Shown here: piece by piece, positions 1-64,000 of the stretch | Position numbering within the stretch: position 1 is the first letter of the stretch | Layout: every line of letters starts with the position of its first letter | Source of the DNA: Labilibacter sediminis | GTDB taxonomy: Bacteria; Bacteroidota; Bacteroidia; Bacteroidales; Marinilabiliaceae | Direction of reading: 5' to 3' | Length of the DNA: 64,000 bases | Assembly: GCF_005877885.1 (NCBI RefSeq) | Contig: NZ_VCHY01000001.1 | Location: forward strand, 496,001 to 560,000 | Program-made: the position numbers and the translations under genes | Notes under the pieces: model-generated | Told to the model about the DNA's origin: nothing | What the model saw: only the letters and a program-made list of their open reading frames with translations | Databases searched by the model: none

Positions 1-283
1 TTCCAATATCAGCACCTTTAAGCTTATCAAATGCTTCTTGTACACCTGATATACTTGCAGATAATTCAACAGCATCTTTTGCATATGTAAATAACTCACG
101 TGCACCAAAAGTTATACCTATTGCAGCACCTATATTTACTAGTTGATTTGAAACACCCCCAAAGTTTTTATTTAGATTTCTTGAAAATTTATTAACTCTA
201 CTATTTGCCTTTTTCATTCCCCTCTCAAAATCACTAAGCTCTGCACGTAGTTCAGTTGTTAGGGTAAATTTACTATTACTCAT
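1..283 (-). CDS. Phage tail tape measure protein, N-terminal fragment
   Basis: The reading frame opens at 283 (MSNSKFTLTTELRAELSDF) and runs off the left edge, so only about 94 residues are visible. The start of the frame (charged helix followed by a glycine- and alanine-rich stretch near residues 45-65) resembles N-termini of tape measure proteins, which set tail length and form the DNA channel in siphophages. Its place directly after the tail tube and tail assembly chaperone genes is the conserved position for this gene. The call rests on position more than on motif content. Confidence 0.7.
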   Translation of the reverse strand, partial: MSNSKFTLTTELRAELSDFERGMKKANSRVNKFSRNLNKNFGGVSNQLVNIGAAIGITFGARELFTYAKDAVELSASISGVQEAFDKLKGADIG

Positions 284-285
284 AT

Positions 286-975
286 TTAGGTATTATTTTG
301 TTTGGTTTCGTTTATTCTTTTTAGAAGTTTTTCACCTCTATTAAAAAGTTCTTCTCTTTCCTCTTTAGTTAAATTTTTAAACTCAGTTATATAATTACTT
401 TCATTATCCCAAGGGAATTTTAATACATCAGTTACTTTTAAGTTTTCACTATATGGTGCTAAATTGGAATACATTATTAACCTTGTAGATTCACTTTCAT
501 TCTTTTGATTAGTTTGGTATTGTTGAAGAATTGCATTTAATTCAATATCTGACATTTCATCTAAGAAGTATTTAGGTGAAATACCCATTTCTATACATAT
601 ACCATATAAATCACGTACCCATATTTTAGGGGTTTCTTCATCTACTTTTTTTTTTACCTCTTCATCTTCATTAACACCATCAACTTCATTTAGTGAACTA
701 AACAAATCACCTAATTCAGGTATATTTATTTTTTCATCATCAATTAAATCTAAGAAGTCACCAAAGGAGTAATTGAAATTTTTATTTCTACATTTTAACA
801 ATTGAAAAAACAGATAATACACCTCATTTTCATTATTATAATCTAGTTCAAATAGTGACTTATTAATAATGTTTTCCCATACCATTTTAGCCCTATTACT
901 TTTCTGTAGTTTATAATCAATCCCTTCAATAGTTACTACTAAAACAGGTTGTAAACTCTCTATATCTTCTTTCAT
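286..975 (-). CDS. Tail assembly chaperone (gpG/gpGT-like)
   Basis: This gene lies between the tail tube and tape measure genes, where siphophages encode the chaperones that coat the tape measure protein before tube polymerisation. I chose the start at 975 (MKEDIESLQPVL) because a longer frame from 1011 begins inside the T-run of a terminator hairpin. About 110 residues of acidic N-terminal domain end in a VKKK stretch. A second domain follows, with IWVRDLYGICIEMGISPKYF, similar in kind to the T domain of gpGT proteins. The Lys codons are part of a ten-A tract (646-655), so the gene may yield two products. No family search could be run, and the assignment is positional plus domain layout. Confidence 0.65.
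   Translation of the reverse strand: MKEDIESLQPVLVVTIEGIDYKLQKSNRAKMVWENIINKSLFELDYNNENEVYYLFFQLLKCRNKNFNYSFGDFLDLIDDEKINIPELGDLFSSLNEVDGVNEDEEVKKKVDEETPKIWVRDLYGICIEMGISPKYFLDEMSDIELNAILQQYQTNQKNESESTRLIMYSNLAPYSENLKVTDVLKFPWDNESNYITEFKNLTKEEREELFNRGEKLLKRINETKQNNT
646..655 (-). other. A10 slippery tract in the tail chaperone gene
   Basis: On the coding strand there is an uninterrupted run of ten A (GTA AAA AAA AAA GTA in frame) at codons 107-111. A -1 slip after the last AAA reads AGT AGA TGA and stops; a +1 slip reads AAG TAG or TAG and stops. Frame 0 therefore gives the long protein and either slip gives a short protein of about 110 residues. Runs of this kind support ribosomal or polymerase slippage in known systems (dnaX). 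Whether it slips here is inference. Confidence 0.5.
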
Positions 976-999
976 TTTCTCTATAATTTTGATCAAAAA

Positions 1000-1027
1000 A
1001 AACCCCAACAACTTAATGAAGGGGTTT
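1000..1027 (-). terminator. Intrinsic terminator after the tail tube gene
   Basis: On the minus strand a 7-bp stem (AAACCCC/GGGGTTT, 14-nt loop) is followed by eight T. It lies 22 nt past the tail tube stop codon and just upstream of the tail chaperone start at 975. It would limit read-through from the abundant tube protein into the chaperone and tape measure genes. Confidence 0.65.
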
Positions 1028-1049
1028 AATTACTTATTATTATTCACTA

Positions 1050-1475
1050 TTATATTTCATTGATATTATATTCACCCTTTCCAGTTAAAGAAATTGAAAA
1101 CGTTGCAACATCACCATCATTATAAGTTACTTCAATTCCTTCTATTGACATAAAACCATCAATAGAAAACTTTGTATTGTCACTTGCTCCTTCTGCAGTT
1201 GCACTACCTACTACTATTTTTACTTTATCTCTATTCTTGTGCGCTTTAAGTGCCGTAATGAAACCATAATCAGCATCATAACTTAACATACAATCAGATT
1301 TTGCAGACCAATTTAAACGACCCATTACAGAATCATCGTAACCACCTGTATCTTTATTACTTATATCAATAGGAGAACCGCCAAAACTTAAACTAAGTGA
1401 TTTTGAAAATCCTAATTTTGTACTGCCTGAACCTAAAAAAAGGTGCACATCAGTACCCATCATTAATGTACCCAT
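1050..1475 (-). CDS. Phage major tail tube protein
   Basis: The product is 141 residues and is predicted to be mostly beta strand, with alternating hydrophobic and polar residues and phrases such as DCMLSYDADYGFITALKAH and FSIDGFMSIEGIEVTYNDGDVATFSISLTG; the latter resembles the C-terminal strands of TP901-1/phi13-type major tail proteins. It would polymerise into the non-contractile tail tube. It lies after the tail completion gene and before the chaperone and tape measure, the standard siphophage order. A strong hairpin terminator follows. Methionines at residues 5 and 6 are alternative starts. The family call combines this order with C-terminal motif resemblance. Confidence 0.75.
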   Translation of the reverse strand: MGTLMMGTDVHLFLGSGSTKLGFSKSLSLSFGGSPIDISNKDTGGYDDSVMGRLNWSAKSDCMLSYDADYGFITALKAHKNRDKVKIVVGSATAEGASDNTKFSIDGFMSIEGIEVTYNDGDVATFSISLTGKGEYNINEI

Positions 1476-1501
1476 ATTATTATATTTTATATTTTTTTTA
1501 T

Positions 1502-1900
1502 TTATGTAGTTTTGATGTTGAAAACCATTGATTGTAAGTAACCTTCATTACCATCTTTATCTTTTTCAAAAGTTTCTTCATCATCACCTTCTCTAATTTG
1601 ATTTATATTAATTCCTTCTATTGTTCCCCTAAACTTTATCAATTCATCAGTTATTATATCAGCAATTTCAACTGATTCTTTATAGGTTTTTGCAAATACA
1701 CCAACAAAAGAATTTACATTTTTAAATCCAAAAGCATCTTTTGTATATTCGGTATTTACACCATCCCTAACTAAAATAACATAAGGCATTTCAACACTAT
1801 TATTAGTTTTAATTGGATATATTTTATTAGCTGTTGAACCTGATAATTCAGGTATTTCACTAATGATTTTAATTAGTGCTAAATTTATTTTTTTACTCAT
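1502..1900 (-). CDS. Tail completion / terminator protein (DUF3168-like)
   Basis: The 132-residue protein begins with a helix, then IYPIKTNNSVEMPYVILVRDG, and contains SFVGVFAKTYKESVEIADIITDELIKFRG, which matches the layout of DUF3168 tail terminator proteins (helix, strand, then a helix that packs over the sheet). Such proteins form the ring that caps the tail tube and joins it to the head. Its start overlaps the stop of the upstream HK97-gp10-like gene by 4 nt (ATGA type), indicating translational coupling. Confidence 0.7.
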   Translation of the reverse strand: MSKKINLALIKIISEIPELSGSTANKIYPIKTNNSVEMPYVILVRDGVNTEYTKDAFGFKNVNSFVGVFAKTYKESVEIADIITDELIKFRGTIEGININQIREGDDEETFEKDKDGNEGYLQSMVFNIKTT

Positions 1901-2376
1901 CTTTTATTTCTGTTATTTGCCCTTTTTACAAATCTTATGAAGCTTTTAGTTAATTCATCTTCAATAGAACCAACAACTTGACCTTTTGTAGTATCAATTG
2001 CATTATCCCAAAAATGATTACCTTCTATCTTACCTGTAAATTGTTGTTTTGATTTAAATAAACCCTTCTTTATGGTATAATATCTATCCTTAGTACCTGT
2101 ATTTACTATATGTCCTAACTGACCTTTCCACTGTCCAAATTTCCTTGCACCTATAGTTAATAATGGCTTATTCCTAGCACCTTTTACACCAATAGATTTT
2201 GCTATATCAGTATATTTTGTTCCTGAAAGATTTTGTTTTGCTTGATTAACTAGGGGTTTGGAAGCTTTACGAAATGCAGATATTAAAATTGATTTTTTTG
2301 AACCTTTAGATAAATCTTGAAATAAATTATTTAGTTCTTCATCACCCAATAATTTTATCTTAACACTATCACTCAT
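1897..2376 (-). CDS. HK97 gp10-like tail component
   Basis: The 159-residue basic protein starts with a helix containing LNNLFQDLSKGSKKSILISAFRKASKPLVNQAKQNL, the usual opening of the HK97 gp10 family (a helix that leads to AAxPLVxxAK). A glycine- and lysine-rich middle and a C-terminal HFWDNAIDTTKGQVVGSIEDEL helix complete the family pattern. Members take part in head-tail joining or tail completion. The gene overlaps both neighbours (4 nt and 1 nt), so the four connector genes are a tightly coupled unit. Confidence 0.75.
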   Translation of the reverse strand: MSDSVKIKLLGDEELNNLFQDLSKGSKKSILISAFRKASKPLVNQAKQNLSGTKYTDIAKSIGVKGARNKPLLTIGARKFGQWKGQLGHIVNTGTKDRYYTIKKGLFKSKQQFTGKIEGNHFWDNAIDTTKGQVVGSIEDELTKSFIRFVKRANNRNKR

Positions 2377-2696
2377 TATAACTTAGTAGTTAATATTTTT
2401 AATTCTTTATTTCTACCAACAATTTCAACACCATATACTTCATAATAACTACCATTAAAGAGAATTTTACAATTATCATCAATATTAGGTTTATATCTTA
2501 TTTTAAAAGTTACCCTTTGAACGTTGGTTAGTCTTTTCAAATCACCAACATCATATTGACTAAATGAATCATATTTTATACCTGCTTTAAGTATCGGATA
2601 TATTACAACATCATTTTCAACTTCACTATTATATTCATCAGTAGTTAATTCTTTCTTAATTACTGAAATTCTATGTTTTAGTACACTAGTTAACAT
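2376..2696 (-). CDS. Head-tail adaptor / head closure protein (SPP1 gp16-like)
   Basis: The protein has 106 residues: LKHRISVIKKELTTDEYNSEVENDVVIYPILKAGI at the N-terminus and VTFKIRYKPNIDDNCKILFNGSYYEVYGVEIVGRNKELKILTT at the C-terminus. This is the layout of the short beta-barrel head closure proteins (a first strand on the target, RY....I...M.I...G..Y.I..V.....R...L). It would sit under the connector ring and close the capsid after packaging. It overlaps the next gene by 1 nt. Confidence 0.75.
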   Translation of the reverse strand: MLTSVLKHRISVIKKELTTDEYNSEVENDVVIYPILKAGIKYDSFSQYDVGDLKRLTNVQRVTFKIRYKPNIDDNCKILFNGSYYEVYGVEIVGRNKELKILTTKL

Positions 2697-2700
2697 TACA

Positions 2701-3222
2701 TTATGTGGTTATATTTAAAAGTCTTTCAACTGTCTTATTATTTTGTACTTGGTAGGTATAATTTGATGATTCATTATCAATTAAATCACTTGCTTTAACT
2801 ATAATTGCTTCTTTGTAATTTTCTTTGAACTCAACAAATGCATTATATTTTATTTCAATTTTATCTGCTTGTATATTTTCATTGAATTTTATGGTGAAAT
2901 AGGTGTAGTTTTCAACAACATATTTTATTACATCTGTTCTACCACTTACACCATTAACAATTACATCTTTAATTGAATTATAATCATATTCATCAATAAC
3001 TATTTCATTACCTGAAAATTCATATATAACCAAAGATTTTACTGCAGGTACAATTGAACAATCAATAAGACCTTCACAATAATCAATAGCTGATTTTATT
3101 TTTTTGGTTAGTTTTTCATCATCTAAAACATAATCCCTTTGTTCATTCAATTGATCTTTTAAGTCATTTAAAGCAATTGCATCATATTCTTTTGATATTG
3201 TCTTTATTTTATTTCTTATCAT
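2701..3222 (-). CDS. Head-tail connector protein (gp6-like)
   Basis: A 173-residue protein is obtained from the start at 3222 (MIRNKIKTISKEYDAI). A longer frame from 3276 would place its first codons across a terminator hairpin, so I prefer the shorter start. Residues after about 30 include KLTKKIKSAIDYCEGLIDCSIVPAVK, an N-terminal helical bundle like the one that opens gp6/gp15-type connectors, and the C-terminus has DLIDNESSNYTYQVQNNKTVERLL. The position between major capsid and head closure genes supports the call. Confidence 0.7.
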   Translation of the reverse strand: MIRNKIKTISKEYDAIALNDLKDQLNEQRDYVLDDEKLTKKIKSAIDYCEGLIDCSIVPAVKSLVIYEFSGNEIVIDEYDYNSIKDVIVNGVSGRTDVIKYVVENYTYFTIKFNENIQADKIEIKYNAFVEFKENYKEAIIVKASDLIDNESSNYTYQVQNNKTVERLLNITT

Positions 3223-3257
3223 CAGTTTGGTTATTTTAATAAAAGGTGAAAAAAGAA

Positions 3258-3274
3258 GGTGAACATGGTTCACC
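3258..3274 (-). terminator. Intrinsic terminator after the major capsid gene
   Basis: A perfect 7-bp stem with a 3-nt loop (GGTGAAC/GTTCACC) is followed on the minus strand by a T-rich stretch (TTCTTTTTT). It lies 51 nt past the capsid stop codon. Attenuating transcription here would let capsid mRNA exceed connector and tail mRNA. The hairpin also argues that the next gene starts at 3222. Confidence 0.7.
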
Positions 3275-3324
3275 AACTTTTAACACCTTGGGAATATATA
3301 GAGAGAATTATTATCTACTCTTAA

Positions 3325-4428
3325 TTATGCTAATTTAGTTTTAGCAAATGCATAAGGGTTACGGTTAGCAACATTAGCAAGTTTATTAACTGTTATAATA
3401 ACTTCACGTTGTTTTGCACGTGTTACAGTATCCCACTCAATATCATAACCCCATTCACCTACAACAATGTTAGATAAATCACCATATACAATTTCACTAC
3501 CATTAAATAAACTTGAATAGAATAATGGTGTACCATCAGATAATTTACCTTTTTCATTACTAACATACTCAGTCAAGAACTTACCACTACCTGCATCAAC
3601 TTTTACATCAGCACCAACATAAAAATCATCACGAGTCATTAAGAAATTACCATCAGAATCTACATTAGCTTTTAACTTATTCATATTTGATCTTGTAATT
3701 GATGTTGCACCACTTACTTCTTGTGCAGTTGCTAAGGCTTGTGTATATACATCTGCTGTTACTGCTCTTTCTGTTGATTCAATCAAATCAGCTATAATAC
3801 CAGCTAATACATTTTCATTACCACTAGCAAGTAATTCTTTTGAAATGGTATCTTGCATAGGATAAGCTTTGATTGAAAAATCAATATGTCCTAAAGATTC
3901 ACCATTAACATCACTATCAACACCTTCACCCTTTTTACCTGCAACAGTTGGTTTTTTATATGGTAATTTAAATGCACCTGTTAAACCACCCATATGACGA
4001 ACACCCATTTCTTTCCAGATAGGTCTTTTTCCTATAATAGATAAATCTAATACCTCAGTTGCAATTGCTCCTTCTGCTGTTGCAGTTGTAAAACTTCTAA
4101 TTTCTTCACTATTAATTGTGAAATTTTCAGGTTTTTCACCTCTTAGTGATTCTTCAATATAATCAACTAAACTTCTTTTATTTTCTTTCATTTCGATTTC
4201 GTTTTTATCTTCTTTAATTTCTCTTTCAACAATTGATTTATTAAGATTTTCCATTGTTTCAGCTCTTTCAATTTGCTTATCCAAATCTTCAATTTCTCCT
4301 CTTAAAGATTCCCAATTTGTAACCTCTTCATCATTCATTGATCTTTTTGCTTCAACAGCAACTTTATTTAAAGCATCCATTTCATTAATTTTAGATGCTC
4401 TTTCTTGTTTTAATTCATTAATATTCAT
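3325..4428 (-). CDS. HK97-family major capsid protein
   Basis: The 367-residue product has the two-part HK97 design. Residues 1-85 are a charged coiled coil (NELKQERASKINEMDALNK... RGEIEDLDKQIERAETMENL) that acts as the delta/scaffold domain and is normally removed by the prohead protease. The capsid fold follows, with IWKEMGVRHMGGLTGAFKLPY, the long helix KELLASGNENVLAGIIADLIESTERAV and a C-terminal strand region ending NPYAFAKTKLA. The gene is 8 nt downstream of the protease gene and a terminator follows it, as expected for the most expressed structural gene. I did not find evidence for a covalent-crosslink motif. Confidence 0.9.
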   Translation of the reverse strand: MNINELKQERASKINEMDALNKVAVEAKRSMNDEEVTNWESLRGEIEDLDKQIERAETMENLNKSIVEREIKEDKNEIEMKENKRSLVDYIEESLRGEKPENFTINSEEIRSFTTATAEGAIATEVLDLSIIGKRPIWKEMGVRHMGGLTGAFKLPYKKPTVAGKKGEGVDSDVNGESLGHIDFSIKAYPMQDTISKELLASGNENVLAGIIADLIESTERAVTADVYTQALATAQEVSGATSITRSNMNKLKANVDSDGNFLMTRDDFYVGADVKVDAGSGKFLTEYVSNEKGKLSDGTPLFYSSLFNGSEIVYGDLSNIVVGEWGYDIEWDTVTRAKQREVIITVNKLANVANRNPYAFAKTKLA

Positions 4429-4435
4429 ACTCTTA

Positions 4436-5041
4436 TTATTTATATTTTAATTTTATTAATTCTAATTCTTTGGTATAATCTCTTTGATACTCTTCTACTA
4501 CTGTATCAATTTTATCTTCAACATCTTTTAAATCTCTTAGTGATATATCAGTGTTAGCATAAGCACCATTGAGCACTATTGAACAGTCAGTTACACGCTT
4601 AATCTTATGTACATTTCTAATTAAATTACCTTCGCTGTCACGTTCCCACTTAACACTTTTTTGATCTACTATAAAAGCAAATGAACTTTCATCATAATCA
4701 TTTCTACTAACCTGCTCTTTTGTATCATTTCCTAATGTTGTATTTGGTAGTGTAAAGGAGTATTTAAGACCATATTCATCAACTGTTAGTGTTAATGTTC
4801 CGCTTTTAGTTCTTGCCAACATTTGGCGTTTATCGTGGTTTAAACACATAATTGCATTTGAAAAATCACAATCATCAAAAGCACCTGTATGAATTATTTC
4901 ATAAAACACTTTACCATTTTCTACTAACCTTCGAGATTTTTGATTGAATACAGAACCATAACCATCAATTATATTTTCACCATTTTCATTACTTCTTATT
5001 GAAATATTTTCTAATAGATTATCATTTTTATTTTCCTTCAT
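4436..5041 (-). CDS. HK97-type prohead protease
   Basis: A 201-residue serine protease of family S78. Visible family motifs are DGYGSVFNQKS near residue 26, IHTGAFDDCDF, the catalytic-His segment MCLNHDKRQMLART, the strand SGTLTLTVDEYGLKYSFTLP and the catalytic-Ser segment DESSFAFIV (usual form MSFGF). It matures the capsid by cutting scaffold domains inside the prohead. The start overlaps the portal stop by 14 nt, typical of the portal-protease pair. The Ser motif is slightly unusual (SSFAF) but keeps the serine. Confidence 0.85.
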   Translation of the reverse strand: MKENKNDNLLENISIRSNENGENIIDGYGSVFNQKSRRLVENGKVFYEIIHTGAFDDCDFSNAIMCLNHDKRQMLARTKSGTLTLTVDEYGLKYSFTLPNTTLGNDTKEQVSRNDYDESSFAFIVDQKSVKWERDSEGNLIRNVHKIKRVTDCSIVLNGAYANTDISLRDLKDVEDKIDTVVEEYQRDYTKELELIKLKYK

Positions 5042-6284
5042 TTTGAACCTTATTATCTACTTTTATTTTATCTAAATCTTCAATTGCAACATCTTGCATT
5101 TGTTGATAATGTTTATCACCTGCATCACCTTTTATTTTCTTATTACCTAGCTTTTCAATACCTTCATTCTTAGTCATTAAAGCATTCTTAGATAGTAATG
5201 TGTATGATGTCGCTTTAGTCTTTAAATCTGCATCATTAATCATATCCATATCAAAAGAGATCTTATAACCTTCAATTAATTCTTTATTAGTAAGTAACTT
5301 GAAATTTAATTCAGCCTCATATATTGAAACAATTGGTGCTAATGTGAATGATTTAAATTGAAGTAGTTGTTGTTCCAAACCTTGTGTATTGTCAACATCA
5401 TTCATCATATAGTTTGGTATGCCAAATAAACTAGCTATCTGACTAGTATTTAGTTTCAAACTATCTAGTATTTGAGAATCAATTAATGATATATGAAGGG
5501 GTGTCAGTTTTACATTTGGTGGTAGAGGAATTATTTTACCTGCATTATTATACCCACCATAATTATTAGCAAAATTTTCAGCTTCTTCTTTTACTGTTTT
5601 TCGTTGTGCATTAGTAGCTACTGTTGTTTCAGCAACCAAAGGAGATATTAAATTATTATCATAGAAATTATTGATTGTGTGCATACCCTTTGCAATAATG
5701 TCTAAATTGTAATTTAAGGCTGTTATAGGGGTAATTCCCATAATTCCACCTGTAGTTAATAATGGTTGTCTGAAATGAAGCAAATCAATACCATTAACTA
5801 CTTTTTTATTTCCTCCATCACTGAAAGTATAGTATATATTATCACCTCTTTTTCTATAGGTTGTATTTTTATCACTTACTATATATTCAATGCTTTTTAT
5901 TTGTCCGTTACTCCTATTTCTATTTATTTTTGCAAAAGAATTTCCGAACTTATTACGGTCATATTCAATAGCTGTTTTGAATGTTGAAATGTTACTATAG
6001 GTGTTTGGTTTTAAATTCAAGATTTGATATAAAGGATGATCTTTTATAATTTCACCATCTCTTTTTATAACAATTGGAATACGTCCAATATTTTCTGCTA
6101 AAATCTTATGTGCAGTTGATAAAGGTGCTATCTTTTCTTCATTTATATTTTTAAGTTTTCTACTAAAATTTAAAAATTGAAAATCATTTTGATAATCATT
6201 ATATGTATTTGTTGTAGTTAAATCTAAATTCCTTTTCGTTTCATTATCAACACCAAATATTACATCTAGTGCTTTATTTTTCAT
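5028..6284 (-). CDS. Phage portal protein (HK97 family)
   Basis: 418 residues, the usual length for HK97/SPP1-like portals. It contains the conserved run APLSTAHKILAENIGRIPIVI (residues about 50-70), DHPLYQILNLKPN, GNSFAKINRN, DLLHFRQPLLTTGGIMGITPI and SLFGIPNYMMNDVDNTQGLEQQ, all recognisable portal signatures (the wing, stem and P-loop-like GIP segment). The portal dodecamer forms the vertex through which DNA is pumped. It lies between the large terminase and protease genes, 20 nt downstream of the terminase. Confidence 0.92.
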   Translation of the reverse strand: MKNKALDVIFGVDNETKRNLDLTTTNTYNDYQNDFQFLNFSRKLKNINEEKIAPLSTAHKILAENIGRIPIVIKRDGEIIKDHPLYQILNLKPNTYSNISTFKTAIEYDRNKFGNSFAKINRNRSNGQIKSIEYIVSDKNTTYRKRGDNIYYTFSDGGNKKVVNGIDLLHFRQPLLTTGGIMGITPITALNYNLDIIAKGMHTINNFYDNNLISPLVAETTVATNAQRKTVKEEAENFANNYGGYNNAGKIIPLPPNVKLTPLHISLIDSQILDSLKLNTSQIASLFGIPNYMMNDVDNTQGLEQQLLQFKSFTLAPIVSIYEAELNFKLLTNKELIEGYKISFDMDMINDADLKTKATSYTLLSKNALMTKNEGIEKLGNKKIKGDAGDKHYQQMQDVAIEDLDKIKVDNKVQNEGK

Positions 6285-6305
6285 ATATGTTAATTATTAT
6301 TTATT

Positions 6306-7994
6306 CTAATTATTATCTTCTTCGTCATAGTATGTATGTTCACCTTTCAGCCTTAACATTAAACCATATGCCATACCTGTAGATACAGCACCATCAACAG
6401 AATCCTTCTTTTTATTTTTAATTATCTTGATATTATCATTACCATCAAAATAGAGTACTACATTTGAAAAATTCCACCTTAAACAGGGGTTTTTCATTAT
6501 GTGTATTTCTTCATCGTAAATATTCCTTTCAAGCTGTTTTAATGGAGTTGAAAAAAACATTGCAGTTTGGGGTGCTGTGTATATGTCAATACCCAAATCT
6601 TTTTCAATATCTGGCATTAATACCCCAGCCAAATATTTGTCATATGCTATCCCTTGTATTTCTAAAAATGATTGGAAATATTCAACACGTTTATATATAG
6701 CCTTATAATCAATTGTATTTCTATTATGCTGTATAATATGACCATCCTCAATCCAAGGTGTTAAATCAATACCATTAGGTCTTATTTTATTCTTACTGTT
6801 ATCAGGAAAATAGAAATCAGGAATTATATATAATTCATCATTCTTTACTATCAACCATACTAGACTTGAAAGGTCACGTGTAGCACTTAAATCAATTCCA
6901 CCATAAGCTTCACACCCCTCAAAAAAGGTTTCAAGTGTTTCACCTTTGGGTAATTCCCAACCACATTTTTTATATGCTTCATCTTCTATCCACGTTGAAG
7001 AAACATCTTTATAATAGTTGAGATTTTTAATCACAAAAGAATCATAATCACTACTTATTTTCTTTGCTTTTTCGTAGTCTTCAATTAATTCTTCAACAGT
7101 GTAACCACCAACTTCACTAAACACAAATGGATTACTTTTAATCCACATTTCAGGCTGTTCAATTTCATCTTCTGAATCTAAAGTAAAGAATGCATAAAAC
7201 TGATTATCCTGTGTATCATCACCATCCAATACTTTTTTACCTAATTCTAACACATTAAAAAAAGGATATTCTTTGTTGTAACCTGCAGTACTAACCTCTA
7301 ATATTAAGGGGTTAACACGGTTTTTCATTCCCGAATCAATAATATTAAAAAGATCACGTGAATCGTGTGCGTGGCTCTCGTCAATAGTTGCATAGTTCGG
7401 GTTTTTCGAGTCAAGTCTTTCAGGTGTATTTGGTAAGGCTTTGATGAAACCTGTACTATTTTTCTTTTTTATGATGTTAGATAGATTTCTAACTCTTTTT
7501 CTAACCTGTGGACTACAACCAATTATTTTTTTTAATTCCTTTAAACCTTGTCCTGCCTGATCAGATGATGTAGCTAAAAAATAACACTCTACATCATTTC
7601 TTTCAACATCCTCTTTTAGAAGCACATAGAGACTAATTAAACTTCCCAAAAAAGTTTTTGCATTTTTTCTCGCAATCCAGATAACACCATATTTTCTAAC
7701 ACGCTTTGCAGGTTTATCTTGATAATAGAGTGAAAACAAACACATTATTATCCAAGATTGAAATGGTAATGGTTTCCACCTCTTACGCCTAACGACTCCA
7801 ATATAATAGCAGAACCCCCAAAATTTATCTAATGCTTCTTGATTGAAGTAATATCTTTTATCTTCTCTTAATGCTTGTTCTCTCTTTACACTTTTTTCAA
7901 TCCATTCACTTACTATGATATTATTGTTGTTTACATCTTCTTCATATTGGTTAGCTAATGAATTACAGTATTTTATATATTCCTCTTTAGTCAT
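6306..7994 (-). CDS. Terminase large subunit
   Basis: 562 residues. The ATPase half shows KPLPFQSWIIMCLFSLYY, the adapted Walker A region WIARKNAKTFLGSLISLYVLL and the Walker B/catalytic region YATIDESHAHDSRDLF, with NPLILEVSTAGYN as coupling motif. The nuclease half starts near residue 370 with GGIDLSATRDLSSLVWL, the first acidic metal ligand of RNase-H-like terminase nucleases, and ends with KKDSVDGAVSTGMAYGL, which supplies the last ligand. This is the Terminase_1 (HK97/P27-like) type. It cuts concatemers and drives DNA into the head. It starts 2 nt after the small subunit stop. Confidence 0.93.
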   Translation of the reverse strand: MTKEEYIKYCNSLANQYEEDVNNNNIIVSEWIEKSVKREQALREDKRYYFNQEALDKFWGFCYYIGVVRRKRWKPLPFQSWIIMCLFSLYYQDKPAKRVRKYGVIWIARKNAKTFLGSLISLYVLLKEDVERNDVECYFLATSSDQAGQGLKELKKIIGCSPQVRKRVRNLSNIIKKKNSTGFIKALPNTPERLDSKNPNYATIDESHAHDSRDLFNIIDSGMKNRVNPLILEVSTAGYNKEYPFFNVLELGKKVLDGDDTQDNQFYAFFTLDSEDEIEQPEMWIKSNPFVFSEVGGYTVEELIEDYEKAKKISSDYDSFVIKNLNYYKDVSSTWIEDEAYKKCGWELPKGETLETFFEGCEAYGGIDLSATRDLSSLVWLIVKNDELYIIPDFYFPDNSKNKIRPNGIDLTPWIEDGHIIQHNRNTIDYKAIYKRVEYFQSFLEIQGIAYDKYLAGVLMPDIEKDLGIDIYTAPQTAMFFSTPLKQLERNIYDEEIHIMKNPCLRWNFSNVVLYFDGNDNIKIIKNKKKDSVDGAVSTGMAYGLMLRLKGEHTYYDEEDNN

Positions 7995-7996
7995 TA

Positions 7997-8314
7997 TTAA
8001 TCATCATCAAAACTTTCATCTAATCCGCTTTCAAATTCTAATTCTTTTAAGTCAAAAGGTGATAAACCAAGTAGTTTTGAGTATGCTCTTATATCTTTAT
8101 TTGCAGATTGTAAAGCACCTACAGAATGATTTAATTGATATACTGGTGTTTCTGCTTTTGATACGTTAACACGAACACCATTATCTAGAATGTCTTTTTC
8201 TGCTTTGGCTGCTATTTTAATAGAATTTAATAATCTATCAACGTGCATTTCAAACATATCATTATAATCACCCCTATTATCTAAATAGCTTATTATCTTC
8301 TTCTTAGTTATCAT
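7997..8314 (-). CDS. Terminase small subunit-like protein
   Basis: A 105-residue acidic, helical protein directly upstream of the large terminase (2 nt gap). It contains YNDMFEMHVDRLLNSIKIAAKAEKDI and LLGLSPFDLKELEFESGLDESFDDD. The second part resembles the C-terminal helix of P27-type small terminases. The family is short and poorly conserved; the call relies mainly on the HNH - small terminase - large terminase order. Confidence 0.7.
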   Translation of the reverse strand: MITKKKIISYLDNRGDYNDMFEMHVDRLLNSIKIAAKAEKDILDNGVRVNVSKAETPVYQLNHSVGALQSANKDIRAYSKLLGLSPFDLKELEFESGLDESFDDD

Positions 8315-8442
8315 TTTTCTATTCTCTCATTAATCGGCATATACCCCCCCACCCCAAAAAGTAGAAAAACAAAAAATCCAGGCTTAGGCGGTGGTATATA
8401 TATCTAGTAATTAGATACTAACACACCCCCTATGAAGGAAAT
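8315..8442 (-). other. Candidate cos site between HNH and small terminase genes
   Basis: This 128-bp gap has features unlike the rest of the prophage: a C-rich run (eight C starting at 8344, then ACCCC), an inverted repeat ATATACC (8339-8345) / GGTATAT (8393-8399), and a second palindrome TATCTA-GTAAT-TAGATA (8401-8417). In HK97-like phages with an HNH gene beside terminase, cohesive ends lie in or close to this gap. The assignment is inference from position and structure. Confidence 0.35.
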
Positions 8443-8835
8443 CTACCAACTATCTAAATCTTTTTGAATCTCCTTACCTTTCTTAAGGTTCTTGGGGTTG
8501 TACTTTGAATTATCTAACCTTGTCTTTCTTCGGTGATGGTAATCACACAACGATTGTAGATTATCGTAGTCTAATGCTAATGGGTCAACCTCTGATTGTA
8601 TTGCTTCTATATGGTCAACCATAACTGCAGGTGTTAACCTACCTGTTAATATATTGCAGTGTTCACACAATGGATTCTGTTGTAGTTTGTAGTTCCTTAA
8701 ATCAACCCATTGTTTACTATTATAAAATCCTGTTAGAGAAACCTTAGTATATTTCTTTTCTCTATTCTCTTTATATTGTTCATCAACCCAAGACCAACCA
8801 CTCTTTTTATTCTTCGGTTGTCCGTACTTCTTCAC
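8443..8835 (-). CDS. Phage HNH endonuclease
   Basis: The 130-residue protein contains FYNSKQWVDLRNYKLQQNPLCEHC, then VMVDHIEAIQSEVDPLALDYDNLQSLCDYHHRRKT. These are the two Cys pairs (PLCEHC and the C of SLCDYHH) and the DHI / N / HH residues of the HNH family found beside phage terminases. Related proteins such as HK97 gp74 assist terminase in cos cleavage. It precedes the terminase genes across the candidate cos gap. The start codon overlaps the small ORF upstream. Confidence 0.9.
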   Translation of the reverse strand: MKKYGQPKNKKSGWSWVDEQYKENREKKYTKVSLTGFYNSKQWVDLRNYKLQQNPLCEHCNILTGRLTPAVMVDHIEAIQSEVDPLALDYDNLQSLCDYHHRRKTRLDNSKYNPKNLKKGKEIQKDLDSW

Positions 8836-8893
8836 CTGTTATCAACTCCTTTACTTTGCCATTGTCAACAACTATTGTTATTTCCTTATCCAT
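8807..8893 (-). CDS. Very small ORF (28 aa) overlapping the HNH gene
   Basis: The frame begins MDKEITIVVDNGKVKELIT and ends VRTTEE. It overlaps the HNH start by 29 nt and the membrane-protein stop by 8 nt, so it fills the gap between those genes completely. Its sequence resembles the short 'VDNG' proteins found in many low-GC phages. It may serve translational coupling. Support is weak because of its length. Confidence 0.35.
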   Translation of the reverse strand: MDKEITIVVDNGKVKELITGEEVRTTEE

Positions 8894-9119
8894 TACGTTG
8901 ACCAATATATTTTAATCTCACCTTATTATATATCTTCTTTACTCTATTCTTTACCAATACCAACACTAATAATATACTATTGATGTATGTTAGATTAGTA
9001 AGTATGAATGATAATATAGTACTACCATATATAACAACAGGTGTTAGTACAATGATTAAGGCTATTACTAATAATATAGTTGATACCTTAATAGTTATTT
9101 CTTTATTCATAATACCCAT
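8886..9119 (-). CDS. Small phage membrane protein, unknown function
   Basis: 77 residues with two hydrophobic segments, VSTILLVIALIIVLTPVVIYG (about residues 12-32) and ILSFILTNLTYINSILLVLVLV (about 35-56), and a basic C-terminal tail (KNRVKKIYNKVRLKYIGQRNG). The positive tail suggests both ends face the cytoplasm. It could be a holin-like or superinfection protein, but no endolysin is visible next to it. Residue 4 (ATG at 9110) is an alternative start. Confidence 0.6.
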   Translation of the reverse strand: MGIMNKEITIKVSTILLVIALIIVLTPVVIYGSTILSFILTNLTYINSILLVLVLVKNRVKKIYNKVRLKYIGQRNG

Positions 9120-9125
9120 TTCATA

Positions 9126-9302
9126 TTACTCTTTCTCTTTAGTTTCTTCATCAGGTTTATTTAATCCTTCAACATCTAAACCTTTAATGATTTCATTTAG
9201 TTGGTTAGGTGTAATTTGTACTATTGCATTATTTACAACATTAACCAATGACTGTAATGCTTGTGCATCTACTTTTAAAATTTGTCTTTCTTTATTCTCC
9301 AT
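9126..9302 (-). CDS. Small acidic phage protein (58 aa)
   Basis: The frame MENKERQILKVDAQALQSLV continues for 58 codons to a stop at 9126 and contains AIVQITPNQLNEIIKGLDVEGLNKP and a glutamate/lysine-rich end. It lies 6 nt upstream of the membrane protein start on the same strand, with normal prophage codon use. Not recognised; predicted helical. Confidence 0.55.
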   Translation of the reverse strand: MENKERQILKVDAQALQSLVNVVNNAIVQITPNQLNEIIKGLDVEGLNKPDEETKEKE

Positions 9303-9382
9303 ATCTATATATTTTATTTAATTATTAATTAATAGGCAGCTAATATATTTAAGCACACTACCTATGTTATATAATTGTTTAA

Positions 9383-9535
9383 TTATCTCTTTCTTAAATT
9401 TATTTCAATATATCCTTCTTCATACTCAGTATTGATTATTACCTCAATTGGTATATCATTTTTGTTTAGAAATTCCAACACAATATTTTCTATTGTATTA
9501 TGATACTCTTCTTTTTTTATTATATATTTTTCCAT
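9383..9535 (-). CDS. Small phage protein (50 aa)
   Basis: A 50-codon frame, MEKYIIKKEEYHNTIENIVL at the start and EVIINTEYEEGYIEINLRKR at the end, starts 4 nt after the methyltransferase stop. Tight spacing on the same strand and a regular helix-strand pattern suggest a real gene. Function unknown. Confidence 0.5.
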   Translation of the reverse strand: MEKYIIKKEEYHNTIENIVLEFLNKNDIPIEVIINTEYEEGYIEINLRKR

Positions 9536-9539
9536 ATCT

Positions 9540-10328
9540 CTATATATCTTCTTTATAATCGAAATTCACAACCTCACATAATGGCTTAACACCTTTCCAA
9601 TCATCTAAATAAATTGAAGTATCCACACCAACACCAAACTGAAAATGAAGATTAGTTTCTTTAATAAATTTCTTTACTTTGCTTGATAGTCTACTACCAT
9701 TATCCTCTGTTCTCAAATCTTCATAATAATGAGCACCTGAATATTTAAAAGGTGTTGAATTTTGAGGAACTAAGAATGAACCATAATCAGCAATCTTACT
9801 ACCTATCTCCATTATCTTAAATTCAAATTCTGATCCCTTGTATTTTAGTTCGTTTTCACTATCAACATATTGTGCTGTTTTAATCTTTCCGAATGGTGGG
9901 TTGCTTATTACCTGATTGAATTGTCCTAGCTTCTTTAACTCATCTAAATCTAAAGCTGACATTTGAACCCATTTAGCTTTTGGTAGTATCTTCTTACCTA
10001 CTTCTATATAATTAGGGTTTAGCTCAATACAAGTAATATCGCTTTCCTTATAATTATATTCACATAAAGTATAATGTGGTAATGATAACGCACCGATACC
10101 TGCACATAAATCAATCAGGTGGTTATCATCTTCATATATCTCTAAATTAAAATCCCTTGCTAAATAATAAGGTGTAAAAAATGCACCTGCAGCACTGTTT
10201 AAGTTCTCTGCTCCTTCGTGCCAATTCTCCAACACAAATAATTTATCATCAAATGATAGTTTATCTTTTGCTAGTAAGTCTAATGCTTGTTGATGTTTTC
10301 TTAACTCATCCTTGGTAAGTTTTGCCAT
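9540..10328 (-). CDS. DNA adenine-type methyltransferase
   Basis: 262 residues. The AdoMet-binding motif I is DLCAGIGALSLP near residue 88, preceded by GAFFTPYYLARDF, an entry typical of N6-adenine methyltransferases ('F.TP..LA'). Motif IV is VISNPPFGKI near residue 140, the NPPF form of gamma-class or MTS-type enzymes. No restriction partner is adjacent, so this is a solitary phage enzyme, probably for protection from host restriction or for regulation. The target sequence cannot be read from the protein. Confidence 0.85.
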   Translation of the reverse strand: MAKLTKDELRKHQQALDLLAKDKLSFDDKLFVLENWHEGAENLNSAAGAFFTPYYLARDFNLEIYEDDNHLIDLCAGIGALSLPHYTLCEYNYKESDITCIELNPNYIEVGKKILPKAKWVQMSALDLDELKKLGQFNQVISNPPFGKIKTAQYVDSENELKYKGSEFEFKIMEIGSKIADYGSFLVPQNSTPFKYSGAHYYEDLRTEDNGSRLSSKVKKFIKETNLHFQFGVGVDTSIYLDDWKGVKPLCEVVNFDYKEDI

Positions 10329-10401
10329 TATATATAATTCTCTCTACTCTTATAGTGTATGAGAGTGTCATATATGTATTACAATTCTTATTTATTTTAA
10401 T

Positions 10402-10962
10402 TTAAATAGCAGAACCTTCAAACTTCTCTTTTAACATCAATATATATTCATCTATTATTGTATTTTCATACTCGTTAATTGAATACATATCATCCTTTTC
10501 ATTAATTACTGATAGTCTATTTTTCTCTTTTATATAACCCCTTCTATTATTCATACCTTCTATATTTCGAATAGATTTATGAAGGTTATATTCTTTATCA
10601 ATCGTAATATCTTTCAACATCATTTTCAAAAACTGTTGATGTATTCTATCAATTAATTCATAACCATTACCATCAATTTTACCTTCTTCATTTTTTAATC
10701 TATTCTTTAGCTTATTTAGTAGCTGTAGGTATTGTGTTTCTATCTCTGTTCTTTTCTCATGAGAAATTGGTGAATAGGTTGTTATTTCATCATCTTCTAA
10801 ATATCTTTTATCAATGCTTTCTTTCTTTATCTGATTGATGGGATTTTTAAATAAAATCGTTTCAATCTTCTTATCACTTATCTTAAAGTATTCTTTTGCA
10901 GCTTCATAACCATTATCATATATGTATTGATCTAAGGTTTCAGGTGTTATATTTATTTTCAT
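10402..10962 (-). CDS. Phage protein of unknown function with possible HTH start
   Basis: The 186-residue charged protein begins with TPETLDQYIYDNGYEAAKEYFKISDKKIETIL, which could be a helix-turn-helix. The middle, LLNKLKNRLKNEEGKIDGNGYELIDRIHQQFLKMMLKDIT, reads as long helices. It precedes the methyltransferase on the same strand. A DNA-binding or late-regulator role is a guess; I do not recognise the family. Confidence 0.6.
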   Translation of the reverse strand: MKINITPETLDQYIYDNGYEAAKEYFKISDKKIETILFKNPINQIKKESIDKRYLEDDEITTYSPISHEKRTEIETQYLQLLNKLKNRLKNEEGKIDGNGYELIDRIHQQFLKMMLKDITIDKEYNLHKSIRNIEGMNNRRGYIKEKNRLSVINEKDDMYSINEYENTIIDEYILMLKEKFEGSAI

Positions 10963-10998
10963 AGTTTATGTTTTGTTTATATAGGTGAATAAATTTTT

Positions 10999-11397
10999 TT
11001 ACTCACCTGTAGTTTTATTATACACTTCAATTAATTTTTTATAATCTTCAAATGACATTACTGCCAATTCACCTACTTTCAAAAATCTACCACCATCACT
11101 TTTTTTTGTTCTTTTGTTGATGAAGACATTTAATTTATCATCCTTTGGCATATGTTCTAACACCTTTAAGTAATTGGGGTTATTTGCTGTTGTCTTTATT
11201 TGGTAATTGATGTATATATCATTGGGGTTTTCAGTTGTTATATCAACTCCTTGACTGTCAAGATAGGTTGATATATTTCTAGTGGTATATAGTTTTTCTT
11301 TATAATACGGTTGAAGTTCTTTTATTACTTCTCTTTCATATGATGAACCACGTGCTTTATTGTTATTTGTTGGCATATTCTTTTTGTTTTTGTTCAA
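10999..11397 (-). CDS. Predicted PD-(D/E)XK nuclease (Holliday-junction-resolvase-like)
   Basis: 132 residues. The pattern KARGSSYEREVIKEL (glutamate-bearing first helix), then TTRNISTYLDSQGVDITTENPNDIYINYQIKTT gives an E...GxDI...QxK arrangement, the catalytic core of archaeal-type resolvases and related phage nucleases. It is common in phage early regions for recombination or concatemer processing. The upstream gene's end overlaps its start by 35 nt. Confidence 0.65.
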   Translation of the reverse strand: MNKNKKNMPTNNNKARGSSYEREVIKELQPYYKEKLYTTRNISTYLDSQGVDITTENPNDIYINYQIKTTANNPNYLKVLEHMPKDDKLNVFINKRTKKSDGGRFLKVGELAVMSFEDYKKLIEVYNKTTGE

Positions 11398-12019
11398 TTT
11401 CTTTTTTTAGTTCTTCGTATTGTTTTATTTTTTCTTTAGCATTAATACATTTTTCTTTTAGCATTGAAAATTTCTTATTTAATTTATCTATTTTATATTC
11501 ATATATTTCTATTTTAAAAACATCACTTACATTTGCTTTTTCAATTTTCAATGCTTGTATTTCACTCTCTCCTTTTATTATTCTATTATTTATATCATAT
11601 AAATTATCCTTCAATGACTCTGCATTATAATTGAAATACCATCTCAAATAACCATATGTAATTAACAAACCATTATCATTTACTATTTTTGAAAATTTCC
11701 AATTATCAAAATCGAAATTTGGAAATCCTAAACTACCATCAACAAAACGTTCTAAAATAACAGAATTCACTTCCTCATTTACAGAAGTATTTATTATTTC
11801 TCTAATTAGAAAAGTTATAGCTTCATTCTTTATTTCTGAATCACATACACCAAGTTCTACATATAGACCATCCTTTGTATGTGTTATTCTATAACCTTTT
11901 GAAAGATCATTAATTAATTTACTACACATATCTCTTATTAAATCTTCTTCAACATCAATTTTTTTACTAAAAGGATTTAGATAATTATTTCCTTTCTTTC
12001 TTCTTCCAAATATTCCCAT
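11363..12019 (-). CDS. Phage protein of unknown function with C-terminal coiled coil
   Basis: I use the start at 12019 (MGIFGRRKKGNN); a frame from 12046 adds nine residues. The first 150 residues form a mixed fold (EDLIRDMCSKLINDLSKGYRITHTKDGLYVELG, ILERFVDGSLGFPNFDFDNWKFSKI). The last 75 are a clear coiled coil (EIQALKIEKANVSDVFKIEIYEYK... EQYEELKKEIEQKQKEYANK). Not recognised. The C-terminus overlaps the nuclease gene start. Confidence 0.6.
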   Translation of the reverse strand: MGIFGRRKKGNNYLNPFSKKIDVEEDLIRDMCSKLINDLSKGYRITHTKDGLYVELGVCDSEIKNEAITFLIREIINTSVNEEVNSVILERFVDGSLGFPNFDFDNWKFSKIVNDNGLLITYGYLRWYFNYNAESLKDNLYDINNRIIKGESEIQALKIEKANVSDVFKIEIYEYKIDKLNKKFSMLKEKCINAKEKIKQYEELKKEIEQKQKEYANK

Positions 12020-12060
12020 TGTTTTATATAATCTAATTATTCCCATATCATTATTATTTT

Positions 12061-12207
12061 TTATAAATATCTCTTTTTTAAAAAAGCTGTTAATACATTA
12101 TTGATTAAATCACTTTTAGTTACTCCTTGTCTTTTACTCTCTATTATTAGTAGAGCATTTAGTCTTTTTTTTGCCCTAAATGCTATCATTTTATCCTTTG
12201 TTATCAT
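12061..12207 (-). CDS. Small protein, possible ribbon-helix-helix regulator
   Basis: A 48-codon frame: MITKDKMIAFRAKKRLNALL, then SKRQGVTKSDLINNVLTAFL. The spacing (a beta-like 'MIAFRAKKRL', helix, 'GVTKSDLINNVL' second helix) fits the ribbon-helix-helix fold of Arc/CopG-type repressors. It is in the early region on the same strand as its neighbours. Length makes the assignment uncertain. Confidence 0.5.
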   Translation of the reverse strand: MITKDKMIAFRAKKRLNALLIIESKRQGVTKSDLINNVLTAFLKKRYL

Positions 12208-12236
12208 CTTTTCTTTTTAATTTGTTATACGTAATT

Positions 12237-12524
12237 TTATAATGAATCTTGATTTTTTTTATTAAAATTTTCCGTTCTTTTTTTAACTCTTTGCTTTAGG
12301 TGTGTACATATCATCTTTCTACTTAATTTTATTCTTTCTAATTCGTTTAACGTTCTCATAGTTTCTATTTTTTTATTATTGTTATTATTAATTTCTTCTG
12401 TAAAATCATTTACAAAAAGTGATTCAAGTACTGTTTTAATTTTTTCTTCTTTAGTCATTGTCTTTTGTTTATTATAAATAGTTTCGTTTTCAAAAAAAAC
12501 CCACTTTTTTAAAATTATTTTCAA
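12237..12524 (-). CDS. Small basic phage protein
   Basis: 95 residues as written; an internal ATG at 12458 (MTKEEKIKTVLESLF) may be the true start, because the first 22 residues look like translated spacer (KKWVFFENETIYNKQK). The C-terminal half is basic (ELERIKLSRKMICTHLKQRVKKRTENF). Unknown function. Confidence 0.4.
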   Translation of the reverse strand: MKIILKKWVFFENETIYNKQKTMTKEEKIKTVLESLFVNDFTEEINNNNNKKIETMRTLNELERIKLSRKMICTHLKQRVKKRTENFNKKNQDSL

Positions 12525-12530
12525 CTTTTT

Positions 12531-13073
12531 TTATTTGGTTGTGAATGGGTGGTTGATTATAATATCTGAATAATCTTTATTAACCTCTATTACATTCTTT
12601 TGTCGTGTCCTTTTGTCGTTGGGGTTGTTGTTGATTGGGTAATTCTTTATATGAGGTTGCCAATATGTACACCCTCTTTCTTTTTCATGAATCACCAATT
12701 CCATAGATAGAAGTGTAACACAATCTGTATAGAAGGTTAACAGGTATGGTTGAATTCCTTTATTTAATGCTGTTTTAAAGGTTTCTATTTTACCTTCCCA
12801 TTCTAGTAACATAGTGCTATATTGGTTGATACTAATACCCCTGTTTTTGCATTCAATTAGCATTTTAGTGCTTCCTGACTTAATCAGATAATCAAATGAT
12901 GCATATTCATCAACTGTTGCTAGTACATCATTATCTATACTAACATCATTTCTTAATTGTAGGAATTGAAGAAAATTATCTAACTCTAATTGTTTTTCTC
13001 TATTGGTAGGTGCTTCTACATCATTTATTTTAATTAGTTCTTCACCTAGTGCTTTATATTTTTTTATTTCCAT
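12531..13073 (-). CDS. Predicted PD-(D/E)XK-type phage protein
   Basis: 180 residues. EYASFDYLIKSGSTKMLIECKNRGI (about residues 57-80) has a D...ExK arrangement expected for restriction-like nucleases. The remainder includes MLLEWEGKIETFKTALNKGIQPYLLTFYTDCV, which could complete the core, and CTYWQPHIKNYP. It is the first gene of the leftward early run beside the divergent pentapeptide gene. Nuclease activity is inferred from the motif alone. Confidence 0.5.
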   Translation of the reverse strand: MEIKKYKALGEELIKINDVEAPTNREKQLELDNFLQFLQLRNDVSIDNDVLATVDEYASFDYLIKSGSTKMLIECKNRGISINQYSTMLLEWEGKIETFKTALNKGIQPYLLTFYTDCVTLLSMELVIHEKERGCTYWQPHIKNYPINNNPNDKRTRQKNVIEVNKDYSDIIINHPFTTK

Positions 13074-13282
13074 TTGTATCTATTATTTGATAATAAATAC
13101 AAGGAAAAATCAAAAAGTCACCTATTCAGAAAAAAAAGTATAAAAAAAGGTGATAATCAATTAAGAAAATCACCCGTATAGTGTAACCAATACATTTATA
13201 TGCAACTATGTCTTGACTTGCACTTTTAATCTTTCATAATGTTTATATTTACATAGATATTACAAAAGAAAAAACAATAACA

Positions 13283-14617
13283 ATGAGTGAGGAAAGCAAA
13301 ATAAATGTTTATGACAATTCGGAATATGAAAAAATTCCAAAAAATGACTTAAATAATGCAAAATTAATTTTTAAAAATGTTTTAGTTAAACAAGGATTTA
13401 GTTTTGATAAACCTGTTGTCAATACATTTAACACAGATAATGCAACAATTTGTGGTAAAATAGAAAACAAGAAGCACATTTTTGAACAAAATTTTGAATG
13501 TAATAATTCTAAGTTTTTAGACGAATTTAGTTTTAAAAGTTCATTAATAATGACACCTATTAAAGTTTCATGTTGTAGATTTTTAAATGATGTAGATTTT
13601 TCAAAATGTAGATTTCAAAATGGAATAATAGTTGAAAATTCTATTTTTTTTGGAAATGTTAAATTTGATGATTCTCTTTTGTATGGATCAGTAAAATTTA
13701 ATGGCACAAAATTTTTAGGCGGTGTTAGTTTTAAGAATGCTAAATTTATTGATTCAGAAGGTGGTAATAATTCTAAAGTTGATTTTATTGGTTGTAAATT
13801 TGACGGAATTATAGATTTTAACAATACTACTTTTAATAGACTAGTTGATTTTTACAACAGTGAGTTTAAGACTAAAATTGATTTTTATAGAACTGATTTT
13901 TTCGGAGTTGTTGTGCTATCAGGCTCAATTTTTCATCAAAATACACTTTTTACATATTCTACATTTAAAGACCTTGTAATATTCCGTCAAGCTAAATTTA
14001 ATGAAGGATTAGATTTATCATTAGCTAACTTCTACACCAATAGTGATGTTAATATATTTGGATTAAGATTGAAAAATTTCAAGAGTAATGATGATGTTAG
14101 AAAAGATGATGATACATTTAAAGATGAGAAACTAAGAGAAAAATATTTTTACAATATTCCTTATTCCAATAAACGAGAAACTTTTAGATTATTAAAGAAC
14201 TATAGTACAGTTCAAAATAATAAAATTCAATCATTGGATTTCCACCAACTAGAAATGAAATCTTTTTCAGAAGAAATTGCGTTTTTTAGAACTCTTAAAT
14301 GGCACGGTAATAAATGGATAATTAATTCTTTCAATAAATATTCTAATTACTATGGTTCGAGCTGGTTTCAGGGCACTTTATTTACATTATTTTGTGGTGT
14401 ATTATTCTTTTCCCTTGGATTAAGCCAAATCACACCAACTAACGATTTTTCTTATTCCTATTTCTTTAAGTTCTTAAACCCCACTCACAGTCCCGATTTA
14501 ATGGATGAATTTAATCCAACATTTAGTTATTACATTTGGGATTATTTAGGAAGAATATTTATAGGTTATGGCATATATCAAACAATTGCAGCTTTTAGGG
14601 GATATACAAAAAAATAG
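13283..14617 (+). CDS. Membrane pentapeptide-repeat protein, probable prophage cargo
   Basis: 444 residues. From about 70 to 250 the sequence repeats five-residue units centred on F or L (VDFSKCRFQNGIIVENSIFF, SVKFNGTKFLGGVSFKNAKF), the pattern that folds as a right-handed quadrilateral beta helix. A charged linker follows (KSNDDVRKDDDTFKDEKL), then a helix region and two membrane segments (WFQGTLFTLFCGVLFFSLGL and YLGRIFIGYGIYQTIAAF). It runs against the surrounding prophage genes, has its own upstream gap with a near-consensus -7 (TATATTTA, 13244-13251) and ends at a hairpin. This layout fits a gene expressed in the lysogen. Function is not known; exclusion or defence is a guess. Confidence 0.75.
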   Translation: MSEESKINVYDNSEYEKIPKNDLNNAKLIFKNVLVKQGFSFDKPVVNTFNTDNATICGKIENKKHIFEQNFECNNSKFLDEFSFKSSLIMTPIKVSCCRFLNDVDFSKCRFQNGIIVENSIFFGNVKFDDSLLYGSVKFNGTKFLGGVSFKNAKFIDSEGGNNSKVDFIGCKFDGIIDFNNTTFNRLVDFYNSEFKTKIDFYRTDFFGVVVLSGSIFHQNTLFTYSTFKDLVIFRQAKFNEGLDLSLANFYTNSDVNIFGLRLKNFKSNDDVRKDDDTFKDEKLREKYFYNIPYSNKRETFRLLKNYSTVQNNKIQSLDFHQLEMKSFSEEIAFFRTLKWHGNKWIINSFNKYSNYYGSSWFQGTLFTLFCGVLFFSLGLSQITPTNDFSYSYFFKFLNPTHSPDLMDEFNPTFSYYIWDYLGRIFIGYGIYQTIAAFRGYTKK

Positions 14618-14640
14618 GGTGCTAAACACCCTTATTTTTA
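14616..14640. terminator. Hairpin between converging genes
   Basis: AGGGTG/CACCCT forms a 6-bp stem with a 5-nt loop, followed by TATTTTT on the plus strand. It overlaps both stop codons and could end both transcripts. Confidence 0.45.
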
Positions 14641-15152
14641 ATCCTTAACAACCAAGACTTTGTTAGATTCTGAGCTTTTTCTATATCAAAAACCAACTTC
14701 CCAAATGTCACAAACATAACACTTAACTCATCTTCATTTAATGAATCTAACCTTGACATATTTTCATCAATATAACTATCAATTTTTCTTATTGGTCTAT
14801 TAAAAAAAAGTTCATAATCCTCTGACGTTTGCCTATCTAAATAATTAAATAAATTAGGTCTTAACATCCAAGAGATATTTCCATAACAATCCATAGAAGT
14901 ATATACAAAAGGTTTCCTATCTACTTTTCGTTCGAGTTCTTCTTCAATAGATTTAATAAATAAACATACTCTCTGAAACTTACAGCTTAAAATTTCAGAT
15001 AACAATTCAAACATCCCTCTATAAACAACATCTATTTTATCATCCTGAAAAAAGCCGTTCATTAATTCTCTTAAAGAATAAGCATCTATTTGATTAACCT
15101 TTCCATCTTTTAACATTTCATCGTAATTTACATCATTATTCATCATATTCAA
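14622..15152 (-). CDS. Phage protein of unknown function (176 aa)
   Basis: A mainly helical protein. It has an acidic start (NNDVNYDEMLKDGKVNQIDAYSLREL), a middle with KFQRVCLFIKSIEEELERKVDRKPFVYTSMDCYGNISWMLRP, and a C-terminal helix SLNEDELSVMFVTFGKLVFDIEKAQNLTKSWLLRIK. It converges with the pentapeptide gene with only 4 nt between stop codons. I do not recognise a family. Immunity or lysogeny roles are possible from its position but unsupported. Confidence 0.55.
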   Translation of the reverse strand: MNMMNNDVNYDEMLKDGKVNQIDAYSLRELMNGFFQDDKIDVVYRGMFELLSEILSCKFQRVCLFIKSIEEELERKVDRKPFVYTSMDCYGNISWMLRPNLFNYLDRQTSEDYELFFNRPIRKIDSYIDENMSRLDSLNEDELSVMFVTFGKLVFDIEKAQNLTKSWLLRIKNKGV

Positions 15153-15358
15153 TTTTAAAAATTATTAATCCTATACAATTTTATCATTTAAATTCATCAT
15201 AAACAACATTCTAAATCCTCAATTTAAATATATCAAACATATTTTACACCCACTATTCTTGAACGTCATATCTATTTAATTACTAGATTCTTATATCTTA
15301 TTTAGAATGATTCTATTTTTGACTTATTGTAAATTTCATTGCTTCATCTATCTTTTCA

Positions 15359-16363
15359 TTAATTAAGTCTACTTTCAATAAATGAAATTGCATTTTTTAG
15401 CTTTCCTTCCCCTACTGTTTTTTTAAAGTTTTCCAACTCTTTACATTGAGAAAAAATGTTTTCATTATTTTTTATTTTGGTATTTATATTTTCTACAGAT
15501 GTATCAAAATCACCTTTCTTTTTATTCATTTCTAGCAACATATATAGAGTTACAAACTCAATTTCAGAGTAATTATTCCTGTATTTTGGTAAATGATAAT
15601 GATGGTTAGCTAGCACATTATAGATTGTTGACATTTTATTTGGCTTTACTATTATTTTATCATTTGTAGGTGTTTCACTTTCTTCTATACCTATACTATT
15701 AACAACATTCAGTATGCTTTTATCATCGTTTTTAGCTACATTTACTGGTCTTAAATCATTTGTTGGTGTAGTTGTATCATTTTCTTCTGTTTCTTCGTTA
15801 TTACGGCTCACATATTCACTGTATGATGATATATTATAAATATTCTTAAGTTCTTCATATTCTTTTATATCTTCTTCATCAGCTAAATCATTTTTAATTA
15901 ACTTTTCTAATTTTTGAAAAATCTTTATATCTTTTTGCTCCATCATTATATTTGCTGTTGATGAAATGTTACATTTTTTTAGTTGATCTATAATATATTC
16001 ATCCTTCAACTCATTAATTCTATCTTCTATTGGATTTATATTTATTGTAAAATTTTCACCATAACCTTCAATATACCCTGCTTTAATCATTTGATCAAAT
16101 GACTTATTAACAGTCTTTATATCTATAGATAAAATTTTACTAATTGCAGTTTTCGTCAACATTCTAACTATTTTTGTTTTTGGGATTATTGAATTATTGA
16201 TAGTGAAAATAAGTATTAGTCTACTATATACACTAACATCTAAACATTCAATCATACTAACGTGCTTATTGGTGTAGTTGTAATTTTTCTTTTCTTCTGT
16301 AGCGGTGTACATTACATTTGCTCTAAATGGTTTTCCATTTTTTAAATTTTCTTTGGTTTTCAT
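15359..16363 (-). CDS. Winged-helix protein, possible replication initiator or regulator
   Basis: 334 residues. Residues about 30-110 read as a winged helix-turn-helix: SMIECLDVSVYSRLILIFTIN, then TAISKILSIDIKTVNKSFDQMIKAGYIEGYGENFTI. This is the form seen in phage replisome-organiser and Rep-like proteins. The rest is a charged linker (NNEETEENDTTTPTNDL) and a C-terminal helical domain (YNVLANHHYHLPKYRNNYSEIEFVTLYML). It lies next to the repeat-rich control region, which it might bind. No other replication gene is visible here, so the role is inferred. Confidence 0.55.
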   Translation of the reverse strand: MKTKENLKNGKPFRANVMYTATEEKKNYNYTNKHVSMIECLDVSVYSRLILIFTINNSIIPKTKIVRMLTKTAISKILSIDIKTVNKSFDQMIKAGYIEGYGENFTININPIEDRINELKDEYIIDQLKKCNISSTANIMMEQKDIKIFQKLEKLIKNDLADEEDIKEYEELKNIYNISSYSEYVSRNNEETEENDTTTPTNDLRPVNVAKNDDKSILNVVNSIGIEESETPTNDKIIVKPNKMSTIYNVLANHHYHLPKYRNNYSEIEFVTLYMLLEMNKKKGDFDTSVENINTKIKNNENIFSQCKELENFKKTVGEGKLKNAISFIESRLN

Positions 16364-16426
16364 TTTGCTCTAAATTTTAATACTTCTAATAATTTTTCCT
16401 TCTCACATTCTAAATTTTAAAGGAAA

Positions 16427-16478
16427 TTCAACAGGGGCAAAAATTAGAGCTTATGAGTGCTGAAAATCCCCTGTTGAA
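16427..16478. promoter_or_regulatory. 11-bp inverted repeat upstream of the winged-helix gene
   Basis: TTCAACAGGGG (16427-16437) and CCCCTGTTGAA (16468-16478) are perfect complements separated by 30 nt. They lie 64-115 nt upstream of the start at 16363, so they may form an RNA hairpin in its leader or be a two-site operator. GC-rich arms stand out in this AT-rich stretch. Confidence 0.5.
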
Positions 16479-16785
16479 GTTGTAAGTGTTAACATTTTAA
16501 TCATCTTACTACGATTATAAATAGATAACCAAATCAAAAAATTTAAATTAAAATTCATATTTAACATCTTTTAACGTTTCCTATTTGGAAATCTAATTTA
16601 TAATACTTGTGGCGTTACATACGTATTTGAAGAAAAAAGGTTACAGATTTAATTGGGTATTATTTAAAAAGATTATTATTCATTTTAAAGGTGATTTGCT
16701 GGCTTATCTTTTTATTGAAGTGTTATCATGCTAACCAATACCATTAATTAATTATTTAGCCTATTGAATTATCTTATATTGGTAG

Positions 16786-16881
16786 TGTATGGATATAATA
16801 GTTAGATAATATAGTTGGATAAAATAGTTAGATAAAATAGTTAGATAATATTGTATGGATATAATAGTTAGATAATATAGT
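16786..16881. repeat. Perfect 30-bp direct repeat with partial copies between
   Basis: Bases 16786-16815 and 16852-16881 are identical (TGTATGGATATAATAGTTAG, then ATAATATAGT). The spacer holds two shorter copies of the AATAGTTAGATAA core. Period of the full copies is 66 bp. This is iteron-like and lies in the large non-coding gap of the prophage. Confidence 0.75.
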
Positions 16882-16888
16882 ATAAAGT

Positions 16889-16965
16889 GGGATAAATGAC
16901 ATTTTAACAATGTAAACAGGGATAAATCCCATTTTAACAATATAAACAGGGATATATACCATTTT
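16889..16965. repeat. 30-bp tandem repeat, about 2.5 copies
   Basis: Units start at 16889, 16919 and 16949 (the last is partial). The core is GGGATAAATnnCATTTTAAC with a TAAACA end. The first two units differ at only a few bases. Exact 30-bp phasing keeps the sites at nearly constant helical face (about three turns), as expected for protein binding sites. Confidence 0.75.
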
Positions 16966-17043
16966 GAATTATTTATTTAATAATATCCAATGGTGATTAT
17001 TTAATATGAAAATTGGTTATTATTTAAGAAAAATAGTTAATAT

Positions 17044-17091
17044 CCAATATACTAAAACTAACACATACCAATATACTAAAACTACTACATA
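17044..17091. repeat. 24-bp tandem repeat, two copies
   Basis: Units at 17044-17067 and 17068-17091 both contain CCAATATACTAAAACT and an ACATA end. With the two repeat sets upstream, this makes three different repeat families in about 300 bp. The rest of the gap between 16364 and 17289 holds only AT-rich sequence; I see no further gene. Confidence 0.7.
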
Positions 17092-17289
17092 TCAATTTTA
17101 AGTATCATTTAATGATTAATAATTGATAAGAGGTTAATTATAATATCCAATTATAAAGAGCTAATTAAATAAGCTAATTTTAACTAATAATCATCATATC
17201 CAACTATCTCTTTTATTGAAGTCAAAATATAACCCCTGCATAGGTAGTTAAGGTGTATAGTTTGGAATAGATGATATTATCATTTACAT

Positions 17290-17751
17290 TTGACATTAAT
17301 TAATAATAACCAACAAATAAATTTTAATGTTATGGGTAATATTATTGCACTTATAGAAGATGCTTTTGAAAAAATAAAATACAGAAAGACTTTCTACAAT
17401 CTACCATCAAAAATTGTTGTTAAAAAAGATAATAATGATGATATAGATGTGTTAAGAAAAAAGTATAATGAAAGACATCCAGACATTATACTTGACCCAT
17501 CAGAAGCATTAATTAATCAGGATAAGTATAAAATAATTGAATTTCCAATAATAGAAGGTAGTGAAGAAAATGAACTTTTAAATGAACTTGGTATAGTGCC
17601 AAAAGAAGGTAAAAAAACTATTGATATTAATTACTTAAAAATGTTACTCCAATTAACAGTTGAAGTATCAAAAAAAGTAAACTACACTAGCAAAAATAAA
17701 CTATATAATGAAGTTGGGTATAAGATAGAAAAGATAAATACCAAGGAATAA
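17290..17751 (+). CDS. Orphan phage protein beside the recombinase
   Basis: 153 residues from a TTG at 17290, or 139 from the ATG at 17332 (MGNIIALIEDAFEKIKYRKT), which I find equally likely. It has an acidic character, NDDIDVLRKKYNERHPDIILDPSEALINQDKYKIIEFP, and a C-terminal helix YLKMLLQLTVEVSKKVNY. It is one of only two rightward genes in the prophage, follows the repeat region, and converges on the recombinase gene. Small proteins at such positions can be recombination directionality factors or regulators; nothing in the sequence proves that. Confidence 0.55.
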   Translation: MTLINNNQQINFNVMGNIIALIEDAFEKIKYRKTFYNLPSKIVVKKDNNDDIDVLRKKYNERHPDIILDPSEALINQDKYKIIEFPIIEGSEENELLNELGIVPKEGKKTIDINYLKMLLQLTVEVSKKVNYTSKNKLYNEVGYKIEKINTKE

Positions 17752-17759
17752 TATATAAC

Positions 17760-17791
17760 AAAAAAGGGTGCTACATGCACCCCTTTTTTTT
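17760..17791. terminator. Bidirectional terminator before the recombinase stop
   Basis: A-run, GGGTGC-TACAT-GCACCC stem-loop, then a T-run of eight. The symmetric A and T tracts serve both the rightward small gene and the leftward recombinase. Confidence 0.75.
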
Positions 17792-17811
17792 GTCAACAAT
17801 AATAAATTAAT

Positions 17812-19569
17812 CTATCTCATTAACTTATACTGTTCAAATTCCCTGTAGTAATTATCACCACCTTCACCATCACCTGTCATTTTATTTTCTATAATTTCAT
17901 CAATACTCATTTCACCACCAATCATTTCAGACAAAAATTTCATTGAATCACCTTTGTGAAATTTGTCATATTCGACAAGTATATTATTCTCATAATCATC
18001 TGTCTCTATAACATACCTATTTGTGTGATTAGAGCAATATACACTTATATTAACAAAGTTACTCACAATTTCGAGTCTATAAACGTGTTGAACTCCCCTA
18101 TTACCACCATATACTTTACTCTTCCAACATTTATAAATATCACTTTCTTTACTTACTCTATTTACAACAACTTTTTCAATATTCTCTCTGCAGAACTTAG
18201 CGAAATTTTTTGCAGTTAAGATTTCAGAATTGTAACCTATTACTTTATTAGTATACAACTCAATACTCTTTTCTATATCTATTAACTGACTAGTATATAT
18301 CCTTATATCATCTTCATTTCGTTTAATAATATTCCTATGCTTACCAACATCGCTTTCAAGCTCATCTAAAGTAAATAAGTCCTTTTTATATAACTCCTTT
18401 AATTTATTTGCTTGACGTTTATTTTCAGATATAATCTCTTCACAACCTTTTATTTTAAATTTTACTTCATCCAACTCACCCATTAATTCAACCTTTTTTT
18501 CTTCTAAAAAAGATGAGTTATTAAAAGAGTATAGTGCAAAATCAAGTATTATACTATTTACGAGGTCTGCATTTATATTAATGCACTTTTTAACATCAAT
18601 ATCAGATGTTTTATACACATTGTTTTTGCATCTATAGTATGTGCTATGCTCCCTTTTTTTATCTGCATAATTCAACCATAAATTTTGACCACAATTACCA
18701 CATTTGACTATTTCACTTAAGGGGTGTGTGTTACGTTGATTCTTACCCCGTTGATAATCATTTGTGTTACTTTTATATTTTTCAGCATTATCACTTAAAA
18801 TTGCTTGAACTTTATTAAATATTGAATTATCAATAATTTGTGGCACTTTATATTTATTTCCCTTGTATTCATACCAACCATTATATTTAGTATTTGTGAG
18901 CATCTTTTTTATAGTAGGTGTTGACCACCCTTTACCCTTTTTTGTCTTTCCGACTTCTTGACTTAAAAAATGATTTATTTTAAAAATTTTCTTTTCCTCT
19001 ATAAATTTTTGAAACATTTCTTCAACTATAGATGCTTCTTTCTCATTTATTACATATTTTTTATCCACCACCTTGTACCCAAACAAGGGATAGGCTGTCA
19101 AAATATGCCCCTTATTACAAGCATTAACCAGGCCACTCTTTATTCTATCAACTAACTGAACTCTTTCATTCTCTGCCAATGCAGATACGATATTTACCAT
19201 TAATTGAGATTGAAAATTTAATGACCCATCATCATTTAAAGTGTAGAATTTCAGATCATTCAAATAAAGATTTATTTTATTCTCGTTGAAATAGTTGATT
19301 GTGGTTAGTACATCAATATTATTTCTTCCGAGCCTAGATATCTCTGTACAAAGAATCAACTTTATCTCCTCAGCCTCTATAAAATTCATCATATTCTTGA
19401 ATTCCACCCTATCAATAGTTTGTACCTTTCCACTAGCAATTTCTTCAAAAACTTTTACTACTTTTACGCCATTGTTTTTGGCAAAATTTTTCAATTCAAG
19501 CTCTTGACGCTCAACGTTTTGCTTAGCTCTATTTGTCGATATACGAGAATAAATAACTGCTTTTTTCAT
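17812..19569 (-). CDS. Large serine recombinase (phage integrase)
   Basis: 585 residues from the ATG at 19569. The N-terminal resolvase domain begins MKKAVIYSRISTNR, with catalytic Ser8 and Arg9, and includes LILCTEISRLGRNN (about 71-84) and ENERVQLVDRIKSGL (about 133-147). A recombinase domain follows (GWSTPTIKKMLTNTKYNGWY). A zinc ribbon uses Cys290, Cys293, Cys314 and Cys329, and a coiled coil spans about 365-440. A longer frame upstream runs back into the ABC-F gene and is rejected. It would integrate and excise the prophage. Its place at the very end of the element, facing away from the host gene, is typical because attP lies beside the integrase gene. Confidence 0.93.
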   Translation of the reverse strand: MKKAVIYSRISTNRAKQNVERQELELKNFAKNNGVKVVKVFEEIASGKVQTIDRVEFKNMMNFIEAEEIKLILCTEISRLGRNNIDVLTTINYFNENKINLYLNDLKFYTLNDDGSLNFQSQLMVNIVSALAENERVQLVDRIKSGLVNACNKGHILTAYPLFGYKVVDKKYVINEKEASIVEEMFQKFIEEKKIFKINHFLSQEVGKTKKGKGWSTPTIKKMLTNTKYNGWYEYKGNKYKVPQIIDNSIFNKVQAILSDNAEKYKSNTNDYQRGKNQRNTHPLSEIVKCGNCGQNLWLNYADKKREHSTYYRCKNNVYKTSDIDVKKCININADLVNSIILDFALYSFNNSSFLEEKKVELMGELDEVKFKIKGCEEIISENKRQANKLKELYKKDLFTLDELESDVGKHRNIIKRNEDDIRIYTSQLIDIEKSIELYTNKVIGYNSEILTAKNFAKFCRENIEKVVVNRVSKESDIYKCWKSKVYGGNRGVQHVYRLEIVSNFVNISVYCSNHTNRYVIETDDYENNILVEYDKFHKGDSMKFLSEMIGGEMSIDEIIENKMTGDGEGGDNYYREFEQYKLMR

Positions 19570-19610
19570 AAAGTAAATATACAAAAGAAAAAATGAGTAG
19601 CACAACCGCA
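19570..19610. other. Probable prophage-host junction (attL/attR)
   Basis: Only 23 bp separate the recombinase start from the ABC-F start. Phage-type sequence ends here and host core sequence begins, so the attachment junction must lie in this gap or in the first codons of the ABC-F gene. The core cannot be fixed because the other prophage end is outside the window. On the minus strand TATATTTA resembles a -7 box for the recombinase. Confidence 0.6.
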
Positions 19611-21470
19611 TACCTCTCAGTAGAAGAATTAACCCATCATTGGGGAGACATAAGATTATTTTCCGACTTAAACTTTGGCATATCTGAAGGTCAAAAGATT
19701 GGATTAATCGCCAGAAATGGTACCGGTAAAACAACATTATTAAATATATTGGCCGGTAAACTGCTGGGCGACAAAGGTAAAGTAACCTACAGAAAAGGCA
19801 TTAAAGTAGGTTACCTTTCTCAGTTACCTGAGCTTAATATTAACAATTCGGTTATTGAGGAAATTTTCGCATCAGAGAATCCCCAGGTTATTGCTATTAA
19901 AGCCTACGAAAAAGCCCTTGCTGACCAAAACCACGATGCCTTAGGCCATCTAATTGAAGAGTTGGATAAACTGAATGCCTGGGATTTTGAATCACGCATT
20001 AAACAAATACTCTCGCAACTTAAAATTACCAATTTCGATCAATTGATCAGCCAACTATCCGGCGGTCAAAAAAAGCGGGTTGCACTGGCCAATATTTTAA
20101 TAAACGAGCCTGACTTTCTAATATTGGATGAGCCTACTAACCATCTTGACCTGGAAATGATTGAATGGCTCGAAGGCTATTTGGAACGATCCAAAGCAAC
20201 CTTAATGATGGTGACCCACGACAGGTACTTTTTAGACAGGGTTTGTAATGAAATTTATGAGCTGGCAGATCAAAGTTTATACTATTACAAGGGTAACTAC
20301 CAATACTTTTTAGAAAAAAGAGAAGAACGAATTCAAACACAAAATGCTCAGGTTGAAAAGGCTAAAAACCTTTTAAAGAAAGAGCAAGACTGGATGAACC
20401 GAATGCCTCAGGCAAGGGCTACCAAAGCAAAATACCGTATTGATGCTTTTCATGACTTAAAGAAAAAAGCGCATAGCGGAATCACTGAGCAATCCATTAA
20501 TTTAGATATTAAAGCTACCCGACTTGGTAAAAAAATCATTGAATGTCATGGATTAAATAAATCCTTTGGCGATTTAAAAATATTGGATGACTTCAATTAT
20601 AAGTTTGCCCAGGGCGAAAAGGTGGGCATTATTGGTAAAAATGGTACAGGCAAATCTACCTTCCTAAATACCATTACCGGAGCAATAACGCCGGATTCCG
20701 GATACCTTGAGACAGGAGAAACTGTTGTTATCGGTTATTATCGTCAGGATGGAATGAAAATAGACAATGACAAAAAAGTTATTGATATTATTTCTGATAT
20801 CTCGGAGCATATTACGCTGGGATCGGGTAACTCAATGAGCCCTGCGCAATTTTTACGACACTTTCTTTTTTCCAATGAAATGCACCATGTACAGGTAGAT
20901 AATCTAAGTGGCGGGGAAAAGAAAAGGCTATACCTGATGACAGTATTAATGAAAAATCCAAACTTTCTGATACTGGATGAGCCTACAAACGATCTGGATA
21001 TTTTTACCCTAAATCTTTTGGAAGAGTACCTGCAGAACTTTAAGGGCTGCGTAATCATTGTTTCGCACGACAGATATTTTATGGATAAAATTGTGGATCA
21101 CTTATTTGTATTTGAAGGCCAGGGTAATATCAAAGACTTCCCTGGTAATTACACTATCTACCATAATTTTAAACTGGAAGAAGAAAAGGCTCAAAAAAAA
21201 GTAGAGAAAGTAAAAAAAGAACCTGCAGCCAAAACTACAGTAAAAGACAAACCACGAAAGTTGTCTTTTAAAGAGAAAAAGGAATTAGAAGAGATTGAAC
21301 GCGAAATGGATGAACTAAACACAGAAAAAACTGACATTGAAAACGATTTGAATTCGGGATTACTGGATGCTGAATCCTTAACCGAAAAATCAAAAAGACT
21401 CAATGAGGTGATGTCTATTTTAGATGAAAAAGAATTTAGATGGCTGGAGTTAAGCGAAATTGAAGGTTAA
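19593..21470 (+). CDS. ABC-F family ATPase
   Basis: 625 residues with two ABC domains and no membrane segments. Domain 1 shows Walker A ARNGTGKTTLL near residue 40, signature LSGGQKKRVALA and Walker B FLILDEPTNHLDLE. Domain 2 shows GKNGTGKSTFL, LSGGEKKRLYLM and FLILDEPTNDLD. The inter-domain linker (EKREERIQTQNAQVEKAKNLLKKEQDWMNRMPQARATKAKYR) and a C-terminal coiled coil rich in Lys/Glu are those of ribosome-associated ABC-F factors (Uup/EttA-like). These proteins act in the ribosomal E site. The prophage lies against its start codon, so its original upstream region has been displaced or replaced. Confidence 0.93.
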   Translation: MSSTTAYLSVEELTHHWGDIRLFSDLNFGISEGQKIGLIARNGTGKTTLLNILAGKLLGDKGKVTYRKGIKVGYLSQLPELNINNSVIEEIFASENPQVIAIKAYEKALADQNHDALGHLIEELDKLNAWDFESRIKQILSQLKITNFDQLISQLSGGQKKRVALANILINEPDFLILDEPTNHLDLEMIEWLEGYLERSKATLMMVTHDRYFLDRVCNEIYELADQSLYYYKGNYQYFLEKREERIQTQNAQVEKAKNLLKKEQDWMNRMPQARATKAKYRIDAFHDLKKKAHSGITEQSINLDIKATRLGKKIIECHGLNKSFGDLKILDDFNYKFAQGEKVGIIGKNGTGKSTFLNTITGAITPDSGYLETGETVVIGYYRQDGMKIDNDKKVIDIISDISEHITLGSGNSMSPAQFLRHFLFSNEMHHVQVDNLSGGEKKRLYLMTVLMKNPNFLILDEPTNDLDIFTLNLLEEYLQNFKGCVIIVSHDRYFMDKIVDHLFVFEGQGNIKDFPGNYTIYHNFKLEEEKAQKKVEKVKKEPAAKTTVKDKPRKLSFKEKKELEEIEREMDELNTEKTDIENDLNSGLLDAESLTEKSKRLNEVMSILDEKEFRWLELSEIEG

Positions 21471-21605
21471 TGTTTGTATATATATTCAATTTATATACAC
21501 TGATAAATTATTACTAAAAAAGGTCTTTTAGTTCTAATTTAAACTTAAACTATGATTTTTAAGTTAATTTCTTATTTAAAATTTTTATAACGTATAAATT
21601 TATAC

Positions 21606-21613
21606 TATTTTTG
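21606..21613 (+). promoter_or_regulatory. Bacteroidota -7 box for the Phe/Tyr operon
   Basis: TATTTTTG matches the TAnnTTTG consensus exactly. Transcription would begin about 7 nt further on, some 15 nt before the leader peptide start at 21635. A TTG at the -33 position is not evident (TTT instead). Confidence 0.6.
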
Positions 21614-21634
21614 ACGCCCATAAAGCAGATAGAA

Positions 21635-21712
21635 ATGACCCACAATGTATTTTTTTACAACTTTTATTTTTACTTTTTTGGATTTAGCAATCAAAAAGAG
21701 GTGGGTATATAG
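21635..21712 (+). CDS. Phe/Tyr-rich leader peptide of the aromatic operon
   Basis: A 25-codon frame starts MTHN, runs VFFYNFYFYFFGF and ends SNQKEVGI then TAG. Ten of its twelve residues between 6 and 17 are Phe (seven) or Tyr (three). It lies 69 nt upstream of the prephenate dehydratase gene and just before a terminator. Seven Phe and three Tyr codons would sense charged tRNA-Phe and tRNA-Tyr, the end products of this operon. The design equals the pheL peptide of enteric bacteria, but the sequence is unrelated. Confidence 0.85.
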   Translation: MTHNVFFYNFYFYFFGFSNQKEVGI

Positions 21713-21765
21713 TATATAAATTTCAAAAAAATTTAAAGTCCCACCCAAACAGGTGGGACTTTTTT
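21700..21765 (+). promoter_or_regulatory. Transcription attenuator (antiterminator/terminator pair)
   Basis: The terminator is a perfect 11-bp stem AAAGTCCCACC (21735-21745) / GGTGGGACTTT (21752-21762), loop CAAACA, and six U (21760-21765). GGTGGG at 21700-21705, inside the last codons of the leader peptide, can pair with CCCACC (21740-21745) to make a competing antiterminator. CCCAC at 21639-21643, in codons 2-3 of the leader, can pair with GTGGG (21701-21705), giving the 1:2 hairpin. A ribosome at the stop codon (21710) would cover region 2 and permit termination; one stalled on the Phe/Tyr run would leave region 2 free. All four classical regions are thus present. Confidence 0.85.
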
Positions 21766-21780
21766 ATTATTAATAAGGTA

Positions 21781-22686
21781 ATGACTAAGATAAAACAAGT
21801 AGCAATTCAAGGAGGAGCTGGTTCGAACCATGAAATTGCGGCAAAAGCATTTTTTAATACTGATAATTTAGAAATGGTTCCCTGCCAAACTTTTGAAGAA
21901 CTGTTTGCTACTTTAAAAGAAGATGATTCTAAATATGGAATCATGGCTATCGAAAATACCCTTGTAGGTAGTATACTACAAAACTACACGCTACTTAAAG
22001 ACTCTGGTTTAGTTATCATTGGTGAGTACAAACTACGTATCAAGCACCAGCTATTAACGCTACCGGGCCAATCCATTGAGGACATAAAGGAAGTTCATTC
22101 ACATCCCATGGCTTTAGCACAGTGCCGTGAATTTTTCAAGGCCTATCCACGTATTAAACTTATTGCCAGTGACGACACTGCATTAAGTGCCAAATGGATA
22201 CAAGACAATCAACTTACGGGAGTTGCTGCTATTGCTCCAGAGTTGGCTGCAGAAAAATACCAATTAGAAATCATGGCAAGGGATATTGAAACTAACAAGC
22301 GTAATTTTACACGTTTCTTAATCATCTCTGATAAAGGTAAAACAGAAGTAGAAGATCTGCTGATTAACGATAAGGTAAACAAGTCATCACTCGTATTTGC
22401 GTTACCCCACTCCGAAGGTAGTCTTTCTAAAGTATTATCGATTCTTGCTTTTTACAATATTAACTTATCAAAAATTCAGTCTTTGCCAATTGTTGGTCAC
22501 GAATGGGAATACCTGTTTTTTATTGATTTGGTTTTTGAAGATTACAACCGATACCTTCAATCCATTGAAGCTATTCGCCCATTAACCAAAGGACTAAAAA
22601 ACCTTGGAGAATATCATGTAGGCAGAAGATCCTATGATACAACAAGTAATGATAACAAACCTCTATCCGAGCAAAAAACATTTTAA
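21781..22686 (+). CDS. pheA: Prephenate dehydratase
   Basis: 301 residues. The catalytic domain opens KQVAIQGGAGSNHEIAAKAFF and contains YGIMAIENTLVGSI, HQLLTLPG, VHSHPMALAQC and NFTRFLIIS with the TRF motif at 177-179, whose Thr is needed for decarboxylation/dehydration. An ACT domain follows from about 202 (SSLVFALPHSEGSLSKVLSIL, then LSKIQSLPIVGHEWEYLFFID), the feedback site for phenylalanine. It makes phenylpyruvate from prephenate and is first in a four-gene run with 3- to 80-nt gaps. The attenuator upstream indicates control by Phe/Tyr supply. Confidence 0.95.
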   Translation: MTKIKQVAIQGGAGSNHEIAAKAFFNTDNLEMVPCQTFEELFATLKEDDSKYGIMAIENTLVGSILQNYTLLKDSGLVIIGEYKLRIKHQLLTLPGQSIEDIKEVHSHPMALAQCREFFKAYPRIKLIASDDTALSAKWIQDNQLTGVAAIAPELAAEKYQLEIMARDIETNKRNFTRFLIISDKGKTEVEDLLINDKVNKSSLVFALPHSEGSLSKVLSILAFYNINLSKIQSLPIVGHEWEYLFFIDLVFEDYNRYLQSIEAIRPLTKGLKNLGEYHVGRRSYDTTSNDNKPLSEQKTF

Positions 22687-22689
22687 ACA

Positions 22690-23847
22690 ATGAGCATACA
22701 ACCTGCCAATAGAATAAGTGAAGTAAAAGAATATTACTTCTCTAAAAAACTTAGAGAAATTGATGATATGCGCAAGCAGGGATTTGATGTCATAAACTTA
22801 GGCATTGGAAACCCCGACAGGTCGCCTTCTGAGCTTGTTCTTGAAGAGCTAAACCTAAGTGCAGCTGATAAAGGTAGCCATGGATATCAAAGTTACATAG
22901 GTATTCCTGAGTTAAGAGATGCATTTTCGAAATGGTACAATAAATATTTTAAGGTAGAACTTAATCCTGCCAACGAAATCCTTCCCCTTATGGGATCAAA
23001 AGAAGGAATTATGCATATCTCTATGGCCTTTTTAAATAAAGGCGATCAGGTACTCGTTCCGAATCCGGGTTATCCAACATACTCTTCTGTTTCTAATTTA
23101 GTTGAAGCTGAGATGATCAATTACGAACTTAAAGAAGAGTTAAATTGGCAACCTGATTTTGATGAATTGGAAAAACTGGATTTATCAAAGGTAAAACTCA
23201 TGTGGGTAAACTACCCTAATATGCCAACAGGTGCAAATGCTACAATTGAGCTTTTTGAAAAGCTTGTTGCATTTGGTAAAAAGCATGAAATATTAGTTTG
23301 CAACGACAATCCTTATAGTTTTATCTTAAATGATAATCCTCTTAGTATATTAAGCATTAAAGGAGCTAAAGACATTGCCATTGAACTAAATTCATTAAGT
23401 AAGTCGCACAATATGGCAGGGTGGCGAATTGGTATGATTGCTGCAAATCCAACCTTTATTCAGTACATTTTAAGGGTAAAAAGTAACATGGATAGCGGCA
23501 TGTTTAAACCATTACAATTAGCAGCTGTTAAAGCTTTAGGTTTAGATAAAGATTGGTATCAGGAGGTGAATGAAGAATACATACAACGAAGAGAATTGGT
23601 TTGGGAGATTATGGACATTTTAGGATGTCAATACGATAAAAAACAATCAGGTATGTTTATCTGGGCAAAAATTCCTAACGAAATTGAATCATCCATTCAA
23701 CTATCTGATAAAATTTTAAATAAGACCCATGTATTTATCACTCCAGGATCGATATTTGGAAAACAAGGAGATCGCTATATCAGAATTTCTCTTTGCTCAA
23801 AACAAGAAATATTAAAAGAATCAATAAATAGAATAAAAACAGCGTAA
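22690..23847 (+). CDS. Class I/II aminotransferase, probable aromatic aminotransferase
   Basis: 385 residues of PLP fold type I. Visible are DVINLGIGNPDRSP, GSKEGIMHISMAFLNKGDQVLVPNPGYPTY, the WVNYPNMPTGA loop, NDNPYSFI, and the PLP lysine in NSLSKSHNMAGWRIGM. A C-terminal GDRYIRISLC carries the substrate-carboxylate Arg. It lies 3 nt after pheA and before the DAHP synthase, so it most likely transaminates phenylpyruvate and 4-hydroxyphenylpyruvate. Related proteins act in lysine synthesis; the context favours the aromatic role. Confidence 0.85.
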   Translation: MSIQPANRISEVKEYYFSKKLREIDDMRKQGFDVINLGIGNPDRSPSELVLEELNLSAADKGSHGYQSYIGIPELRDAFSKWYNKYFKVELNPANEILPLMGSKEGIMHISMAFLNKGDQVLVPNPGYPTYSSVSNLVEAEMINYELKEELNWQPDFDELEKLDLSKVKLMWVNYPNMPTGANATIELFEKLVAFGKKHEILVCNDNPYSFILNDNPLSILSIKGAKDIAIELNSLSKSHNMAGWRIGMIAANPTFIQYILRVKSNMDSGMFKPLQLAAVKALGLDKDWYQEVNEEYIQRRELVWEIMDILGCQYDKKQSGMFIWAKIPNEIESSIQLSDKILNKTHVFITPGSIFGKQGDRYIRISLCSKQEILKESINRIKTA

Positions 23848-23859
23848 CAGAATATAAAG

Positions 23860-24939
23860 ATGGTAAAATTAGATCTAGAAAAAATCAGTCTTCCGGGTTT
23901 AGAGCTCGAACGTCCTTGGATGATTGCCGGACCATGTAGTGCCGAAACAGAAGAGCAAGTGTTAGAAACTGCCAAGCAACTTTCGGCAAATGGCTTCAAA
24001 ATTTTTAGAGCAGGTATATGGAAACCAAGAACCAGACCCGGTGCTTTTGAAGGTGTAGGTACCATTGGTTTACCCTGGCTTAAAAGAGTCAAAGAAGAAA
24101 CTGGTATGTATGTTGGAACGGAAGTAGCCAATGCACACCATGTATTTGAAGCTATTAAACACGGAATTGATATTCTTTGGGTTGGTGCAAGAACTACTGC
24201 AAACCCATTTGCGGTGCAAGAAATTGCTGATGCACTTAAAGGAGTAGACATACCTGTATTGGTAAAGAACCCTGTTAACCCTGATTTAGAGTTATGGATT
24301 GGTGCTTTAGAACGAATTAACCAGGCCGGCATTAAAAAACTGGCTGCTATTCACCGCGGTTTCTCAACCTACGATAAAACTAAATACCGTAATCATCCTC
24401 AATGGCAAATTCCTATTGAGCTAAAAAGAAGAATTCCTGAGTTACCAATTATCTGTGATCCATCTCACATCAGTGGTAAAAGTGAATTGATTTACGAGAT
24501 ATCTCAAGAAGCTATGGACTTAAGTTTTGATGGTTTATTAGTGGAGTCACACCGTTGTCCTGAAAAAGCATGGAGTGATGCCAGCCAGCAGGTAACTCCA
24601 GACGATCTAAAAGCAATTACTGACAAGATTGTTCTTCGTAAACCAAAAATTGGTGAAAAACCAAGGGTTACTCTTGATGAATTACGTCAGGAAATAGACA
24701 AATTAGATACTTCTGTATTAGAGGTTCTACAAAAGAGAATGCAAATTTCGGAAGCCATTGGTAAGTACAAGAAAGAAAATGATATTACCATCTTACAAAC
24801 TCGTCGTTACGATGAAATCATGAACAATCGTAAGGCCAAAGGTGCTAAAATGGGATTATCAGATGAATTCCTTACCAAACTTTTCGAGAGTATTCACGAA
24901 GAGTCTGTTACGCGTCAAAATAAAATAATGAACCAATAA
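23860..24939 (+). CDS. Bifunctional DAHP synthase / chorismate mutase
   Basis: 359 residues in two parts. Residues about 1-260 are a class I DAHP synthase of the KDPG-aldolase-like subgroup: MIAGPCSAETEEQV, FRAGIWKPRTRPGAFEGVG, VLVKNPVNPDLELWIGAL, AIHRGFS, ICDPSHISG and LLVESHRCPEKAWSDASQQV. Residues about 270-355 are a type II chorismate mutase helix bundle, LDELRQEIDKLDTSVLEVLQKRMQISEAIGKYKKEN, with the arginine and lysine that bind chorismate. The fusion joins the first shikimate step to the Phe/Tyr branch and is common in Bacteroidota. The mutase domain is likely to be the allosteric sensor. Confidence 0.93.
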   Translation: MVKLDLEKISLPGLELERPWMIAGPCSAETEEQVLETAKQLSANGFKIFRAGIWKPRTRPGAFEGVGTIGLPWLKRVKEETGMYVGTEVANAHHVFEAIKHGIDILWVGARTTANPFAVQEIADALKGVDIPVLVKNPVNPDLELWIGALERINQAGIKKLAAIHRGFSTYDKTKYRNHPQWQIPIELKRRIPELPIICDPSHISGKSELIYEISQEAMDLSFDGLLVESHRCPEKAWSDASQQVTPDDLKAITDKIVLRKPKIGEKPRVTLDELRQEIDKLDTSVLEVLQKRMQISEAIGKYKKENDITILQTRRYDEIMNNRKAKGAKMGLSDEFLTKLFESIHEESVTRQNKIMNQ

Positions 24940-24951
24940 AGGTCAGTGGGT

Positions 24952-25012
24952 AGTTATCAGTAATCAGTTATCATACTGGTTACTGTTAACTGATTACTGT
25001 TAACTGATAACT
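24952..25012. repeat. Palindromic repeat in the aromatic operon
   Basis: CAGTAATCAGTTA (24958-24970) pairs with TAACTGATTACTG (24987-24999), and AGTTATCAG (24952-24960) can pair with CTGATAACT (25004-25012). Several overlapping copies of the unit GTTAACTGAT/AGTTATCAGT make up the block. It fills the 80-nt gap before tyrA, resembles REP/MITE-type intergenic palindromes, and could affect mRNA stability between the two genes. Confidence 0.65.
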
Positions 25013-25019
25013 GAGCAAT

Positions 25020-25796
25020 ATGAAAATCTGTATTTTGGGTGCCGGAAAAATGGGTACATGGTTGACCGATGCACTTTGCCTAGATCACGAAGTAGCTATT
25101 TACGACCCAAATCTTGAAAAATTAAAATACATTTTCAATACGCAGCGCCTGACCAAACTGGAAGAAATAACCCAGTTTGAGCCTGAATTGCTGATTAATG
25201 CTGTAACCCTTAAATATACAATTGCAGCTTTTAAAGAAGTGATTCCTTATTTACCTAAAAGCTGTATTATTTCCGATATTTCTTCAGTTAAAACCGGATT
25301 TAAACAGTTTTACGAAGAAGTTGGGATGCGCTATGTTTCCACACACCCTATGTTCGGACCAACTTTTGGTAATTTAAAGTCATTGCAAGAGCATCATGCT
25401 ATTATAATTTCAGAAGGTGATCATTTAGGAAAAGCATTTTTTAAAGACTTCTTTAGTACGCTTGGCCTTAATATTCATGAGTACACCTTTATCGAACATG
25501 ATGAAACCATTGCATACTCACTATCTATCCCATTTTCATCAACACTGGTATTTGCTGCTTGCATGAAAAAACAAGATGCTCCTGGTACCACTTTTAAAAA
25601 GCATTTTGATATTGCCAAAGGCCTATTGGGAGAGGATGATTATCTTTTATCTGAGATTCTTTTTAACCCGTTTACAGGTGGTCAGGTAGAAAAAATCAGA
25701 CTTAAACTAAAACAACTATTGGCAATTATTGAAGATAAAGACACAGAAAAAATGAAAGAGTTTTTATCTGACGTAAGAAAAAATTTGGAAGAATAG
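25020..25796 (+). CDS. tyrA: Prephenate dehydrogenase
   Basis: 258 residues. A Rossmann start, MKICILGAGKMGTWLTDALC, binds NAD(P); CIISDISSVKTGF and RYVSTHPMFGPTFGNL are the catalytic-His and substrate motifs of the TyrA family; the helical dimer domain follows (HDETIAYSLSIPFSS). It oxidises and decarboxylates prephenate to 4-hydroxyphenylpyruvate. It is the last gene of the operon; a hairpin lies at its stop codon. No ACT domain is present, so end-product control must come from elsewhere, for example the attenuator. Confidence 0.92.
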   Translation: MKICILGAGKMGTWLTDALCLDHEVAIYDPNLEKLKYIFNTQRLTKLEEITQFEPELLINAVTLKYTIAAFKEVIPYLPKSCIISDISSVKTGFKQFYEEVGMRYVSTHPMFGPTFGNLKSLQEHHAIIISEGDHLGKAFFKDFFSTLGLNIHEYTFIEHDETIAYSLSIPFSSTLVFAACMKKQDAPGTTFKKHFDIAKGLLGEDDYLLSEILFNPFTGGQVEKIRLKLKQLLAIIEDKDTEKMKEFLSDVRKNLEE

Positions 25797-25822
25797 GGTA
25801 AAACCTACCCTATCTTCTTTTT
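25793..25822 (+). terminator. Terminator of the aromatic operon
   Basis: ATAGGGTA (25793-25800), loop AAACC, TACCCTAT (25806-25813), then CTTCTTTTT. The stem includes the tyrA stop codon. Confidence 0.65.
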
Positions 25823-25828
25823 AAGCCC

Positions 25829-26356
25829 TTACTTTATCTTATCAAGAAACTCTTGCCCAACCTTCCATTCTCCGAATCCGGAATCTGAATTTATATGACC
25901 TGCATCTCCTATACCAATTAACTCACTACCCCACTGACCTGCCAATTTTGTAGATGCTTCATAACTGGCCCATGGATCATTGGCACTGGCTACAAATACA
26001 GTAGGAAAAGGAATGACTTCTTCAGGAACCGGCAAAAATGAATCCAACTCATATTCCGATGAAACATCATTTAAATTGGGTGGCGCCACTATTAAAGCTC
26101 CTTTAATTTTCTTTTGAAACTTTTTAACCCAATGGGCTAAAGTAATACCTCCTAAACTATGACTAATAAAAACCACTTGAGACAAGTCATAACCTTCAAC
26201 GGCCTTTTCTACTGTATTAATCCAATCTTCACGATTGGGCTTCTCCCAATTCTCTTGTTCAATACGCTTACAATTGGGTAATACTCGTTCAAAATGACTT
26301 TGCCAATGATTATTATCCGATCCTCCAAGTCCTGGTAATGTAAAATAGTATATCAT
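25829..26356 (-). CDS. RBBP9/YdeN-type serine hydrolase
   Basis: 175 residues from the ATG at 26356 (MIYYFTLPGLGGSDNNHWQ); an in-frame ATG six codons upstream is less likely. It is a small alpha/beta hydrolase with nucleophile motif ISHSLGG, acid SANDPWASYE and catalytic His in IGDAGHINSDSGFGEW, an arrangement specific to the RBBP9/YdeN family. The natural substrate is unknown. It stands alone and converges with tyrA. Confidence 0.88.
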   Translation of the reverse strand: MIYYFTLPGLGGSDNNHWQSHFERVLPNCKRIEQENWEKPNREDWINTVEKAVEGYDLSQVVFISHSLGGITLAHWVKKFQKKIKGALIVAPPNLNDVSSEYELDSFLPVPEEVIPFPTVFVASANDPWASYEASTKLAGQWGSELIGIGDAGHINSDSGFGEWKVGQEFLDKIK

Positions 26357-26606
26357 ATAATTCTTATATATCAAAAGTTAATAATTACTGCAAAAATAAC
26401 ACTTCATTACTAATCAAACTCTGGCTAACACATTTTGTTTTAGCCACTACAAGCTTTAATTCATACTATTTCTATAGATCTTATATGATTTGTATTTTTT
26501 ATATACTTTAGTGACATCAATTTAGCTCATTTATAACCCATGTAGTTTTTGATGAAAATAGATTAAAAACAGCTGCTCTATATATTCAAATATTGTTTAG
26601 TGTTTG

Positions 26607-26614
26607 TATTTTTG
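26607..26614 (+). promoter_or_regulatory. -7 box close to the mnmA start
   Basis: TATTTTTG fits TAnnTTTG and ends 7 nt before the ATG at 26621, so transcription would start at or next to the start codon. No TTG is present 19-21 nt upstream. Confidence 0.5.
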
Positions 26615-26620
26615 CCCTCT

Positions 26621-27709
26621 ATGAAGCAAGAAAGGGTATTATTAGGAATGAGCGGCGGAATCGACAGTTCTATGTCGGCATGGTATTTACAGCAACGCGG
26701 GTACGAAGTAGTTGGGATAACATTTAATACAGTCTCTCCTCTCTCCTCTCCGGATTCTCTTCACTTTATTCAAGAAGCAAAATCTCTTGCTAAAAAACTT
26801 AATTTCGAACATCACGTGCTTGATGTTTACGATGATTTTAAGACTGATGTAATTGATTATTTTGTAGATGAATACCTCAAAGGCCGCACACCTAATCCTT
26901 GTATAAGATGTAACGAAACCATAAAGTGGAAACTTTTACTGGAAGAATCTGAAAGATTAAATTGTGATAAGATTGCTACCGGCCACTATGTTGACATTAT
27001 TGAGGAAAAGGGTATTTTTTACATTAAAAAAGGCTTGGATTCCAATAAGGATCAGTCCTATTTTTTATGGAACTTATCGCAAGAAATTCTTAGCAAATGC
27101 ATTTTTCCACTGGGTAAAAGTTTAAAGCCTGATGTTAAAGCTAAAGCTCATGAACTTGGATTTAAAGTAATTGCCGATAAAAAGGAAAGCATGGGGGTAT
27201 GTTTTCTACAGGGTGAAGATTACCGTCAGTTTATACAAAACCTAAGACCAAACCTAAAAGACAAGCTGGCCAATGGGAAAATAAAAAATACTAAAGGAGA
27301 AACCATTGGCACACACGAAGGTTTCCCTTTTTATACCATCGGACAGAAGCGAGGTTTAAAATTAACCCAAAATCAAGGCGAATATGTAGCTAAAATTATT
27401 GCTGATAGTAATACCCTTATAACCTCCCCTAAAAAGTCTCTATTCTCAAATCAGCTCAAACTAAATACTTACCTAATCAACAATCCAAATTTTGCAGAAA
27501 ATAAAGCAAATGTTGATTTAAGAATAAGAGGTTTGGATACAGTACCTCCCACACCGGGAAGCATTCATTTAATTAGCAACGAACTTCATGTTGAATTTAA
27601 CACTCCTGTTTGGGCACTAACCCCGGGGCAGTCCGTTGTTTTTTACCAGAACAACCTTGTTGTTGGAGGAGGAATTGTAGATGACTTTTGCCTTATTGAT
27701 GAAGCGTAA
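26621..27709 (+). CDS. mnmA: tRNA-specific 2-thiouridylase MnmA
   Basis: 362 residues from the ATG at 26621; a GTG seven codons earlier would lie upstream of the promoter box. The PP-loop is LLGMSGGIDSSMSAWYL. Catalytic cysteines are in PNPCIRCNETIKW and MGVCFLQGEDYRQF. KIATGHYVDI, GLDSNKDQSYFLW and FYTIGQKRGL are family motifs. It adds sulfur to U34 of tRNA Lys, Glu and Gln. Its 3' end overlaps the end of tilS by 17 nt on the other strand. Confidence 0.95.
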   Translation: MKQERVLLGMSGGIDSSMSAWYLQQRGYEVVGITFNTVSPLSSPDSLHFIQEAKSLAKKLNFEHHVLDVYDDFKTDVIDYFVDEYLKGRTPNPCIRCNETIKWKLLLEESERLNCDKIATGHYVDIIEEKGIFYIKKGLDSNKDQSYFLWNLSQEILSKCIFPLGKSLKPDVKAKAHELGFKVIADKKESMGVCFLQGEDYRQFIQNLRPNLKDKLANGKIKNTKGETIGTHEGFPFYTIGQKRGLKLTQNQGEYVAKIIADSNTLITSPKKSLFSNQLKLNTYLINNPNFAENKANVDLRIRGLDTVPPTPGSIHLISNELHVEFNTPVWALTPGQSVVFYQNNLVVGGGIVDDFCLIDEA

Positions 27710-29039
27710 ATTTTGCCACTTTTTTGGTTTTTGATGTAATTTTATATCTATCATCGGTTCTATAGCCTACTACCCATATAACATCATCTCCTGATAGCAA
27801 CAGCCAAGCATTTTCCTTATCTGCGATTGAAAGTTTTATATCAATAAAGAAATCACTTAGCTTTTTAAAATGCTTCATACCTAAAGGTCGAAAAACATCT
27901 CCCTGTTTCCACCTTCTCAGCGTTAACGGATAACTTAGTAAATCTGCGTCAAACTGTGCAACTGCAGAATCCTTCTCAATTTTATAATTTTCCGCATTTA
28001 TATCCTTAAGCAAGGATATTGATACAGGCTTTTGAAGATTATCATCATCCAAATTAATATAAAAAGGCCCATCTTCTTCCTTACTTTCAATCGGCAATAA
28101 AATTAAATTAAACCGGTCTTTAATAATTCTATAATCCTTCGAAAAGAACTGCTTTCCTGATACACCCTGAGAAATACATTCCACAATCTCTTTTACAACA
28201 GCTGCATTAAAGCCATAAGGGTGTAAAACTTCAAATAAAACAAGTTCAGGATCTGTAAACCTGGTAACATGCGAAAGTGAAATAAGCACCTTATTATCCT
28301 GCTCAACAATAAGTTCTTCTTTAATAGATGAAACACTATTTTCAAAGTACTGATTTACCTGGGCAAGGCGCTGAATATTCTCCTCCATTGTTTGGTTAAA
28401 TGAAGGATTAATTTCTTTAAATAATGGAATGATTTCGTTTCGGATTTTATTACGTGTATAAATTGAGTCCATATTGGAGGCATCAACCCTGAAAGCTATA
28501 CCATTCTCCCGACAATACAATTCAATTTCTTTACGAGAAATGCCCAACATTGGCCGAATCAATTTATCTGTACGTGGCTTTATTCCGGTTAAACCTTTAA
28601 TACCTGTTCCTCGCAATAAATTCAGAAAGAAAGTTTCAACACTATCATCCTTATGATGTCCTGTTGCTAAGAAATCTGCATTTGCAGAAATCATTAATTC
28701 CTGAAACCAGCTATATCGTAAATCTCTTGCTGCCATTTCAATGGAAATTCCCTTGTCTTTAGCGTACTCTGTTGTATCAAATCTTTTCACATACAATTCA
28801 ACACCTAGTTTACGACATTCTGTTGTGACAAAATCTTCATCTGCATCTGATTCTTCGCCGCGTAATGTAAAGTTACAATGCGCTGCACATACCTGAATTC
28901 CTTCATGCAACAGCAAATGTAATAAGGCTATAGAATCTGCACCTCCACTCAATGCCACCAAAACCTTTTGTTGCTTATCAACACCACACTGTTCCTTTAA
29001 ATATGAAGAAAATATATTACGAATCACTTTCCAATCCAT
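27693..29039 (-). CDS. tilS: tRNA(Ile)-lysidine synthase
   Basis: 448 residues. The PP-loop VALSGGADSIALLHLLLHEG is at about 29-48, followed by AHCNFTLRGEESDADEDFV and FLATGHHKDDSVETFFLNLLRGTGIKGLTGI, the TilS-specific metal and ATP motifs. The C-terminal domain ends with PLTLRRWKQGDVFRPLGMKHFKKLSDFFID, which recognises tRNA. It converts C34 of the CAU-anticodon tRNA-Ile to lysidine and is normally essential. Its start overlaps the end of the upstream pabB-like gene by 23 nt. Confidence 0.95.
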   Translation of the reverse strand: MDWKVIRNIFSSYLKEQCGVDKQQKVLVALSGGADSIALLHLLLHEGIQVCAAHCNFTLRGEESDADEDFVTTECRKLGVELYVKRFDTTEYAKDKGISIEMAARDLRYSWFQELMISANADFLATGHHKDDSVETFFLNLLRGTGIKGLTGIKPRTDKLIRPMLGISRKEIELYCRENGIAFRVDASNMDSIYTRNKIRNEIIPLFKEINPSFNQTMEENIQRLAQVNQYFENSVSSIKEELIVEQDNKVLISLSHVTRFTDPELVLFEVLHPYGFNAAVVKEIVECISQGVSGKQFFSKDYRIIKDRFNLILLPIESKEEDGPFYINLDDDNLQKPVSISLLKDINAENYKIEKDSAVAQFDADLLSYPLTLRRWKQGDVFRPLGMKHFKKLSDFFIDIKLSIADKENAWLLLSGDDVIWVVGYRTDDRYKITSKTKKVAKFTLHQ

Positions 29040-30339
29040 TTTGGTTAAACAAGTTAAAGATAGCTTTTGCCTTTAAAATACACTCGTCATATTCATTATT
29101 CGGGATACTTTTTTCGGTAATGGCACTTCCTACCATAAACGAAAGATAACTATTTGTAACATTGTATAAAAGACTACGAATGACTACATTAAAATCGAAA
29201 TCTCCTTCCGGAGAAAAATAACCAACAGCACCGGAATATACACCTCTCTTGGTCTCTTCATATTTCTCTATGAGCTTCATTGCTCTAATCTTAGGTGCAC
29301 CTGTCATCGATCCCATAGGAAAAGACGTTTTAATGGCGTCCATTCCACTATATTTGCCACCTAATTCAGCCACAACCGTAGTGATCATTTGAAAAACCTG
29401 ACGAAATGGATATATACCGCACAATTCTTCAACCTTAACACTACCACGCGAAGCTACACGAGACAAATCATTACGAACTAAATCAGTTATCATTATATTT
29501 TCTGATTGTTCCTTAACACTGGATCTCAACGCATCCTTTAAATGCTCATCTTCCTTTTTATCATTACCTCTGGAAGCAGTACCTTTTATAGGTTGGCAGA
29601 TCAATTTTGAACCTTCTTTTTTAAGGTAGCGTTCGGGAGAAGCAGACATTACATATTTGGTATCAGACTTTACAAAAGCTGCGAAAGGAGTTGGTGATAT
29701 TTTTGTAAGCCCATTATAAACAGTATACGGATCAATTAAACACTGTTTTGCAAAAAACTCCATACAGTAGTTTAGCTCGTACACATCGCCTTTATGGATA
29801 TGCTCTAAAATGGACTGTATGGATTGAATATACTTTTCTCTGCTAACCTTAGCAGAAAACCTTATCTTTTCTTTATCTAAACCTTCACTACAAGTAACAT
29901 CCTGTATCGCCTGAACAAGTTCTAACGCTGTTTTTTCAGTATCCTTCTCATTATAATATGACAACTCCCATTTAGTGTCAATCTGCGCAAATACAAAACG
30001 AGGTTGAAAAAATAGTAACTTCTGAAAATTTAGCTCATCAGCATTCACAGAATACAGTTGCTCTAAATCATTTTTTAAATCATAACTTAAATACCCGAAA
30101 AGCCAGTCATTCAGCTCAGATCTCTTTTGTTCCAGGTCTTGTAAATTACCACTTACAACCGAAATACTATCAAACCCACAGATAAAGTCGTAAGAATGAT
30201 ATTTCACCCCGGAGTTTATTGTTTGATAATATCCATTACTGTCGTACATAGCTGCATACTTTACATTAGTGCTATACCTGACCAGTTTTTGTTTAAACAG
30301 CTCTACATCTCCTACATCAATGTTAATCGTCTTTCGCAT
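29017..30339 (-). CDS. pabB: Chorismate-binding synthase component I, probable PabB
   Basis: 440 residues from the ATG at 30339 (MRKTINIDVGDVELF); the longer frame includes the promoter. The chorismate-binding half shows FSAKVSREKYIQSIQSILEHI, GDVYELNYCMEFF, ASPERYLKKEGSKLICQPIKGT (with the PIKGT motif), ENIMITDLVRNDLSRVA and SFPMGSMTGAPKIRAMKLIE. These features are shared by PabB and TrpE. The lack of a neighbouring trp gene and the PIKGT motif favour aminodeoxychorismate synthase for folate. Anthranilate synthase cannot be excluded. Confidence 0.82.
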   Translation of the reverse strand: MRKTINIDVGDVELFKQKLVRYSTNVKYAAMYDSNGYYQTINSGVKYHSYDFICGFDSISVVSGNLQDLEQKRSELNDWLFGYLSYDLKNDLEQLYSVNADELNFQKLLFFQPRFVFAQIDTKWELSYYNEKDTEKTALELVQAIQDVTCSEGLDKEKIRFSAKVSREKYIQSIQSILEHIHKGDVYELNYCMEFFAKQCLIDPYTVYNGLTKISPTPFAAFVKSDTKYVMSASPERYLKKEGSKLICQPIKGTASRGNDKKEDEHLKDALRSSVKEQSENIMITDLVRNDLSRVASRGSVKVEELCGIYPFRQVFQMITTVVAELGGKYSGMDAIKTSFPMGSMTGAPKIRAMKLIEKYEETKRGVYSGAVGYFSPEGDFDFNVVIRSLLYNVTNSYLSFMVGSAITEKSIPNNEYDECILKAKAIFNLFNQNGLESDS

Positions 30340-30343
30340 GGCG

Positions 30344-30351
30344 CAAATGTA
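30344..30351 (-). promoter_or_regulatory. -7 box of pabB
   Basis: On the minus strand TACATTTG fits TAnnTTTG and ends only 4 nt before the ATG at 30339, so the transcript would have almost no leader. Confidence 0.5.
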
Positions 30352-30401
30352 AGCCAAAATGATCTATTGAAAAATGAGATTAATGATTTATTTTCTAAAT
30401 C

Positions 30402-30436
30402 AAAAAAAGCATCTACAAATTAATGCAGATGCTTTT
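30402..30436 (-). terminator. Terminator of the peroxiredoxin gene
   Basis: AAAAGCATCT / AGATGCTTTT, 10-bp stem, 12-nt loop, and a seven-T tract on the minus strand, 24 nt past the stop codon. Confidence 0.8.
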
Positions 30437-30459
30437 AAAATATTATTATGAACGTTTAA

Positions 30460-31092
30460 CTATTGCTTTCCTAAATATTCAGCAATACCTTCCTGAGAAG
30501 CAGTTAAACCTTCATCTCCTTTATGCCAGTCTGCTGGACAAACTTCACCGTTTTCTTCGAAAAACTGTAAAGCATCGATCATTCTTAAGGTTTCTTCAAC
30601 GCTACGTCCTAAAGGCATATCATTAACAACCTGGTGACGAACAACACCTTCTTTATCGATTAAAAATAATCCACGGTAAGCCATTGGCGTACCTTCAAAA
30701 GCTAATTGTCCATCTTCATTATAATCGTACTCTCCGGCTAAAACATCATAATTTTCAGAGATAGTCATTGAATTATCAGCAATTAATGGAAATTTAACGC
30801 CTTTAATTCCACCTTCTTTCTTTTCTGTTTGTAACCACTTCCAGTGAGAAAATGCAGAGTCAACAGATACTCCAATAACTTCTACATTTCTTTTTTCGAA
30901 CTCAGCTATTTTATCCTGAAATGCAATAATTTCAGTTGGACATACAAATGTAAAATCTGCAGGATAGAAAAATAATATAACATTCTTTTTACCTACAAAT
31001 TGGTCTAGAGAATAATTCTCAACAATTTCACCGCCATTAACAACTGCTTCTGCACTAAATGCCGGTGCTTTTTTACCTACTAATACTGCCAT
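30460..31092 (-). CDS. 2-Cys peroxiredoxin (AhpC/Prx1 type)
   Basis: 210 residues. The peroxidatic cysteine is in DFTFVCPTEIIAFQDK near residue 51 and the resolving cysteine in NGEVCPADWHKGDEG near 170. VDSAFSHWKW and PLIADNSMTISENYDVL are typical Prx1/AhpC segments, as is GLFLIDKEGVVRH. It reduces hydrogen peroxide and organic peroxides using thioredoxin or AhpF; the trxB gene is at 51-52 kb. A full promoter and a strong terminator show it is transcribed alone. Confidence 0.93.
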   Translation of the reverse strand: MAVLVGKKAPAFSAEAVVNGGEIVENYSLDQFVGKKNVILFFYPADFTFVCPTEIIAFQDKIAEFEKRNVEVIGVSVDSAFSHWKWLQTEKKEGGIKGVKFPLIADNSMTISENYDVLAGEYDYNEDGQLAFEGTPMAYRGLFLIDKEGVVRHQVVNDMPLGRSVEETLRMIDALQFFEENGEVCPADWHKGDEGLTASQEGIAEYLGKQ

Positions 31093-31146
31093 GATTTAAA
31101 TTTTTATCTATGTTGTTTTGTAAAACTATTTATTACTAATTCGAAA

Positions 31147-31176
31147 CAAAAATAGTACTAAAAATGTTTGCGACAA
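31147..31176 (-). promoter_or_regulatory. Complete Bacteroidota promoter of the peroxiredoxin gene
   Basis: On the minus strand TTG (31176-31174), 19 nt, then TATTTTTG (31154-31147): both consensus elements with the expected spacing. Leader of about 45 nt. Confidence 0.75.
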
Positions 31177-31315
31177 ATATTTTACGCAATTATTTACCAA
31201 ATTACCCAATAAACACACATCTACTTAATCCACAACATATTACACCCACAAATGCCCTCGTAAATAAAATACAATTTTTATTTATTCTAAAGTAAACCAC
31301 TGTTTAAATATTGAT

Positions 31316-32539
31316 TTACAATGCAGAAAGTTCAACAATTTTTAAAATTACCTCTACGGCTTTTTCCATACTATTTACAGGTACAAACTCAAACCGACCG
31401 TGAAAATTATGCCCCCCGGCAAAAATATTAGGCGTAGGCAAACCCATAAATGATAAGCGAGCACCATCAGTACCTCCTCTGATAGGTTTAACCAGAGGCT
31501 TTACTCCAACAAGTTCCATGGCCTTTTGAGCCTGATCAACAATATGCATAACAGGTTTTACCTTCTCACACATATTATAATATTGATCTTTTATATCAAT
31601 TGAAACCGTGCCCTCTCCATATTCATTATTGATTTTATTAACCAAATGATTAAGTTCTTTCTTTCGATCCTCAAACCTGTCTCTTCTAAAATCTCTTATA
31701 ATATATTTAAGTTCACTTTTTTCAACTTCTCCATTGAATGAAATTAAGTGATAAAAACCCTCATATCCAGACGTATGTTCTGGTGTTTCGACCCTTGGAA
31801 GCATTGAAATAATCTGATTTGCAATTCTCATGGAATTACGCATTTTATTTTTTGCGTATCCAGGATGTACATTTCTTCCTAATACAGTTATTTTAGCAAT
31901 GGCCGCATTAAAATTTTCATACTCGAGCTCTCCTATTTCTCCACCATCCATTGTATATGCATAGGCAGCTCCAAATTTTTCTATAACGAAATGATCCGCT
32001 CCTGCTCCAATCTCTTCATCAGGAGTGAATCCAATACGTATTTTACCGTGCTTAATTTCCGGATGGTTGATTAAATATTCAGCAGCTGTAACAATTTCTG
32101 CCACCCCTGCTTTATCATCAGCTCCTAAAAGAGTAGTACCATCTGTTGTTATTAAATCCTGACCAACATATTTTTTTAACTCAGGAAACTCCTCTGGTAA
32201 TAATTGAATATTTTCTTCTTTATTTAAAACAATCCCTTCCCCATCATAATTTTCAACTATTTGAGGTTTCACATTTTTACCGGTAAAATCCGGACTGGTA
32301 TCTACATGAGCAATAAATCCTATTACGGGAATATCTTTATCAATATTTGAAGGAATAGTTGCCATTACATAACCGTTTTCATCCAACTCTACTTCCTCCA
32401 ACCCTATTTGTTTTAATTCCTCAACCAGTTGTTGAGAGAATAACATTTGACCGGGCGTGGAAGGTGTTAATCCGGTATCTGTATCCGACTGAGTATCGAC
32501 AACTACATATTCTAAAAATCTTTCTTTTATATTTTTCAT
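31316..32539 (-). CDS. pepT: Peptidase T (tripeptide aminopeptidase)
   Basis: 407 residues from the ATG at 32539 ([19 protein letters not shown]); a frame nine codons longer exists. M20B metallopeptidase motifs are [15 protein letters not shown] (metal His/Asp), [30 protein letters not shown] (catalytic Glu pair), [20 protein letters not shown] and [16 protein letters not shown] (metal His). It removes the N-terminal residue from tripeptides in the cytoplasm. It stands alone. The 200 bases after its stop codon hold no gene. Confidence 0.95.
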
Positions 32540-32674
32540 TTCTAAATATTCTTGTTTGCATAACACTCATAAACTTAATAATTCTATAAAATAAAAGATG
32601 AATCATTAAAGCTTACACAATTGCAAAGTATGGTTCATTGTTATTTTTAAAAGTAATAGTAAATCGTACAAAAA

Positions 32675-32706
32675 CAAAAAGGGGAGATCATTAATCGATC
32701 TCCCCT
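32675..32706 (-). terminator. Terminator of proS
   Basis: AGGGGAGATC / GATCTCCCCT, 10-bp stem, 7-nt loop, followed by TTTTTG on the minus strand, about 45 nt past the proS stop. Confidence 0.8.
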
Positions 32707-32750
32707 GACAAATATCATAATAACAGTGCTGTTATTCTTTTGCTGCTATA

Positions 32751-34226
32751 TTAGTAAGCCTTTGCAAACAATACTCTTTGCGCTGATGGTTTTCCTGTAA
32801 CCATACATTTACCCGGTGTTTTATCGCCATCTAAAGGAATACACCTAATGGTTGCCTTGGTATCTTCTTTAATTTTCTGTTCTGTCTCAGATGAACCATC
32901 CCAATGGGCCAATATAAAACCTCCCTTTTCTTCAAGCACTTTTTTAAACTCATCGTACGACTCAACTTCAGTAGTTTTTTCAGTTCTAAAGTCCAGTGCT
33001 TTTTGATAGATATTTTCCTGGATGGTATCCAATAATTCTGCTATATATCCATCAACATCATCCATTGAAACAACTTCTTTAGTTAACGTATCTCTTCGGG
33101 CAACTTCAGCTGTATTGTTTTCAATATCGCGAGGACCAACAGCTAACCTAATTGGCACCCCTTGTAATTCGTATTGAGCAAATTTCCAACCTGGCTTACG
33201 GTTATCGCTATCATCAAACTTAACGCTAATCCCTTTATCTTTTAACTTGGCCACAATTGGTTCTACTACTGCAGAAATCTTTGCTAAGTCTTCTTCACTT
33301 TTGAAAATTGGCACAATTGCAACCTGTATAGGCGCTAACTTTGGAGGCAACACCAAACCATAATCATCTGAATGAGCCATAATTAATGCCCCCATTAACC
33401 TTGTTGACACTCCCCATGATGAAGCCCACACATACTCTTCTTTTCCTTCTTTCCCAGCAAACTTAACGTCAAATGCTTTGGCAAAATTTTGTCCTAGAAA
33501 GTGAGATGTTCCAGACTGAAGCGCTTTACCATCTTGCATTAGAGCTTCAATAGTATAGGTTTCCAATGCACCTGCAAATCGCTCATTAGCTGTTTTAAAA
33601 CCCTGTACAACAGGTACACCCATAAATTTCTCAGCAAAGTCAGCATACACCTGAATCATGGTCTCTGTTTCTTCCATTGCTTCTTCCTTTGTAGCATGGG
33701 CAGTATGACCTTCCTGCCATAAAAACTCAGCTGTTCTTAAAAACAAACGGGTTCTCATTTCCCAACGCACAACATTAGCCCATTGGTTACATTTAATTGG
33801 CAAGTCACGATATGATTGAATCCAATTTTTATAAGTACTCCAAATAATGGTTTCTGAGGTAGGGCGAACAATTAACTCTTCCTCTAATTTAGCCTCCGGG
33901 TCAACAACAACTCCCTTTCCATCAGGATCATTTTTTAAACGATAATGCGTAACCACTGCACACTCCTTTGCAAACCCTTCAACGTGATCAGCTTCTTTAC
34001 TTAAATATGACTTTGGAATAAAAAGAGGGAAATAAGCATTTTGATGACCGGTGTCCTTAAACATTTTGTCTAACGCTTGTTGCATTTTTTCCCAAATAGC
34101 GTATCCATAGGGCTTAATTACCATACATCCTCTTACTGCAGAGTTTTCTGCTAAATCAGCCTTCATTACTAATTCGTTGTACCACTGAGAATAGTCTACA
34201 CTTCTTTTTGTTAATCCTTTAGCCAT
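32751..34226 (-). CDS. proS: Prolyl-tRNA synthetase (archaeal/eukaryal-like type)
   Basis: 491 residues, the length of the type without an editing insertion. It begins [25 protein letters not shown]. Class II motifs are [24 protein letters not shown] (motif 1), [59 protein letters not shown] (motif 2 region) and [22 protein letters not shown] (motif 3). The anticodon domain (VAIVPIF...) and the C-terminal zinc-like domain ending in VLFAKAY follow. It charges tRNA-Pro. A 473-base non-coding gap upstream holds no other gene. Confidence 0.95.
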
Positions 34227-34699
34227 TTAATTATTCTTTTTATCTCTCCGAAATTACTTTTTTACTATCGTTAAACCAATCATCTGTAAGCTCCTAAACA
34301 ATTGGCATATAGCATCACAATTATTAATTGCATCAGCCTAAAGAAACGAAGTCGCAAAATAACAAAAAATACACCACAATATTATTATAAAAACACAAAA
34401 ATAAACACTGTAACTCTTCCATATCTACCTTAGTGATGACATTTATAATGCTTTTTCCTGTTTCTAACATTAAAAATGGGGTGTAAATCATATAGCACAA
34501 TATTGAAATCAAAAAGCATGTTATAACACTAGAAATTACCTTAAGAAAATTAACAGTTATTAAGATTTTGGTATGTTTATTGTAGTATTATAAACAACCA
34601 TTTATTGGGTTAAAAAGCTGTACAACCTATATGAAATTGCATTTTTATATGCACCTTTAGGTCCTGAAGCGTTTTAACGCGATAATAAAAAGATATATC
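34227..34699. other. Divergent intergenic region, no gene found
   Basis: 473 bp between proS and a lipoprotein gene. TAATTTCG on the minus strand near 34245 is a near-consensus -7 box for proS. GCGTTTTAACGC near 34670 is a short palindrome ahead of the lipoprotein gene. I see no ORF, tRNA or strong hairpin. Confidence 0.5.
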
Positions 34700-36088
34700 A
34701 TGAAAACTTTTCTAACCATATCCGTTTTTATAAGTCTGCTTCTTTCCGGATGCGTTTCTACGCAATCATTTACTTCCGGGGTTTATGCGGATGACTTATA
34801 CTACAAGCCTTCTGACAAACCTATTTCTGTGGCCGAGAACTATTCTTCTTTACCTAAGCCCGACAAGCAAATAAAAAAAGAAAACAACCAAACATATTCT
34901 ACTCTTCAAAGGGAATATAAACAATCAGACAGAAGTACGGCTCAAGAAGACTTAAGAGATTTTACTGAGATACAAAATGAATATACAAGTTTATTAACAA
35001 ACGATACAATTGCTGAATTAGACACCCTTTTGTACTATGATGATAAAACAGGATATTGGGTAAATGAATTTAGTGGTACACAAAGCGATAAAGAATACGC
35101 TGAAAGACTTGCTCGATTCCATGGACCAATGAGAGGAATCCCGTATTGGTCTCCCTTATATCAGGATGTTATATTTGGAAGTGGATTTAATTACAATGTT
35201 TATATAGATGGCGACTATGCATACGTAGTGCCAGATTGGAGCAGCCGTTATTATTGGGATTGGAGATATGGCCGCAACTATGGCTATTACGGCAGATATG
35301 GATATTACGATCCTTGGTACGGATGGGGATATAATTTCGGATGGGGATATAATTATGTATGGGGTTACCCATATTGTGGATGGGGATATCCAGGCTATGG
35401 TTATGGATGTGGTTACCCGGGTTATTACCCTCCAATTTATGGCGGAGGAGGCTACTACGCACGAGAAAGAGCTCCAAGAACATATTCTACATCCGGCAGA
35501 CCAGCAGGCACATACAACAAAAGTGCAACCAGAGCGGCCAGACAACCTGCTCAGTCAAATAATGTTGGAAGAGTCAGCAGACAGAGCAGCACAAATACCA
35601 AAACAGCAGTAAGTACAAGACCAGGAAATACCAGAACTCAACGAGCCTCTTATGTTTCCGGAACAACAAGAGTAGGTACTTCATCAAGCTCAAATAGAAC
35701 TACCAGAAGAAACTATACTCCCACATATACTAAAACAACAAACAATACTCAAAGTAGTTACAATCGAAGTTCAAGAAGCTCAAGATCATCAAGTACAACT
35801 AACAGCAGATCGTCTTATTCAAATAGTTCTTCAAGAAAATCGAGTTCAGCTACAAACAAAAGCTATAATACAGGTAGTTCCAGTAACAGGAGCCGCAACT
35901 ATAGCAGCGGCAGTAGCCGAACCCAATCAAGAACTTCAACACCATCATACAATAGCGGATCCAGATCTTCGAGCTATTCGGGCTCAAGTTATTCAGGATC
36001 GAGCAGCTCAGGCAGCTCAAGATCAAGCAGTGGAAGTAGCAGCAGATCCAGCGGTAGCAGTGGCAGAAGCAGTAGATCGAGCAGATAA
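34700..36088 (+). CDS. Lipoprotein with Gly/Tyr/Trp-rich and Ser/Arg-rich regions
   Basis: 462 residues. A lipoprotein signal peptide ends at LLLSGC (lipid-carrying Cys near 18). Residues about 20-165 are a soluble region with SDKEYAERLARFHGPMRGIPYWSPLYQDVIFGS. From about 180 to 250 short aromatic repeats (RNYGYYGRYGYYDPWYGWGY, GWGYNYVWGYPYCGWGYPG) dominate. The last 200 residues are almost only Ser, Arg, Thr, Asn and Gly (RSSRSSSTTNSRSSYSNSSS). The layout recurs in Bacteroidota surface lipoproteins of unknown role. The tail may be unstructured or bind polyanions. Long reading frames on the other strand here come from the repeats and are not genes. Confidence 0.75.
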   Translation: MKTFLTISVFISLLLSGCVSTQSFTSGVYADDLYYKPSDKPISVAENYSSLPKPDKQIKKENNQTYSTLQREYKQSDRSTAQEDLRDFTEIQNEYTSLLTNDTIAELDTLLYYDDKTGYWVNEFSGTQSDKEYAERLARFHGPMRGIPYWSPLYQDVIFGSGFNYNVYIDGDYAYVVPDWSSRYYWDWRYGRNYGYYGRYGYYDPWYGWGYNFGWGYNYVWGYPYCGWGYPGYGYGCGYPGYYPPIYGGGGYYARERAPRTYSTSGRPAGTYNKSATRAARQPAQSNNVGRVSRQSSTNTKTAVSTRPGNTRTQRASYVSGTTRVGTSSSSNRTTRRNYTPTYTKTTNNTQSSYNRSSRSSRSSSTTNSRSSYSNSSSRKSSSATNKSYNTGSSSNRSRNYSSGSSRTQSRTSTPSYNSGSRSSSYSGSSYSGSSSSGSSRSSSGSSSRSSGSSGRSSRSSR

Positions 36089-36249
36089 GTTTATGTACTA
36101 GAATTAAAGATTTTCTAATTCCTTAAGCAACAAATACCTATTATGTCAGGTTGTGCATAAATCATTAAAGTTCATTAATTCTTTTTAAACTCATGTTCAA
36201 TTATATTTAAGAAAAATACACTTATAACCTTTATTCAATATCAGTAACT

Positions 36250-37737
36250 ATGAATACAATCAAGATATCTGCTATTTGTATTATTTTATATGCTTGCGCA
36301 GTGTTAACAAATGCACAAACATACGAGGACGTTCTAAGGTATTCTCAACCTCAATATAGTGGTACAGCTCGTTCAATGTCTATGGGAGGAGCCTTCGGAT
36401 CACTCGGAGGTGATTTCAGCGCTTTGGGAATAAACCCTGCCGGCATTGCTACCTACAGGTCGTCAGAATTTACATTAACTCCATCATTGATTATCAATTC
36501 AACAGAAACTGACTTTTCGGGCAACAAGCTTTCTGATAATAAAACAAGTTTTGTGATTAATCAGATAGGCTATGTGGGCACATACCGACCAATGCGGGAA
36601 GTAAAAAAAGGTGTAGTAAGTACCCACTTTGCAATTGGATATAACCGCAACAACAATTTCAATTATAAATCAATGGCTTCTGGGAGGAATATAAGCAGTT
36701 CAATGACTGATATGTTTGTGACAGATGCAAACGGAATACATCCCGATGATTTAGGTGGATTAACTGCTTTAGCCTACGATACATATTTAATAGACATTCA
36801 AGACGAAGCAAATAACACATATACTAATTTCCTTTATGCTGAAGATAAAGTTGATCAAACTAAACTCATTGAAAAAGACGGCTACTCAGGTGAATTTAAT
36901 CTAACTACCGGAGCTAATATTAGCAACCTGCTTCTCATCGGAGCTAGCTTAAACTTCACAAGCATGAGATACAAAGAGAACGCTAATTACTACGAACAGT
37001 ATAGTGAGAATAATGGAGAGCCTGCCTATGATGTATTTAGTCAATATTCCATAAACAACTACTTAAATGCATCAGGAACAGGAGTTAATTTAAAATTTGG
37101 CCTAATTATTAAACCAGTTAGCAATGCCAGACTAGGTTTTTCATATCACTCTCCAACCTGGTATAAAATTGAAGAAGATTATGGATCTACCGTAAACGCT
37201 TCATATTTTAACCATGATAATAGTGAAGGATACTATGATGGCAGGTTCGATTATAAATTAAATACCCCTGAAAAACTTATTGCAAGTGCAGCTTATATCA
37301 TTGGCAAAGTTGCCATATTAAGTTTCGATTATGAATATATAAACTATGCATCATCCAAATTTAAAGCAAACTCTAACAGCTACCAGGATTTTGAATTTAT
37401 TAACGAGCAAAACAGAATAATAAAAGAAACCTTTACGGCAACAAACAACTTCAGAGCGGGTGCTGAATTCAGGCTAAATGAGCAGGTAAGCTTTAGAGGC
37501 GGGTATTCTTTTCAAGCGTCACCCTACAAAACCGAACCTTTTGATAACGAAATTACAAGCATTACCGGAGGTTTAGGTTATCGAAACAGTAATTACTTTA
37601 TTGACCTAGCCTACAAACTTTCATCGTACGACACAAGTTATTATAACTATTGGTATGATGAAGGAATACACTCGCCTGAAACCAAAGTAAGTGCTAAAGA
37701 TCACTATGCCGTTATAACTTTTGGATGGAAGTTCTAA
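36250..37737 (+). CDS. OmpP1/FadL-family outer membrane beta-barrel
   Basis: 495 residues. A signal peptide (ISAICIILYACAVLTNAQ) is followed by TYEDVLRYSQPQYSGTARSMSMGGAFGSLGGDFSALGINPAGIATY, the N-terminal hatch signature of the OmpP1/FadL/TodX family in Bacteroidota. The rest alternates beta strands with turn residues (ISNLLLIGASLNFTSMRY, VKLGLIIKP-type repeats) and ends KDHYAVITFGWKF with the terminal aromatic. It probably moves hydrophobic substrates across the outer membrane. It lies 160 nt after the lipoprotein on the same strand. Confidence 0.85.
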   Translation: MNTIKISAICIILYACAVLTNAQTYEDVLRYSQPQYSGTARSMSMGGAFGSLGGDFSALGINPAGIATYRSSEFTLTPSLIINSTETDFSGNKLSDNKTSFVINQIGYVGTYRPMREVKKGVVSTHFAIGYNRNNNFNYKSMASGRNISSSMTDMFVTDANGIHPDDLGGLTALAYDTYLIDIQDEANNTYTNFLYAEDKVDQTKLIEKDGYSGEFNLTTGANISNLLLIGASLNFTSMRYKENANYYEQYSENNGEPAYDVFSQYSINNYLNASGTGVNLKFGLIIKPVSNARLGFSYHSPTWYKIEEDYGSTVNASYFNHDNSEGYYDGRFDYKLNTPEKLIASAAYIIGKVAILSFDYEYINYASSKFKANSNSYQDFEFINEQNRIIKETFTATNNFRAGAEFRLNEQVSFRGGYSFQASPYKTEPFDNEITSITGGLGYRNSNYFIDLAYKLSSYDTSYYNYWYDEGIHSPETKVSAKDHYAVITFGWKF

Positions 37738-37758
37738 TTTCAAAAAGATAAGAAATAG

Positions 37759-37793
37759 AAAGCCCCGATACTCACTGAATATCGGGGCTTTTA
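37759..37793. terminator. Terminator between converging omp and cysN genes
   Basis: AAAGCCCCGATA (37759-37770) / TATCGGGGCTTT (37780-37791), 12-bp stem, 9-nt loop, T-rich on both strands. Confidence 0.85.
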
Positions 37794-37813
37794 TATTATT
37801 AATTGACTATTCT

Positions 37814-39085
37814 TTAAATAATCATACCAGCTGCAACTGTTTCATTTGTTCCTTCGTCAACTAAAATTACACTACCTGTAATTCTGTTTTTAGAATAAGA
37901 ATCTATATGCAAAGGTTTTGTAACTCTCAAGTTAATTTTTGCAATATCGTTCATTTTAACCGTTAAGTCTTCTGTATTTTGCTCTAAGGTATTAATGTTC
38001 ATTTTATGCTGAACACCAGTAACCATACAACGTGCTTCTGCAGAAGTATGTCTGATCACATATTTACCTCTTGGAATTAAATTACGCTCATTAAACCAAC
38101 ATACCATTAGTTCAAGATCCTGCGTAGTGTTTGGTAAGTCATCAGATTTCACCAACATATCACCACGGCTAATATCTATCTCATCTTCTAAAGTAATGGT
38201 AACTGACTGAGGAGCAAACGATTCTTCCAAAGTATCTTCAAAGAAATCAATGGTTTTTACTTTTGATGTAAATCCTGAAGGTAATACAGTAATAGGATCA
38301 CCTACTTTTACGGCTCCACTTGCAATTCTACCTCCATATCCTCTATAATCAGGGAATTCTGCAGTTTGAGGACGTACAACATACTGTACAGGAAAACGGA
38401 AATCTTCGTGATTAATATCACTGCTAATATGAATATTTTCTAAAAGATGTAACAAGGTTGGACCTTGATACCAATCCATTTTTTCAGATCTATCAACGAC
38501 GTTATCACCATTTAATGCACTAATCGGTACATAACGAATATCTTTCACACTCAACTTGGAAGAAAATCCGTCGATATCTGATTTTATTTTTTCAAATGTT
38601 TCCTCAGAATAATCCACAAGGTCCATTTTGTTAACACAAAATATAACATGAGGAATCTGCAACTGAGAAGCAATATAGGAGTGTCTTAATGTTTGCTCAA
38701 GTACACCATGACGTGCATCAACTAAAATAATTGCCACATTCGCGGTACTTGCTCCGGTCACCATGTTTCTGGTGTATTGTATATGTCCCGGAGTATCTGC
38801 TATTATAAACTTACGTTTTGGGGTAGCAAAATACCTATAGGCTACATCAATTGTAATTCCCTGCTCACGCTCAGCCCTTAAACCGTCGGTTAACAATGCA
38901 AGGTTAACCTCTTCATTTCCTATACGTTCACTAGCCTTTTCGATAGCTTCCATCTGGTCTTCAAAAATAGCCTTACTATCATATAGAAGTCTTCCAATCA
39001 AAGTACTTTTACCATCATCAACACTACCTGCAGTGGTGAAGCGTAAAAGCTCCATATCTAAATATCCTGAATTTTTATCGCTCAT
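37814..39085 (-). CDS. cysN: Sulfate adenylyltransferase subunit 1 (GTPase)
   Basis: 423 residues. GTP-binding motifs are FTTAGSVDDGKSTLIGRLLYD (P-loop), IADTPGHIQYTRNMVTGAS (G3) and CVNKMDLVDYS (G4), then EF-Tu-like domains II and III (PVQYVVRPQTAEFPDYRGYGGRIASG). It uses GTP hydrolysis to help CysD form adenosine 5'-phosphosulfate from sulfate. No APS kinase domain is fused at the C-terminus. The gene lies 26 nt after cysD. Confidence 0.95.
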   Translation of the reverse strand: MSDKNSGYLDMELLRFTTAGSVDDGKSTLIGRLLYDSKAIFEDQMEAIEKASERIGNEEVNLALLTDGLRAEREQGITIDVAYRYFATPKRKFIIADTPGHIQYTRNMVTGASTANVAIILVDARHGVLEQTLRHSYIASQLQIPHVIFCVNKMDLVDYSEETFEKIKSDIDGFSSKLSVKDIRYVPISALNGDNVVDRSEKMDWYQGPTLLHLLENIHISSDINHEDFRFPVQYVVRPQTAEFPDYRGYGGRIASGAVKVGDPITVLPSGFTSKVKTIDFFEDTLEESFAPQSVTITLEDEIDISRGDMLVKSDDLPNTTQDLELMVCWFNERNLIPRGKYVIRHTSAEARCMVTGVQHKMNINTLEQNTEDLTVKMNDIAKINLRVTKPLHIDSYSKNRITGSVILVDEGTNETVAAGMII

Positions 39086-39111
39086 AATAATTTGATGCTT
39101 AGCATTAATGG

Positions 39112-40017
39112 TTAAAAATAGCCTTCTTTTTTACGATCTTCCATAGCTGATTCCGATCTCTTATCATCAGAACGACCTCCACGTTCAGTAGTTCGGGTAG
39201 CTGCAACTTCCTGTATAATATCTTCTATTGTATCGGCTTTTGAAAGCGTTAAACCGGTACAGGTGATATCTCCGATGGTTCTACATCTTACATCTTTCTC
39301 TACTAACTCTTCACCAGGTTTTAACTGCATAAACGGAGCTTTAAACATCCAAACTCCATCCCTGTTAAAAACTTCTCTTTTATGTGTAAAATAAAGGTTT
39401 GGAAGCTCAATGTTCTCCATATAAATATACTGCCAAACATCCATTTCAGTCCAGTTACTAATAGGAAATACTCTAAAGTGCTCTCCCATATTTTTACGAC
39501 CATTAAATATATTCCATAATTCCGGACGTTGGTTTTTGGGGTCCCACTGTCCAAACTCATCTCTGTGTGAGAAAAATCTTTCTTTTGCTCGAGCTTTTTC
39601 TTCATCTCTGCGACCTCCGCCCATTGCAGCGTCTGTCTTCAACTCTTCAAGAGCATCTAACAATGTTACTGTCTGCAATTTATTACGTGAGGCATTCACT
39701 CCCTTTTCTTCTACAGCCTTACCTTGATCAATAGAATCCTGTACATATCGCACGATACATTTTGTACCTGTTTCTTCCATGAGGTTATCCCTGTAGTCTA
39801 ATGTCTCCTGGAAATTATGTCCTGTATCAATGTGTAACAATGCAAAAGGGACTTTAGCAGGGTAAAAAGCTTTACGCGCTAAATGAAACATTACAATTGA
39901 GTCTTTCCCTCCAGAAAAAAGCATCACCGGGTTTTCAAACTGAGCGGCAACTTCGCGAATAACAAATATTGACTCGGCCTCAAGCTCTCTTAGGTGATTA
40001 ATTTGGTATTTATCCAT
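39112..40017 (-). CDS. cysD: Sulfate adenylyltransferase subunit 2
   Basis: 301 residues. The PP-loop is PVMLFSGGKDSIVMFHLARKAF. LLHIDTGHNFQETLDYRD, GGGRRDEEKARAKERFFSHRDEFGQWDPKNQRPELWN and FPISNWTEMDVWQYIYMENIELPNLYF are CysD signatures. It is the adenylylating subunit of ATP sulfurylase. APS reductase is not visible. The promoter has a -7 box 45 nt upstream and a palindrome in the leader. Confidence 0.95.
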   Translation of the reverse strand: MDKYQINHLRELEAESIFVIREVAAQFENPVMLFSGGKDSIVMFHLARKAFYPAKVPFALLHIDTGHNFQETLDYRDNLMEETGTKCIVRYVQDSIDQGKAVEEKGVNASRNKLQTVTLLDALEELKTDAAMGGGRRDEEKARAKERFFSHRDEFGQWDPKNQRPELWNIFNGRKNMGEHFRVFPISNWTEMDVWQYIYMENIELPNLYFTHKREVFNRDGVWMFKAPFMQLKPGEELVEKDVRCRTIGDITCTGLTLSKADTIEDIIQEVAATRTTERGGRSDDKRSESAMEDRKKEGYF

Positions 40018-40035
40018 GATTTTGTATTGATTTTT

Positions 40036-40047
40036 ACCGAATTCGGT
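40036..40047. promoter_or_regulatory. 12-bp palindrome in the cysD leader
   Basis: ACCGAATTCGGT is a perfect palindrome between the -7 box and the cysD start. It may be an operator or a short hairpin; no regulator is assigned. Confidence 0.35.
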
Positions 40048-40061
40048 TATAAAAACGCTGC

Positions 40062-40069
40062 CAAAGGTA
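40062..40069 (-). promoter_or_regulatory. -7 box of cysDN
   Basis: TACCTTTG on the minus strand fits TAnnTTTG. About 40-nt leader. Confidence 0.55.
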
Positions 40070-40140
40070 ATGATTTTAATAATACTTTAAAATTATACAG
40101 AGCTCCGAAAAACGAAAAATCCTACCAAATAGTAGGATAT

Positions 40141-40167
40141 AAAAAAAGGCATCATCAAGATGCCTTT
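40141..40167 (-). terminator. Terminator of fabI
   Basis: AAAGGCATC / GATGCCTTT, 9-bp stem, 5-nt loop, followed on the minus strand by TTTTTTT, 10 nt past the fabI stop. Confidence 0.8.
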
Positions 40168-40176
40168 AAATATTTT

Positions 40177-41022
40177 TTAGTCTAATGATTCTATATCATC
40201 AACATCGAAGCTCTTGTTGTATTGAGTCATCGCACGTAAACTCATACCAACATTAGAGAAACCTCCATCGTGGAAAAGGTTTTGCATAGTTACCTTCTTG
40301 GTTAAATCAGAGAACATAGTAATACAGTATCCTGCACATTCGTCTGCTGATGCATTACCAAGCGGAGACATTCTTTCCGAGAAATCCATAAGACCATCGA
40401 ACCCTTTAACTCCACTACCGGCTGTAGTTATTGTAGGAGATTGGGAAACAGTGTTAATTCTTACTTTTTTCTCACGTCCATAGATGTATCCAAAACTACG
40501 TCCGATAGACTCTAATAATGCTTTAGCATCAGACATATCATTGTATCCATAAAAAGTACGCTGTGCAGCTACATAAGATAAACCTAAAACAGATCCCCAC
40601 TCACTGATAGCATCCATTTTAAATCCTACTTGTAACATTTTATGAAATGAAATAGCAGAGATATCTAACGTTTTATTTAAATAGTTATAATTTAAATCGT
40701 GATACACTCTTTTTTTACGCACATTAAGTGACATACCAATTGAATGAAGTACGAAGTCAATTTTTCCTCCAAGTACTTCCATTGACTTAGCAAATACATT
40801 TTCTAAGTCCTCAACACTTGTAGCGTCAGCTGGAATTACTTCAGCGTTACACTTTTCAGAAAGCTCTGTTAGCGTACCCATTCTACATGCAACAGGTGTA
40901 TTCGTTAAAGTAAAAACAGCTCCTTCTTCGTGAGCCATCTCTGCAACTTTCCAAGCAATAGACATATCGTTTAATGCCCCGAAAATAATTCCTCTTTTAC
41001 CTTTTAATAAATTATATCCCAT
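40177..41022 (-). CDS. fabI: Enoyl-[acyl-carrier-protein] reductase FabI
   Basis: 281 residues from the ATG at 41022 (MGYNLLKGKRGIIFGALNDMSIAW); a TTG start four codons earlier is less likely. NAD-binding signature GALNDMSIAWKVAEMAHEEGA, then DFVLHSIGMSLN and the catalytic Tyr/Lys in FYGYNDMSDAKALLE (Y-x6-K). It catalyses the last reduction in fatty-acid elongation. This is the classical FabI, sensitive to triclosan in many bacteria. It is transcribed alone. Confidence 0.93.
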   Translation of the reverse strand: MGYNLLKGKRGIIFGALNDMSIAWKVAEMAHEEGAVFTLTNTPVACRMGTLTELSEKCNAEVIPADATSVEDLENVFAKSMEVLGGKIDFVLHSIGMSLNVRKKRVYHDLNYNYLNKTLDISAISFHKMLQVGFKMDAISEWGSVLGLSYVAAQRTFYGYNDMSDAKALLESIGRSFGYIYGREKKVRINTVSQSPTITTAGSGVKGFDGLMDFSERMSPLGNASADECAGYCITMFSDLTKKVTMQNLFHDGGFSNVGMSLRAMTQYNKSFDVDDIESLD

Positions 41023-41045
41023 TTTCAATTTCAATTTTGAGCGTA

Positions 41046-41053
41046 CAAAGATA
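41046..41053 (-). promoter_or_regulatory. -7 box of fabI
   Basis: TATCTTTG on the minus strand fits TAnnTTTG, 24 nt upstream of the ATG at 41022. Confidence 0.6.
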
Positions 41054-41157
41054 GACGAATAACCTATTATGAAAAATAATACACACTAAATATTTGCATT
41101 ATTAACACATAAAAAATGCTAATCCCCTAACTCTAAACTCTTTAGCCAACCATTTGT

Positions 41158-42819
41158 TTAAACAATTTCTCCTAACAGCTCCTTTGCATTAGTAAGAGCT
41201 GCATCTGTTAAATTACTGCCACTTAACATCTTAGCCACTTCTGTAATTCTTAGCTCTTTTGTTAACTTTTCTATAGAAGTATGCGTATCTGATTTACTAT
41301 CTGTTTTATAAACTTTATAATGATGAGCCCCTTTAACAGCAATTTGCGGAAGATGCGTAATGCTAATCACCTGAATATTACCTGAAATTTCTTTCATAAT
41401 ACTACCCATTTTATCTGCAACAACACCTGAGACACCCGTATCAATCTCGTCAAAAATAATTGTTGGTAATCCCTTTGAATGTGATAAAAGAGACTTTATA
41501 CACAACATCACCCTTGACATCTCCCCCCCGGAAGCCACCTTGGGGATGGCTGATAATTCGCCAGTTTTATTTGCGGAAAATAAAAAGTTAATATCATCAA
41601 CACCATTTTCTGAAAATTCCGACACCTTTTTATTGTCAACAATTAATCTGGCATTGGGCATACCCAACTCTACCAATTGACCTACAATAATAGTCTCTAT
41701 TTTAGATAAGACTTTATCCCTTGATGTTGTTAACCTACCTGCTGACTTGTTTAAGTCTTCAGTGGCTTTTTCAATATTCTTTTCAATTTTATTCAAGTGC
41801 TCATCAAAAGAAGATACCTGATTAAGCTTCTTTTCTAATCTTTCCTTGATTTCGATCAAGCCCCTTACATCCTCAACTTTATGTTTTCGTTGTAAAGAGT
41901 AAATCTGATCCAAACGAGAATTTATAAACTCTAATCTTGACGGATCATGTTCAACACCTTCCATCTTTGCCTCAACTTCCTGCACAAGATCCTCTATCTC
42001 AAGAAAAGCAGAGTTGGCTCTATTGCACCACTCCTCTCCTTCGCTTAAAAACGAAGAAACTTTCTCTAAATTCTTTACTACTTCTTTTAACGAATTTAAA
42101 ACAGGGGACGGCTCTTCATTTAACGACTGTACCACCAAGAACAAATTCCTTTTAATTTCTTCCGAGTGTGATAACAATTCTCTCTCCTTCTCTAACTCAA
42201 CTTGCTCATCAGCTTCTAACTTTAGCTCATCAATCTGAGAAAACTGAAATTCCATATATTCAACGTCATCTTTCAGTTTTTCATTTTGAGCCTCCAATTG
42301 CTTTTTCTCCTGCAATAGCTTTTTATACGCTTGATAGTTCTTTTTATAAGCTGTTATCAATTTTTCATTCCCTGCTACTGTATCTACAACATTAAGCTGA
42401 AAATGACTTTCACCTAAAAGCAGGTTCTGATGTTGCGAATGAACATCGATTAACTGTTGAGAAATGCTTTTTAAAAAAGTAAGGTTAACAGGAGTATCAT
42501 TTACAAATGCCCTTGATTTACCCGATGGTAAAACCTCACGCCTTATAGTGGTATCTTCATAGTAATCAACATCCTCGTGCTCGAACAATTGTTCAAAGCC
42601 ATAATTCGCAATATTAAACTCTGCTTCAATTACACTTTTTTTGTCCTTGTTCTTTAAAACTGAAACATCACTTCTTTGACCCAGCACCAAGGATAAAGCA
42701 CCCAATATGATTGACTTACCTGCACCGGTTTCTCCTGTTATTACAGAAAATCCCTTACAAAAATCAATTTCTACCTGATCTATTAATGCATAATTTGCAA
42801 CAAATAGTGACTTAAGCAT
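41158..42819 (-). CDS. recN: DNA repair protein RecN
   Basis: 553 residues, an SMC-like ATPase. It opens MLKSLFVANYALIDQVEIDF with Walker A ITGETGAGKSIILGALSLVLG, has two long coiled coils (about 160-250 and 290-370), and ends with signature KVASGGEMSRVMLCIKSLL and Walker B TIIFDEIDTGVSG. It acts in double-strand-break repair. It is the last gene of the bamD - rpoZ - coaBC - DUF4835 - recN run, all on the minus strand with small gaps, an order conserved in Bacteroidota. Confidence 0.95.
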   Translation of the reverse strand: MLKSLFVANYALIDQVEIDFCKGFSVITGETGAGKSIILGALSLVLGQRSDVSVLKNKDKKSVIEAEFNIANYGFEQLFEHEDVDYYEDTTIRREVLPSGKSRAFVNDTPVNLTFLKSISQQLIDVHSQHQNLLLGESHFQLNVVDTVAGNEKLITAYKKNYQAYKKLLQEKKQLEAQNEKLKDDVEYMEFQFSQIDELKLEADEQVELEKERELLSHSEEIKRNLFLVVQSLNEEPSPVLNSLKEVVKNLEKVSSFLSEGEEWCNRANSAFLEIEDLVQEVEAKMEGVEHDPSRLEFINSRLDQIYSLQRKHKVEDVRGLIEIKERLEKKLNQVSSFDEHLNKIEKNIEKATEDLNKSAGRLTTSRDKVLSKIETIIVGQLVELGMPNARLIVDNKKVSEFSENGVDDINFLFSANKTGELSAIPKVASGGEMSRVMLCIKSLLSHSKGLPTIIFDEIDTGVSGVVADKMGSIMKEISGNIQVISITHLPQIAVKGAHHYKVYKTDSKSDTHTSIEKLTKELRITEVAKMLSGSNLTDAALTNAKELLGEIV

Positions 42820-42831
42820 CCGTCTATATAC

Positions 42832-43731
42832 TTATTTATTTTCTGATAATGATTTTTTATACTTTTCCGCATTTGCCGGATCTACTTCCGATAAAACTTC
42901 GATAGCCTGACCTTTTTCCATAGAAAACGATTCTGAGAAAACATTAATCAACTCATCTGACTTTGCATCAAAAAACACCTGCAATCCAAAAGATCCAGGT
43001 TTTTGACGATGTGTCTTTCGTAGTTTTTCAATGGACTCTAATACCACTTTACGGCCGGCTTCCGGCTTATCACTCATTTTATCCAAACCTAAACGATGGT
43101 ACTGATACATACACTCACGCAAAGGTCTGTGAAATTCATTTAAATAATTTTCCACCAACCAATACCGATTTCGAGTACTCTCAAATGAGCGCCAACCTTT
43201 TTGCGGAGCATTTTGTGCACTATTTACAATTTGCTCAGCCATTTCGATATATTTTGTACCCCCATATTTAGAAAACGTATCGTAATCCAATCCTATAGCG
43301 AGATAGGCATAATAAGATAAAACGCCAACCAAATTAGACTCAAATGTATTTGGATTAAAAATCAAAGGCTCAAACTCAACATACCTAAAACTAAAGTCCT
43401 GATCGAGGTAATTAAGTAAAATAGAGCTATAGGAAGAATTATAAACCGGTCGACGAACCTGAATCTGAAGTGAACCCGAAAATTCATCAACCGATATGAT
43501 TTCTTTTACGTTTATTAAAATACTACACTCAATACGTTCTTCACCGCTGAATACATTATCAGTCCACTTTTGCCCGTTCATAAACTCCAGAATAGCACTC
43601 TGAAGGGTTTCAAAAACCTGTTTATTGGTACCTTGTACACTTGGAGAAACAACAGAAACAGAACATTGTAATTCCTGAGCATTTCCGGCTACACAGCATA
43701 GCAACAAAAGACTGATAATAATATTCCTCAC
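42832..43731 (-). CDS. DUF4835 family exported protein
   Basis: The start is uncertain. A GTG at 43731 gives a clean signal peptide (RNIIISLLLLCCVAGNAQ); an ATG at 43788 adds 19 residues unlike a signal and overlaps coaBC by 23 nt. The mature part begins ELQCSVSVVSPSVQGTNKQVFETLQSAILEFMNGQKWTDNVF and contains CSILINVKEI, DFSFRYVEFEPLIFN and YAYLAIGLDYDTFSKYGGTKY, typical of the DUF4835 family. The family is exported, specific to Bacteroidota and always near recN/coaBC. Function unknown. Confidence 0.85.
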   Translation of the reverse strand: MRNIIISLLLLCCVAGNAQELQCSVSVVSPSVQGTNKQVFETLQSAILEFMNGQKWTDNVFSGEERIECSILINVKEIISVDEFSGSLQIQVRRPVYNSSYSSILLNYLDQDFSFRYVEFEPLIFNPNTFESNLVGVLSYYAYLAIGLDYDTFSKYGGTKYIEMAEQIVNSAQNAPQKGWRSFESTRNRYWLVENYLNEFHRPLRECMYQYHRLGLDKMSDKPEAGRKVVLESIEKLRKTHRQKPGSFGLQVFFDAKSDELINVFSESFSMEKGQAIEVLSEVDPANAEKYKKSLSENK

Positions 43732-43765
43732 AAAAAAACAGATTTGAGTTGAGTTAAAAATATAT

Positions 43766-44977
43766 TTATAACGAAAGTATTTTATCAACTATATCGATAG
43801 CAACTTCACGTTTACTTTTTAACGTAAACTCTTCCTTATTATTCTCTTTATCGATTATAGAAATTTGATTTGTATCTACACTAAATCCTGCACCTTCATT
43901 CTCCAGTGAATTCAATACGATAAAATCTAAATTTTTATCTACCAATTTCCGGGAAGCATTTTCAAGGGCATTTTCTGTTTCCAGTGCAAAACCAACTAAA
44001 AATTGACCTTCTTTCTTAATTGCTCCTAAATCTTTTGCAATATCATTGGTTGCTTTTAAAGAAAGAACCATTTCCTTATCGTCACTTTTTACTTTCTGTT
44101 CTTCGCAGACATAAGGAGTATAATCTGCAACTGCTGCCGATAATACTGCACCATCGCAATCTGGAAATTGCTGCAGGCACGCTTTATGCATTTCACTTGC
44201 AGACGTTACAGGAACCACTTCAATACGAGGGTGTTCTGTTTTTACACTTACGGGACCTGATACTAATACTACATTTGCACCTCTTTCTGCCAATTCTTCG
44301 GCAATGCTATACCCCATCTTTCCACTTGAAAAGTTACCAATATAACGTACCGGATCAATTTTTTCATAAGTAGGACCTGCATTCACTAAAAACTTACGTC
44401 CTGCCAATTGTCCTTTTCCAATCTTAAGTTCACCTTGAAAGAAATGCTTTATTTTAGCTACAATATTTTCAGGCTCTTCCATACGGCCTTTCCCATGTAG
44501 TCCACTGGCCAAAGCCCCTACCCCTGGCTCAATAATATGGGCACCATACTCAACAAGCTTTTCCATATTATTTACTGTAGCCGGATGAACAAACATATCC
44601 AAGTCCATCGCTGGAGCAATAAACACAGGACATTTTGCCGACAAGTAGGTTGTAATTAGTAAATTATCACATATTCCAGAAACCATTTTACCCATGGTAC
44701 TTGCAGATATTGGGGCTATTAACATTAAATCTGCCCATAAGCCTAAGTCAACGTGACTATGCCATGTTCCGTCCTTATTCTCAAAAAATGATCCAAGTAC
44801 CGGTTTTCCGGATAAAGCCGACATGGTAACCGGCGTAATAAATTCTTTTGCTGCCGGTGTCATTATTACCTGTACATCTGCACCTTCTTTAACAAGAAGA
44901 CGTAATAAATAAGCAGCCTTATAAGCAGCAATACTACCTGTTAAGCCAAGTATTATCTTTTTCCCTTTCAGTATCAT
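43766..44977 (-). CDS. coaBC: CoaBC: phosphopantothenoylcysteine synthetase/decarboxylase
   Basis: 403 residues from the ATG at 44977 (MILKGKKIILGLTGSIAAYKA); the longer frame adds a non-conserved hydrophobic stretch. The decarboxylase half has TGSIAAYKAAYLLRLL, HSHVDLGLWADLMLIAPISASTMGKMVSGICDNLL and FIAPAMDLDMF (flavin and substrate motifs). The synthetase half starts NAGPTYEKIDPVRYIGNFSSGKMGYSIAEE and ends with VDTNQISIIDKENN. It carries out two steps in coenzyme A synthesis. It follows the rpoZ-like gene by 89 nt. Confidence 0.93.
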   Translation of the reverse strand: MILKGKKIILGLTGSIAAYKAAYLLRLLVKEGADVQVIMTPAAKEFITPVTMSALSGKPVLGSFFENKDGTWHSHVDLGLWADLMLIAPISASTMGKMVSGICDNLLITTYLSAKCPVFIAPAMDLDMFVHPATVNNMEKLVEYGAHIIEPGVGALASGLHGKGRMEEPENIVAKIKHFFQGELKIGKGQLAGRKFLVNAGPTYEKIDPVRYIGNFSSGKMGYSIAEELAERGANVVLVSGPVSVKTEHPRIEVVPVTSASEMHKACLQQFPDCDGAVLSAAVADYTPYVCEEQKVKSDDKEMVLSLKATNDIAKDLGAIKKEGQFLVGFALETENALENASRKLVDKNLDFIVLNSLENEGAGFSVDTNQISIIDKENNKEEFTLKSKREVAIDIVDKILSL

Positions 44978-45066
44978 AGCTATAAAAATAAAAAAAAGAT
45001 AAAAGAAATATATAAAACCCCCTTTACCTTTTTTAAAACCTTTTTGCAAAATATTTTACAATTACC

Positions 45067-45393
45067 CTATTCGCTATCTTTAGTTGCGTTACGGTAATAT
45101 ACCTTATCCTCTACAAACTCTTGGGTTGCTATTGAAGACGACTTTGGTAGTCTTTCATAAAATCTAGAAATTTCTATTTGCTCACGATTTTCGAACACCT
45201 CTTCCAGGTTATCAGTATATGAAGCAAACTCCTGAAGTTTTTTATTCAACTCCTCTTTCATTTCAACACTGATTTGATTTGCTCTTTTGGCAATCACATT
45301 TACAGATTCATAGATATTTCCTGTGTCCTTTGAAAGCTCTTGCGTGTTCCATGTAATTGTAGTACCCGGAGCGTTTGTTTTTTTGTAATCCAT
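45067..45393 (-). CDS. rpoZ: RNA polymerase omega-like subunit (Rpb6-type, Bacteroidota form)
   Basis: 108 residues. TWNTQELSKDTGNIYESVNVIAKRANQISVEMKEELNKKLQEFA is the omega/Rpb6 segment (YE...IAKRANQI). The C-terminal part is a Bacteroidota-type extension ending YYRNATKDSE. It helps fold and hold the beta-prime subunit. It lies 18 nt after bamD. Confidence 0.88.
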   Translation of the reverse strand: MDYKKTNAPGTTITWNTQELSKDTGNIYESVNVIAKRANQISVEMKEELNKKLQEFASYTDNLEEVFENREQIEISRFYERLPKSSSIATQEFVEDKVYYRNATKDSE

Positions 45394-45411
45394 GATATAT
45401 TATTATTAAAC

Positions 45412-46227
45412 CTAATTTGCTACTTTAAAATCTATTGCTGCTGAAGCCTCATCAAATATTTTAACAGCCCTCTTTGTATATTCGCTTTCCGGAAACTCAT
45501 TAATGAACGAAAAATATTCATCAATAGCCTCTCTCATTCTGGCCTCTTTCTTCTCAAATACACTATTGGCAGCCTGAATGTACTTAGCTTCCAATATAAG
45601 AAAAGACAATTCTTCGCGATACTTTGTATCCGGAAATTCCTTTAAACTATTTTGCGCAGCTATTACTGCTGACATATAATTATTACCCATATAATTACCC
45701 AAATCAAAATACAATCGGGCATTAAGGTATGATTTATACACTAACTTATCTCTTAATTCATCCATTAACCTATTTGCCTCTTCAACACGACTACTTGAAG
45801 GATAAATATTGACAAATAACTGAAATTCATTAATAGCATTATAAGTATCTGTTTGATCTAATCGTGCCTTTGGAGACTGCATATAATAACAATACGCACT
45901 CATAAACTGACATTCTTCATTTAAATCACTTGTTGGATATGTTTTTACAAACTGACGATAATAATGTCCACCCATCAAATAATCATTTAAACCATACAAA
46001 CAATTGGCATAAGTATAAGTAATACTTTCGGCCTTGTCCGTTCCTCTATAAACCCCCTGTAATTCATTTAACAGAGTTGCAGCACGCATATAATCTTCTT
46101 TTTCATAATACTCCATTGCTTTGGAATATTTAAGTTCATAATCCGTGCTTTTCAGAACTTTTTGATATTGACTACAACTTAATACAAATGGGATAATGAT
46201 TAATACAACAAGTAGTTTCTTCATCAA
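45412..46227 (-). CDS. bamD: Outer membrane assembly lipoprotein BamD
   Basis: 271 residues. Lipoprotein signal KKLLVVLIIIPFVLSC, then TPR-like helical repeats: YSKAMEYYEKEDYMRAATLLNEL, ESITYTYANCLYGLNDYLMGGHYYRQFVKTYPTSDLNEECQFMSAYCYY, YNAINEFQLFVNIYPSSSRVEEANRLMDELRDKL and IDEYFSFINEFPESEYTKRAVKIFDEAS. This is the five-TPR BamD pattern. It supports insertion of outer membrane barrels. First gene of its operon, with its own promoter 105 nt upstream. Confidence 0.92.
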   Translation of the reverse strand: MMKKLLVVLIIIPFVLSCSQYQKVLKSTDYELKYSKAMEYYEKEDYMRAATLLNELQGVYRGTDKAESITYTYANCLYGLNDYLMGGHYYRQFVKTYPTSDLNEECQFMSAYCYYMQSPKARLDQTDTYNAINEFQLFVNIYPSSSRVEEANRLMDELRDKLVYKSYLNARLYFDLGNYMGNNYMSAVIAAQNSLKEFPDTKYREELSFLILEAKYIQAANSVFEKKEARMREAIDEYFSFINEFPESEYTKRAVKIFDEASAAIDFKVAN

Positions 46228-46332
46228 AAATTTAAATTAAAACATAAATACCTTTATCTAACAACATAAAAACTAAATACTTATACCAACTCCCTGTTCC
46301 TTCTTCTATAATACTTAGTTTATAACAACGTG

Positions 46333-46340
46333 CAAAGATA
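46333..46340 (-). promoter_or_regulatory. -7 box of the bamD operon
   Basis: TATCTTTG on the minus strand fits TAnnTTTG, with a leader of about 100 nt. The other 300 bases of this 411-bp gap hold only AT-rich sequence and the promoter of the next gene. Confidence 0.55.
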
Positions 46341-46600
46341 ATCTTTTAATATGAAATAATAAAGCACGCCTCACATCTATAACCATTTTTGGTTTACTAT
46401 TATACCATTACTTTGAGTAACATATAACTAGCCACATATAAATATTCAACAAATCTTCATTAAACTATATCGCAAATACACGATCATTCAATATCATGTA
46501 TAAAACTGATTACCAATACCCAAAACACCTTTCGAAAAATAGCAGTACGGAGCATTTTGAAATTTTAAGGCAATATAATATGTCGATTATTAAAAAATAT

Positions 46601-46608
46601 TAACTTTG
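46601..46608 (+). promoter_or_regulatory. -7 box of the alpha-oxoamine synthase gene
   Basis: TAACTTTG fits TAnnTTTG; the leader is about 25 nt. Confidence 0.55.
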
Positions 46609-46638
46609 CGCCGTTAAATCAATAAAAAGATATATAGC

Positions 46639-47895
46639 GTGGATATTTTTGACAAGATTAAAAAAAGCATGGGTCCACTTGGCCAATATGGTAAAGCAGC
46701 TCATGGTTATTTTACATTTCCAAAATTAGAAGGAGAAATAGGTCCTAAAATGAAATTTAGGGGTAAAGAGGTTCTTACATGGAGTTTAAACAACTACCTG
46801 GGACTTGCTAACCACCCTGAAGTAAGAAAGGCAGATGCTGATTCAGCTGCTGAATACGGTTTAGGGTATCCTATGGGAGCACGCATGATGTCTGGGCATA
46901 CCAGCAAACACGAAGAACTGGAAGCTAAATTAGCAGAGTTTGTAGGTAAAGAAGATGCTTATCTTTTAAATTTTGGATATCAGGGAATGGTATCTATTAT
47001 TGACACCTTGGTATCAAGAAATGATGTAATCGTTTACGATTCTGAATCTCATGCTTGTATCATGGATGGTATATTTTTACACAAAGCCAAAGGGGGTAAG
47101 AGTTTTGTTTTTGCTCACAACGAAATGGACAAGTGTGAAAAAATGCTTGCTATGGCAACTAAACGTGCCGAAGAAACCGGTGGTGGTATATTAGTTATCA
47201 CTGAAGGTGTATTTGGAATGGCTGGTGACCTTGGTAATTTAAAGGACATTGTTGCTTTAAAAGAAAAATATAATTTCCGTTTATTGGTTGATGATGCACA
47301 CGGATTCGGAACCATGGGAAAAACTGGTGCTGGTGCTGCTGAGCATTTCGGTGTTGTAGATGGTGTTGACATTGTGTTTAACACTTTTGCAAAATCGATG
47401 GCTAGTATTGGTGCTTTTGTTGCTGCCAGCGAAGAAGTAATCAGCTACTTGCGTTATAACATGAGATCGCAAATTTTTGCTAAGTCTTTACCAATGCCAT
47501 TGGTAATTGGAGCATTAAAGCGTCTTGAACTATTAAAAACACAACCTGAACTTAAAGAAAAGCTTTGGACCGTTGTTAGAGCTCTTCAATCAGGATTAAG
47601 AGAGCAAGGTTTTGATTTAGGAAAAACTGAATCTCCTGTTACTCCTGTATTCTTAAACGGTTCGGTACCTGAGGCAACTCAGCTTACAATGGACTTAAGA
47701 GAAAATTACAATATTTTCTGTTCGATAGTTGTATACCCTGTTATACCAAAAGATCAGTTAATGTTAAGAATTATTCCTACAGCTGTTCATACTTTAGAAG
47801 ATGTTGAGTACACAATTAAAGCATTTGCTGAAGTAAAAGAAAAGCTTAATGCCGGAGAATACAACACAAGCGATAAAATTGCCAATATTTTATAA
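46639..47895 (+). CDS. Alpha-oxoamine synthase (serine palmitoyltransferase / cysteate acyltransferase type)
   Basis: 418 residues from a GTG start. A PLP enzyme with LTWSLNNYLGLANHPEVRKAD, GARMMSGHTSKHEELEAKLAEFVGKEDAYLLNFGYQGM, YDSESHACIMDGIFLHKA, LLVDDAHGFGTMGKTGAG (PLP Asp and His) and the PLP lysine in FNTFAKSMASIGAFVAA. These enzymes condense an acyl thioester with an amino acid. In Bacteroidota close relatives start sphingolipid synthesis from serine or sulfonolipid synthesis from cysteate. The sequence does not decide which; the long N-terminus (GPLGQYGKAAHGYFTFPKLEGEIG) is shared by a distinct Bacteroidota group. Confidence 0.82.
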   Translation: MDIFDKIKKSMGPLGQYGKAAHGYFTFPKLEGEIGPKMKFRGKEVLTWSLNNYLGLANHPEVRKADADSAAEYGLGYPMGARMMSGHTSKHEELEAKLAEFVGKEDAYLLNFGYQGMVSIIDTLVSRNDVIVYDSESHACIMDGIFLHKAKGGKSFVFAHNEMDKCEKMLAMATKRAEETGGGILVITEGVFGMAGDLGNLKDIVALKEKYNFRLLVDDAHGFGTMGKTGAGAAEHFGVVDGVDIVFNTFAKSMASIGAFVAASEEVISYLRYNMRSQIFAKSLPMPLVIGALKRLELLKTQPELKEKLWTVVRALQSGLREQGFDLGKTESPVTPVFLNGSVPEATQLTMDLRENYNIFCSIVVYPVIPKDQLMLRIIPTAVHTLEDVEYTIKAFAEVKEKLNAGEYNTSDKIANIL

Positions 47896-47915
47896 GGCAA
47901 TTTAAAAACATAGTG

Positions 47916-47948
47916 AAGGAGGAGTGATTAATCATTCCTCCTTTTTTA
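47916..47948. terminator. Terminator between converging genes
   Basis: AAGGAGGAGTGA (47916-47927) / TCATTCCTCCTT (47932-47943), 12 pairs including one G-T, 4-nt loop, then TTTTATT. Confidence 0.8.
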
Positions 47949-47949
47949 T

Positions 47950-49257
47950 TTAATACTGTTTTTCAATATAAACAGTTCCCAGGTAATGCTGAATTATATT
48001 TTCCATTGACTTTCCATTGTTGGCCATATACAGAGCTCCTAACTGACACACCCCCTCATCCATCCCTGTACCGGCACCATTTAATGTAAAACTCACCTCT
48101 CTATTATATTTTACACCCTTACTTTTTTCGACAATAAAAGAGTTTCCCTGTAAATTTAATCCCTTTAACAAAGCTGTTAAATTACTGCCGGAAAGTATCG
48201 CTTTGCTTTTTTCTCCCTGAATCAGAACCTTCACGACGCGACCACCAGTAGACCTGTTTTCAACCTTAAAATCAATTACCTTTCCAATATTTATATTTAA
48301 TCGGTTATTCAATACCAATGATATTTCAAGACTTTTTAAAACTTTATTCCATCTAAACAGTTTAACATTACTACTTTGTTTTCTGGATATTAACTGGGAA
48401 ATCAACTTTTCATCATCCGTATCACAATAACAACTAACAGGATTATATATGAAATGTTCTAAATTCGAAACTTCACTTAAATCTACCTCTGCAATTTGCT
48501 CAGCATCGTACTTATGCTTATTTAAATTATCGGATTGTGAAGATTTATCTTTAAAATACTCATTAATAACACCTCCACAACATACCGCTTGAGGCACATA
48601 AAATACCTGATCATTGTAAACCAAAACTTTGCCTCTGGTATCTTCCAATGCGACGTGTGCCATCTGATTGCATTTTTTGGGAAATCCCTGGTAAAGATTA
48701 AACAAGTTCTCGCATGAAGAATCTAAAAAAAGAGGGGTTTCTTTAGATACATATTGTAAAACTGACGTAAGAAATTCTTCCCTAGTGTTTTCTATGGCCG
48801 GTTCAACAAATTTACAATAGTGTAAAACACTACTTCTTAAAATTACTGCTTGCGTTTTTAAAAACTCAAGTTCATTACAATTAGGAAACTGTCTGCATAA
48901 AATACTTCTTACAAAACTTTCAATATCCACTTCATTGTAAACAACTATCTGATCTTCACTTTTCTTAAAAATTAAATTCCCCTTATAGGTGTTGCATAGG
49001 TTATAAATTGCTTTGTTTTTTTGTTTATCAGTAATCTGAAATCCGCATTCCTCTTTTCTAACAGGAGACAATATAACTTCTTCATCTCCGATAATTATTT
49101 CATTATCATTTTCAAAATATAACTGATTATTATAAAGGCTAATTTTCCAGTCGCCGATTAAGGTCTGCTGCTTTTCTCCAAAAAAATAAACACCTTTTAA
49201 ATGTATGTGTATACTTGAATTAGTACTTAGCTTAACTTTTACCAAATGATTATTCAT
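47950..49257 (-). CDS. SpoIID/LytB domain protein
   Basis: 435 residues. VYNEVDIESFVRSILCRQFPNCNELEFLKTQAVILRSSVLHYC is the SpoIID entry (usual form 'Y..GV...E....w..EALKAQAVAARTY'). VCCGGVINEYF, VENRSTGGRVVKVLIQG and AGTGMDEGVCQLGALYMANNGKSMENIIQHYLG are later family motifs. The family acts on glycan strands of peptidoglycan or activates amidases. There is no signal peptide, which is odd for such a role. It starts 1 nt after the DUF4922 gene stop. Confidence 0.85.
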   Translation of the reverse strand: MNNHLVKVKLSTNSSIHIHLKGVYFFGEKQQTLIGDWKISLYNNQLYFENDNEIIIGDEEVILSPVRKEECGFQITDKQKNKAIYNLCNTYKGNLIFKKSEDQIVVYNEVDIESFVRSILCRQFPNCNELEFLKTQAVILRSSVLHYCKFVEPAIENTREEFLTSVLQYVSKETPLFLDSSCENLFNLYQGFPKKCNQMAHVALEDTRGKVLVYNDQVFYVPQAVCCGGVINEYFKDKSSQSDNLNKHKYDAEQIAEVDLSEVSNLEHFIYNPVSCYCDTDDEKLISQLISRKQSSNVKLFRWNKVLKSLEISLVLNNRLNINIGKVIDFKVENRSTGGRVVKVLIQGEKSKAILSGSNLTALLKGLNLQGNSFIVEKSKGVKYNREVSFTLNGAGTGMDEGVCQLGALYMANNGKSMENIIQHYLGTVYIEKQY

Positions 49258-49258
49258 G

Positions 49259-50185
49259 TTATAAATTAGAGTTAATACCTACCATGATCTTTTGGAGATG
49301 ATTATACGTATAAGATACCTGTGAATACATATCCATCAATACCTCTTTAGATATTTTATCCATATCAGATTCATCCGTTATACTTATCAAACCACCCATC
49401 TCAATCGCTCCAAAAGATATATTTATTCTCTTATCTCTATTCAAATAATACTGGGTCGGGTTTTTAACTACCCTGGGAATTATGGCTACGTTATAGATAT
49501 CATCTATTAGCCAGCAATACACATTTACAAAAGGACGTTTACCTAAAGTATATGACCTTCCCAATAGCTTTTCAATTTCAAAATATACCTCTTCAACCCA
49601 TTGTTTACATTTGCTTTTAATTACAAGCACTCCCCTGAGCTTATTTTTAACTATGCTTAAATATCCTGCCTGCGATTCATGTAATTTATACTGTAATTCT
49701 GTATTTGCACATTCGTTTTGTATACTTAATGAATTTTGACCTAACAAATGAAAAAAACAATGTGATTTTCCATTATCTACAATATCAAATCCATCATAAA
49801 CCACAAGATACTGCTTAAATTTTTCTGCCAGTAAAAGAATATCAAATATCCTGGTAGTTTTAACATTAGTTTTATGATTCACATCAAAAACCATAAAATG
49901 ATTAGAAATAACTGAACTTTCACAAGGAGCAATCAAATAGTTCCTAAATTTCAACATTTTATAAGGCGGTTTCTTAATAGTATTACAGAAATAACAGTTC
50001 TTTTTTCTAACGCTATGAAACAATTTCACAGATTCTGAATCTGAAGCCTGAAGGTATTTTAACTTAATATTCACCTCTTTATATCGGAACTCTTTATTTA
50101 ACGTAGAATCTTCATTGTGCTCCTCTTTTTGTTGATTCTGATTAACTAAAGAATATAATTCTCGCTCCCAATCTGTTTCTGTCAT
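49259..50185 (-). CDS. DUF4922 (HIT-like) protein
   Basis: 308 residues. KNCYFCNTIKKPPYKML is the N-terminal zinc-like Cys pair, NYLIAPCESSVISNHFMVFDVNH and GKSHCFFHLLGQNSLSI follow; the latter has a His motif resembling HIT-family or GDP-galactose-phosphorylase-like proteins. The C-terminal part has YNVAIIPRVVKNPTQYY and GAIEMGGLISI. The gene is paired with SpoIID in Bacteroidota. Nucleotide-sugar phosphorylase activity is a reasonable inference, not shown. Confidence 0.75.
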   Translation of the reverse strand: MTETDWERELYSLVNQNQQKEEHNEDSTLNKEFRYKEVNIKLKYLQASDSESVKLFHSVRKKNCYFCNTIKKPPYKMLKFRNYLIAPCESSVISNHFMVFDVNHKTNVKTTRIFDILLLAEKFKQYLVVYDGFDIVDNGKSHCFFHLLGQNSLSIQNECANTELQYKLHESQAGYLSIVKNKLRGVLVIKSKCKQWVEEVYFEIEKLLGRSYTLGKRPFVNVYCWLIDDIYNVAIIPRVVKNPTQYYLNRDKRINISFGAIEMGGLISITDESDMDKISKEVLMDMYSQVSYTYNHLQKIMVGINSNL

Positions 50186-50264
50186 TTATAAACTACTTAA
50201 TTTTTGTACTTTGCACACTCATTATAAGAAATTCTAATGTACAACAATTTTATTTGTTTGTAAT

Positions 50265-51101
50265 ATGATATTAATAGCAGATAGCGGATCCACTAAAACT
50301 CAATGGCACATTCTTCACTCCGGGAAACCAGATTTTCTTACACAAGGAATAAATCCCTATTATCAAACGGAAGATGAAATATTTACCTTATTAAAAAATG
50401 AACTTCCAACCATCAAGGAGGAAATTAATGAAATATACTTCTTTGGTGCAGGGTGCAATGATCCATTAAAAAATCGGCAAATAAGCAATGCCCTTTTGCA
50501 AATCTTTCCGAATAGTTCTATAAATATTGATACAGACCTACTGGCTACGTGTTTAGCTACAAGCAAAGCAAAAGAAGCCATCTGTTGTATTTTAGGAACC
50601 GGATCCAACTCATGCTATTTCAATGGCAACAAGATTACAGATAACATTTCCCCTTTGGGATATATTTTAGGAGATGAAGGCAGCGGTGCACATATTGGCA
50701 AAACATTTATTAACCGCTTATATAAAAGACATTTTTCACTTTCATTAGAAAATGCTTTTAAAGAACAATTTAAACTTAGTAGAATTGATGTATTAAATAA
50801 AGTATACCAGCAAGAGCTGCCCAATAGGTTTTTAGCTTCGCTTTGTCCATTTATCAAAAAGCAAAGTCACCAAAAAGAAATTTATAATATGGTAGTAGAT
50901 TGCTTTGATGAATTTATACAGAAGAATGTTCTGCAATACGATAATACAAGAGATCGCATTATACATTTTACAGGTAGTATTGCCTTTCACTTTAAAGAAG
51001 AACTATTGGATGCCATAGGGAGAAACCACTTAACGCCTGGTGAAATTATTAAAGAGCCCATGGAAGGATTAATTGACTATTTTAAACAAAAAAACCTGTA
51101 G
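50265..51101 (+). CDS. BadF/BadG-type ATPase, N-acetylglucosamine-kinase-like
   Basis: 278 residues of the ASKHA fold. MILIADSGSTKTQWHI is the phosphate-1 motif, AICCILGTGSNSCYFNGNKI phosphate 2, and LGYILGDEGSGAHIGKTF a GlcNAc-kinase-like segment. IIHFTGSIAFHFKEELLDAI forms the adenosine motif. It probably phosphorylates an amino sugar. It is divergent from DUF4922/SpoIID, with which it might share a role in cell wall turnover. Confidence 0.82.
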   Translation: MILIADSGSTKTQWHILHSGKPDFLTQGINPYYQTEDEIFTLLKNELPTIKEEINEIYFFGAGCNDPLKNRQISNALLQIFPNSSINIDTDLLATCLATSKAKEAICCILGTGSNSCYFNGNKITDNISPLGYILGDEGSGAHIGKTFINRLYKRHFSLSLENAFKEQFKLSRIDVLNKVYQQELPNRFLASLCPFIKKQSHQKEIYNMVVDCFDEFIQKNVLQYDNTRDRIIHFTGSIAFHFKEELLDAIGRNHLTPGEIIKEPMEGLIDYFKQKNL

Positions 51102-51123
51102 AAAACATCCTACAGGTTTTATA
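51091..51123. terminator. Terminator between converging kinase and trxB genes
   Basis: AAAACCTGTAG / CTACAGGTTTT, 11-bp stem, 8-nt loop; it includes the stop codon of the kinase gene. Confidence 0.8.
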
Positions 51124-51144
51124 TAAGCTAATAGCTATAATTTC

Positions 51145-52140
51145 TTAGTTCTCACTTAAAAAACGCTCTGCATCAATAGCTGCTTTACAACCAGAACCAG
51201 CTGCTGTAACAGCCTGACGGTACTGATTATCCATCACATCACCACAAGCAAAAACACCCTCTACATTTGTTTTTGATGTACCCGGAATAGTGTTGATATA
51301 ACCTACCTCATCAGTATCAATATAATCTTTAAAGATATCAGAATTTGGAGAGTGACCTATGGCCAAAAAGAAACCATCAATATCAATTTTCACCTCTTCT
51401 TCATTGGCCTCACCCTTGTTCTTATACAATACAGCACCTTCAACCACTCCGTCACCGGTTAAACCTTTGGCCTGGTGTTTCCACAATACTTCAATATTTT
51501 CGGTATCCAATAAACGTTGCTGCATTACCTTAGATGCACGTAACTCATCGCGACGTACAATTAAATATACTTTTTTCGCCAATCCAGCTAGGTACATTGC
51601 CTCTTCACAAGCAGTATCGCCTCCGCCAACAACACCTACAACTTTACCTCTATAAAAGAATCCATCACATGTAGCACATGCAGACACCCCTGATCCGGCA
51701 TATTTTTGCTCATCCTCAAGCCCTAAATATTTAGCTGTTGCTCCGGTTGCTATAATTAATGATTCAGCTTCAATCACTTTATTTCCGTCAACAGTAATCT
51801 TAAACGGACGTTCAGACAAATCAGCTTCAGTAGCATATCCAAAACGAACATCAGTACCAAAACGCATTGCTTGTTTTTTAAGATCTTCCATCATCTCAGG
51901 ACCTGTAATTCCATCAGGGTAACCAGGATAATTTTCTACTTCAGTAGTAGTTGTTAACTGGCCTCCAGGCTGCATTCCCTCATACAACACCGGACTTAAG
52001 TTGGCTCTGGCTGCATAAATTGCTGCTGTATAACCAGCAGGACCTGAACCTATGATTAATACTTTTACCTTTTCTGTTTCCGATTTATCCACTGATGAAT
52101 TATCCGTAGATCCAAGGTCCATCTTCTCAAATAATGCCAT
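51145..52140 (-). CDS. trxB: Thioredoxin reductase
   Basis: 331 residues. FAD site VLIIGSGPAGYTAAIYAARANLSPVLYEG, NADPH site VVGVVGGGDTACEEAMYLAGLA, redox pair CATCDG, and the C-terminal FAD motif GVFACGDVMDNQYRQAVTAAGSGCKAAIDAERFL. About 20 residues with Ser/Asp (KMDLGSTDNSSVDKSETE) precede the usual start, a short family variation. It reduces thioredoxin, which can serve the peroxiredoxin at 30.5 kb. Confidence 0.95.
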   Translation of the reverse strand: MALFEKMDLGSTDNSSVDKSETEKVKVLIIGSGPAGYTAAIYAARANLSPVLYEGMQPGGQLTTTTEVENYPGYPDGITGPEMMEDLKKQAMRFGTDVRFGYATEADLSERPFKITVDGNKVIEAESLIIATGATAKYLGLEDEQKYAGSGVSACATCDGFFYRGKVVGVVGGGDTACEEAMYLAGLAKKVYLIVRRDELRASKVMQQRLLDTENIEVLWKHQAKGLTGDGVVEGAVLYKNKGEANEEEVKIDIDGFFLAIGHSPNSDIFKDYIDTDEVGYINTIPGTSKTNVEGVFACGDVMDNQYRQAVTAAGSGCKAAIDAERFLSEN

Positions 52141-52305
52141 AATAATTCTATATCTTTTTATCTATTCTTTAAATTCTAATCTTTATAAATTTCCAGATTT
52201 CGGTTGATCAATATTTGTACCTAAATTTAATCCTTCAAATAAAAGTAAAATTTGACATATATAAGCTGACAAAATTACTTAATTCATCCTAGAAACTATT
52301 TTTTA

Positions 52306-53250
52306 TTAAAATGGTTCAATCTCTGAATTGAAAAGAGATACCGAATCCATATGTAACGATAGGCCGGCAACAACTCCTAAACCATTTGTTACATTTGAAT
52401 ATACATTTACCCTTTCAAAAAAGGGATACTCGCGATAAGCTTCCTCTGATATACTAGATCGCAAAAAGCGATAATAATCTTCAGTAATGCTATACAAATG
52501 AACCTTAAGCGATTGCTTTATAGCCCCATCTTCTATTTCATGATATTCCTGAGGGATTAAAATCTTAAGTTTATAATTACTTCCATCAAAAACGAAGTCA
52601 TTAAAAGAACCCTGAAAATCAATATCTGTTAACAGCACCGACTCATCATCCCTGATAGAAAACACTTTATCTTCTTTTATATATTCTATAGTTTCAACAC
52701 TTTCAGAAATAACTCCTTCATCATCCTTTATTTGTTTCTCCGAATCTACACGAACCTGATAATAGTTTAATTCATTTGGCGGATCATTAAATTCTATATA
52801 ACATCTTAACATCCTTTCTTCTTCATTATCCAAATTCTGCACATCCACACTAACCGTATCAATGGAAACTATTTTTACTGCTTCGGGAATAACAGTTTTG
52901 CCAGACACAATAAGCCCGTTCTTTGTTTCATAAATAAGTTCAACATTTATTTTTTCCTGTCCTTTAACACCTGTCGCTTCATACCATTCCTGTCCGTAAG
53001 GATATTCAGTTTCCATAACCTTTTCCTCATCTAACACAATACTCATCTGCATACCTTCAACTCCTTCATAATTGTTTACAGACAATATATTTGTAGTGGC
53101 ACTACCATGCACTTTTAAAATACTGTCGGGCATTGGAAATGCATACATTACTATTTCCGATTTTTGATTCTTAAGCTGATAATCAATGCTTTTTTCACAA
53201 GAAAAGCAAACCACCAACAACAATAATAATATATGTCTAAATACTTTCAT
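52306..53250 (-). CDS. DUF4249 lipoprotein
   Basis: 314 residues from the ATG at 53250 (MKVFRHILLLLLVVCFSCEK), whose lipobox is CFSC; the frame extends 12 codons upstream. Mature sequence: SEIVMYAFPMPDSILKVHGSATTNIL, VHLYSITEDYYRFLRSSISEEAYREYPFFERVNVYSNVTNGLGVVAGL, matching the DUF4249 family. Family members are partners of TonB-dependent receptors and lie in the outer leaflet. The gene follows the receptor by 39 nt. Confidence 0.88.
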   Translation of the reverse strand: MKVFRHILLLLLVVCFSCEKSIDYQLKNQKSEIVMYAFPMPDSILKVHGSATTNILSVNNYEGVEGMQMSIVLDEEKVMETEYPYGQEWYEATGVKGQEKINVELIYETKNGLIVSGKTVIPEAVKIVSIDTVSVDVQNLDNEEERMLRCYIEFNDPPNELNYYQVRVDSEKQIKDDEGVISESVETIEYIKEDKVFSIRDDESVLLTDIDFQGSFNDFVFDGSNYKLKILIPQEYHEIEDGAIKQSLKVHLYSITEDYYRFLRSSISEEAYREYPFFERVNVYSNVTNGLGVVAGLSLHMDSVSLFNSEIEPF

Positions 53251-53289
53251 ATCCTTTATTTGCAGACAGTTCCTCATAAACATCAACTA

Positions 53290-55944
53290 TTAAAATTTAA
53301 GCGTATAACGCACATAAGGCAGCGGGACCGGAAATATGCTTAACTGCTTTAACTCACGTGTTTCTTCTCCTGTACTTTCATTAATTTCTGTATCGAAATA
53401 AACAGAGAACGCATTTTGCCTGCCATAAGCATTATACAAACCCACGCTCCATATTCTTTCACCTAATTTCACTTGCTTTTTAAAATTAGCACCTACATCC
53501 AACCGATGAAACCGAGGCATTCTATACCCGTTTATTTCATTTATATATTCAGAATAGGTATTGTTTTGCAATGTTCCCTGTGATGGTAAAGCCGGATTGT
53601 AATATTTTTGAGACGGAAGTGTAATTGCGCTACCTGTTCCATATGCCCATGTTGCAGATATATCTACTCTCTCATTAAATCTATAATTACCAAAAATTCC
53701 AATAAGATGGCGCCTGTCGTTTGTGGCAGGAAATTCCTTTCCTTCATTCAGTAAATCGAATTGATGATTTGCTTTGGTTAATGTATAACCGAACCATCCT
53801 GTAAACTTTCCGGTTTTCTTATGTATTAACAACTCAATGCCTTTGGCATATCCATCACCGTAAACCAACTGATTTTCCCATGAATTACTAAAAGTTCCAT
53901 ATTCGGAATCTTCACTATACGATACGAGGTTGGTATAATTCTTATAAAATCCTTCAACAGAAATATCAAACCCTTGTTTCCACTGCCATTTAGCTCCTAC
54001 TGCAAAATGATCAGCATGCTGTGGATGAACCTCATCTGTTACGGGAATCCATAAATCGGTAGGCAATGAAACTGAGGAAGAACTTAACAAATGCATATAC
54101 TGAGTCATTTCTGAGTAAGCTGCCTTTAAAGCTAATTTAGAACTGAGCAGAAAGCGCAGTGAAATTCTTGGTTGCCAGGAGCTGAAGGTCTTATTTTGTG
54201 CTTTATAGAATGAAGTGTGTAAACCTGCATTTAACTTCAGTCGCTTTGTTAGCTCAAAATCATCTTCCAGATAAAAGTAAATTTCTTTACCAAAAATATT
54301 ATTTCCTCCAATGGTTGAATCAACCAGTGTTTCATTATTCAATGTTTTACGGATAATATCCACCCCCGGATTAAAAGTATGGTAAGTATAATTTCCTCCA
54401 AAGCGAATATGATGCTTAGGATTATAAAAATAATCGAAATCAATTTTGGCCATCACATCAGTTATGCCACTAAAATACTTTTGCTCAAAATAATTCCAAT
54501 CATATGAATTTACATCATACTCCTCATAACCAACAAAATAAGAATAATTACTATAAGCCAGAGATACATTTGAAAAGAGTTTCTCATTATAAACTTTATT
54601 CCATCGTATGGAACTCACAACATTACCCCAACCCGAATAACTTTCATCATTAACATTAATAGTACCACTACCTCCGTTTGGCTGATTTGGGTTTCTGATT
54701 TCATTGTGATTAAATTTTGAATAGAACTTATCACGTCCCCCATAGAAACTAAAAAAGATTTTGCTCTTATCAGAAAACTTATGCGCTACTTTAGCACTGG
54801 AATCGTAAAAGAAAAATGCGGTTTTATTGTCGCTTGAAGACTGAATTGGAATAGCAAACAAATCAAAATAAGATCGTCGCAATGAAATACTAAAAGTTGT
54901 TTTATCATTAAATAAAGGTCCATCTAAAGCCAACTTCGATGACATCATTCCTATACTTGCGGTTCCCTTTAGTTTTTCATTATTCCCATCCTTCATTCGA
55001 ATATCAATTACTGATGATAAACGACCTCCATACCGGGCGGGAAACCCTCCTTTGGTAATGGTTACATTATTAATGGCATCTGCATTAAAAACAGAGAAAA
55101 ACCCAAACAAGTGTGAGATATTATAAACAGGAACATCATCGAGTAAATATAAATTTTGATCTACTCCTCCTCCGCGCACATACAAGCCACTAACTCCCTC
55201 ACTACCACTATTTATACCAGGCAATAATTGAAGTGTTTTTACAACATCTACCTCACCTAAAAAAGATGGAACCTTTTTTATCTGGTCCACCGGTACATTA
55301 ATGGTACTTGTGCGCGTTGTGTTAATTCCCTCTGGAGCAATAAATCCAACAACCGGTATTTCTTTAATGAGGGCATTATAAGATAAATCAAAGTTAATAG
55401 TGGTATCGCGGTCCAAACTAAACCGTCGTTGTTCTGAATTGTATCCTACAAAAGATGAATTAATTACCACATCTCCTTTCGGTAATTTTAAGCTATAATA
55501 ACCAAAATTATTTGAGGTTGTACCCACCCATTTCTTCGATTCGTATACAGATGAACCAATAAGTACCTCGCCATCTTTTATTGCCCGAACATATCCGCTA
55601 ACCACAAACATTTCATCCTGTTTTTTATGTTGCGGCAATATCAAAATCTTATTTTTTCTTTCTGTGATTTGTACCGGACAGTCATTAAAAATTTCATCAA
55701 TAAAACCTTTAATGGTATTACTTTGAGTGGATAATTGCAACTTATCTTTTAAACAAACTTTATTGCTATAACTAAAAGCAATATCGATTTTTGATTCAAT
55801 TGCATTAAGTAGTTCAACTGTCGAACCTTTCGTAATAGGTATTATGATCTTTTTTTCGAGGGCGGACTGCCCGTAAAGACTTTGGTTAAATAACCAAAGA
55901 ATAAAAATGATATGTGTGTATGTTAATGACCGGGATAGGTTCAT
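53290..55944 (-). CDS. TonB-dependent receptor with STN domain
   Basis: 884 residues. After a signal peptide (HIIFILWLFNQSLYGQ), a secretin/TonB short N-terminal domain (ITKGSTVELLNAIESKIDIAFSYSNKVCLKDKLQL) points to signalling through an anti-sigma factor. A carboxypeptidase-like domain follows (VVSGYVRAIKDGEVLIGSSVY), then the plug (VDQIKKVPSFLGEVDVVKTLQLLPGINSG, GLYVRGGGVDQNLYLLDDVPVYN) and barrel ending FPVPLPYVRYTLKF. The STN domain matches the FecR gene just upstream. Ligand unknown; no sugar or metal enzymes are nearby. Confidence 0.92.
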   Translation of the reverse strand: MNLSRSLTYTHIIFILWLFNQSLYGQSALEKKIIIPITKGSTVELLNAIESKIDIAFSYSNKVCLKDKLQLSTQSNTIKGFIDEIFNDCPVQITERKNKILILPQHKKQDEMFVVSGYVRAIKDGEVLIGSSVYESKKWVGTTSNNFGYYSLKLPKGDVVINSSFVGYNSEQRRFSLDRDTTINFDLSYNALIKEIPVVGFIAPEGINTTRTSTINVPVDQIKKVPSFLGEVDVVKTLQLLPGINSGSEGVSGLYVRGGGVDQNLYLLDDVPVYNISHLFGFFSVFNADAINNVTITKGGFPARYGGRLSSVIDIRMKDGNNEKLKGTASIGMMSSKLALDGPLFNDKTTFSISLRRSYFDLFAIPIQSSSDNKTAFFFYDSSAKVAHKFSDKSKIFFSFYGGRDKFYSKFNHNEIRNPNQPNGGSGTINVNDESYSGWGNVVSSIRWNKVYNEKLFSNVSLAYSNYSYFVGYEEYDVNSYDWNYFEQKYFSGITDVMAKIDFDYFYNPKHHIRFGGNYTYHTFNPGVDIIRKTLNNETLVDSTIGGNNIFGKEIYFYLEDDFELTKRLKLNAGLHTSFYKAQNKTFSSWQPRISLRFLLSSKLALKAAYSEMTQYMHLLSSSSVSLPTDLWIPVTDEVHPQHADHFAVGAKWQWKQGFDISVEGFYKNYTNLVSYSEDSEYGTFSNSWENQLVYGDGYAKGIELLIHKKTGKFTGWFGYTLTKANHQFDLLNEGKEFPATNDRRHLIGIFGNYRFNERVDISATWAYGTGSAITLPSQKYYNPALPSQGTLQNNTYSEYINEINGYRMPRFHRLDVGANFKKQVKLGERIWSVGLYNAYGRQNAFSVYFDTEINESTGEETRELKQLSIFPVPLPYVRYTLKF

Positions 55945-55981
55945 TCAAGTTACTTGACGACTACTGATTAAAGTTGCGAAT

Positions 55982-56959
55982 TTAATCAGAGATTGTCAAA
56001 ACTGAACCATCAAATACTATTTTTTTATCAAAATGTATTTGCAACTCCTCAATAATTTCATTTAAAGACTGATCAGTAAAATTAGTTGTAAGCCTTGTAT
56101 TTAGGTCTTTGGTTACGATGTTTACTTTTTTAATTTCCTGAAATGATTCTTTAAGCTTTGTACAGATCTCTTTTATATTTGCCTGCCTAAACTTAAGATC
56201 TTTTGAATACCAAAGCTCCATATCCGACAGTGACATATCTTCCTCCACCAATACTCCATCACTTAATTTAGCCTTTTCATTTTTAGTTAACTCCACTCTC
56301 TGATCAAAAGCTTCTACGCTAACCTTACCTGAAAAAACCGACACATGTAAATCACTGTCTAACTGATTCACATTAAACTTTGTTCCTAACACACGTACCT
56401 CAGCTTCACCTGCATCTACAATAAATGGCGTATTGTTATGTACTACTTCAAAATAAGCTTCACCCTTAAGTTTGATGGTACGCTCCGTTGCACTATCAAT
56501 ATTTTTAGGATAAACTATTGAACTATTCGTGTTTAAAATAACAGTAGAGTTATCTGATAATGTAATGGTTTGAATGGTATCATTGGTATGATATGATGTT
56601 AGTCGTCCAAATCCAGGTACATTCCAATAAAGTAAACCGGAACCCAAAACTAACAAAGCAGGAATACTAACAGCTGCAACCTTTCTGAAGGTACGATTCA
56701 TGGAAAATAAAGTACGAGTTCGTGGCATCGGGGTAAATAATTTCTCATTCACCGACTTCCAATCCGCCTGAACATCAATATCATCAAATACTTTTATCGT
56801 TTTACTCCTATCCCACACCTGCTTTAACCGTTGAAATTCATCACGATTCTGAGCACTGCTATCTATCCAACTATTTAATTCCAGAAGCTGATCTTCCGAG
56901 ATATCGTTGGTTAAATAGGCAACAATAAGCGTATCAATATTTTTATTACTATTCTCCAC
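55982..56959 (-). CDS. FecR-type anti-sigma factor
   Basis: 325 residues. A cytoplasmic N-terminus (LIVAYLTNDISEDQLLELNSWIDSSAQNRDEFQRLKQVWDRS) is the anti-sigma part. One membrane segment is VAAVSIPALLVLGSGLLYW (about 92-110). The periplasmic FecR domain shows TIQTITLSDNSTVILNTNSSIVYP, RTIKLKGEAYFEVVHNNTPFIVDAGEAEVRVLGTKFNV and DMELWYSKDLKFRQANIKEI; a DUF4974-like C-terminus follows. It would sense the receptor's STN domain and control the sigma factor upstream. Confidence 0.93.
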   Translation of the reverse strand: MENSNKNIDTLIVAYLTNDISEDQLLELNSWIDSSAQNRDEFQRLKQVWDRSKTIKVFDDIDVQADWKSVNEKLFTPMPRTRTLFSMNRTFRKVAAVSIPALLVLGSGLLYWNVPGFGRLTSYHTNDTIQTITLSDNSTVILNTNSSIVYPKNIDSATERTIKLKGEAYFEVVHNNTPFIVDAGEAEVRVLGTKFNVNQLDSDLHVSVFSGKVSVEAFDQRVELTKNEKAKLSDGVLVEEDMSLSDMELWYSKDLKFRQANIKEICTKLKESFQEIKKVNIVTKDLNTRLTTNFTDQSLNEIIEELQIHFDKKIVFDGSVLTISD

Positions 56960-57016
56960 TCTTCAGTTTTCTTAACAACTATACTTTTTTTTCTTATCAA
57001 ATAAAAAAATCTGATT

Positions 57017-57169
57017 TTAATGGAAATGCATTATTCCAAAAATGTTTTCACTTTGCTCGCCGTCCACTACTTCTGTTAATTCATATTCTTCAACCGATGT
57101 TTGTTGCACAGTAGATTCAACTTCTTGTGATTTCATTAATTCGGCTAACATTTGCAATAAAAACTCCAT
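57017..57169 (-). CDS. Small acidic ORF between ECF sigma and fecR
   Basis: A 50-codon frame starts MEFLLQMLAELMKSQ and has VESTVQQTSVEEYELTEVV and EQSENIFGIMHFH. It lies 95 nt after the sigma stop and 57 nt before the fecR start, same strand. The N-terminal 14 residues form an amphipathic or hydrophobic helix; the rest is acidic. Typical sigma-fecR pairs have no gene between them. It could be a regulator peptide, a leader, or chance. No family recognised. Confidence 0.45.
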   Translation of the reverse strand: MEFLLQMLAELMKSQEVESTVQQTSVEEYELTEVVDGEQSENIFGIMHFH

Positions 57170-57263
57170 AATTTTCTCTTTTAGGTTATTTGTTTTAATG
57201 TGACAATCATATTTAATTTCACACGTATAAATTGCAGAAATAAATTGGTATTTAGAATAATTC

Positions 57264-57854
57264 TTAAAAACGCAATATGTAATCTAACAATATAAAAATA
57301 AAAGAAACTACCGTAACTGCAATATAATTAGAAAGTTTAGACCTAATCTTTTTTAAGGCATTACTAATTTGTGTTTCCACTGTTCGCTTTGAAATAGACA
57401 ACTCCTCTGCAATATCTGTATTTGATTTGCCTTCGAAACGGCTCATTTCAAATATTTTTTGGCATTGCTTAGGTAAAGCTTTAATAACCTGATATATTCT
57501 GTTTTCTAACTCTGTTTCTTCTACTAAATCATAAAAAGCCTGGTTACTATCTTTCTTTTCAGCATATATAGCCGAGTGATGCGTTCTGAGTACCTGCTCC
57601 CGTTTAATATGATTTAAACAACGATTCCGTACCGATTGATATAGGTGAGCTTTTAGTGAGGTATGTATTTCAATGGAATTTCTTTTCTCGTAATAATTAA
57701 CAATAACCTCCTGAACAAGATCCCTGGATAAATCAACATCGTAAACCAATTTAGAAGCAAACACTACCAATTGCTGATAGTATATGGTAAACATCTCTTC
57801 GAAGGCATTTTTATCGCCTTTGGCTAATCTATTTAATAGATCTTTCTCGTTCAT
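57264..57854 (-). CDS. ECF sigma factor (Bacteroidota family) with hydrophobic C-terminus
   Basis: 196 residues. Region 2: NAFEEMFTIYYQQLVVFASKLVYDVDLSRDLVQEVIVNYYEKRNSI; region 4: LPKQCQKIFEMSRFEGKSNTDIAEELSISKRTVETQISNALKKIRSKL. It ends in a 20-residue hydrophobic stretch (YIAVTVVSFIFILLDYILRF), which may bind it to the inner membrane. Hydrophobic ends occur in this sigma family. It would start transcription of the fecR-receptor-DUF4249 operon. Confidence 0.93.
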   Translation of the reverse strand: MNEKDLLNRLAKGDKNAFEEMFTIYYQQLVVFASKLVYDVDLSRDLVQEVIVNYYEKRNSIEIHTSLKAHLYQSVRNRCLNHIKREQVLRTHHSAIYAEKKDSNQAFYDLVEETELENRIYQVIKALPKQCQKIFEMSRFEGKSNTDIAEELSISKRTVETQISNALKKIRSKLSNYIAVTVVSFIFILLDYILRF

Positions 57855-57873
57855 TTAATTTTTAGTTGCCATA

Positions 57874-57881
57874 CAAAGCTA
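57874..57881 (-). promoter_or_regulatory. -7 box of the ECF sigma gene
   Basis: TAGCTTTG on the minus strand fits TAnnTTTG, 20 nt before the ATG at 57854. Confidence 0.55.
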
Positions 57882-57964
57882 TAAATTTTTGTATCTCTTT
57901 ATTAAAAATGAAGTATCAATTGCATTTATTAAGTTATGAACATTAATTATTACAAGATAGACAA

Positions 57965-58003
57965 TATAAAAAAGAAAAGGTTGCACTATTCAGAGCAACC
58001 TTT
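57965..58003 (-). terminator. Terminator of the second TonB receptor
   Basis: AAAGGTTGC (57976-57984) / GCAACCTTT (57995-58003), 9-bp stem, 10-nt loop, followed on the minus strand by TTCTTTTTTATA. Confidence 0.7.
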
Positions 58004-58041
58004 CCTTTTTAATATAATGCGCTAATATTGTTTTCTTATTT

Positions 58042-60423
58042 CTATTTTAGAGAATAAGTAATACCTGCTCCTATCATTTGGCCTACTTGTCGTGGATAAA
58101 CGGTTTGTAATTGGTTTACTGACTCAACAAATGGAGAGGAGAACAAGTCATTTGCATAAACAAAAAGATTTATTTTGCGGTTTAATAATGACTTATCAAC
58201 TCTTACATTAAATATAGTTCTTGAATCATTCTTCCCTGGTGAAGTTTTTGTAGGTTCACTTCCGAACAAGGGTTCAAAACGTTCCAATTCAGGCTGATAT
58301 GAGGCATCAATTCCTGCAAAACGATTATAATACTTTGAAGCAAACAAGCCACTTAAGGTCAATTTAAACTCCTTTGGTAAGTCAACATAGGCTTTTGCTC
58401 TGAAAACATTTTCTGGTATCGTTGGATATTCTCCATTGTCAATTCGCTTATTACTAAGACTCTCTATTGGAAAATCATCATTAGCCTGATATTCGAGTTC
58501 ATCTTTAAATAAAGAATGAGACACCTCTAACATCACTGATTCTGTAGGTTGAAATTTAACTATAGACTCAATTCCCCAATTGGTACCAGTCATATAATTT
58601 CCATAATAGTATGGTTCAATATATTCGCCTTCGTATGTTGGGGATGCAATCCTATCGAATCCTCTGGGACTGTTAATTACACCATTTTTTATCTCCGTAT
58701 AGAAAAAATTTGATTCGAAATACAGATTCTTTAATGGCTGCAACCTTAATCCAAATTCAATATTAGAAAACTCTGCAGGTTCAGTTTTTGGTGCTGATAT
58801 GGCAGAATATGCAAAATGACCTGGATAATTTTCAGCCTCTCCTGCTATTGCTGCTTGAGTTTGCATATCAACCATTGCTTCACCTTCCGGAGTAGCCAAA
58901 TATCCTTCTGCTTGTTCCGGGGTATAACCTTCACCAATTAAATAATCATATGTCCCTTGATATGCAAATGGATACGCAAAATCATAAAAAACATCTGGAG
59001 AATTTGCCTTATACATAGACAACTCAATATTAGTTTGATTATAACCGGGAGTGGTAAAGGCTTTTGAATACCCACCCCATAAAGTTACTTTATCATTTGG
59101 CATGTATACCATTTTTGCCATAGGAGATAAATAATACTTGCTATTGATAAGCGAAAAATTCTCTGCTTTTACGCCTAGGTAGAACGAGAACTTATCTTCT
59201 CCAAATGTAATTTTATCTTGAATAAAAAATGCAGTCAGAGTTTCTGAATTTTTTTTATCAATATAATTAATTGATTCTGCGTAATTGATATCTTCAATAT
59301 TATAATTTAAAAATCGCAAGTTCCCTCCTACTGAAAAATTATTGAATGCTACTTTAAAATTGTCTTGAATTTCAAAATCCAGAATACTATTTTGAGTTTT
59401 TAATCCTCCTCCCACAGAATGGTTCAAATTTTGAGCATCTGACGAAATTCGGGCAAAAATATTATGAGTTTCTGAAAAGGAATACTCTGCTTTTAAATTA
59501 GAAGTGATATGACTGTTCTTTTTTGTTTTAAAAAATACAGAATCAACAACTTCAGGTCTCGGATTATTCATGTCAGATCCATATAAAAAGGCATTTTCTG
59601 TAGGATATATAGAAAAATAGTTACCTGAAGAGTACCCACTCATATGTAAAGCTCCAGAAAGCGTTAACTTTTCTATTGTTTGAAAATTAAAATTAAATCC
59701 AGCTGAGTAGGTGTCCGTTGAATTATCATCTTCTGTAAATCTACTATTTGGGTCGTCATCTATAAATTGATCAAAACCACCAAAGTGCTTATAGTTTCCA
59801 TAATACGATAATGAAAACTTATCTCCCAACTGTGATCCCCCTCCAAAAGATCCTTCTGCATAAAGTGGCCCGCCTATTTTTCCTTGAACATATAACGGAG
59901 GTAATGCATCTGCATTTTTAGTTGTGATGCTAATTACTCCGGATGCTGAATTAGCTCCATACACAGTTCCTCCAGAACCTTTTATAATTTCTATTCGCTC
60001 AATCTGAGAAAGAGGAATCTCAAAATTATCAAAACTAAAATCTGAATACATTAAATCAAGCATTGGCGTTCCATCCAATAGCACCAAAACTGATCCTTCA
60101 TAGGCATTTCGCATATACCCATCAACATTCATATAATCGTTTTGAACTGCCCAATAACCAGGAACCTCTCTTAATAATTCCATAATACTTGTTGCACCTG
60201 AACGTTCAATATCATTTGCTGAGATGACATAAATTGAAGATGGAATTCCTTTGATATTCTCCGACTTTTTAGAAGCAACTGTTACTTCTAAGTTCATTAA
60301 CTCCTCTAACGAAAGGTTAAAATAATCCTTAGTATCCACCTGTCCAAAGACCTGGTTTTGACTTACACTTCCCATTACTGCCAATAATAATATTAACAGT
60401 TTACTCCATAGCTGTTTTTCCAT
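58042..60423 (-). CDS. TonB-dependent receptor (siderophore/cobalamin/colicin-I receptor type)
   Basis: 793 residues with signal peptide (LLILLLAVMGSVSQNQVFGQ). DYFNLSLEELMNLEVTVASKKSENIKGIPSSIYVISANDIERSGATSIMELLREVPG is a TonB box plus plug entry; QIERIEIIKGSGGTVYGANSASGVISITTK is the core plug signature. A barrel of about 22 strands follows and ends VYPRQVGQMIGAGITYSLK. It has no STN or carboxypeptidase-like domain, so it is a plain transporter. LSLEELMNLEVTVASKK is shared with Fe/B12 receptors. The substrate is not evident, and no partner gene adjoins. Confidence 0.9.
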   Translation of the reverse strand: MEKQLWSKLLILLLAVMGSVSQNQVFGQVDTKDYFNLSLEELMNLEVTVASKKSENIKGIPSSIYVISANDIERSGATSIMELLREVPGYWAVQNDYMNVDGYMRNAYEGSVLVLLDGTPMLDLMYSDFSFDNFEIPLSQIERIEIIKGSGGTVYGANSASGVISITTKNADALPPLYVQGKIGGPLYAEGSFGGGSQLGDKFSLSYYGNYKHFGGFDQFIDDDPNSRFTEDDNSTDTYSAGFNFNFQTIEKLTLSGALHMSGYSSGNYFSIYPTENAFLYGSDMNNPRPEVVDSVFFKTKKNSHITSNLKAEYSFSETHNIFARISSDAQNLNHSVGGGLKTQNSILDFEIQDNFKVAFNNFSVGGNLRFLNYNIEDINYAESINYIDKKNSETLTAFFIQDKITFGEDKFSFYLGVKAENFSLINSKYYLSPMAKMVYMPNDKVTLWGGYSKAFTTPGYNQTNIELSMYKANSPDVFYDFAYPFAYQGTYDYLIGEGYTPEQAEGYLATPEGEAMVDMQTQAAIAGEAENYPGHFAYSAISAPKTEPAEFSNIEFGLRLQPLKNLYFESNFFYTEIKNGVINSPRGFDRIASPTYEGEYIEPYYYGNYMTGTNWGIESIVKFQPTESVMLEVSHSLFKDELEYQANDDFPIESLSNKRIDNGEYPTIPENVFRAKAYVDLPKEFKLTLSGLFASKYYNRFAGIDASYQPELERFEPLFGSEPTKTSPGKNDSRTIFNVRVDKSLLNRKINLFVYANDLFSSPFVESVNQLQTVYPRQVGQMIGAGITYSLK

Positions 60424-60646
60424 ATTTATTAAATATTTATTAACCCATAGAATTACTTATACCATGTAACAACGGCACAAGAAAAACTAACGGTTGGTAC
60501 GGCAGCGCAACCTCATTGTTCATATTTTAACATCCTTTAACTCACTTGGTTAATTCACCTTTTTGTTCAAATAGTTGATATTGTAATACGTTAAAAAATA
60601 TGTTGACAATTATAGTTGAACAATATTATTGTTTAAGAATTTTATA

Positions 60647-60654
60647 TATTTTTG
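60647..60654 (+). promoter_or_regulatory. -7 box of tRNA-Pro
   Basis: TATTTTTG fits TAnnTTTG and lies 19 nt before the tRNA 5' end. Confidence 0.55.
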
Positions 60655-60673
60655 ACACGTAGTCTTAAACAAT

Positions 60674-60747
60674 CGGGATGTGGCGCAGTCTGGTAGCGTA
60701 CTCGTCTGGGGGGCGAGGGGTCGCAAGTTCAAATCTTGTCATCCCGA
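60674..60747 (+). tRNA. tRNA-Pro (anticodon GGG)
   Basis: Acceptor CGGGATG / CATCCCG, D stem GCGC/GCGT, anticodon stem CTCGT / GCGAG around loop CTGGGGG (anticodon GGG), T stem GCAAG / CTTGT with loop TTCAAAT, and discriminator A. CCA is not encoded. It reads CCC and CCU. The gene is the last clear host feature before the element remnant and has its own terminator. Confidence 0.95.
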
Positions 60748-60770
60748 CACTTATAGGAATCTTTAAAGTC

Positions 60771-60810
60771 AAAAGCTTGTGAATCGTATGATTTACAGGC
60801 TTTTTTGTTT
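60771..60810 (+). terminator. Strong terminator after tRNA-Pro
   Basis: A 15-pair stem (60771-60785 with 60790-60804, two G-T pairs, GTAT loop) runs into a T-rich tract. Confidence 0.85.
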
Positions 60811-60845
60811 TTTGTCATATCAGTTTAAACCAATATAATTCATAT

Positions 60846-60898
60846 TTCTGGTGAACTATTCGGGAGTAAAAATCATTTCCTATATTTGCTCACCAGAA
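60846..60898. repeat. 9-bp inverted repeat with embedded -7 box
   Basis: TTCTGGTGA (60846-60854) and TCACCAGAA (60890-60898) are perfect complements; TATATTTG (60881-60888), an exact TAnnTTTG, lies just inside the right arm. It may be an operator or recombinase site for the chimeric gene downstream. Confidence 0.5.
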
Positions 60899-60992
60899 CA
60901 CCTGTATCAAACTCACAAACAAATAGATACAGAGATTAATTTTACTCATTTAGGTCATCTTTTTTGATTGATATTGATAGAATTTGGTGAAC

Positions 60993-61018
60993 AAATCTTT
61001 GACGCCATACAAAGATTT
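60993..61018 (+). promoter_or_regulatory. Hairpin in the leader of the chimeric gene
   Basis: AAATCTTT (60993-61000), 10-nt loop, AAAGATTT (61011-61018), 32 nt before the start codon at 61051. Possibly a leader structure or operator. Confidence 0.3.
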
Positions 61019-61050
61019 AAACCATTTAACCACAATCAAAAACAAGAATT

Positions 61051-61953
61051 ATGACCACAAACACCACATTTACAGTTTCCTTTATTGAAAGAACTGATAA
61101 AAAACACCAGAACTATTTTAATATCTTCTGTCGCATAACCATCAATGGTAAACGATCCGAGTTTACTGTTGTCAAATCTGTAAACAAAGATGCCTGGAAT
61201 CCTCAAAAAGAAAGATTAGATAGCAAATACAAAGATTTCAAACAAGCAAACACCTATATTGACCAGGTAAGATCTAAACTGGTCAATATCCATAGAGAAA
61301 TTACTCTAAAAGAAGAACTTGTCACTCCCAATGTCCTTAAAAATTATTTTTTTGGTAATGTTGACAAAGGCAAAACCCTGTTGGGATTAATAAAATATCA
61401 TAATACCAGCCAAACTGAAAAACTCAGCTACGGAACGCTTAAAAACTACTTTACTACCCAAAAGTATATTATTCGCTTTCTCAAAGAAAAAAAGAAAGTG
61501 GATGATATTTATTTACGACAGTTAAATTATCAATTTATCACAGAGTTCGAATCCTACCTAAGAAGTTATAGACCAGTCGATCACCAGAGACCACTTTCAA
61601 ACAATGGTATCATGAAACATTTGGAGCGACTTAGAAAGATGACTACTATGGCCCAATCAAAAAAGAAATTCACACCTCCCCCTCTCAATCACATCAAAAT
61701 CTATTTTCAACAAAAAGGTCATCCCGAAACCGAAGCCGAACGCTTCTTCAATTATTACGAAAGTAATGGTTGGATGGTAGGTGGCCGGTCAAAAATGAAA
61801 GACTGGAAAGCTGCTGCCCGGAACTGGATGCTCAACATCCAAAAATTCCAAACCTCATCAACAAAACCTTCAAAGGGAAATAACAACGCTCAAAACAAAC
61901 CCACAAACCAGGAAAAACCATTCCAGGGAACCAATTACCACGAACCGCTTTAA
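61051..61953 (+). pseudogene. Chimera: tyrosine-recombinase N-terminus fused to a replication-type C-terminus
   Basis: 300 residues, open without stop. Residues 1-90 are the arm-binding domain of Bacteroidota phage/conjugative integrases (FNIFCRITINGKRSEFTVVK, NPQKERLD), and 110-201 the SAM-like core-binding domain (GLIKYHNTSQTEKLSYGTLKNYFTT, YLRSY, NNGIMKHLERLRKMTTMA). The catalytic domain with its R-H-R-Y residues is absent. At about residue 202 the sequence changes to PPPLNHIKIYFQQKGHPETEAERFFNYYESNGWMVGGRSKMKDWKAAARNWML, a C-terminal motif of mobile-element replication proteins. The join is in frame. A deletion between an integrase gene and a replication gene explains it best. It may still bind DNA. 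Confidence 0.7.
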
Positions 61954-62093
61954 ATTAAAACCACGATAACCCGATATCACACTTTGTCGACATCACGACA
62001 AAACGAAAACCCGACACCACCCATAGGCGATATCACCAAGAAACATATCAACAAATAGTCAAATTAACAAATCCCCACATTAACACATTAACC
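61954..62093 (+). other. A/C-rich spacer with CGATATCAC motifs
   Basis: 140 bp, strongly depleted of G and T on the plus strand. CGATATCAC occurs at 61972-61980 and 62028-62036, with CGACATCACGACA and CCGACACCACCC nearby. No ORF. Confidence 0.4.
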
Positions 62094-62741
62094 ATGTTCT
62101 ACACCATTACAAACAACCAAATCATCTATAATTACGAAAAAAGTCTCGAATTCATCACTCAAAAAGGGAAAGAGATATACGAACATCACTTTAAGTTAAT
62201 AAGTGAAGATATGCCCATTATACGTAAACTTTTTGTTTACATGATTCGGGATAAAGAAAATACCATAAACGAGGGACTCGACCCTAACAAAGGAATAATG
62301 CTCTGCGGTCCCATTGGAGCTGGCAAAACCTCATTGATGCACCTCATGCGACTATTGCTTCCTGAAAACAAAAGTTATCAGATCAAATCCTGTCGTGACA
62401 TCAGTTTTGAATTTCATAAAGACGGCTATGATGTCATTCATCGTTACAGCAGAAAAAGCTTTGCCATATCGCCAGGCAACAAAATACCCAAGACCATCTG
62501 TTTCGATGACTTGGGAGCCGAACATAACCTAAAGCATTTCGGAAACCAATGCAACGTGCTTTCCGAAATATTACTCTCTCGTTACGACCTTTTTATTTCA
62601 GATGGCCTCATCACGCATATCACTACCAATCTCAATGCCTCTGAAATAGAAAAGCAATACGGTGCCAGGGTACGGAGTCGCCTACGCGAAATGCTCAATG
62701 TAATCTCATTCCCCGATGAGGCGAAAGACAAAAGAAGATAG
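62094..62741 (+). CDS. DnaC-like AAA+ ATPase (helicase loader type) of a mobile element
   Basis: 215 residues. Walker A MLCGPIGAGKTSLMHLM is near residue 66, Walker B TICFDDLGAEHNLKHFGNQCNV near 137, sensor 1 THITTNLNASEIE near 178, and the arginine-finger/box VII segment YGARVRSRLREMLN near 190. This is the DnaC/IstB-like group. In Bacteroidota mobile elements a gene of this kind follows the one whose C-terminus matches the FFNYYESNGW motif, which is the order here. It looks intact. Confidence 0.82.
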   Translation: MFYTITNNQIIYNYEKSLEFITQKGKEIYEHHFKLISEDMPIIRKLFVYMIRDKENTINEGLDPNKGIMLCGPIGAGKTSLMHLMRLLLPENKSYQIKSCRDISFEFHKDGYDVIHRYSRKSFAISPGNKIPKTICFDDLGAEHNLKHFGNQCNVLSEILLSRYDLFISDGLITHITTNLNASEIEKQYGARVRSRLREMLNVISFPDEAKDKRR

Positions 62742-62965
62742 GCATCGACACAATCATATCAACAATTTTACAACATTACGATACTACGACACCACTATAT
62801 AACGACACTACGAATCAACAAATCGACAAATCGACAATTCAACACTTCAACATACCAATCACGACAGACACATCACGATAAAACGATATCACGACACCAC
62901 TAAAACACAAATCAACAATAAAAAATAATTACTATATTTAACAACAACCAATATACAACCTAAAC
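62742..62965 (+). other. Second A/C-rich spacer
   Basis: 224 bp composed mostly of short units such as CGACA, TCACGA and AACACA; CGATATCAC recurs at 62884-62892. The same motifs occur in the previous spacer. No ORF or hairpin. Confidence 0.4.
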
Positions 62966-63292
62966 ATGAAACATACAGAAGAAGAGATCCTTTCTCTTGA
63001 AATTGAACCAGCTGGTTTTGATATGCTTATTGAACAATTGATTCCAGGCACAAATATGAGTCACAAAAGTTTTATTGAAATGTTGAGTCAACAGGTCGAT
63101 CAATCAAGCTGGTGGTTTGTAATTGACTGTGAAGGTGTTGAGATTAAATTCATTATTGCATCAGCAAATCATTTACTTCTTTTAAAAGCATTTGAAAACT
63201 ATTTTCTAAAACATGAGCAATATGAGGCACTTGAAGATATTAAGTCATTGTCTCAAAAGCTTAATCTAAGCACGTCGTCAGCAGCGAATTAG
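62966..63292 (+). CDS. Hypothetical protein (108 aa)
   Basis: An acidic N-terminus (EEEILSLEIEPAGFDMLIEQLIPG) followed by NMSHKSFIEMLSQQVDQSSWWFVIDCEGVEIKFIIA, then two helices (NHLLLLKAFENYFLKHEQYEALEDI). No signal peptide or known motif. Its codon use resembles that of host genes. It is the last rightward gene of the remnant. Confidence 0.55.
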   Translation: MKHTEEEILSLEIEPAGFDMLIEQLIPGTNMSHKSFIEMLSQQVDQSSWWFVIDCEGVEIKFIIASANHLLLLKAFENYFLKHEQYEALEDIKSLSQKLNLSTSSAAN

Positions 63293-63450
63293 ACACTAAG
63301 GCCTAATTGTATTATTATCAGACACTTCAGCAACAACTTCGCATACCCAACAAACCTCAACACGATAATAATTGGTAATCAAAATTGAGCTCGGAACCGC
63401 TTACGCAAAAAGTACAACGTAATTCAATTTACTAACGGCTCAAAACAACG

Positions 63451-63493
63451 AAAGGTTATCTTCAAAACTAAATAAGTATTTAAGATAACCTTT
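63451..63493. terminator. Inverted repeat, possible terminator
   Basis: AAAGGTTATCTT (63451-63462) / AAGATAACCTTT (63482-63493), a perfect 12-bp stem with a 19-nt loop; T tracts on either side are short. It lies 50 nt past the stop of the leftward gene. Confidence 0.5.
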
Positions 63494-63542
63494 CCTAATT
63501 TAAATATCCTGAAAAACCTCAAACCGTCACTCCCAGAGTAAT

Positions 63543-64000
63543 CTATTTTGGTTTAACCAGATTTCTTTCTGGCGATTGACTTACGATCTCATTGAAGGTT
63601 TTATTAAAATTCTCATTATAAGCTTTTAAATATTCAACCAAAAACGAATTATACTCTTTTTTTGCTTCTCCCATCATCTTTAACTTTTTATAAGTACAGA
63701 TCCTATAACCAAGTGCTGTTTCATTAACAGGATCAACAGATAATAAAATATGAGTTGCCAATAGTACATTCCGATAAGAATTTGATTTGTAACATATATC
63801 TAAAATATTTTCCACAATATTTAGTATTTGATCCTCCATCAATTGTTTCTCCTTATCAAAATACTCAAGACTAGCCCCCTTTAAGAAAGGTCCTTTACTA
63901 ATAATACTGTACATTTGGTTTAATGATTCTTGTGTATTGTCATTAAAATGATTCAAATGATATTGAAAATCCAAAAAATCAATTGATATCATACCTGATG
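63543..64000 (-). CDS. C-terminal part of a BTAD-like regulator, cut by the window edge
   Basis: No stop codon is seen between the ATG at 63992 and the edge, so this is probably the C-terminal end of a larger protein. DFLDFQYHLNHFNDNTQESLNQMYSIISKGPFLKGASLEYFDKEKQLMEDQILNIVENIL resembles the bacterial transcriptional activator domain ('G.FL.....EW...E.......V.....'), and NVLLATHILLSVDPVNETALGYRICTYKKLKMMGEAKKEYNSF is a TPR-like continuation. Such domains form the C-terminus of large Bacteroidota regulators. Function not known further. Confidence 0.5.
   Translation of the reverse strand, partial: SGMISIDFLDFQYHLNHFNDNTQESLNQMYSIISKGPFLKGASLEYFDKEKQLMEDQILNIVENILDICYKSNSYRNVLLATHILLSVDPVNETALGYRICTYKKLKMMGEAKKEYNSFLVEYLKAYNENFNKTFNEIVSQSPERNLVKPK

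Follow-up and report, generated by a model that had tools for sequence, protein, structure and literature searches.

The pheA gene of Labilibacter sediminis, carried on the 64,000-nt stretch of DNA analysed here (the window), is preceded by a short open reading frame (ORF) rich in phenylalanine and tyrosine codons and by a hairpin with a run of T residues. This raises the questions whether the region constitutes a transcription attenuator that responds to aromatic amino acids, and how far such a device extends among related bacteria. The results presented below indicate, with a probability that we put at about 0.9, that the element is a classical ribosome-mediated transcription attenuator. Judged from sequence comparisons, it is most likely a textbook switch of the E. 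coli type that is widespread in the class Bacteroidia and turns genes on in amino-acid shortage.

An earlier inspection of the letters (the sequence-only reading) had described an exact -7 box, a 25-codon ORF with seven Phe and three Tyr codons in twelve positions and an 11-bp terminator with six U, and the present analysis agrees on each of these parts (Table 1). The leader ATG lies 29 nt downstream of the start of the TAnnTTTG box, and the ten aromatic codons, which would be the control codons, fall within codons 6-17 (21650-21685). The terminator (21735-21762) has 11 pairs and a 6-nt loop, with a folding energy of -18.3 kcal/mol (z -5.4 against shuffles); three of the six T residues are counted in its stem. 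The motif GGTGGG near the end of the ORF had been said to be able to pair with the 5′ half of the terminator. The corresponding 2:3 hairpin has an energy of -9.7 kcal/mol (z -2.3) and was equalled by 2 of 200 shuffles. Folding of the leader, which had been suggested as a check, gave a minimum-energy structure of -36.4 kcal/mol for positions 21619-21775 (z -4.3), equalled by none of 200 shuffles.

Table 1. Features of the pheA locus in the window, listed by position.
Feature	Coordinates	Strand	Evidence
TAnnTTTG promoter -7 box, TATTTTTG	21606..21613	+	read from sequence
Leader peptide ORF, 25 codons, MTHNVFFYNFYFYFFGFSNQKEVGI*	21635..21712	+	ORF translation; present in relatives too
Possible region 1 (ACCCAC), protector strand	21638..21643	+	minimum-energy fold pairs it with 21701-21706
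Region 2 (GGTGGG), antiterminator strand, within the 3′ end of the leader ORF	21700..21705	+	2:3 fold, co-variation
Region 3, 5′ arm of terminator; CCCACC at 21740-21745 pairable with region 2	21735..21745	+	hairpin scan, folding
Region 4, 3′ arm of terminator and T run (21760-21765)	21752..21765	+	hairpin scan, folding
pheA, prephenate dehydratase	21781..22686	+	Pfam PDT PF00800, 196.7 bits, above cut-off
Class I/II aminotransferase gene	22690..23847	+	Pfam PF00155
DAHP synthase-chorismate mutase fusion	23860..24939	+	Pfam PF00793 and PF01817, both above cut-offs
tyrA-like prephenate dehydrogenase gene	25020..25796	+	Pfam PF02153, 35.9 bits (cut-off 26.5)
Weak terminator-like hairpin at the end of the gene set	25793..25813	+	8 pairs, 3 of them G-C

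From these parts we infer the following course of events. RNA polymerase would start just past the TAnnTTTG box and generate a leader of ~150 nt, on which a ribosome would begin the 25-codon ORF without a Shine-Dalgarno site. Poor charging of tRNA-Phe or tRNA-Tyr would stall the ribosome within codons 6-17 and leave GGTGGG free to pair with CCCACC; the terminator would then not form and the operon would be transcribed. When both tRNAs are charged, the ribosome would reach the stop codon at 21710 and cover region 2, and regions 3 and 4 would form the terminator.

The sequence-only reading had placed a pheA operon downstream, including a DAHP synthase-chorismate mutase and tyrA, and Pfam matches above cut-offs bear this out. 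The best NCBIfam prephenate dehydratase model scored 202 bits with PheA, below its cut-off of 219; the listed NCBIfam matches of the DAHP synthase-chorismate mutase and of the tyrA-like gene were likewise below cut-off, and no model above cut-off was found for the aminotransferase gene among the 25 matches listed. The closest named relatives of PheA among the matches listed are from Marinilabiliaceae (71% identity) and Carboxylicivirga (69%); identity with PheA of congeners reaches 86%. The intergenic gaps from pheA through the tyrA-like gene are 3, 12 and 80 nt, and a scan of the + strand called no terminator downstream of the attenuator until the tyrA-like gene ends. Together with the gene order, this suggests that the four genes may be transcribed as a single unit under control of the attenuator. 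Short repeats (ATCAGTTATCA, TTACTGTTAACTGAT and variants; 24950-25016) occupy most of the 80-nt gap preceding the tyrA-like gene. Upstream of the locus, an ORF that by eye looks recombinase-like (17812-19737, - strand) overlaps the start of an ABC-F type gene (19593-21470, + strand) by 145 bases, and its listed first codons are probably not the true start.

Conservation of a Phe/Tyr-rich leader ORF in relatives had been named as a way to check the proposal, and its absence as grounds for refuting it. We therefore collected pheA upstream regions from three sources: relatives, named genomes and an even draw over the phylum. This resulted in a set of 169 loci, 132 from the class Bacteroidia and 37 from outside it, after removal of two contig-end fragments with unusable upstream regions (L021, L025) and of L026, L028 and L029, whose genomes are those of L010, L015 and L014. 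The named-genome set consists of the best 80 of 590 pheA loci and for this reason leans to Bacteroidales. In the even draw, which gave 128 matching genomes, we examined the own genome plus 69 others, corresponding to all 32 from the class and 37 of the 95 from outside. A leader was scored as an ORF of 8-45 codons starting with ATG or GTG and containing at least seven F/Y/W within 12 residues. Such a leader was present in 124 of the 132 Bacteroidia upstream regions, compared to 1.1% of 1320 dinucleotide shuffles, and in 28 of the 32 Bacteroidia genomes with a pheA match in the even draw. Carriers include Bacteroides fragilis, B. finegoldii, B. xylanisolvens and Phocaeicola vulgatus. Outside the class, 3 of the 37 examined loci had a leader (L108, L125 and L128), and in these the start of PheA resembles the Bacteroidia type. 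Several exceptions within the class have features of their own: L095 has a weak leader only (5 F/Y/W in 12), a contig end cuts through the leader of L080, in the leaderless loci L130 and L133 a gap of 8 and 5 nt separates the match from the end of another long open frame, and PheA begins differently in L139 and L140, which also lack a leader. No leader was found in the pheA upstream regions of L066 and L086.

The leaders are 16-40 residues long and show little peptide likeness beyond the aromatic run; over 123 loci Phe accounts for 25% and Tyr for 17% of the residues. Four start with GTG instead of ATG (L050, L051, L087 and L131). Among nine congeners, pairwise comparison of codons 6-17 yielded 54 synonymous versus 22 nonsynonymous differences. 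There was no synonymous preference in codons 2-5 (27 versus 53) or codons 18-25 (7 versus 69). This is the pattern expected if the aromatic run counts as peptide and the tail as RNA.

A folding-based search placed a hairpin with a T run behind 123 of the 128 leaders, 120 of these in class members; a strict terminator search missed the hairpins in 26 leader-bearing loci. In these 123 loci the predicted energy of 2:3 pairing averaged -14.7 kcal/mol with the own partner versus -10.1 kcal/mol with region 3 of other loci. The own region 3 was superior to those of others in 114 of the 123, and the pairing ranked within the best 5% of shuffles in 105. A test for covarying stems, also suggested beforehand, gave the same answer when the two strands were placed independently, with nothing but the last aromatic codon to locate region 2 and nothing but the hairpin to locate region 3: the mean score was 19.5 for own partners and 13.7 for permuted ones (sd 0.28; the highest of 300 permutations was 14.5). 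Runs of at least six 2:3 pairs occurred in 108 of 123 loci with the own partner versus a mean of 62 with permuted partners, and this latter figure implies that part of the pairing is due to shared sequence. The excess was seen in the order set (73 loci; 20.3 versus 14.9) and likewise in the wider set, whose 31 loci include three outside the class (18.6 versus 13.3). In the family of the window (19 loci) no excess over permuted partners was found (18.2 versus 17.8, sd 0.35); the test is uninformative there because region 2 hardly varies, GGTGGG being invariant in a 15-row alignment. Regions 2, 3 and 4 change together across loci, for instance AGAGGTGGGT with TCCCACC, GCGAGGCTTG with AAAGCCTCGG, and AATGAGAACTTCA with GGGAGTTCTCAT. 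The co-variation and the distance from the control codons thus support the prediction of a 2:3 antiterminator that lies just past these codons and is mutually exclusive with the terminator. The pheA attenuator element is, in our view, real and old.

Pairing of CCCAC in codons 2-3 with GTGGG, which would make a protector of region 1, had been proposed as well. This proposal held in part: ACCCAC at 21638-21643 pairs in silico with GTGGGT at 21701-21706 in the minimum-energy fold of the window. Nine congeners have ACCCAC (5), ACCCAT (3) or ACTCAC (1) at this position. Of the 123 loci, 18 or 12, depending on which of two tests was used, had 1:2 pairing within the best 5% of shuffles, where ~6 are expected. 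Being near chance, these counts leave region 1 as a possible element of the window and not a general one. Where a protector is absent, the ribosome-free state should read through. A general, class-wide 1:2 protector was supported by neither test.

An exact TAnnTTTG is present at most 70 nt upstream of the leader start in 98 of 123 loci, compared to 7.5% of shuffles; this motif is given as the promoter consensus of these bacteria in the part of PMC9723704 considered here. A Shine-Dalgarno-like 4-mer at positions -20 to -4 of the leader is present in 6 of 123 loci and absent in 117, and about half of the 20 nt preceding the leader start are A. Translation of the leader therefore seems, from these sequences, to start without the usual ribosome-binding signal. 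Attenuation requires a ribosome that starts promptly and stays close behind RNA polymerase. Since the design is kept in a class in which Shine-Dalgarno-like 4-mers are rare at these leaders, the latter are ready-made reporters of transcription-translation coupling and of Shine-Dalgarno-free initiation in Bacteroides and its kin. Besides breadth, this start without a Shine-Dalgarno site is the main interest of the system.

To place region 2 relative to a stalled ribosome, we counted from the first base of the last aromatic codon to the first base within region 2 that is paired. This distance has a median of 14 nt (quartiles 12 and 16) and stays within 10-20 nt at 112 of the 123 loci. Region 2 would thus begin at about the front edge of a ribosome stalled at the last aromatic codon. 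Assuming that a ribosome at the stop codon covers positions -15 to +11, and calling region 2 covered when at least 4 nt overlap, it is covered in 82 of the 123 loci. These include the window, where the pairs are at -12 to -5 of the leader stop. In the other 41, region 2 is outside the footprint, in most of them because it is located farther upstream within the ORF. Examples are the Bacteroides and Phocaeicola loci L054, L059, L089, L094 and L102, where region 2 ends 13-17 nt upstream of the leader stop. As the leader continues beyond region 2 there (one tail reads KVEREFVCIK), a ribosome at the stop codon would leave region 2 exposed. This means that at these 41 loci the release step must differ, or that the ribosome acts in passing; it may, for example, be moving across region 2 at the moment when regions 3 and 4 appear.

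The position of region 2 bears on the possibility that the leader acts mainly on translation or on Rho-dependent termination, and not through the intrinsic terminator. Such a route would fit the uncovered loci as well as the short distance of merely 68 nt between the leader stop and the start of pheA in the window. We nevertheless regard it as very unlikely, since a hairpin with a T run follows nearly all leaders and region 2 is predicted to pair with the terminator arm. It could also be argued that the hairpin only terminates the upstream ABC-F type gene (end at 21470) and that T-rich DNA gave rise to the ORF by chance. The region is indeed very AT-rich, and short ORFs with at least seven F/Y/W per 12 residues occur in 5 of 318 tiles of 400 nt (both strands) of the window, so that TTT-rich ORFs do arise by chance; at least nine per 12 are found in a single tile, the one starting at 21601. 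In addition, four terminator-like sites in 21450-26450 compare with a shuffle mean of 3.3, which is chance level, and for this reason the weight rests on pairing and conservation. However, the attenuator hairpin is located 264 nt past the upstream stop codon with a promoter-type box in between, the leader recurs in Bacteroidia far above the shuffle frequency, and region 2 tracks region 3 across species, which makes this explanation extremely unlikely.

An arrest peptide, in which the nascent chain together with free Phe or Tyr, and not poorly charged tRNA, would stall the ribosome, is likewise improbable, if somewhat less so. Known arrest peptides require specific residues at fixed places, whereas the leaders, of 16 to 40 residues, share little peptide beyond the aromatic run; what is kept instead is the density of aromatic codons and their distance to region 2. 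In favour of an arrest peptide are the richness of the leader in one residue class and the precedent, in the part of PMC8429421 considered, of free Trp stalling ribosomes on TnaC. Ribosome-mediated attenuation, with stalling for want of charged tRNA, thus appears the best reading of the locus.

The enterobacterial pheA leader has a short ORF rich in Phe codons and an intrinsic terminator, with pheA downstream. Its covariance model (Phe_leader, RF01859) aligns to the window element over all 125 positions with 42.0 bits (E 6e-6). Because this falls short of the gathering score of 55 bits, the element would work like Phe_leader but is not filed there. When 16 loci were searched with this model, 8 matched at E 1 or better, the best again with 42.0 bits. 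Differences from the enterobacterial leader are that the Bacteroidia leaders mix in Tyr codons, that 117 of the 123 loci have no Shine-Dalgarno-like 4-mer, that the gene set in the window adds the DAHP synthase-chorismate mutase and tyrA-like genes, and that the protector is not general. At gathering thresholds, a search of the whole window against Rfam revealed only a tRNA. T-box leaders also sense tRNA charging ahead of amino-acid genes; they are not known to contain a translated leader, and the 25 Rfam matches obtained for 21550-21850 with E values of up to 10 included no T-box. Bacteroid-trp (RF01692), which from its name we take to be a trp leader, had no match with an E value of 0.1 or less in L175-L177, which include the trpE locus of the own genome, even though a Trp-rich ORF and a hairpin are present there.

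The sequence-only reading had called attenuation little described in Bacteroidota. This needs qualification, since clues are already in print. Bacteroid-trp is listed as a Bacteroidetes cis-regulatory motif (PMC2864571, in the part considered), and strong clues for leader-peptide attenuation ahead of amino-acid operons are given for Flavobacterium psychrophilum in the available part of PMC9723704, together with a structured 5′ element of pheA, without an Rfam match, in other genera of Flavobacteriaceae as well. That part of the paper gives no leader sequence, antiterminator or spread past Flavobacteriaceae. Other partial sources mention short, leader-peptide-like ORFs in B. thetaiotaomicron (PMC7366714), Phe/Tyr uORFs before shikimate genes in bacteria (PMC6429828) and a comparative attenuation survey of 2010 by Lopatovskaya et al. 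(cited in PMC4833913); the string 'Bacteroid' is absent from the main texts of PMC8632094 and PMC10219788. A class-wide pheA attenuator, 2:3 co-variation and a tandem form were not found described in the search listings and text passages that made up this survey. To this extent the claim stood, and the breadth, the 2:3 co-variation and the conserved tandem attenuators in two lineages appear to be new relative to print.

The tandem form consists of two successive Phe/Tyr leader-terminator units before pheA. It was observed in both genomes found of one genus (L106 and L181; -355 to -105 of pheA). In one family, 5 of the 21 loci examined, leaving aside L203 as the second piece of a pheA gene, have it too (L184, L186, L190, L194, which is the same as L138, and L202; -319 to -76 of pheA), and none of the 21 is without a leader. 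All 14 tandem copies received a hairpin call with a T run, and 2:3 pairing ranked in the best 5% for 11 of them, the misses being the second copies of L106, L181 and L194. We tentatively propose, at a little short of even odds, that Phe/Tyr attenuation of pheA free of Shine-Dalgarno sites is ancestral in Bacteroidia (a term drawn from breadth and not from a tree), mostly lacks a protector, and was doubled in tandem in two lineages. If so, attenuators in series would provide a sharper, two-stage gate, and a protector-less operon would read through without a ribosome.

For common bacteria of the gut and the environment, such leaders reveal the amino acid to which a given operon responds. Five further places were surveyed in the own genome (their labels include L175, L176, L177 and L180). 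No leader was found at a second homoserine dehydrogenase locus. A Thr/Ile-rich ORF (MVYNLFHTITITTTSTITPWGV) is present upstream of thrA, where a search for a terminator called none. A His leader (MTNITHHHGHHFYLL) precedes hisG, a Trp leader (MTKIVKNTWWWHWLFLN) trpE and an Ile/Val/Leu leader (MNSIFSLILIKVVLLVIIR) ilvD; behind each of these three leaders lies a hairpin with a T run. Ranked out of 200, the 2:3 pairing was first for hisG and ilvD and 61st for trpE.
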